DNA from: a virus
Virus record (IMG/VR): IMGVR_UViG_3300044729_000874
Coordinates: 1-24,334 of that record
Length of the DNA stretch: 24,334 nt
Direction: 5' to 3' (one strand)
The notes under the pieces: model-generated
Told to the model about the DNA's origin: nothing
The model's database searches: none
What the model saw: only the letters and a program-made list of their open reading frames with translations
In this document: positions 1 to 24,334 of the stretch, in pieces
Layout of the letters: each line of letters begins with the position of its first letter
Numbering within the stretch: the stretch's first letter is position 1
Position numbers and translations under genes: made by a program

Positions 1-1015
1 CCCAATCATCGACCGAACCAGTCGATTCAAACCTGCTGTATGCGTCTTTGACCTTTGCTTTGGCGTTAGAACCAGACTTAGCCGAACCAGATCCAACTGG
101 GGAAGCGGGTGGTGACACCTTCAACTTGTTCCCAGCTCCAGCTTGGATGGCCTTAGCTTTCTTTCCAAAGATAGACCTTGCCGCATGAGCAAGAATGTAT
201 TCAATTTGCATCCCAATTTCTGGAATCTCGCGTTTCACCCTGGAAACTAGGGGGTCTTCGACTAGCACCTTGTAGTTCTTTCCGATCTCAGACTCTTCGT
301 CTTGGATCTCTGGAACTTCTTTCCGTGCTGCCTCGGAGTACTGCTTGGACATCTCACCGAACTGGGCAACTTTGATCAACTGCTGCTGTTGGGCTGGAAT
401 GTACTTGGTCAGTGCCTCTTTAGCGTTCCTGTTGGCCTTGCGGATTTGACGCTTGGTGAACTCTTTATCGCCAACGGTGATGATGTCATCTGGGCCGTAG
501 TCTTCGTGTTCATCCAAGATCTCGTCAGTTGACTCTAGGGTCTTCGTCATTTCGTCGTAGAACTCTTTGAGGTTCTCGAAACTATCCAATTTACGGATTG
601 CCTCTGGAATCTCGTTCTCTTCGACTTGACGAGTCATCTGCGGTTGAGCCGCGAGCTTCTCCTCTAAGGTTCGCTTTTGGGCGGTGAGTTCGCCAATCCG
701 TTGAAGGAGGCGACTCTTACCTTTTTTGGCAAGCTCTTGGATCTGCTCCGGCGAGAGATTCAACAGGTCTATGTCTGACTGCTCCTCGGTTTCCTCTGGT
801 TCCTCCTCGGATTCTTCCTCGGTTTCCTCCACCTCTTCCTCGTCATTTTGACTGGCAGGTTCGGTTTCTTCGGTTTCCTCGGCATCCTGGGGTTCCTCTT
901 CGGTTTCCTCTGGTGCAGTTGCTTCCCCAATTCTCCGAGCGATAAGCTCCTCGAATGAGATATTGTCCACCGATTCTTCAGCCTCGGCGTTAGCTTGATT
1001 GGTATTGTTAGTCAT
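1..1015 (-). CDS. Scaffold-like acidic phage protein, 3' end cut by the window edge
   Basis: The reading frame is open from an ATG at 1015-1013 to the left edge, 338 codons, with an in-frame TAA five codons upstream fixing the start. Residues about 31-80 are very rich in Glu with EETEE-type runs; about 88-125 look like a coiled coil (LLQRIGELTAQKRTLEEKL); the visible C-terminus is basic and Ser/Gly/Ala-rich and ends in SVDDW. An acidic N-terminus, a central helix and a basic tail, in a gene that follows the portal in transcription order, fit a capsid scaffolding protein that binds the major capsid protein during head assembly. The capsid gene would then lie beyond the left edge. The upstream bases (gcgcacaaa) show no Shine-Dalgarno sequence. 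Role is inferred from composition and position, not from a family signature. Confidence 0.7.
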   Translation of the reverse strand, partial: MTNNTNQANAEAEESVDNISFEELIARRIGEATAPEETEEEPQDAEETEETEPASQNDEEEVEETEEESEEEPEETEEQSDIDLLNLSPEQIQELAKKGKSRLLQRIGELTAQKRTLEEKLAAQPQMTRQVEENEIPEAIRKLDSFENLKEFYDEMTKTLESTDEILDEHEDYGPDDIITVGDKEFTKRQIRKANRNAKEALTKYIPAQQQQLIKVAQFGEMSKQYSEAARKEVPEIQDEESEIGKNYKVLVEDPLVSRVKREIPEIGMQIEYILAHAARSIFGKKAKAIQAGAGNKLKVSPPASPVGSGSAKSGSNAKAKVKDAYSRFESTGSVDDW

Positions 1016-1055
1016 TTTGTGCGCTGGTTAACGCCCTGCGGCGGCGATGAGCGAA

Positions 1056-1204
1056 GTCAAGCATTTAATCCTTACTAAGTCAAGTAGTTTGGTAAGGTAT
1101 TAGACTTGACGCATTATGTCAGAAATAATGTGTAGCTTTTCTGACAAAACCGTGACAAATACTGGGTACTTTTTGTCACAAGATTTGACGCAAAAACATG
1201 CGTC
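1056..1204. repeat. Cluster of TGAC/GTCA half-sites and short palindromes
   Basis: The 4-mer TGAC or its complement GTCA occurs at 1056, 1079, 1107, 1118, 1142, 1153, 1175 and 1186. Several copies form inverted repeats: GTCAAGT/ACTTGAC (1079-1085 and 1104-1110), CATTAT/ATAATG (1112-1117 and 1125-1130), GTGACAAA/TTTGTCAC (1152-1159 and 1172-1179) and GACGCA/TGCGTC (1187-1192 and 1199-1204). Three pairs are exactly 11 bp apart. This looks like an operator array upstream of the scaffold gene. The protein that would bind it is unknown. Confidence 0.55.
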
Positions 1205-1247
1205 TTTTCCCGTCTAGCATGCGTCTTTCGGCTCAAGCATGCGTCTT
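1197..1247. repeat. Three direct repeats of CATGCGTCTT
   Basis: The 10-mer CATGCGTCTT begins at 1197, 1218 and 1238, so the copies are 21 and 20 bp apart, about two helical turns. The first copy also forms the right arm of the GACGCA/TGCGTC hairpin at 1187-1204. On the minus strand, the direction of the late operon, the repeat reads AAGACGCATG. Even spacing in non-coding DNA suggests binding sites. Confidence 0.6.
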
Positions 1248-1266
1248 AGGGGTTGGTCTAACCCTT

Positions 1267-1283
1267 GATCACAGATTGTGATC
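1267..1283. repeat. Palindrome GATCACA-GAT-TGTGATC
   Basis: Two perfect 7-bp arms are separated by 3 bp. There is no following T-run on either strand, so it is not an intrinsic terminator. It lies about 15 bp before the possible promoter at 1298-1325 and could be its operator. Confidence 0.5.
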
Positions 1284-1297
1284 TTAAAGATTTCCTA

Positions 1298-1325
1298 TTG
1301 ACTGGGGATAAGAATGTGGTATTTT
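1298..1325 (+). promoter_or_regulatory. Possible sigma70-like promoter for a short plus-strand RNA
   Basis: TTGACT (1298-1303), a 16-bp spacer and TATTTT (1320-1325) give a moderate sigma70-type match with a predicted start near 1332. Its interest comes from the terminator 60 bp further on, which would define an RNA of about 105 nt. The -10 match is only 4 of 6, so it is uncertain. Confidence 0.35.
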
Positions 1326-1331
1326 AGCGTT

Positions 1332-1440
1332 GACGACGAAGTAGGATTCACGTCACTATTCACCCCTCCGGCGCGTAGAGCAATGGATCTAGGGCTGGCA
1401 CGAGTTTTCCTACTTCGACTCGTGCTAGCCCTTTGTTTTT
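1332..1440 (+). ncRNA. Candidate small RNA with a loop-complementary 5' segment
   Basis: The segment lies between a promoter-like sequence and a strong intrinsic terminator and has no credible reading frame. CGAAGTAGGA at 1337-1346 is exactly complementary to TCCTACTTCG at 1408-1417, and that second segment fills 10 of the 12 loop bases of the terminator hairpin. The RNA could therefore form a pseudoknot, or the 5' segment could compete with terminator folding. It is antisense in direction to the surrounding late genes. The start and the existence of the transcript are inferred. Confidence 0.4.
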
Positions 1441-1615
1441 CAAGGTGCTAGTTCCTAGTGGAACGAGACAGCCATTAGGACGGGCAAAGGGGTATGAGAA
1501 TACTTCACTACCATTAGGCTCGCGGCTGGCCCTGATTCCAACCTATCATCCAGCGTCCGTTATAGGCTTTAATCCGAAGCGGGGGGAAGAGCGCACAACC
1601 GAATTGGGTCTCTAG
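1379..1615 (+). pseudogene. Possible remnant of a uracil-DNA glycosylase gene
   Basis: A plus-strand open frame (from 1379, with a TTG at 1433 as the only early start-like codon) encodes KVLVPSG followed about 28 residues later by LIPTYHPASVI (PTYHP at 1538-1552). The order 'VLVxxG ... PTYHPA' is what one sees in the C-terminal half of family-4/5-like uracil-DNA glycosylases, where the HP motif lies near the uracil-flipping loop. The N-terminal glycosylase motifs are absent, a stop lies at 1376-1378 and the terminator hairpin overlaps the frame's start, so any such gene is broken. The motif match could also be chance. No ribosome site is visible. Confidence 0.3.
1392..1440 (+). terminator. 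Strong plus-strand intrinsic terminator
   Basis: A 14-bp stem (1392-1405 with 1418-1431, one G.T pair, arms beginning GGGCTGGCACGAG) has a 12-nt loop and is followed at once by TTTGTTTTT. On the minus strand it is not followed by T residues, so it points to plus-strand transcription, against the late genes. Confidence 0.75.
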
Positions 1616-1750
1616 AGATAGGGGTTCCACATGGTAGACCACGAATCATAGGGTTTGTTAACACGGCCCTAAGAGGTTGGTATGTCTTTTTCCTCTCGGA
1701 GGGAAGTTTGATCGAGCGTAAGCGAGGTGACTGTCTTAATTAAATGTCAC

Positions 1751-1827
1751 AAGTGTAAGTTAAGTGTAAGTCAACTTAACCGTTAGTAATACTAAGTACC
1801 ATGTTTAAGTACCATGTAGCATGGTAC
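1751..1827. repeat. Stacked direct and inverted repeats
   Basis: AAGTGTAAGT occurs twice (1751-1760 and 1762-1771). GTTAAGT (1759-1765) is inverted as ACTTAAC (1774-1780). GTACCATG occurs at 1796-1803 and 1809-1816 and is inverted as CATGGTAC at 1820-1827, giving a perfect 8-bp hairpin with a TAG loop. This block lies directly beyond the late-operon terminator. Its function is unknown. Confidence 0.55.
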
Positions 1828-1867
1828 AAAAGAAAACACCCTCGGCAGGGTTTTAATCTACCGAGGG
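1826..1867 (-). terminator. Minus-strand intrinsic terminator after the portal gene block
   Basis: On the minus strand the arms CCCTCGGTAG and CTGCCGAGGG (1858-1867 and 1839-1848 in plus coordinates) form a 10-bp stem with one G.T pair, followed by TGTTTTCTTTTG. It lies 93 bp beyond the stop of the 63-aa gene. If efficient, it separates scaffold and capsid expression from the upstream portal and tail genes, so the scaffold gene would need its own promoter or partial read-through. Confidence 0.75.
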
Positions 1868-1959
1868 CGCAAACTATGAAACGATGATAAACGAAACAAA
1901 ACACCTACCGAAGCAGGTTCGAGAAATGCTTAGACTATTCTAGCGGGTTTGTCAAGCAG

Positions 1960-2151
1960 TCAGTATATTCCGCCCATTGCAACGCGATTAGCCGATGACA
2001 TTGTTCCACGAGCCTTATTCTGTGATACAGCTGGTCGGTAAAACATGCTTGTAGGCATTGCTTTTGCGGCTTGGGCTTTTATGGCATTCATGCCGCCCAT
2101 TGATTGGATTTTGCTTAAGACTGCCTTATTAAGGCCTTGGCGATTCATCAT
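1960..2151 (-). CDS. Small basic protein of unknown function (63 aa)
   Basis: The protein is Met-, Ala- and Lys-rich (IQSMGGMNAIKAQAAKAM in the first half) with no transmembrane segment and no family I recognise. It starts with two Met codons; either ATG could be used. The upstream bases are AT-rich (gaaaataattatt) with no Shine-Dalgarno sequence, like most minus-strand genes here. It is the last gene before the minus-strand terminator and lies 24 bp after its neighbour, which supports it being real. Its place after the portal gene suggests a head-related accessory protein, but nothing in the sequence shows that directly. Confidence 0.6.
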   Translation of the reverse strand: MMNRQGLNKAVLSKIQSMGGMNAIKAQAAKAMPTSMFYRPAVSQNKARGTMSSANRVAMGGIY

Positions 2152-2175
2152 AATAATTATTTTCTATATTGATTG

Positions 2176-2379
2176 TTAGGATAACACGGAGAGTAGTTCA
2201 TCCAGCGTAGAGATGCTTCCTGCGAGCTTCATCACATCATTCGATGACTCTGCTTGGCGAAAATCACCAAAGAACTTCTCACGCTCATCGTGGATAAACT
2301 GGAGGATAGCGGTATATTCCTCGCGGTCACGGAGGGCTTCTACTGCTACTTGGATGCTTGGTTTCGGTATTGGTGTCAT
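2176..2379 (-). CDS. Conserved-looking small phage protein (67 aa)
   Basis: I place the start at the ATG at 2379 (MTPIPKPSIQVAVEALRD). A longer frame from 2451 would add 24 residues, but that stretch (KWGRSSDSKSASELTGRQ) is encoded by a strongly structured segment ending in GCCA that is better explained as an RNA element. The 67-aa form is acidic and helical, with a Glu/Asp/Arg-rich middle (EEYTAILQFIHDEREKFFGD) and a tail rich in Leu and Ser. It resembles the small unknown proteins often found between portal and scaffold in podovirus-like genomes. No function can be assigned. If the 2451 start is right, the protein has 91 aa. Confidence 0.65.
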   Translation of the reverse strand: MTPIPKPSIQVAVEALRDREEYTAILQFIHDEREKFFGDFRQAESSNDVMKLAGSISTLDELLSVLS

Positions 2380-2392
2380 AGTGGTGTTAGAT

Positions 2393-2464
2393 TGGCGGCC
2401 CGTTAACTCGGAAGCGGATTTGGAATCCGATGACCGTCCCCATTTGATCATAGCTCGACGGGCC
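2393..2464 (-). ncRNA. tRNA-Trp-like 72-nt fold without a T arm, encoded CCA end
   Basis: Read on the minus strand, GGCCCGT (2464-2458) pairs perfectly with ACGGGCC (2403-2397) as a 7-bp acceptor-like stem, followed by G and CCA. Inside, ATGATC and GGTCAT form a 6-bp stem (one G.T) with a 10-nt loop containing GGGG. Next to it CGGA/TCCG closes a 7-nt loop TTCCAAA, with T at the position before CCA and A after it, as in a Trp anticodon loop. G is also the usual bacterial tRNA-Trp discriminator base. The T arm is replaced by 11 nt, and the spacer before the first arm is 6 nt instead of 2. It is therefore not a canonical tRNA. It fills most of the 124-bp spacer after the portal gene. Confidence 0.25.
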
Positions 2465-2503
2465 TAGCGAGCATAGCCATGGGAATTGACCTTGTTAGGA
2501 TAG

Positions 2504-4573
2504 TTATCCTTGTTGCATTTGTTGGGTCATTACCCCGCCCATTTGAGCGGGAGCTGTGCCGATGCGACCAATCTCAGCGTTCTGCATTTGTTGAAGCTGG
2601 AATTGGTATTGCTCCATGTATTTTTGAAGCCTTGCACCGAATGCCTCATCCTGCTGTGCGCGAGCTGCCACATCGGGCTGCTGAACATAGGCTTGGATCA
2701 TCTGCATTGCCATCTGTGCGCCATTAGGCTGGGCAGGAACCTCGATGCCAGCAAAGATCTTAGCAAGGTCGTCTGTGACATTCTTGGCAACCTTCTGCTG
2801 CGCCTCCTCAGCTGGTTGGAGGACATAGTCAGCAAAGATCGGATTGATGCTAGATGCCGTGAATTCAAGCAACTTATTCACATCCATGATGCCGTTGCGG
2901 TCGAGCTGCACCAAAGACACCATGTTTTTAAGCTGCGTCTCGGCAGTCTCTGGATCGTTGCTTTGTGAGTCAAAGTTCACCACGATGCTGAAGTTCTCAT
3001 CAGCCGAACCCTTGGTCATCACCTGTGGGTTAGGGTTGCCAGTAACTTGGAAGAACACCTCGTCTGGCCCCATGCGCTGATACAACTTCCACGCCATGTT
3101 CAGCACATCGCGGACATGATCCAAGAACTTAGACACCACGAATTGCTGGCGGGAGGCAGAGATTGGGTTAGACATATCCAGACCAACGGCACGATCTGCC
3201 TGTGCGGTCATGGATACTTCAACCTCAACAGAACCATTGTCGGCTGGAGGCGGTGGCCCCCATTGGATCTCACCAAGGCGACGATACGGAACCCTTACTC
3301 CTGGCCCCCAATCAGAGGGCGGACGACCAGCAGGGTGCAACAATGGAGGGAGAGTAGCCAGAGAAGCACGATCAATACGAGAATCACGCTCGGTCTTGAT
3401 TTGCATTTGCGCTCCACGGAGGATGTCCGAAAAGGTCTGGGTTTCGTACATGCGCTTCTGGTCGTTCGATAGGCGCGTAACCACAAAGGGGTAGTCGTCA
3501 TAGCCGTTAAGAAGTTCGTGTTTGGCGAAGCCTTCGGTAGTTGGGTGGAAGACTGTACAGTAGATTCCCTCAGAACCATCCTCCTCGTCGATCAAACGCT
3601 GGTAGCCATACACCACCATAACAAGGTCGTTGTCGTCCGTGATGGGAAGGCGGTCGATTGTCTTGAGCTTCTCGCCGTCTAGGTACATGCTATCTTTGCC
3701 ACGGAGACGCTCGATAGCATTCTCAACCCAGTCGGCATCCCAGCCTTCGGTGGCTACCTTCTTCTCAAGCTCCTGCGCGGTCATGAATGTACGCCAGAAA
3801 ACATACGGAGCGCGTTGAGGATCGGTCACATACGATGGGAAAAGCACCTCGCCATCAGGGGCGCATGAGTAAACTACTGGGCAATCTACCGATGTACGAG
3901 GAATTGAAACTTCAGCCAGACCTTTCTTGCGAAGATCCATAATGGCTTTCTTGGCGCGTTTGTCAGACAAGTCGGGGAAGGCAGTCTGCAACATGCCAAA
4001 TACCATCTCGTCATCAGCACCACTAACAATAAGTTCCGCTAGATCGGGGGAGACTTGTGCGATTTCCTCGATGGATACCTGTTGTAAATATGTCCTTTTT
4101 TCACGCTTCCATCCGACATATGACACCATCAACCCCTTCTCTAGCAGATAATTAGCACCCAATTCCATCTGTTGACGGAAATTCGGGATGTATGTGGAGC
4201 GCATCCACTTAAGGAATCCAGACACCATTGAGGCCCGTGGCATGGATGCCATTGAAGTTGGGAATGCCTTAATGTGGGAACGCTGCAATGCTTGGTCTAG
4301 AATGGCCACAAATGCGTCGATACGCTCTCCCACAACATTGACCTCAATATCACTCGCTCCCTGCCAAGGGAAGGCATTTGCGCCCTGTTTGCGGAGGTCG
4401 TCAGACTTGCCTTCCCAAAGGTTTCGGCGGTCATCATACGAGCGCAAGCAAGCCTCGAAATACTCATCCAAGTCGATAAGGCACTTGTCGTAGGCATCAG
4501 CCAACGCCATGACATTTGGGCCGTCCTCGGCGTAGATCATCGACTCTTCTTGCTCTTCTGTTGGTGCGCTCAT
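2504..4573 (-). CDS. Portal protein (689 aa)
   Basis: The portal forms the dodecameric ring at one capsid vertex through which the terminase pumps DNA and to which the tail attaches. The call rests on length (P22 portal is 725 aa), the signature region near residues 64-90 (NAFPWQGASDIEV then VNVVGERIDAFVAIL), an aromatic-rich central region and a C-terminal part rich in Gln, Ala and Met (about 605-689), typical of the barrel or crown region of P22-like portals. It follows the large terminase after only two small genes. The ATG overlaps the stop of the AT-hook gene by 4 bp (ATGA), so translation is probably coupled; no Shine-Dalgarno is visible. It ends in QQMQQG just before the tRNA-like spacer. 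Confidence 0.9.
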   Translation of the reverse strand: MSAPTEEQEESMIYAEDGPNVMALADAYDKCLIDLDEYFEACLRSYDDRRNLWEGKSDDLRKQGANAFPWQGASDIEVNVVGERIDAFVAILDQALQRSHIKAFPTSMASMPRASMVSGFLKWMRSTYIPNFRQQMELGANYLLEKGLMVSYVGWKREKRTYLQQVSIEEIAQVSPDLAELIVSGADDEMVFGMLQTAFPDLSDKRAKKAIMDLRKKGLAEVSIPRTSVDCPVVYSCAPDGEVLFPSYVTDPQRAPYVFWRTFMTAQELEKKVATEGWDADWVENAIERLRGKDSMYLDGEKLKTIDRLPITDDNDLVMVVYGYQRLIDEEDGSEGIYCTVFHPTTEGFAKHELLNGYDDYPFVVTRLSNDQKRMYETQTFSDILRGAQMQIKTERDSRIDRASLATLPPLLHPAGRPPSDWGPGVRVPYRRLGEIQWGPPPPADNGSVEVEVSMTAQADRAVGLDMSNPISASRQQFVVSKFLDHVRDVLNMAWKLYQRMGPDEVFFQVTGNPNPQVMTKGSADENFSIVVNFDSQSNDPETAETQLKNMVSLVQLDRNGIMDVNKLLEFTASSINPIFADYVLQPAEEAQQKVAKNVTDDLAKIFAGIEVPAQPNGAQMAMQMIQAYVQQPDVAARAQQDEAFGARLQKYMEQYQFQLQQMQNAEIGRIGTAPAQMGGVMTQQMQQG

Positions 4574-4857
4574 GATGGCATGTATTCGTAGAACTGCTCG
4601 CCTACTTCGGGGCGTATCATAACAACTTTTATAGGTTTGCCAACTAGTTTGTGCGATACCCTAGGTGGAGCCTTAACTGGGACTGCCTCACCATCCATGC
4701 GAACCATCACCCAATTCGGGTTTGGACATGTTCTAATTACTAGATAGTCACCCTCATAGGTGGTATTATCTTGAGATCCCACGGAGGGATCAAGGGTTTC
4801 TGGCTTAGCTTTAGGAGGTCTGCCCCGTTTAGCGGCTGGTTTCGTTGTCGTCTTCAT
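4570..4857 (-). CDS. AT-hook-containing small protein (95 aa)
   Basis: I choose the ATG at 4857 (MKTTTKPAAKRGRPPKAK). A frame from 4887 would add ten residues, but that ATG lies deep in the overlapping 59-aa gene. KRGRPPK at residues 10-16 is a classic AT-hook core, which binds the minor groove of AT-rich DNA. The rest (about 30-95) looks like a compact beta-rich domain (GDYLVIRTCPNPNWVMVRMDGEAVPVK). Its place between large terminase and portal, with 29 bp overlap upstream and ATGA overlap downstream, suggests a packaging-linked or virion DNA-binding role. That role is inference; the AT hook is seen directly. Confidence 0.7.
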   Translation of the reverse strand: MKTTTKPAAKRGRPPKAKPETLDPSVGSQDNTTYEGDYLVIRTCPNPNWVMVRMDGEAVPVKAPPRVSHKLVGKPIKVVMIRPEVGEQFYEYMPS

Positions 4858-5008
4858 AATTAAGTGATGATTGGATAGTGATTTCAATAGCTTTCATTGC
4901 AAGTACGCCAATGACGGACGCATAACTCAAATCAAATTCTTGGGTGAATCGGTCGATAGCTGAATCAAGAGTGTTACTGAATGCTCGGGTTTGTTCTAGG
5001 TTATCCAT
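4829..5008 (-). CDS. Small protein overlapping the large-terminase stop (59 aa)
   Basis: The ATG at 5008-5006 shares its A with the TAA stop of the large terminase (TAATG), and AGGAGG lies 6 bp upstream, one of the best Shine-Dalgarno sequences on this strand. The product begins MDNLEQTRAFSNTLDSAIDR, continues through a hydrophobic helix (YASVIGVLAMKAIEIT, about residues 29-44) and ends in an acidic tail (YEDDNETSR). A soluble N-terminal helix, an apolar helix and a charged tail are common in small phage proteins next to terminase genes. I do not recognise a named family. It overlaps the AT-hook gene by 29 bp in another frame. Confidence 0.75.
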   Translation of the reverse strand: MDNLEQTRAFSNTLDSAIDRFTQEFDLSYASVIGVLAMKAIEITIQSSLNYEDDNETSR

Positions 5009-6606
5009 TAGTAGCCTCCTGCTCCCTGTCTTGTAGCAAGATTTCTGGATTCGTCAACATGATCTATTCCTGCAATAGCGGCGTAGCGTAGCACATCGAC
5101 TGGATCTTTCCACGCCTCCTTCAAACCCCCATCACCCGTGTATTCACTCAGAGCTTGGATGATATTCTCGCATTCGGAGGAGACATAGAAATGCGGTCGG
5201 TTGACCGAATCTGCAGGTCTAGTGGTGTCCCATGACATCTTGCCAATAAGTGCCTGTAGCCCATCGTCGATGTCTAACCCTGGAGCTGGAATACAAACCA
5301 TACCAGCATCATTCAAATCCTCGATGATACTTGATGCACCATCCGCAGACTGGTACTTGGCAGCTCCAAGACGAGGGTCAATCAGTCTCTCAAAAATCTT
5401 TTCGTCACCTTCCAGTTCGGCAATCAAATCCATGTAGTCACGGATACCAAACCCTTGGCCCTTAGCCCCTTGTCCTGGCATCCACTTGCCACCCTTCCAC
5501 TCAGCCCAGTCACCTACATCAACACCCGGCCACTCACGATATACCCAAAATGTGCCAGACGCATCCACAGCAATCCAAGCCATAAACCAATTCTTTGCAC
5601 CCGCCGGGTCAATAATCTGATAGCGAGTAACATTCGTAGTTGGGATCTCTGATGGCTGGACAACATTGACTTCTTTATTGAACTTGGGAAACTTGGTGGC
5701 GTGGGACTTAACTGGAACCCCATACGCACGAATTAGGATCTCCTCCCTTGGCCTCCCCACCAGTGTCTCCTTAATTCGCTCGTAGCCACCGAAAGGGTTA
5801 TCTTTGCTATGGAAGTAGTGAACGCTGGCATTGCGTTTCTTACTCCGCTGGACATAGGGTACTAGCTCACCGTTGAGCAGCTCAGCCTCGACGCTCTGAA
5901 CGCTTGTAGCACCATCTAAGTATTCCTTAATAACTTCCGTCCACCCGTCAATCGGCGTGAATGTTACCAGCATCTTGGAGTTGCGGGTAGCAAGACGGAA
6001 GCGCAAGGTGTCAATAAGCTCATTACCAAGTAAGTACTCATCGAGCCATACGCCGATGTTGTGCCACTGGGGGTCACGGCTACCAAGCTCTGCGCCTTCT
6101 AGGATAGTTGGGTTGTTCTGATACTGAGAGTATGTCTTAAAGATGATCTGGGAAGCATTGGGTAGGATCAACGAGTTATCCGTGAACCCGTTCTTCTTCG
6201 TGTACGAGATGTAAGCGTTAGCCGAGGTTTGCTTTGTCCTCATTTCATGCGGCAACCAGTTCCACACCGCGCTTTGTTGCTGGCGGATGCTGACCTCCGA
6301 TGTCTGTGCAAAACAGAAGATCTCTGACTTTGGGTTTTCAATGGCGGCTTTGACCACGCAGTAAGAACCCCACGCAGTTTTGCCGCTGCGATTTCCCCCA
6401 AGTGCCAGAACCTCAGAGACTTGCGCTAGTTGCTCTTCAGCTTTCTCCCAGTGCGGGAGCCTAAACCCGTAGCGGAATGGGTCTTTCTCAGCGTTCTCGA
6501 TGGCCTCATGGTACACTCGATGAAGCTCAATAAGATCATCTGGCTCCATCAAGACTACCTCGTCATCGCTGGGAGGCTGAAGGATTGGATGTTTGCGCCA
6601 CTGCAT
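5008..6606 (-). CDS. terL: Terminase large subunit (532 aa)
   Basis: This ATP-driven motor and nuclease cuts concatemeric DNA and packages it through the portal. A Walker A motif GGNRSGKT lies at residues 70-77, a Walker B-like IGVWLDE at 184-190 and a coupling-type LVTFTP at 213-218. The C-terminal RNase H-fold nuclease is indicated by IIDPAGAKN (Asp333), RLIDPRLG (Asp410) and DPVDVLRYA (Asp501/504), spaced as expected for the metal-binding acidic residues. The length is normal for the family. The start overlaps the stop of the zinc-finger gene; the leader (cataaaacgaacta) is A/C-rich without Shine-Dalgarno. With the small subunit two genes upstream and the portal three downstream, this is the packaging module. 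Confidence 0.95.
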   Translation of the reverse strand: MQWRKHPILQPPSDDEVVLMEPDDLIELHRVYHEAIENAEKDPFRYGFRLPHWEKAEEQLAQVSEVLALGGNRSGKTAWGSYCVVKAAIENPKSEIFCFAQTSEVSIRQQQSAVWNWLPHEMRTKQTSANAYISYTKKNGFTDNSLILPNASQIIFKTYSQYQNNPTILEGAELGSRDPQWHNIGVWLDEYLLGNELIDTLRFRLATRNSKMLVTFTPIDGWTEVIKEYLDGATSVQSVEAELLNGELVPYVQRSKKRNASVHYFHSKDNPFGGYERIKETLVGRPREEILIRAYGVPVKSHATKFPKFNKEVNVVQPSEIPTTNVTRYQIIDPAGAKNWFMAWIAVDASGTFWVYREWPGVDVGDWAEWKGGKWMPGQGAKGQGFGIRDYMDLIAELEGDEKIFERLIDPRLGAAKYQSADGASSIIEDLNDAGMVCIPAPGLDIDDGLQALIGKMSWDTTRPADSVNRPHFYVSSECENIIQALSEYTGDGGLKEAWKDPVDVLRYAAIAGIDHVDESRNLATRQGAGGY

Positions 6607-6959
6607 TAGTTCGTTTTATATGCACCAGTCTCCATTAGGATGTCTTTGATGTGATACACGCTATCACACTCCTCGCAACAAAACGCATCCTCCTCAGCTG
6701 GAAACGACCCTCTATTCCCGTCAACAAAGTGAAGCTCTCGACGCTTCTTGCAATGCTTACATACGCCAATGAAGGGCTTAACGAACTTCTCTAGCACCAC
6801 ATTCCAAATCTTAGTGTTGAACTTCTCCGCTAGATATGAGGCGTAGCAAAGCGTATGGCACTTATGCTTAATGCCGTCATGCTCGACCATGTAGTAGCGA
6901 ACTAGATTACCACCATCCTTAGCGTAATCTGCGTATCTTGATTCTGGTTCTGGTATCAT
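6606..6959 (-). CDS. Putative zinc-ribbon protein (117 aa)
   Basis: Two Cys pairs, CKHC at residues 67-70 and CEEC at 95-98, lie about 24 residues apart and form a likely zinc-ribbon site. A further Cys/His cluster (HKCHTLC, about 32-38) lies in the N-terminal half. The N-terminus (SRYADYAKDGGNLVRYYM) gives no family match that I recognise. It lies between the two terminase genes, with an ATGA overlap to the small subunit and a 1-bp stop/start overlap to the large subunit, so it is almost certainly co-expressed with them. A role in packaging or DNA handling is possible but unproven. Confidence 0.75.
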   Translation of the reverse strand: MIPEPESRYADYAKDGGNLVRYYMVEHDGIKHKCHTLCYASYLAEKFNTKIWNVVLEKFVKPFIGVCKHCKKRRELHFVDGNRGSFPAEEDAFCCEECDSVYHIKDILMETGAYKTN

Positions 6960-7507
6960 TCTACAATTTCGGCTTCTACCGCTTGGGCTTTGACTTTATT
7001 GGCAATACGGGACTTTGCTTCTGCAATCATCTTAGCCGCATCGTCAATAGACGGACCCTTGCGATGCTCAACAATGGTACTTGCCATACCCGAAAGCTGT
7101 CCAGCCTTATCGGTCATAATGCCAATAGTCAACGCCAATCGGTCTGGTGAGATTGCCTTAAGCTGGTCTGGATCACGGCTCAACTGCTCTGCTTTCTCGA
7201 ACAAAAGGTCTGTGTACTCAGCAGCAGCAATGGCGTAGCGTTTGGAGAACTCCTTGCGCTTAGACTCCAGCGTGTCGTTATGCCTCCATTCTAGCGCACG
7301 GACAGTCTCATGCGTCACCCTGCACTTCTTGGCAATAGCATTGATACGCCCACCCTGCGCCAGCATCCAGAGGATCTGTGCTGCTACATTCGGGTTGTAG
7401 TTTTCGATAGTGTTCCGAGGGAATTGCTTAGCCCTTTCCTTGACCTCAAGGAAGAACTCTTTCATTGCCTCTTTGCTATCAATCGCTGATAGGTCTTCGT
7501 CGCTCAT
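6956..7507 (-). CDS. terS: Probable terminase small subunit (183 aa)
   Basis: The small subunit recognises the packaging site on phage DNA and recruits the large subunit. Residues about 41-76 form a helix-turn-helix (AAQILWMLAQGG, then AIAKKCRVTHETVRALEWRH), consistent with a DNA-binding domain. Residues about 95-150 are predicted helical (DLLFEKAEQLSRDPDQL, then IGIMTDKAGQLSG) and would be the oligomerisation region. The tail is charged. Length and position just upstream of the large subunit fit. It overlaps the polyvalent gene upstream by 4 bp (ATGA). The leader (gcgaccaaaacaa) has no Shine-Dalgarno. The call rests on architecture and context rather than a diagnostic motif. Confidence 0.75.
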   Translation of the reverse strand: MSDEDLSAIDSKEAMKEFFLEVKERAKQFPRNTIENYNPNVAAQILWMLAQGGRINAIAKKCRVTHETVRALEWRHNDTLESKRKEFSKRYAIAAAEYTDLLFEKAEQLSRDPDQLKAISPDRLALTIGIMTDKAGQLSGMASTIVEHRKGPSIDDAAKMIAEAKSRIANKVKAQAVEAEIVE

Positions 7508-10500
7508 TTGTTTTGGTCGCGTTCTTGCGACTGCCCACTTATAGCAAGAGAAATGCTTCTGGCAAGAGCTGGATTGCGATATTTTACTTCACTTCTCCTT
7601 GGTTGTTTTTGATTTGTCCTTATGGCTTTGGGTTTGCCTTGTGGAACATATCGCATCTGACCAGTCTGCGAAATCTTCCGCATCTCTGGGGTGATGTTCA
7701 CCTTCCAGATTGGTGACTTTTTGTCTGGAAACCCTTCCGGGTCTTCTAAGTATGCCGGTTCAGTTATTATCTCTGATTTCTCGACCTTACCGCCCCACTG
7801 TTTCACATACTTGCCAACTTCTTTCGGGAGCATGTTGTCGTAGAACCCTTTCATTCCCTCACCGCCAACCTTTAGGTCTAGACCACTATATGAGACATCG
7901 GACTTTCCGTTTAATACACGGAACTCTTCAGCTTTACGCTCATATTCATCAAACAACGGACTATCATATCCTACTCCGGGTTGTTGCAGTTTTTTTCTGG
8001 CTTCTTCCGCTGCGATTTTTGCGCGTTGAATCTGTTGCGGAGTCCCTTTAGGGGACATATCAGAAATCACCTTTTCTGCTAACTCCTTGCCAATTACATC
8101 TGGAAGTGCCTCAAGCGTGCTTTGTTGAGTAATAACATTATTATTGCCCCTTGTCCCGTAAACAGTTACGCGATTACTACCATCAATCCGGCGGACTTCT
8201 ATTGAGTCAAGAGACTTACTTAAATCAAACCGCTCATTCTGCGTCTCTCCAGTCGTCCAACCAATCCAATCCTTGCCACCATCCACGGCATCACGCAGCG
8301 CGCGTTTGAAGAGTTGGAGTGGCCAAGTGGTACGGAATGGTGCGTCCGCAACACCACCTTTAAGATGTTCACCGCCTTCAATAATCTCGTCGATATAAGC
8401 CTGTCGCTGATCATCTGGCATTGCATTCCATGTTTCGTCGGCTATGCCAAAAAACTCTTTTGCTTGTGATTGTGTTGGAGTGGTTCCAGTTGCGATGGCA
8501 TACCCCTTCTTCCTACCCTCCTGGTGTCTATCAGATTGGAATTCCTCTACGAATAATCCCTTGCTTCCATTGTCCAGCGTGCGCTCGTTTGTACGCATGT
8601 GGGCGACATAGTTTGGAATGTCTGGGAAGTGGGAGGAGGTGTATTCTGATACTGCCTTCTCACGATAGAACGGCTGCACTTCAAGATCGTTCCGGCCTTT
8701 GAACATGTCAGCCATCTCGGCTTTCGCTTTGGCTTCTGTGTCGAAAGTAAGTCCGCCAAGCTGACCGCTGCCATCTTTGTAGGCGATGACGTATTGAGCC
8801 TTTGTGGTGTGCGGCATCGCCAGCACCACCTCGCGGTAGTTCTCACCGCCGGGGAGGACATATTGGGAGAATTTAGTTGGCCTTGTAGGCTTAGATGAGT
8901 CAAACGCTTCTGATCTAGCTTTTTCTGCTTGCACTCGTTTGGTTGCATATTCCCATTCCATCTCATCAAGTTTACTTTTAGCATCAGCATCCTTTATCTT
9001 TCCAGCTTTAATAACCGCACGATATTCCGTTAAATATCTTTGATGTGAGTTATACGCTTCAGAAGCAAGTCTTTCAGCTTTAGCAACTAGCATAGGGTTT
9101 TCGGCATTTGGCACATCACTCTGAATGACCTCTTCAAATTTAGCCCTACCATCATTACGAAGGTAGTTAAGCAGATCATCCTTGGATACTTTTCCGTCCT
9201 TCTCGAGACTTGCCAATTCTTGTTCTATTCCGCTCCACTTGATTTCGTCAGCTTTTACTCCACTACCCCTTGTCGGGTCAATTGTAGCCATGATCTGCTG
9301 CTTCGTGGCGCGTGTTGGAACCTTATCAGAAATAACACGCTCAAGTTGAGAATAGAATTTATCATCATCTATTAACCTTGCCGTATTTGGCTCACCTTTC
9401 GGCATTAACCTTACTTGCCCTTCTTGACCTTGACCTTGCGGCTGTGCAACTCCTTCTTGAGCTTGGACTGCTGCTTGCTGGTCAATGGTGACACCTTGCT
9501 TAGAAGGTATCCTACCTGTTTTTTGCTTTTTGTTTTCATAAATTAACTCTCCATTTCGATTGAATCTTGGCGACTGGGGCATCAAGTTATCACGAAGGCT
9601 GTAATACGATGTTGGGCCGTATGGAATAATAACATCGCCAGAAGTCTTGATTGCGCTCTGAAGTCGGTCAAATGCAAATGTTCGGTAAATTCCAGTTACA
9701 AGGTCTGGCGACACCTTCTGCATCATTGGGTTGATTCCAAGTTGGCGATTGGTCTGAAGACCTTGAACAGAGTTAATAAAGTTCTTCCGTCTCTGCCAGT
9801 TTTTAGGGTCTACGCTTTGATAGTAAGCGTCAGTCGATTCACCCTTGTTTTGTATCTCAACGGACTTCTCAATATCCTCGTAGATCTTCTTGCGAGTAAG
9901 GTTGAGTTCTTTGGCGATCTTGTTTTTAACTGCTCGGTCAACATTCTTCTCAAGTTGGCGCAAGTCCATTGCCTCAAGATACAAGCGACCTTTTTTAAGC
10001 ACCCATTTTGTAGGAACCACATAATTCTCCGTAAGACCACCAAATTGCTCGGAACGACCTTGCTTGATTGGTTTATTGACAAGAAGAGTGCCATGTTTTG
10101 TCGGGACTTCAATTTCAGATTGGAGTAGTAAAGCCTTACCAAATTCACCATTATCAATAACGCCAGCTTCTTCTAATGCTTTTAAGTGGTCATCAGTAAG
10201 AATTCCTTCTCCGTTGCCGTTCTTGTCTGGGATAAGAACACCGTTTGGCAGCTTCTCGCCACGCTCTACGATTTGCTTATTAACTTGATCTAAAACGCTT
10301 GTCGCTTGATAGTGCTTAGGGTTATCGGATTTAACATCAACAACCTTCTGAACTCTCGCTGCTTTTGGCTTGCCAGCGGTTTCTCGGTACATTTGGCGCA
10401 CCATCGCCTTAACTTCTGGCAGCTCCCTAAACCCGTCAGCAAGCAGCCCTGTACCCATCACCATGCGTCCACCAGCATCAGTCGCTCCACCCATCTTGAA

Positions 10501-13029
10501 GTGTAGGTTTTTGACAATAGGCGTAGCATTAAACAATGTTCTAAAGCTGCCTTCAACGGTGCGGCGAAGTGGAGTTTTGCGGGACTCTTTGTAAAGGTTT
10601 CCTTTAAGAGTGTCCTCTAGCAGCGTTTGTACGCCTTGATCGGTATAATACTCAATAGCAAGTTCCCCCAAGTCGGCTGGGGTCATATCATTCTGCCTGC
10701 GCAAGTTGTTGTATTCGTCTGCCCACGCTTTAAACTCTGGGTCTAAAGTTCCATCTGGATTACGAACAAGCCCCGGTTGAGTGTCATCCCCCAACATCCG
10801 AGCTACAATAGCACCATCCTTTTGCCACACATGCTGAATCATATGTCCAGCTTCGTGCATGGCTACTTCCTTTAAGAAGCCAACCTTGTCGTTAATATTA
10901 ACAACGGCTTTTTGTCCAACAGGGTCAAACTTGTTGTTGCCAGTAGTGTTGATTTCCCACTTGAACGATCCTGGGTATGCCGCATCAATATTGGAAAGCG
11001 CATATCTAAAGTCACGATCTTTTAGTCCATCGAACACGGCTATTTGGTCAGCATCTAGCTTATTCCGATAGTTGGTCATCTGGTCAATGTTGACCTGCTC
11101 CATGTCCTTCTTTCCACCAATAACTCTCCCAAGACCACCAAACACCAATGCATCACGGGCAGCGTATTTAAGCGTGTTTTCGTCAATGCCTTGGGAGTTA
11201 ATCGCGTTGTATGAGAATGTAGCAGGAGCGGCTTGAGCAGCCCCTTTAGCCATGCTCGCAAACCCTCGCACTAGCGGCGTGGAGTAATCACCAAGTGTAG
11301 CCACAGCGCGACCAATACCGCCAACACTTTCGTTTGCGGCCAAGCGGCGGAAGAACGGCGTTGAGCTACTTCTTTCCAAAAGTTCCTCGCTAACCGCATT
11401 ACCAAATTTTGACATCTTGCGCAGAGCAGGGACAGCGGCAATAAGACCAACCCTAGCCCCCATGTACACACCAATAGCTTGGTGGAACGGAATAGCAAGT
11501 CCAGTAGCAATTAGGGACGGTATTCTGTACCTAAGAACGCTTCTTTCAACTTTCTTTAGAAATCCATTAACAGCAGCAACACCATTCCCAAGTTTTTCAG
11601 CACCATTTGATAAACCTTTGGTCGCGCCAGATGCCACAGCTCGAACAGCGTCACCTGCTGTTTTAGCTGTATCCAAACCAATCTCAAGCTGATTCGCAGT
11701 CTTACTTACATTCTGGATGCCGTCATCAATAATGCCAAGGCGGGTTTGAACTGCTTGCGACTGAGTCGTTAGGTCATCCAGCCTCCTAGTTAGTTCTGTT
11801 GCTTTCTCTGTAGCTCCAATACGAAGTGCATCGTCAAGTTGTCCAGATACAACCGAAGCCTCATCAGATAGTCTTGCAACATCAGCTAAAACGCTAGATC
11901 TAGCTGCATTAAGTTCACGACCATAATTAACGATCTCAATCCCCCTTTTTGCTTGGTTTGCTTTACGGACGGTTCTAATAATATTAACGCCAGCTCCAAG
12001 TCCAGCCGTAGCCAAACCTACAGCAATGCCCGGAACATCTGCTGGAAGACTTGCGGCAGCGCGAACACTGTTAATGTCTTCCTCGTATTTTTTAAGACCT
12101 TGCTCTTCTCCAAGTTCAGCTACATATTGAGATTTTGCTGACTCTTGTGCTTGAAGAACCTGTTCCCCAGCCCCAATCAAACTTGCGGTTTCAACCGCAT
12201 CCATGTCTTTTTGGGATCTTTCAATAAGTGCAAGCTTGTAGTCCCTTTTTTTATTTAACTCATCAGCTTGTTCTTGAGGAATATTTCCCATTGATACGGC
12301 TGCGTTAAGTCTTTGCCTATCAATAAACCTAGTTAATTTAGCTCCGCTTGTTACCGCAGTCTCAAGAATTGAATCAATTGCTTCAGCTTTCTTTGCGATG
12401 TCTTTTTCGTACGCTTGCTTTATTGTCTCTGATTCAGACAAACTAGCAATGGGTGGAGTAACGATTTGACCAATGCCCTTACCAATAGCTACAGCTCCTT
12501 CACTAAATTCTTTGAACGCTTCTGTCCATGTTCGCTCTGGTTCTGCGTCAATTCCGCTTTTTTTGCGTATTGCGTACAACTCAGCTTTTTTAGGATCAAT
12601 GGCATCATCGCTCATTCCACCATCCAGATAAGCGGAGGGATCGGTAAGATCGTCTAGACTTGTTGTGAAAGCCTCGCCTTTGGTAGTCAATGCACCATCC
12701 TTAACTAGACCACGATCCTCCAAAAGAATGTAGTCCTCGCCAAGTTGTGTAGCATTCCCATCTTGATCCAGAAGTCCACGGGCCTTCATGCCCTCTTCCG
12801 TGGTGAACTCTGGAATTTGGTATTCTTTCGGAGTGTGAAGCTCTGCAAACGCAGGACTAGTAAAACGAATGTCGTTAGGGTCTGGCTGAGTTACAACATC
12901 ACTAACCGACTCGTAAGATTGCTTCTGAGCTTCTAGGTTTGCCTTCTCTTGGTCAAGGTACTCAAAAATAGCATCCCTTTCGAGCTTGCTGATTTCTGGA
13001 TCTGCCTTCTCTTCTTCTGGAGTTGCCAT
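7504..13029 (-). CDS. Giant polyvalent virion protein with zincin metallopeptidase motif (1841 aa)
   Basis: Polyvalent proteins are very long phage proteins that join several effector and enzyme domains; they are thought to enter the host with the DNA. Visible parts, in order: a charged helical N-terminus; apolar stretches near 333-352 (VPGIAVGLATAGLGAGVNII) and 500-535; a coiled-coil-like region about 365-450; HEAGH at 725-729 with downstream acidic candidates Glu789/Glu793, the pattern of a gluzincin-type metallopeptidase; a Gln-rich linker near 1190; a helical module starting FYSQLERVI near 1225; the LPGGENYREV module from 1392 with EEFQSDRHQ (to about 1503); and GGEGMKGFYD near 1722. The last three recur together in giant phage proteins. 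Position among internal virion genes supports packaging into the particle. Substrate is unknown. Confidence 0.8.
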   Translation of the reverse strand: MATPEEEKADPEISKLERDAIFEYLDQEKANLEAQKQSYESVSDVVTQPDPNDIRFTSPAFAELHTPKEYQIPEFTTEEGMKARGLLDQDGNATQLGEDYILLEDRGLVKDGALTTKGEAFTTSLDDLTDPSAYLDGGMSDDAIDPKKAELYAIRKKSGIDAEPERTWTEAFKEFSEGAVAIGKGIGQIVTPPIASLSESETIKQAYEKDIAKKAEAIDSILETAVTSGAKLTRFIDRQRLNAAVSMGNIPQEQADELNKKRDYKLALIERSQKDMDAVETASLIGAGEQVLQAQESAKSQYVAELGEEQGLKKYEEDINSVRAAASLPADVPGIAVGLATAGLGAGVNIIRTVRKANQAKRGIEIVNYGRELNAARSSVLADVARLSDEASVVSGQLDDALRIGATEKATELTRRLDDLTTQSQAVQTRLGIIDDGIQNVSKTANQLEIGLDTAKTAGDAVRAVASGATKGLSNGAEKLGNGVAAVNGFLKKVERSVLRYRIPSLIATGLAIPFHQAIGVYMGARVGLIAAVPALRKMSKFGNAVSEELLERSSSTPFFRRLAANESVGGIGRAVATLGDYSTPLVRGFASMAKGAAQAAPATFSYNAINSQGIDENTLKYAARDALVFGGLGRVIGGKKDMEQVNIDQMTNYRNKLDADQIAVFDGLKDRDFRYALSNIDAAYPGSFKWEINTTGNNKFDPVGQKAVVNINDKVGFLKEVAMHEAGHMIQHVWQKDGAIVARMLGDDTQPGLVRNPDGTLDPEFKAWADEYNNLRRQNDMTPADLGELAIEYYTDQGVQTLLEDTLKGNLYKESRKTPLRRTVEGSFRTLFNATPIVKNLHFKMGGATDAGGRMVMGTGLLADGFRELPEVKAMVRQMYRETAGKPKAARVQKVVDVKSDNPKHYQATSVLDQVNKQIVERGEKLPNGVLIPDKNGNGEGILTDDHLKALEEAGVIDNGEFGKALLLQSEIEVPTKHGTLLVNKPIKQGRSEQFGGLTENYVVPTKWVLKKGRLYLEAMDLRQLEKNVDRAVKNKIAKELNLTRKKIYEDIEKSVEIQNKGESTDAYYQSVDPKNWQRRKNFINSVQGLQTNRQLGINPMMQKVSPDLVTGIYRTFAFDRLQSAIKTSGDVIIPYGPTSYYSLRDNLMPQSPRFNRNGELIYENKKQKTGRIPSKQGVTIDQQAAVQAQEGVAQPQGQGQEGQVRLMPKGEPNTARLIDDDKFYSQLERVISDKVPTRATKQQIMATIDPTRGSGVKADEIKWSGIEQELASLEKDGKVSKDDLLNYLRNDGRAKFEEVIQSDVPNAENPMLVAKAERLASEAYNSHQRYLTEYRAVIKAGKIKDADAKSKLDEMEWEYATKRVQAEKARSEAFDSSKPTRPTKFSQYVLPGGENYREVVLAMPHTTKAQYVIAYKDGSGQLGGLTFDTEAKAKAEMADMFKGRNDLEVQPFYREKAVSEYTSSHFPDIPNYVAHMRTNERTLDNGSKGLFVEEFQSDRHQEGRKKGYAIATGTTPTQSQAKEFFGIADETWNAMPDDQRQAYIDEIIEGGEHLKGGVADAPFRTTWPLQLFKRALRDAVDGGKDWIGWTTGETQNERFDLSKSLDSIEVRRIDGSNRVTVYGTRGNNNVITQQSTLEALPDVIGKELAEKVISDMSPKGTPQQIQRAKIAAEEARKKLQQPGVGYDSPLFDEYERKAEEFRVLNGKSDVSYSGLDLKVGGEGMKGFYDNMLPKEVGKYVKQWGGKVEKSEIITEPAYLEDPEGFPDKKSPIWKVNITPEMRKISQTGQMRYVPQGKPKAIRTNQKQPRRSEVKYRNPALARSISLAISGQSQERDQNK

Positions 13030-13037
13030 TTAATTAT

Positions 13038-14021
13038 TTATTGAAGTCGCCCTCTAAGTTTTTGCGTAGCCGTCTGCGGCTTATTTTGTTGAGTTTTTTG
13101 TTGATCCTCTTCAACAGTTCCAGAGATATTATATTTCTTATTTAAGTTTTTCTCAGCCCTACCAAGAACTTGATACTTCTCTTCAAGATAGTCCTTCCAG
13201 ATTTGAGTATTATCCGTTTCAACTGGAACAGTCATTTTGGATATGAACTTTCTATCTTGCTCAGTTACTGGTGCAAGAGCGCGAACGTTTTTTAGAACAT
13301 CGCTTGTAGTAACCATAAGGGCATCTTTAATTAGCGATTGGTTCTTTTGCGCCCATTCAGCACCCATTTCTGATGCCACAGCACGGCCAAATCTAGCTAC
13401 TGGCTCCGTTGGGCCTACAACATCACTTAGGTCAGACGCCAAAAGATTCTTAATTTTTTCTCTTTCTGTTTGAATAGAGTAATAAGTATTTTCTGCTTCG
13501 GCTTTTTTAAGATCCTTCTCTTCTATTTTTGACTCAAGCTCCATTCGGCTAACTTGTTCAGATGTGGAAACAGGTTGGCCAAACAACGCTTCTTCAATCT
13601 TAGTTGCTTGATCAATCTGACCAGCTCCAATAAGATTTCTGGCAGCGGTTATGAGATTTGGATCTGTTTGTCTTCCGCTTTTTTGGGCCTCATTGACCTT
13701 TGACTCAAACAATGCTGATGCGCCCTGAATACGAGCGGCATTTGATTGTTCTTCTTTTAGCCGCTCCCTGTTTTTCTGAATGTCTCCTACAAGACTATTA
13801 GCCCTTGAGTTCAGTTTGGTAAAAATAGAAGCAGCATTCTTTCTTTCCTTCGATCCAATCGGTGAATTTTTAGCGGCATTAATGGCTTGTATGGCCGCAG
13901 CTTCAATCGCGTCTGCATCAACATTCATTTGTGCCTCGCGGGCTTGTTGAAGTATGCGATCCATTTTAACCGCATCAGCGTAGGCCGCTGACCCTTGTGG
14001 TAACATTTCAGAAATTGGCAT
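13038..14021 (-). CDS. Probable internal virion or ejection protein, coiled-coil rich (327 aa)
   Basis: The sequence is mostly helical, with long stretches rich in Ala, Glu, Lys and Gln (about 40-115 and 150-200) that look like coiled coils, and a Gln/Thr-rich C-terminal tail. A segment near 205-270 (RFGRAVASEMGAEWAQKN to APVTEQDRKFISKM) resembles the tail part of DNA pilot or ejection proteins, where a conserved small domain sits near the C-terminus. It lies 8 bp before the giant polyvalent gene in the same operon, the usual place for internal core proteins in podoviruses. The leader (ctaaataacaaaaca) has no Shine-Dalgarno. No enzymatic motif is visible. Confidence 0.6.
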   Translation of the reverse strand: MPISEMLPQGSAAYADAVKMDRILQQAREAQMNVDADAIEAAAIQAINAAKNSPIGSKERKNAASIFTKLNSRANSLVGDIQKNRERLKEEQSNAARIQGASALFESKVNEAQKSGRQTDPNLITAARNLIGAGQIDQATKIEEALFGQPVSTSEQVSRMELESKIEEKDLKKAEAENTYYSIQTEREKIKNLLASDLSDVVGPTEPVARFGRAVASEMGAEWAQKNQSLIKDALMVTTSDVLKNVRALAPVTEQDRKFISKMTVPVETDNTQIWKDYLEEKYQVLGRAEKNLNKKYNISGTVEEDQQKTQQNKPQTATQKLRGRLQ

Positions 14022-14032
14022 TGTTTTGTTAT

Positions 14033-14554
14033 TTAGAAACCAAAGTAATCATTTCCACCGCTGCTTTGAACTGACGCACCACCACCTCCAGAAGAAACGC
14101 CTCCACCAGATCCACCAGATGATCCTCCACCACCAGATTTCATTGCGAACTTTTGCTGGCGCAAGTCCATCATTGCGTTTTGGTTGATAAGTTGCTGAAC
14201 CTCAAACCCAGTCTTCATTGTTCCAAACAATGATTCAGCAGCAGCAATCCGTTTAGACAATGGTATCTCTTGGTCGTCAAGCGTGGCTTTAAGTTGTCCA
14301 ATCCCAGGGACAAGGTCTGGGGCTTTAGCTTCAAGCAATCCAGCAATACGGCTTGCTGTGTCAACAGACTTAGCCTTTTCCTTTTGCTGCTTGAAGTAAT
14401 CTCCAACTTGAGCAACTGCTTGCCCAATACCAGCTCCCAAATTCTGCATCCCCTGTGCTTGGATCTCCGCAGCCCTTGTGAAGCCAGAGTAATCCTGCAC
14501 AAACATCCGTGGGTCTACACCCGCTCCTAGCATCTGTCCTTGTCCGTATGGCAT
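14033..14554 (-). CDS. Probable internal virion protein with Gly/Ser-rich tail (173 aa)
   Basis: The N-terminal half is helical (AAEIQAQGMQNLGAGIGQAV, about 28-47, then a charged helix). Residues about 138-168 are almost only Gly and Ser, a flexible linker, ending in the aromatic tip NDYFGF. Small Ala/Gln/Gly-rich helical proteins of this kind in front of larger internal proteins are commonly part of the ejectosome of podoviruses. It lies 11 bp before the 327-aa gene and 1 bp after the S74-domain gene. The role is inferred from context and composition. Confidence 0.6.
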   Translation of the reverse strand: MPYGQGQMLGAGVDPRMFVQDYSGFTRAAEIQAQGMQNLGAGIGQAVAQVGDYFKQQKEKAKSVDTASRIAGLLEAKAPDLVPGIGQLKATLDDQEIPLSKRIAAAESLFGTMKTGFEVQQLINQNAMMDLRQQKFAMKSGGGGSSGGSGGGVSSGGGGASVQSSGGNDYFGF

Positions 14555-14555
14555 A

Positions 14556-15578
14556 TTATTTAACGAGTGCGTAATTTACTGCTTTGAATCCACCAACTTC
14601 CTTAACTGCTTTCGGTGTTTTCTTCTCAACATCTTGAGCCATAACACCCATTTGGGTCTTATTGTCCCCCTTGTATTTATAGGTGTAGATGGGAAGTCCG
14701 GCATCAGTCTTTCCAACTTTTTCGATGTCGGTTTTAAGCCTTCTATCTGATGCCATAAATGTTCCAAGCCCCATTGCCGCACCTCCACCGAGTGCGCCCA
14801 GTCCTCCAAACAAACCAGATGAGTAGGATGCTTGTGCCTGCGCGTTGGCCGCTTGTGCATTCACAATATTCTGCCTTTGAGCAGCACCAAGGTTGAGTGC
14901 AGATCCAACATCAAACAGCTGGGGCTTACCAGCACCGATTGCGTCAAGTCCAAGGCCCATCATTTGGTTGCCAACTTGATACGAGAGAGGTTGGCTGCCA
15001 AGAAGCTGGAGTCCGGGTGCGGTGTAGAATTGTCCAGCAAGATTAAACGCTTGTTGCCCTGCTTGTGCTGCTTCTGCGCGCTTCCGTGCCATAACATCCT
15101 CACGGCCCATTATCTCAGAAGCGATAGCAGCATTTCCACCAATACGACCAGCGGCTTGTGCGCCCTCTCTAGCGGTTTGCTGGTACATGCGTTGTTGTTC
15201 TGGAGTAACACCTTGTGCAGCGGCATATGCTCGCTGTGACTCCTGTTGAGCTTGTTGCACCGCGCTGGCCTGTTCTGGTGATAGACCCGCCATTAATCCA
15301 CGAGTAAGCCCAGCCTGACCTGTCATCTGACCAAGTTCAGCCTCACGGGCGGCCCCAAGTTGCTGCGCTGTTTGTTGGGTAAACTGTGGATTCATCCCAA
15401 GCAATCCCAGTCCAAACTGGGAGACATCAGCAAGGTTTTGCCTTTGAAATTCTGGGCGATATTGTTGCTCAAATGACAAAATTCCGGGCATTGCACTCTG
15501 GAATGCCGACAATAACGAACTAATATCTTCGGAATAGTTTACTTTTGGAGCGCGTACTGATTTAGGCTTACTTCCCAT
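14556..15578 (-). CDS. Virion protein with C-terminal S74-type intramolecular chaperone domain (340 aa)
   Basis: Residues about 1-265 are Ala/Gln/Gly-rich and helical (QQTAQQLGAAREAELGQMTG, QQESQRAYAAAQG), unlike a beta-stranded fibre and more like an internal or tail-needle protein. Residues 277-340 are a clear peptidase S74 / endosialidase chaperone core: SDRRLK at 277-282 supplies the expected Ser277 and Lys282, followed by GLPIYTYKYKG and MGVMAQDV. In known members this domain guides folding of trimeric fibres and then cuts itself off at the Ser. A Gly/Ala-rich hydrophobic stretch (about 253-273) lies just before the cut site. Here the domain is short (64 aa). The gene lies between fibre and internal protein genes. 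Confidence 0.75.
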   Translation of the reverse strand: MGSKPKSVRAPKVNYSEDISSLLSAFQSAMPGILSFEQQYRPEFQRQNLADVSQFGLGLLGMNPQFTQQTAQQLGAAREAELGQMTGQAGLTRGLMAGLSPEQASAVQQAQQESQRAYAAAQGVTPEQQRMYQQTAREGAQAAGRIGGNAAIASEIMGREDVMARKRAEAAQAGQQAFNLAGQFYTAPGLQLLGSQPLSYQVGNQMMGLGLDAIGAGKPQLFDVGSALNLGAAQRQNIVNAQAANAQAQASYSSGLFGGLGALGGGAAMGLGTFMASDRRLKTDIEKVGKTDAGLPIYTYKYKGDNKTQMGVMAQDVEKKTPKAVKEVGGFKAVNYALVK

Positions 15579-15582
15579 TGGA

Positions 15583-15921
15583 TTAACTTTCTTTTAACTT
15601 TGAATAAAACTTGTAGATGTCGTGGATTCTTACGCGGTCGCTACCTTTGAAGCTGCGTTGGAATGCAATAAAGTCGTAATTTTGAATGTATTTGGATAAT
15701 GCTCCGCGCATGTCTCCTGTTGAGAACGTGACAAACAGGGTGTCCCCATCATCGACATGGACTGCTTGAGTTGGGTTTTTGCTGAACGAACTAAAGCCAA
15801 TAGCAAAACAATCCATATCGCAAACAACAATGCCATGACACAAGTGCCATGTGAGAAGTTGTTGGAAGTCGATACATTCTTGTTCATAAGTTGCTATTGC
15901 TTTGGCTAGGTGCTGATTCAT
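15583..15921 (-). CDS. Unknown late protein (112 aa)
   Basis: I do not recognise a family. The protein has a hydrophobic, Cys-containing segment (LLTWHLCHGIVVCDMDCFAIGF, two parts, about 22-43) that is not long enough between charged residues to be a convincing membrane helix, followed by a mixed alpha/beta part (DGDTLFVTFSTGDMRGAL). It starts with an ATGA overlap to the fibre stop and ends 4 bp before the next gene, so it is translated with the tail genes. A fibre accessory or small host-interaction protein is possible; nothing shows it directly. Confidence 0.65.
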   Translation of the reverse strand: MNQHLAKAIATYEQECIDFQQLLTWHLCHGIVVCDMDCFAIGFSSFSKNPTQAVHVDDGDTLFVTFSTGDMRGALSKYIQNYDFIAFQRSFKGSDRVRIHDIYKFYSKLKES

Positions 15922-16913
15922 CTAATGATTTGAACGCTATTGTGCAAGCAATCTATAGCCGTTCCACCTCCACTGATGGAGATAATAAATGAGCACTTTT
16001 CGTTGTAACTGAATCCAGTAAGTATCCTGTTTGCATTAGATGCCGAAAAAACTCCAGTTTCATTACATGCCCCAGATACAGCAAGGTTAGAATCTGGCAT
16101 TGCAGTTGAAAAATTGACAACATAAAAACCCGCTCCTATTGCTTGGTTTGATGTTGGTGGGTTTGCTGGATTTGCTCCAGAATAAGCATCGGAAACGTTA
16201 GAAATATTACCAGATCCACGGATTGTTTTTCTTTTGAGCGTTGCCGTACCAGTAGATGTTGTCGTTGTTGAACTAATCACTGTGAATGTGTTTGCGTCAG
16301 TGACGGAATTAACTAAATACAAACCATCAAATGGCGCAGTTCCAGTTGATACTGTAAAGTCAAGATAAACCGCGTTACCAGCAATCAACCCGTGTGCGGT
16401 TGCTGTAATGGTAACGGTTGTTGAACTTGTTCTTGAATATGTGCCAGCAATGTCAGTGTTTGCTTGTCCGTTAAAATTAACCCATGCCCTAACACCATAG
16501 ATTGGAGCTGATCCAGTTTGTGCTCCGCTTAGTTTTGGCGCGGTAATCGCGTTATCTTGAATTTTAACTGTACCAACTGCGTTATCTAAGAGTTTGTTGA
16601 ATCCAACTGAGCCATTAGCAATCTTAGTGTTGGTCACTGCTCCGTCTTCGATTTTAGTATTGGTGATTGCATTATTATCAATAGTCGCCACGCCACTAGA
16701 AACAGTAAAATCTCCAAAATCCGAATTTGATAACTTCCCCGGAGTTACTGCTCCATCTCCAATTTGCATTTGGCCACCAGCGGTAACCTGCAATCCTTGA
16801 CCGGGTACAACAGCACCAGAGACAAAAAACGAATTGTCCATGATGTTGTTGAGCTTGGTAGATGTAATCTGCTCATTGTTTGAGAACGGATTTGTTGTAT
16901 CAACGACTGGCAT
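15918..16913 (-). CDS. Tail fibre / receptor-binding-like protein with an inserted beta module (331 aa)
   Basis: The N-terminus (about 1-50) is a probable attachment region. Residues 79-128 are five 10-residue repeats of the type (D/N)xA(V/I)TxxKI, with a further copy near 52-60, a typical fibre stalk. From 140 comes the AWVNFNG motif common in phage fibre and receptor-binding tips, whose continuation IRGSGNISNV appears only at 231-240. Between them (about 160-228) lies a module with TATAHGLIAGNAVYL, the FCCH-like 'HGL' beta domain also present in the neighbouring tail protein. The C-terminus carries FYVVNFSTAMPDSNL, again fibre-tip-like. It would bind the host surface. It lies 3 bp after the tail protein gene. 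Confidence 0.75.
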   Translation of the reverse strand: MPVVDTTNPFSNNEQITSTKLNNIMDNSFFVSGAVVPGQGLQVTAGGQMQIGDGAVTPGKLSNSDFGDFTVSSGVATIDNNAITNTKIEDGAVTNTKIANGSVGFNKLLDNAVGTVKIQDNAITAPKLSGAQTGSAPIYGVRAWVNFNGQANTDIAGTYSRTSSTTVTITATAHGLIAGNAVYLDFTVSTGTAPFDGLYLVNSVTDANTFTVISSTTTTSTGTATLKRKTIRGSGNISNVSDAYSGANPANPPTSNQAIGAGFYVVNFSTAMPDSNLAVSGACNETGVFSASNANRILTGFSYNEKCSFIISISGGGTAIDCLHNSVQIIR

Positions 16914-16916
16914 AAA

Positions 16917-19619
16917 TTATTTCTGTGATATAATTGCTCTATTGGAAACGGCTCCAGATATTTTAACTGAATGTACCTTGGGGGAACCGCTAGTCCTTGT
17001 CAAGATCATTGTTCCTGTATATCCGCGTAGACCTCCAAGGCGACCCCTAACATTTGCAGTTTCCTCCTCTTGATCAGTGTTAGACAAGTCACCAATTAAC
17101 TCGTTAGTGCTACCTATCGGGAAAGCATTGTCTGGATCTTCGGTTGAAAACGAAACATTAAAGGTAGATGGTGACCCAGCAGGGAAAGATTGCATCTGCG
17201 TCTGGAAATCCGTAAACCTCTTGCGCTCTTGTGTCCCAAAATCGTACCCACGGGTGGTTAAAGACGAGTTAATAGGCTCAACATCAATGGTTGTGCTACC
17301 AAACTCTGCGGAAATGCTGTCATTTTGAGAATCTGCAGCCTCCATCTTGTGGATTCCACCGCTAGATGACACAGCATAAAGGTCGTTTCTCACCCCAGCA
17401 CCAGCAGTTACAAAGTCTGTAATCAAAAACCCAGAGCTACCATAGGTGTCGAGCGACTCCCAGCCCTTATTAAGGAAGTTAAACACCAGAATAGCGTTAT
17501 TTCCCTGTGCGTCGTCAGCACCAACTACGGAATCAAGCGGGACTGCAAGGTAATATCGATTATCGTAGTAAACCGCAGTAGCGTTTCCAGCTAGTCTGGA
17601 GTTTATGCGGTCAATATACGGCTGTATGTTCTTGGAGAGAGGTTCTTCCGTTCCACGAAGGTTGTAATCATTAAGGAAGGTGAGAGCGTAAACCCCATTG
17701 TCAGACAGAAACAGAAGATTGTTGGCCTGCATCACCACTGATTTGCGGGCCAAACATCCAACTTCGCTAGTGAGTTCTTTAACCACGGTGTCGGCAAGAC
17801 TCCCTTGAGTGCCAACAACCGCATGAATGCTGTTGCGGTTCATTACCACCAACGCATCGTCGTAAAATCCGTGCATCGCAACCACATAATCTGCCGTCCC
17901 GCCAGAAATACGGAACTGGTTCAGCACCCGATCATAGGTATTGCTGTCTAAAATGTCGGACGCGATGATCTCATCGGAGATTCCACGATTTGTATAGGTC
18001 GATGAAGTCAATGTACCACCATTTTCGTACAGGTATGGAACCCACAGGCGGCGTTGGAAGTAGGTTGCCCAAGGTGGGCCTGGCATGTAGGAGAATCCAA
18101 GGCCAATAGACTCCTGCTGGGAATAGTGGATAGTATGCGACGACACATCTGGTTCGCTCGTAAAGAACCGCCAAGTGTCGTATGTTGGAATGGCAGACAC
18201 ATTGAGAATATCGCCAACATTTAAGACCTTAAATGCTGTTGATGTCTGGGTGAGCCTTAATGATTGTCCAATGGAAAATGGATTATCTTGAAGTGCCGTA
18301 AATGCGTACTCGGTATCAGGAAAAAATGAACCAGTCGCTAATGTCGCAACTTTGGTAGAACCATTATAGTCATTAATTGTTCTTGTGGCTGCAGAAATCG
18401 AAAGCGTTGCATTATTGTAGAAATCGTCAACTGGAGACGGAATAAACCCATCATCGAAAAATGCAGGAAACATTATGGTGTTGCTTGCCTTGCGAACCGT
18501 AGCTCCAGTAACAGTGTATGTGCCAGTAGCCCCAGTCAGAGGAATTGTAAAAGTGGTGGTATTGGTAACCGTGACCACACGAACACCGTTGGGATCTGGC
18601 TCAGCAGATTGTGTTATCCCGCTAATTAACACGGAGTCCCCAGTCGTCAACCCGTGGGCTGTTGATGTTACAATGGTGACGATGTTTGTCCCAGCGGTTG
18701 CGCTAGAAATATCATAAGAAATCCCAACACCCTTTGCAATTCCAGTGGATGCCTGTAGGTCTCCGGCATCTATGGTGATTGTGGCAATGCCATCTGAGAT
18801 TACAATGTTGTTGTTTTTAGTGTAGTCCTTTCCTGCTTGGTACGGGCCACCCGGAACCTTGTAGAACTGGGTGCTAACTCCATCCCATTGCAATGCAGAC
18901 TGACCACCACGAAAGATAATTACCTTATCAAAGACCTGTAGCATCGAAACCTCAACTCCGGCATCCAAAGTAATACCAGTAGGGAAGGTCAAATCTGTAA
19001 CCCCAGCCGTACCAGCATCCGCTAGCTTGGACACCTCGATCTTCTTAACCTCAGCATTAGTCGCCACAAGGATATACTCCTTATTGCTTTCATTTGGATT
19101 GCTGAACAAACAAGACGCGCGAATGTCAGACACCACATTGTCGTTGATCAAGGTTGCGCTAAGAATTCCTGTCTGGTCACTGATGGTTGTCAAGCCAGTC
19201 ACAACGCAGCTCATTGTGTTAGAATTAACATAAGTCAACTCACGCACACCATCAATCGTAACATTGCCAGCAAGTCCAGAAATAGTAGCGTAACCACTAG
19301 TTCCAGCAGCAAACCCATGACCAGTAATTGTAAGGCTTAAAACTCCAGCCGTAACCGATGCAGCCGTAATGCTCTTGCTCGTATCAATGGTGTAGAACGG
19401 CAACCTCAACGGAGTGCCTGCAGTAGTCAAGCTGGTCTTCTGGGCAATAACTGCCTTACGAGGCTTCCAGTAACCCTCCATCCGCCCGTTAAGGCTCTCC
19501 CTAACTTCGCCTTTCTGTAACTGGTTAAGCTGCAATCTACGGTTAACACCATAGAAACCACGATCACCAGCATCGGCAATCGAGTCATCTAACCCACCAG
19601 TGGATCGGAACTGCGACAT
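16917..19619 (-). CDS. Large tail (nozzle or stabilisation-like) protein (900 aa)
   Basis: The protein is beta-rich throughout. The N-terminus (FYGVNRRLQLNQLQKGEVRE, two parts, about 22-41) and the middle (FQRRLWVPYLYENGG; VVMNRNSIHAVVGTQGS; ARKSVVMQANNLLFLSDNGV; about 520-700) match the pattern of podovirus tail-hub or nozzle proteins such as the T7 gp12 class, built around a propeller-like core. Two FCCH-like 'HGF/HGL' modules are inserted near 93-145 and 308-375. Such a protein closes the tail below the portal and carries the fibres, which fits its place next to the fibre gene. The start shares one base with the previous stop (TAATG). The precise homologue is uncertain. Confidence 0.7.
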   Translation of the reverse strand: MSQFRSTGGLDDSIADAGDRGFYGVNRRLQLNQLQKGEVRESLNGRMEGYWKPRKAVIAQKTSLTTAGTPLRLPFYTIDTSKSITAASVTAGVLSLTITGHGFAAGTSGYATISGLAGNVTIDGVRELTYVNSNTMSCVVTGLTTISDQTGILSATLINDNVVSDIRASCLFSNPNESNKEYILVATNAEVKKIEVSKLADAGTAGVTDLTFPTGITLDAGVEVSMLQVFDKVIIFRGGQSALQWDGVSTQFYKVPGGPYQAGKDYTKNNNIVISDGIATITIDAGDLQASTGIAKGVGISYDISSATAGTNIVTIVTSTAHGLTTGDSVLISGITQSAEPDPNGVRVVTVTNTTTFTIPLTGATGTYTVTGATVRKASNTIMFPAFFDDGFIPSPVDDFYNNATLSISAATRTINDYNGSTKVATLATGSFFPDTEYAFTALQDNPFSIGQSLRLTQTSTAFKVLNVGDILNVSAIPTYDTWRFFTSEPDVSSHTIHYSQQESIGLGFSYMPGPPWATYFQRRLWVPYLYENGGTLTSSTYTNRGISDEIIASDILDSNTYDRVLNQFRISGGTADYVVAMHGFYDDALVVMNRNSIHAVVGTQGSLADTVVKELTSEVGCLARKSVVMQANNLLFLSDNGVYALTFLNDYNLRGTEEPLSKNIQPYIDRINSRLAGNATAVYYDNRYYLAVPLDSVVGADDAQGNNAILVFNFLNKGWESLDTYGSSGFLITDFVTAGAGVRNDLYAVSSSGGIHKMEAADSQNDSISAEFGSTTIDVEPINSSLTTRGYDFGTQERKRFTDFQTQMQSFPAGSPSTFNVSFSTEDPDNAFPIGSTNELIGDLSNTDQEEETANVRGRLGGLRGYTGTMILTRTSGSPKVHSVKISGAVSNRAIISQK

Positions 19620-19873
19620 TATGCGCGGTAACCAATAACAGTACCAGAAGTCACGGTAAAGCTGTTGATCGTACCACCAAGGCCGAACCCAGCAGGGATC
19701 GTAATGGTAATCAACTTGGAACCAGAATCCGTAAGGTTAGGCGCAGAAATTGCACTCAACACCGTGTCATTCACAAACTGAACCCAACGGAACGGGCCTA
19801 CAGCACTGTTACCAGCATTGTACACTTGTCCACCGCCTTGACCTTGCAGGTCGTATGAATCGCCTCTAGGCAT
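19619..19873 (-). CDS. First gene of the late operon, small virion-type protein (84 aa)
   Basis: The protein has a Gly/Gln-rich start (LQGQGGGQVYNAGNSAVGPF) and a beta-strand-rich C-terminal half with alternating hydrophobic residues (KLITITIPAGFGLGG, FTVTSGTVIGYRA). This composition is typical of small phage tail or capsid decoration proteins; no named family is recognised. It is the promoter-proximal gene of the minus-strand operon; the leader (aacttatttatatt) is AT-rich without Shine-Dalgarno. The stop overlaps the next start by one base (TAATG), so expression is tied to that of the large tail protein. Confidence 0.65.
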   Translation of the reverse strand: MPRGDSYDLQGQGGGQVYNAGNSAVGPFRWVQFVNDTVLSAISAPNLTDSGSKLITITIPAGFGLGGTINSFTVTSGTVIGYRA

Positions 19874-19920
19874 AATATAAATAAGTTTCTAAGCACAAGT
19901 CCATCTCGCGCTCAACCAAC

Positions 19921-19950
19921 CAATTACCACAATACACCACATCCTGTCAA
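19921..19950 (-). promoter_or_regulatory. Candidate late promoter, minus strand
   Basis: On the minus strand a perfect -35 box TTGACA (19950-19945) is followed after 17-18 bp by GTAATTG, a weak -10. The start would lie near 19914, about 40 bp before the first late gene. A similar arrangement, TTGTGC-N17-GTAATT, lies about 70-90 bp upstream, so two starts or a phage-specific -10 are possible. Confidence 0.4.
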
Positions 19951-20197
19951 CCACAAACCACATGACAAATAATACTCGCTTTTTGCGAAAAATTACCTAT
20001 CTGGCACATTTAAGCACAATACACTAGACCTATCCCCAAATAACCCCAAACGGGAACCAACCCACTAACGCAGAACCACACCAACAATCTCCAATAGTAG
20101 GTAACTGCCCAATTGTAAGAATTTTTGTGGGGGGGATAATGGATGGCAATAATAAAAATAATTTCCGACTCGACCCCCTCCCCCCGTGCCTGGCTGG

Positions 20198-20257
20198 TGT
20201 TCAAGTGAGCATTGTTCGTGTGAATAGCGTTCTCTTGGCTAGTGTTCGTGTGATCAT
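20198..20257. repeat. Four tandem 15-bp iteron-like repeats
   Basis: Units begin at 20198, 20213, 20228 and 20243, exactly 15 bp apart: TGTTCAAGTGAGCAT, TGTTCGTGTGAATAG, CGTTCTCTTGGCTAG and TGTTCGTGTGATCAT. The second and fourth share 11 consecutive bases; the third is the most diverged. The repeats stop sharply on both sides. They lie in non-coding DNA and are candidates for initiator or repressor binding sites. Confidence 0.55.
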
Positions 20258-20388
20258 CGCCGGATTCATGACTAACGCGCTAAGGTTAGAGCATACAATC
20301 TGTAGTGGATTAGTAAGGTATTGTCCTGGCGTGTGGCATAGGTTGTGGTCGTGGCATGATTGCCAGCAAGTGTGAACAATAAAAAAGC

Positions 20389-20416
20389 TTGACGGATTTA
20401 GCGACATGACTATAAT
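20389..20416 (+). promoter_or_regulatory. Early promoter, sigma70-like
   Basis: TTGACG (20389-20394), a 16-bp spacer and a perfect TATAAT (20411-20416) point right, with a start near 20423. It is the best promoter match in the window. TACGC/GCGTA inverted arms (20416-20420 and 20426-20430) overlap the start site and could be an operator. The first gene begins about 460 bp downstream, so the transcript has a long leader. Confidence 0.75.
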
Positions 20417-20572
20417 ACGCTACAGGCGTAACCCCCTTACGTAAGCCATCACGTCCTAACGGGATGTGCGCACGACCTCAAACAAGGTTATTCATTCGAC
20501 AAGCCTCGATCATGATTCAAGCGCGGTGATTGCTTCTTTCAAGTGATGGAATGGATATTCTGATGCCTTTGG

Positions 20573-20626
20573 TTCTTCCCTTTGCTTCTTCTTCTTCCTT
20601 CCTTCCTTGCTTCACCCTCACCCTTA
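20573..20626 (+). repeat. Pyrimidine-rich CTT/CCTT tract
   Basis: About 54 bases are almost only C and T, with runs of CTT and CCTT units, inside the long early leader. Such tracts can form triplex DNA or stay unstructured in RNA. The purine-rich complement gives the spurious Lys/Arg/Glu-rich minus-strand frame at 20539-20862. Confidence 0.5.
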
Positions 20627-20764
20627 ATGGGAAGCTCTAGACGCTTGGATGTTTGGCTCCCTAGCGTTTCGCTTGTCTCACGGGCTGAAAGTTTGGCCTT
20701 GGATTGAAAGTTTTTCCATGGCTTGTGATTGAGGGAAATGCCTTGTTTTAAATGGTTTGGTGAG

Positions 20765-20793
20765 TTGGCAAGCATAAAGTTGAAATATATTTT
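20765..20793 (+). promoter_or_regulatory. Second, weaker plus-strand promoter candidate
   Basis: TTGGCA (20765-20770), a 17-bp spacer and TATTTT (20788-20793) lie in an AT-rich stretch and would start transcription near 20800, just before the two palindromes and the first early gene. Confidence 0.3.
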
Positions 20794-20832
20794 TGAGATA
20801 TTGGCAAATTTTGTTGGCAATCCTTTCCCGTT

Positions 20833-20863
20833 GTGAGATTGTCTCACCAGTTGCGAGCGCAAC
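20833..20863. promoter_or_regulatory. Two adjacent palindromes, operator-like
   Basis: GTGAGA-TTG-TCTCAC (20833-20847) and GTTGCG-AG-CGCAAC (20850-20863) are both perfect and are separated by 2 bp. Neither is followed by a T-run. They lie 24-54 bp before the first early gene, a fitting place for a repressor or translational regulator site. Confidence 0.45.
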
Positions 20864-20886
20864 GCATAACAATAACCAACGATACA

Positions 20887-21081
20887 ATGACAACGAAATT
20901 GGAAAGACTGAAACGCGACGCGGAGTCACTCGAGCGTGAGATTGACAATCAGATTGAATTCATGGAATCGCTTCCAGATTGGACGGATGATTATGAATTC
21001 GCATCGCGTCATCTTGATGGATTGATGCAAGCCCTATCCGAGATCTCCGATTCAATCGAAGACCATAAGATCCTTGCCTAA
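20887..21081 (+). CDS. Small coiled-coil protein, first early gene (64 aa)
   Basis: I choose the ATG at 20887 (MTTKLERLKRDAESLEREID); a GTG at 20833 would put the two palindromes into coding sequence. The first 30 residues form a charged heptad-like helix, followed by an acidic part (SLPDWTDDYEFASRHLDGLM) and a second helix. No named family is recognised. Its start, ATGACAACGAAA preceded by A/C-rich DNA without Shine-Dalgarno, is nearly repeated at the next two uncoupled genes. It may bind nucleic acid or a host protein, but this is a guess from size and timing only. Confidence 0.65.
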   Translation: MTTKLERLKRDAESLEREIDNQIEFMESLPDWTDDYEFASRHLDGLMQALSEISDSIEDHKILA

Positions 21082-21098
21082 CCAAACCAAAAACGAAC

Positions 21099-21287
21099 AT
21101 GACAACGGAACAAATCACGCAACGCGACTTCTGGGGTCTTCCAGAGATCAAAGAACAGCAGACAATCCAACAAGGCTCACGCTTTGGCGACAAGGCTCAC
21201 AGAGACGCATTCGAGCGCATGAAGTCAATTTGCGCTTCACTTATGGGGGCGGATTTCGCGGAGTCCTATTTCGGGGAATACGAATAA
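21099..21287 (+). CDS. Unknown small early protein (62 aa)
   Basis: The protein begins MTTEQITQRDFWGLPEIKEQ and ends in an acidic aromatic tip (ADFAESYFGEYE). It is mostly helical and soluble, with no membrane segment and no recognised domain. The leader caaaaacgaac lacks Shine-Dalgarno. It lies 17 bp after the first early gene and on the same transcript by position. Confidence 0.65.
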   Translation: MTTEQITQRDFWGLPEIKEQQTIQQGSRFGDKAHRDAFERMKSICASLMGADFAESYFGEYE

Positions 21288-21309
21288 CAAAACCAAACAA
21301 AGCAACGAT

Positions 21310-21531
21310 ATGACAACGAAACAAACAACGATGATTAAAGCAACGATGGAACATAAAAACTGGACGGGTTTGACCCTCCGTGAATTGATTGACCTAGGAC
21401 GCATCTACCACAAAGACCGACCAACAATCACGGCATTCGTTCGGGAGGTTCACGGAGAGCCTACATCGGTTGACCAACTCACGGAACAGCGTGGAGTCGT
21501 GAACGCAATCATGGAAGGGAGCGTGGCATGA
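21310..21531 (+). CDS. Unknown small early protein (73 aa)
   Basis: The protein starts MTTKQTTMIKATMEHKNW; a later Met is possible but the A/C-rich leader (caaagcaacgat) favours the first ATG. The middle (LTLRELIDLGRIYHKDRPTI) is helical with a helix-turn-helix-like rhythm, though I would not call a DNA-binding domain on this alone. The stop overlaps the next ATG by 4 bp (ATGA), so the pair is probably co-translated. Confidence 0.65.
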   Translation: MTTKQTTMIKATMEHKNWTGLTLRELIDLGRIYHKDRPTITAFVREVHGEPTSVDQLTEQRGVVNAIMEGSVA

Positions 21532-21725
21532 GCATTACGATTAAAAAAGAAATTGACCCTCTTACTCGCCAAATTGGTTTTCTCGCGGTGATGGAAAACG
21601 ATGCCGCTTTTGCCTTTTCCGAAAGAGAAGCGGTTTCTAGGTTAATGGCTCGCCACCTCGGTGTGGATTTCATGGTCAATTGGGTAAATGGCTCAATGAC
21701 CCTTTACAGAAAGGGGGTTGCATGA
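21528..21725 (+). CDS. Unknown small early protein (65 aa)
   Basis: A mixed alpha/beta protein (TRQIGFLAVMENDAAFAFSE, HLGVDFMVNWVNGSMTLYRK) without a recognised family. The start overlaps the upstream stop (ATGA) and is preceded by a purine-rich Shine-Dalgarno-like gaaggga about 7 bp away. The stop in turn overlaps the next start. It is the middle gene of a coupled triplet. Confidence 0.65.
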   Translation: MSITIKKEIDPLTRQIGFLAVMENDAAFAFSEREAVSRLMARHLGVDFMVNWVNGSMTLYRKGVA

Positions 21726-21862
21726 TCCGTGACCTTTCCCTTGCCATTGCCCTTGTGGCATCGATTGCCCTTGGCGTTGCCGTGACAAGTGGAGCCTTTG
21801 GCGGCCCGTCTGATGTTGAAATGCGAATCCGCGCAAGTGAGCCTTTGAACCTCCAAAAATAA
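21722..21862 (+). CDS. Very small membrane protein (46 aa)
   Basis: The ATG at 21722 overlaps the upstream stop (ATGA) and has a Shine-Dalgarno-like aaggggg 5 bp before it, better than the upstream in-frame ATG at 21680, which lies inside the neighbour. Residues about 5-27 (LSLAIALVASIALGVAVTSG) form one membrane helix or signal anchor, with a short charged tail. No lipobox Cys is present, so it is not an obvious spanin lipoprotein. It could act at the inner membrane early in infection. Function unknown. Confidence 0.6.
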   Translation: MIRDLSLAIALVASIALGVAVTSGAFGGPSDVEMRIRASEPLNLQK

Positions 21863-21875
21863 ATCAAAAATCCGC

Positions 21876-21903
21876 TTGCATTGCTAGCAAGTGCCAATAT
21901 CTT
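21876..21903 (+). promoter_or_regulatory. Weak promoter candidate in an early-region spacer
   Basis: TTGCAT (21876-21881), a 16-bp spacer and TATCTT (21898-21903) lie in the 108-bp gap before the 112-aa gene. A CTTGC/GCAAG hairpin overlaps the -35 box. The match is weak, but this is the largest spacer in the early cassette. Confidence 0.2.
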
Positions 21904-21970
21904 AACCCCGACGCGACCAGCGGAGCATGGCAAACCTGATTCAACCTTAAAAAATAGAAAACAAGCAACG

Positions 21971-22309
21971 ATGAAAACAAAGAACGAGATCAAAAACGCA
22001 ATCGAATCCACAAACCCGCGCAGTGCATGGAGCAAAGCGGTCAAATCCTATGCCTTGGAGCTTTTGGATGGATTGGAGGGTGAATATCGCGCCGTCGGCT
22101 TGCTTAATGGCGCGGAAAATTGGAGAGCCTACAGTTTCGGTGGATGCTCGCTTATTTATGACGCAGAAATCGCTGAGCGCGTTTGCTCGCCATCTGAACT
22201 TAAACGCAAGCGGGGCGGAGAGCTTGCCCCTAATGCCCGCGAGTCATGGCTCGATTGCCAAGCCCGCTGCCTTTCACAAGCTGCCGCTCTAATCGCCCGC
22301 AACGCCTAA
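21971..22309 (+). CDS. Conserved phage protein of unknown function (112 aa)
   Basis: I choose the ATG at 21971, preceded by caagcaacg, the leader form shared by other uncoupled early genes; the frame is open further upstream to 21881 but without a good start. The sequence NWRAYSFGGCSLIYDAEIAERVCSPSELKRKRGGE (seen in parts, about 50-84) and RESWLDCQARCLSQAAALI near the C-terminus follow a pattern I know from many phage and prophage proteins with no assigned function. Its wide occurrence suggests a common accessory role, not determined. Confidence 0.75.
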   Translation: MKTKNEIKNAIESTNPRSAWSKAVKSYALELLDGLEGEYRAVGLLNGAENWRAYSFGGCSLIYDAEIAERVCSPSELKRKRGGELAPNARESWLDCQARCLSQAAALIARNA

Positions 22310-22327
22310 CCCTAACCCACCGAAACG

Positions 22328-22663
22328 ATGAACACACACACACACACAGACGGGCCTTGGATGTACGCCACGGGTGAGGATTGGGACGGGGCGCATATTA
22401 CAGATAAACACGGCAGGATTGTCGCCGATTGCCAAGGTTGCGATATACCTGGCGCATGCGGTGAAGTTGGAACGGATGAAGCCAAGGCAAACGCCCGTTT
22501 GATAGCTGCCGCGCCCGACATGCTCGCCGCGTTGGAATCCCTAGCCGTTGGCCTATCACCCGCAAGCGTGGACATGCAGCGGGAAAACCTGGCCGATCTT
22601 TGCCGCGTCTGTCATGAGATTGCAGAAAATGCACTTGCCAAGGCGAAAGGAGGCAAAGCATGA
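22328..22663 (+). CDS. Conserved phage protein with ANARLIAAAPDML motif (111 aa)
   Basis: The N-terminal part (DGPWMYATGEDWDGAHITDK, then GRIVADC) and the ANARLIAAAPDMLAALESLA segment near residues 54-73 form a pattern found in many small phage proteins of unknown function. A Cys-containing loop (DCQGCDIPGAC) could bind metal. A run of alternating His and Thr codons (acacac...) lies at the very start. The leader ccaccgaaacg has no Shine-Dalgarno. The stop overlaps the next ATG (ATGA). Confidence 0.75.
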   Translation: MNTHTHTDGPWMYATGEDWDGAHITDKHGRIVADCQGCDIPGACGEVGTDEAKANARLIAAAPDMLAALESLAVGLSPASVDMQRENLADLCRVCHEIAENALAKAKGGKA

Positions 22664-22974
22664 GCCGGCCACAATGGGAAAACGATGCCCTGCTGGCAAT
22701 CATGCGCGATGGGGTGGCGATTGAGGATGCGCCCTGGGTGCTTGAATGCATCCAAAAAGCGGCGGATGACATCGACCACCACGAAGATCACGAAATGTTT
22801 CCGTTGCTCATGGAATACCACGCAAACGACAAGGCCGCGCTTTGCAACATCGACGCGGAAACATTCGCTGATGTCTTGGCATGCCTTGGCATCGACCTGC
22901 ACCGATTGGAGACCCTATGGGAGCGAAAACACCTTGACCCGCCGACTGACGATGTTGACTGGTCTATGGAATAA
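22660..22974 (+). CDS. Unknown acidic early protein (104 aa)
   Basis: The protein is strongly acidic and helical, with a His/Asp/Glu cluster (DDIDHHEDHEMFPLLMEYH, about 35-53) that could bind metal ions. No family is recognised. The start has a near-perfect Shine-Dalgarno AAAGGAGG about 7 bp upstream and overlaps the previous stop (ATGA), a clear coupled start. It ends 27 bp before the next gene, in an A/C-only leader. Confidence 0.7.
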   Translation: MSRPQWENDALLAIMRDGVAIEDAPWVLECIQKAADDIDHHEDHEMFPLLMEYHANDKAALCNIDAETFADVLACLGIDLHRLETLWERKHLDPPTDDVDWSME

Positions 22975-23001
22975 CAAACGAAACAAAAACAAAACAAAAC
23001 T

Positions 23002-23214
23002 ATGAAAATAACATCTAAAAAATTAGACAGCAGAAGCCGCTCATACATCATAGAAAGCCCGTTTTACGGGGAGCGCGTCAACATCATAACCGACAAGGGC
23101 ATTCACATGAAACACTGTATCCTTATGATCGGGTGCAATGGAATCCAAATTGAACGCAGAGAGTTTGCCAAACTACTTTGGACAAGCCGAAGGTTGGAAA
23201 GGGGGGCAGCATGA
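23002..23214 (+). CDS. Unknown basic small protein (70 aa)
   Basis: A basic, beta-leaning protein (SRSYIIESPFYGERVNIITD, CILMIGCNGIQIERREFAKL) with no recognised family. It starts after a leader of only A and C (aaacaaaacaaaact) without Shine-Dalgarno, opening a new coupled unit with the next two genes. The stop overlaps the next ATG. Confidence 0.65.
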   Translation: MKITSKKLDSRSRSYIIESPFYGERVNIITDKGIHMKHCILMIGCNGIQIERREFAKLLWTSRRLERGAA

Positions 23215-23402
23215 AAAAGCAAGCAATCCTGGCGGCGGCCATCTTCGGCCACTTGTTTCTTTTCCTGTTCGTGGATTCGCTATTCGAAGCCCCGACAAAG
23301 TGGAAAATGTGGGCTTTTTACGGATCGTCCCTGCTTTCCGTTGCAGTCTGGGCGGCCTATTTGATCCACGAAGACGACAACCCGAAAGGGGGCGCGGCAT
23401 GA
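23211..23402 (+). CDS. Small two-helix membrane protein (63 aa)
   Basis: The ATG at 23211 overlaps the upstream stop (ATGA) and is preceded by aaagggggg, Shine-Dalgarno-like; an ATG in the same frame at 23178 lies inside the neighbour. Two membrane helices are visible, about residues 4-22 (QAILAAAIFGHLFLFLFV) and 32-50 (WAFYGSSLLSVAVWAAYLI), with a charged tail (HEDDNPKGG). A two-helix membrane protein of this size could be a holin, but it is far from any lysis gene and lies with early genes, so membrane modification or exclusion is as likely. Confidence 0.6.
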   Translation: MKKQAILAAAIFGHLFLFLFVDSLFEAPTKWKMWAFYGSSLLSVAVWAAYLIHEDDNPKGGAA

Positions 23403-23743
23403 AAGTAAATTGGAAACTCTATGAGGACACAGAAGCGGACAAGTTTGCGTTCCTTGTTCGCATTGTGGCTGATGTCTTTTCCGTCACGCCCGAGCAGATC
23501 CTTTGCCGGTCACGCTTTGCGCGGTGGGTTGAGCCTAGGCAACTGGTGGCCACAATCTGGAGCGAGAACCACAGCTTGCAGGAAACAGGCTACCGACTCG
23601 ACCGGCATCACGGGGCGATTATCCACGCACGGGAACGGGTTCGGTTTCTGATCGAGCATGACGACCGCTTTGCCGACAAGGTGCGGGAGACGCTCAAAAG
23701 ACTTGTGAATGAGGCTAAACCCGAAAATGACGGAAATGAATAA
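23399..23743 (+). CDS. Stand-alone DnaA domain IV-like DNA-binding protein (114 aa)
   Basis: Residues about 15-96 match the C-terminal DNA-binding domain of the replication initiator DnaA in order: the first helices (FLVRIVADVFSVTPEQIL), SRFARWVEPRQLVATIW, then the recognition helix LDRHHGAIIHARERV and EHDDRFADKV. There is no AAA+ domain, so it cannot load helicase by itself. In DnaA the recognition helix reads RDHTTVLHA; here it is RHHGAIIHA (residues 69-77), so the Asp and the two Thr that contact the DnaA box are changed. It may bind host or phage origin sites, or act as a regulator. The start overlaps the previous stop (ATGA) with aaaggggg upstream. Confidence 0.75.
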   Translation: MKVNWKLYEDTEADKFAFLVRIVADVFSVTPEQILCRSRFARWVEPRQLVATIWSENHSLQETGYRLDRHHGAIIHARERVRFLIEHDDRFADKVRETLKRLVNEAKPENDGNE

Positions 23744-24068
23744 AAAGAGAATATGCCAAGAGTGCCTTCGGATCGCTAAAAACGCGCCCGAAACCAAAGG
23801 AAAATTGGAGAGATTCAACCCTCACTGCGTCATGAGGCTATGTCCAGAAAATGAATGGATGTGCATAGCTGGCCCAAACAACTTTGAGCCAACGGTTAAA
23901 AGTATCCAGCGGAATGTTTACAACCACGACTTTCTACCCATTTCCGACGAGGACGCAGAGCTGATGTTGGGCGGGAAGGAATCTAAAGATTGCTTTATAA
24001 CCTACAAGCTAAAAAAACACACGGACGCAACCGAAAATGAAGAAACCCCAAAAGAAAAAATAGCGTGA
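23736..24068 (+). CDS. Cys/His-rich protein, possible zinc binder (110 aa)
   Basis: The ATG at 23736 (MNKKRICQECLRIAKN) overlaps the DnaA-like gene by 8 bp; ATGs at 23727 and 23709 are alternatives. C7 and C10 form a CxxC pair, followed by His30-Cys31, Cys36 and Cys43, enough ligands for one zinc site. The C-terminus is Lys/Glu-rich and disordered. No family recognised. The stop overlaps the next start as GTGA. Confidence 0.65.
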   Translation: MNKKRICQECLRIAKNAPETKGKLERFNPHCVMRLCPENEWMCIAGPNNFEPTVKSIQRNVYNHDFLPISDEDAELMLGGKESKDCFITYKLKKHTDATENEETPKEKIA

Positions 24069-24286
24069 TCCGACTTTTTAGCTTGCATGAGATGGCAGAC
24101 GACTTGAAACTGCCTCCAGCCGTTGTTGCTCTCTGGGCCGCAGATGGCTACATACCACACATAATGAGGGACGGATTGCCCTTATTCGACCCCGTGGCAG
24201 TGGGGAAGCACATTGCCGAACAATTAAACAACCTAAATAAAATCGACGATGAAAAACAGCGAGAACATAATGCAAAAGACTATTGA
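24065..24286 (+). CDS. MerR/excisionase-type helix-turn-helix protein (73 aa)
   Basis: Residues about 5-50 (FSLHEMADDLKLPPAVVALW, then GYIPHIMRDGLPLFDPVAV) follow the winged helix-turn-helix pattern of excisionase and MerR-type N-terminal domains: two helices, a Trp, a 'GxIP' turn, a wing and a Phe-Asp. Such small proteins bind DNA at specific sites and act as excisionases, repressors or recombination directionality factors. It starts with GTG overlapping the upstream stop (GTGA). No integrase is visible in the window, so a regulator is as likely as an excisionase. Confidence 0.6.
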   Translation: MIRLFSLHEMADDLKLPPAVVALWAADGYIPHIMRDGLPLFDPVAVGKHIAEQLNNLNKIDDEKQREHNAKDY

Positions 24287-24334
24287 GATTATCGCAATGA
24301 AACGCGATATTCATGCGGCATTAGCATCTAATGC
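24249..24334 (+). CDS. Start of an unknown gene, cut by the right edge
   Basis: The frame opens at ATG 24249 after atcgacg, the leader form of other early genes, and stays open to the edge (MKNSENIMQKTIEIIAMKRD and on). An ATG at 24270 is an alternative start. It overlaps the helix-turn-helix gene by 38 bp in another frame. Too little is visible to assign a family. Confidence 0.5.
   Translation, partial: MKNSENIMQKTIEIIAMKRDIHAALASN

Follow-up and report, generated by a model that had tools for sequence, protein, structure and literature searches.

A compact RNA element in the spacer downstream of a phage portal-like gene is a member of an undescribed structured RNA family that is absent from Rfam. 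Comparison of copies of its sequence makes it almost certain that the family is pseudoknotted and, because of its apical loop, its 3′ end, and its genomic neighbourhood, mimicry of tRNA-Trp appears rather probable. The best explanation, to which we give about an even chance, is a stand-alone pseudoknotted tRNA-Trp mimic that would act in trans, perhaps as a counter-defence decoy. The family, new to Rfam and backed by covariation, is found in phages that differ widely in size and host, cultured Streptomyces phages included.

The Locus and the Element as First Described

The window, that is, the whole stretch of DNA analysed, is a 24,334-base virus record with phage structural genes on the minus strand, to which the coordinates of the genes and element parts given below refer. 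The element occupies a 124-bp spacer, present as the earlier note had described it, between an upstream portal-like gene (2504–4573, 689 aa) and a downstream 67-aa ORF (2176–2379). The portal-like protein shares 54.9% identity with a “hypothetical protein” of Phage C75C1 and ~22% identity with annotated phage portal proteins. In relatives with 95–98% portal identity, a hot spot of tiny genes follows the portal gene; there the element forms an optional cassette in the spacer. The string TATCCTAACAA, located at window position 2500 (minus strand), where the element spacer starts, is found again at 2181 (minus strand), in the leader of a 63-aa ORF. A further segment of the window, 1016–1959 (~945 bp), is hairpin-rich and holds no credible gene; its DNA is ~80–95% conserved in relatives, and its comparison with Rfam returned no convincing family.

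The earlier note had drawn the element at 2393–2464 as a T-armless tRNA-Trp. Re-reading of the letters confirmed a perfect 7-bp stem GGCCCGT/ACGGGCC (2464–2458 with 2403–2397), followed by GCCA at 2396–2393, and the hairpin CGGA-TTCCAAA-TCCG with CCA at the anticodon position. ARAGORN detected no tRNA in the window, and neither did an Rfam search; the tRNA model RF00005 had no match in the window and 14 relatives, where ARAGORN likewise reported none. The single-sequence fold was no better than that of shuffled sequences (z-scores of −1.0 for the 72-mer and +0.5 for the spacer). Because the fold z-scores were insignificant and the tRNA and Rfam searches empty, the sequence alone could not decide the matter.

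Architecture of the Pseudoknotted Element

The element reaches upstream to about 2485, so that the limits drawn previously were too short. At its 5′ end, a strand of helix Pa (TTCCCAT, 2479–2485) pairs with ATGGGGA (2437–2443), forming 7 bp in the window. Next comes helix Pb, in which GCTCG (2468–2472) pairs with CGAGC (2453–2457). A connector, CTA in the window (2465–2467) and CTT in most copies, would cross the pseudoknot helix and is 3 nt long in every copy listed. It leads into GGCCCGT (2458–2464), the 5′ strand of the acceptor-like helix, which is directly abutted by the 3′ strand of Pb and pairs with ACGGGCC (2397–2403); this 7-bp helix is present in all copies. The 3′ strand of Pa is flush with the anticodon-like arm Pc (CGG-TCAT-CGGA-TTCCAAA-TCCG-CTT-CCG, 2409–2436), whose 7-nt loop TTCCAAA lies at 2419–2425. 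The linker AGTTA (2404–2408), which reads AGT(T/C)A in all copies and was mostly part of the search pattern, connects Pc to the 3′ pseudoknot strand, after which a discriminator-like G and CCA (2393–2396) are encoded.

Type 1 and type 2 copies (the latter being L155, L156, and L158) were folded with both acceptor strands held open and compared. They fold mostly alike despite the unrelated 5′ half of type 2: Pa and Pb form a long hairpin with a 10-nt loop made of CUU, or similar, plus GGCCCGU, and then Pc and ACGGGCC follow. Because the acceptor-like 5′ strand sits in the 10-nt loop of the separate hairpin Pb, the acceptor-like stem is, as read from the sequences, the second stem of a pseudoknot. 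At the flush position of Pa, unrelated sequences pair in type 2 and type 3 copies; L183 and L002 have an imperfect Pa. The D-arm-like hairpin of the original drawing is not conserved: it has 4 bp in the window, but the other types form no more than 3 bp at the same place. The T-armless cloverleaf with a D arm was rejected on this account, as well as because the covarying upstream hairpin turns the acceptor-like helix into a pseudoknot.

Collection of Copies and Covariation

A first alignment contained 11 further distinct copies from close relatives. A covariance model made from the first copies (R1) led to distant copies in other records, and string patterns together with a second covariance model (R3) led to further ones. 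The last pattern scan, of IMG/VR, gave 61 stretches. Taken together, the searches yielded 43 distinct copies with the Pb helix, that of the window included, across phage contigs; isolated Streptomyces phages such as Gilson were among the carriers. Since the collection scans relied on exact or gapped strings, constancy of TTGGCCCGTC and AGTNAACGGGCC in the last set was partly imposed by the pattern and was excluded as evidence. Pattern matches in L276/L313 and L247 look like chance. A single copy was found in each of 10 records with a match. The record of L304, with an element copy at 9189–9279 (minus strand), has a second, weaker covariance-model match at 2668–2755 (plus strand, 30.7 bits).

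The stems proposed in the earlier note as a place to look for compensatory changes did show them in the acceptor-like stem and the anticodon-like arm, both of which covary between copies. In L162, L183, and L022, GGCCUAU/AUAGGCC replaces GGCCCGU/ACGGGCC, i.e., two compensatory pairs, and the 7-bp stem can be regarded as genuine. For Pb, the covariation score calculated over 28 distinct Pb sequences was 0.962 versus 0.185 ± 0.039 for shuffled sets (0/500); 91.1% of cells were paired (37–56% in slid controls), and five of the six pairs had changed on both sides. Shuffling tests of the architecture gave p ~6 × 10−4 for type 1 and p ≤ 4 × 10−4 for type 2. Type 3 copies, with Pa UUUC(A)GGCUG/CAGCCGAAA and Pb CCACG/CGUGG, again have exactly 3 + 7 nt in the Pb loop and a Pa flush with Pc. 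The architecture, as defined on types 1 and 2, held in this later-found, independent set (p = 5 × 10−5 for L237 and 8 × 10−4 for L239).

The element matched no Rfam family with credible coverage, even at E 10, and a known riboswitch, ribozyme, tRNA, or sRNA was accordingly dismissed. Bacterial contigs scanned with a 30-base exact string, which can detect only near copies, contained none, and a looser pattern returned six bacterial stretches, none of them with the architecture. A search of 296 genomes of one phylum produced no match, a result that excludes only copies near the searched strings. When the window or the type-3 element was compared by BLAST with annotated phages and plasmids, nothing convincing was found.

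The Anticodon-Like Loop, the 3′ End, and Neighbouring tRNA Genes

Two properties that the search pattern did not impose recur throughout the collection: the motif N-UCCA-N in a 7-nt apical loop (41 of the 43 distinct copies), and a distance of 14–15 nt from this loop to the pseudoknot strand (40 of the 43). The loop fits that of a tRNA-Trp anticodon, with any base at position 32, U33, CCA, and mostly A37; position 37 is A in most copies and U in Gilson-type copies. The exceptions at the anticodon position are CUA in L211 and CAA in L198, two relatives of the window. Many viral tRNA-Trp genes have the window 17-mer ATCGGATTCCAAATCCG, letter for letter, as their anticodon arm. At the 3′ end, the letters after the helix, tallied over 44 entries, were GCCA (23), TTCA (11), TGCC(A) (5), GTCA (4), and one chance hit. 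CCA is thus not strict, and conservation seems to continue past it into AAU/ACU.

In large phages, copies of the element lie within tRNA arrays or next to tRNA genes. In Streptomyces phages Gilson, Emma1919, and Francob, a copy without RNA annotation is located just after tRNA-Arg(cct) and before tmRNA; in Streptomyces phage Comrade, a copy lies between an annotated tRNA-Ser and tmRNA. This tRNA-Ser(tcg) (L315:698–779), situated between tRNA-Arg and the copy, is read by ARAGORN with anticodon cga. The element is also inside other tRNA arrays (L298/L305 and L281/L310), that of L281 having a normal tRNA-Trp as well, and L296/L311 have tRNA genes within a few kilobases of it. Near most copies in small phages, no tRNA was recognised; copies of type 3 follow an ATPase gene elsewhere in the genome. 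What stood of the tRNA-Trp likeness claimed at the outset is a likeness at the level of the family (the loop, the helix, mostly G plus CCA, and the tRNA arrays), while the T-armless cloverleaf did not hold.

In mid-size relatives, irregular tRNA-like genes occur near copies of the element (L238, L268, L269, L283, and L295). That of L238 (a 4-nt anticodon loop and a fold z-score of −3.7) lies at 5221–5296 (minus strand) and that of L268 at 1352–1414 (plus strand); that of L269 is upstream of the element copy, and those of L283 and L295 are beside it. Some of these genes have an encoded CCA, 4-nt or 6-nt anticodon loops, or a very small D arm, and ARAGORN misses them or cannot name them.

Comparison with Known RNAs and Possible Role

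Compared with a canonical tRNA, the element has the 7-bp acceptor stem with a CCA-type end, encoded or added in tRNAs (GCCA in the window, and GCCA, TTCA, GTCA, or TGCCA elsewhere), and the 7-nt anticodon loop with U33 and purine 37, but it is without a T arm and has no conserved D arm. Like the T-armless and armless tRNAs of nematode mitochondria, it combines acceptor-like and anticodon-like arms in the absence of a T arm, with ~72 nt in the part first drawn. A T-armless tRNA, however, has a conserved D arm and a 5′ end at the acceptor strand, whereas here pairing extends 5′ of that strand, the 5′ hairpin forms a pseudoknot with it, and the setting is not mitochondrial. Plant viruses offer an architectural parallel. 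In turnip yellow mosaic virus (TYMV), the 3′ end is a tRNA-like structure built with pseudoknots and having a CCA-type 3′ end. In the tRNA-like structure of tobacco mosaic virus (TMV), too, pseudoknots help to build the tRNA-like molecule, which has a CCA-type 3′ end (PMC5723415). A pseudoknot that builds an acceptor arm is likewise found in the element, where Pb and the 7-bp helix covary and would stack on each other. The plant-virus structures are 3′ genome ends, whereas the element is a separate RNA gene between DNA-phage genes, and its knot differs in kind, the 7-bp acceptor-like helix being formed inside the loop of an upstream hairpin. Should the element be a tRNA mimic, DNA phages would resemble plant RNA viruses in using a pseudoknot to achieve likeness to tRNA.

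Comparison of the copies shows that Pb, usually prolonged by Pa, presents GGCCCGU in the 10-nt loop, that this strand pairs with the downstream ACGGGCC in an acceptor-like helix of 7 bp, and that N-(C/U)CA, in most cases GCCA, comes next; the separate Pc arm, ~9–10 nt per side, carries the 7-nt loop with U33-CCA-A37. The helix may stack on Pb, which has at least 5 bp in nearly all copies, in the manner of an acceptor/T minihelix, and Pc may substitute for the anticodon/D stack. Such an RNA could vie with the host's tRNA-Trp for a partner that binds tRNAs, most likely a defence protein that cleaves or senses them, and would then be a decoy rather than a translating tRNA.

Several other readings have to be weighed against this one. 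That the element is a chance palindrome, or codes for a 24-residue N-terminal extension, agrees with the insignificant MFE z-scores and with a frame that is open in the window, but covariation of the acceptor-like stem and of Pb argues against both, and the stems are kept where the extension (MIKWGRSSDSKSASELTGRQSN) is disrupted: it contains an in-frame stop in L183, is frameshifted in L198, and continues differently in L010. Both readings were ruled out by the Pb covariation and the broken frames, leaving them hardly any probability; the earlier note's own test of the extension favoured RNA, and the room for chance that it had allowed was closed by the covarying stem and the UCCA loop of 41 of the 43 copies. 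An attachment-site tRNA remnant was set aside, the stems being maintained. A role in cis, as leader or processing signal of the 67-aa gene, would suit an element whose 3′ end lies 13 nt upstream of the start codon in the window, and at a similar distance in many close relatives, at a locus whose genes lack a clear Shine–Dalgarno sequence. The gene is, however, no fixed partner of the RNA: many relatives have it without the element before it, element B (see below) or a different gene comes next in others, type-3 copies follow the ATPase gene, and Streptomyces phage copies are in tRNA arrays. Because the RNA occurs beside unrelated genes, cis-regulation is improbable. A minimal T-armless tRNA-Trp, aminoacylated and decoding UGG, as the CCA at the anticodon position, the discriminator G, the encoded CCA, and the 4-bp D arm of the window would have it, is more improbable still: other types have no D arm, the pseudoknotting Pb is conserved, two copies have CUA or CAA in the loop, and L281 has a normal tRNA-Trp in its array. 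Translational use is unlikely because there is no T arm and known armless tRNAs need adapted partners, those of nematode mitochondria working with adapted partner proteins (PMC7730189, PMC12221289); use by EF-Tu is unlikely as well, since with neither a D nor a T arm there is no elbow.

The strongest competitor, which is a real possibility albeit a minor one, holds that the pseudoknot core binds a partner such as a toxin or a phage protein and that the element came to resemble tRNA-Trp by convergence. A conserved core is suggested by the 3-nt connector, the helix, and AGUYA; the constancy of the latter two, partly an artefact of the search pattern, could reflect a core that binds protein and has nothing to do with tRNA. 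ToxI antitoxins, too, form pseudoknots (PMC5772629), phage PhiTE escapes ToxIN through RNA mimicry (PMC3475682), and abiF RNAs, which like ToxI and the element are compact, occur in some of the same phages. Type III antitoxins, however, are tandem repeats beside an endoribonuclease toxin gene, whereas the element is single-copy and adjoins no recognised toxin gene (Abi_2 being the only toxin family searched); moreover, a partner-binding core leaves the location in tRNA arrays and the 7-nt UCCA loop unexplained. Within the tRNA-Trp mimicry that we favour, a decoy is preferred because phage tRNAs evade tRNA-targeting defence (PMC10264068, PMC11555353) and phages escape ToxIN by RNA mimicry, although as a claim of its own the counter-defence role is tentative. 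The element shares with such phage tRNAs the same kind of tRNA array and a tRNA identity kept in the anticodon loop; they are complete cloverleafs that restore translation, whereas it has no arms for that. A more general proposal, and a doubtful one, is that a widespread class of tRNA-Trp-mimicking RNAs shields phages in trans from a tRNA-Trp-directed nuclease or sensor, travelling with tRNA-like and abiF-type decoys. The presence in tRNA arrays of a compact RNA unlikely to serve translation would bear on the question of why phages carry such arrays.

abiF RNAs and Element B in the Same Phages

The abiF RNA (RF03085) was detected at 47.2 bits in the records of L008 and L032, at 37.5 bits in that of L021, and at 36.5 bits in that of L054; it lies at 2021–2057 (minus strand) in L266, from the record of L008, and at 2023–2059 (plus strand) in L267, from the record of L021. 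In element-bearing and related phages, abiF RNAs are found just after a 195-aa DnaC-like ATPase gene, and weaker matches occur near type-3 or type-4 copies. No abiF RNA was found in the window at E ≤ 10, and no Abi_2 gene in the 18 records searched, a set outside which the record of L032 lies. The AbiF toxin of C. difficile is neutralised by RCd22, an RNA with the abiF motif (PMC12373285); the phage abiF RNAs may possibly be antitoxin RNAs that lack the toxin.

Another conserved, unannotated RNA candidate, element B, was observed at the same post-portal hot spot (L010:5107–5189, plus strand; L155:2700–2782, minus strand; L069:6894–6976; and L138:3906–3988). A peptide read from it had no match. 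Its hairpin, formed around GACG, covaries (CACAG/CTGTG, CGCAG/CTGCG, and TACAT/ATGTA). In some relatives, element B comes after the pseudoknot element; in L225/L226 it is followed by an HNH-like gene, and in L244 and L260 a sequence resembling B lies before the pseudoknot element.
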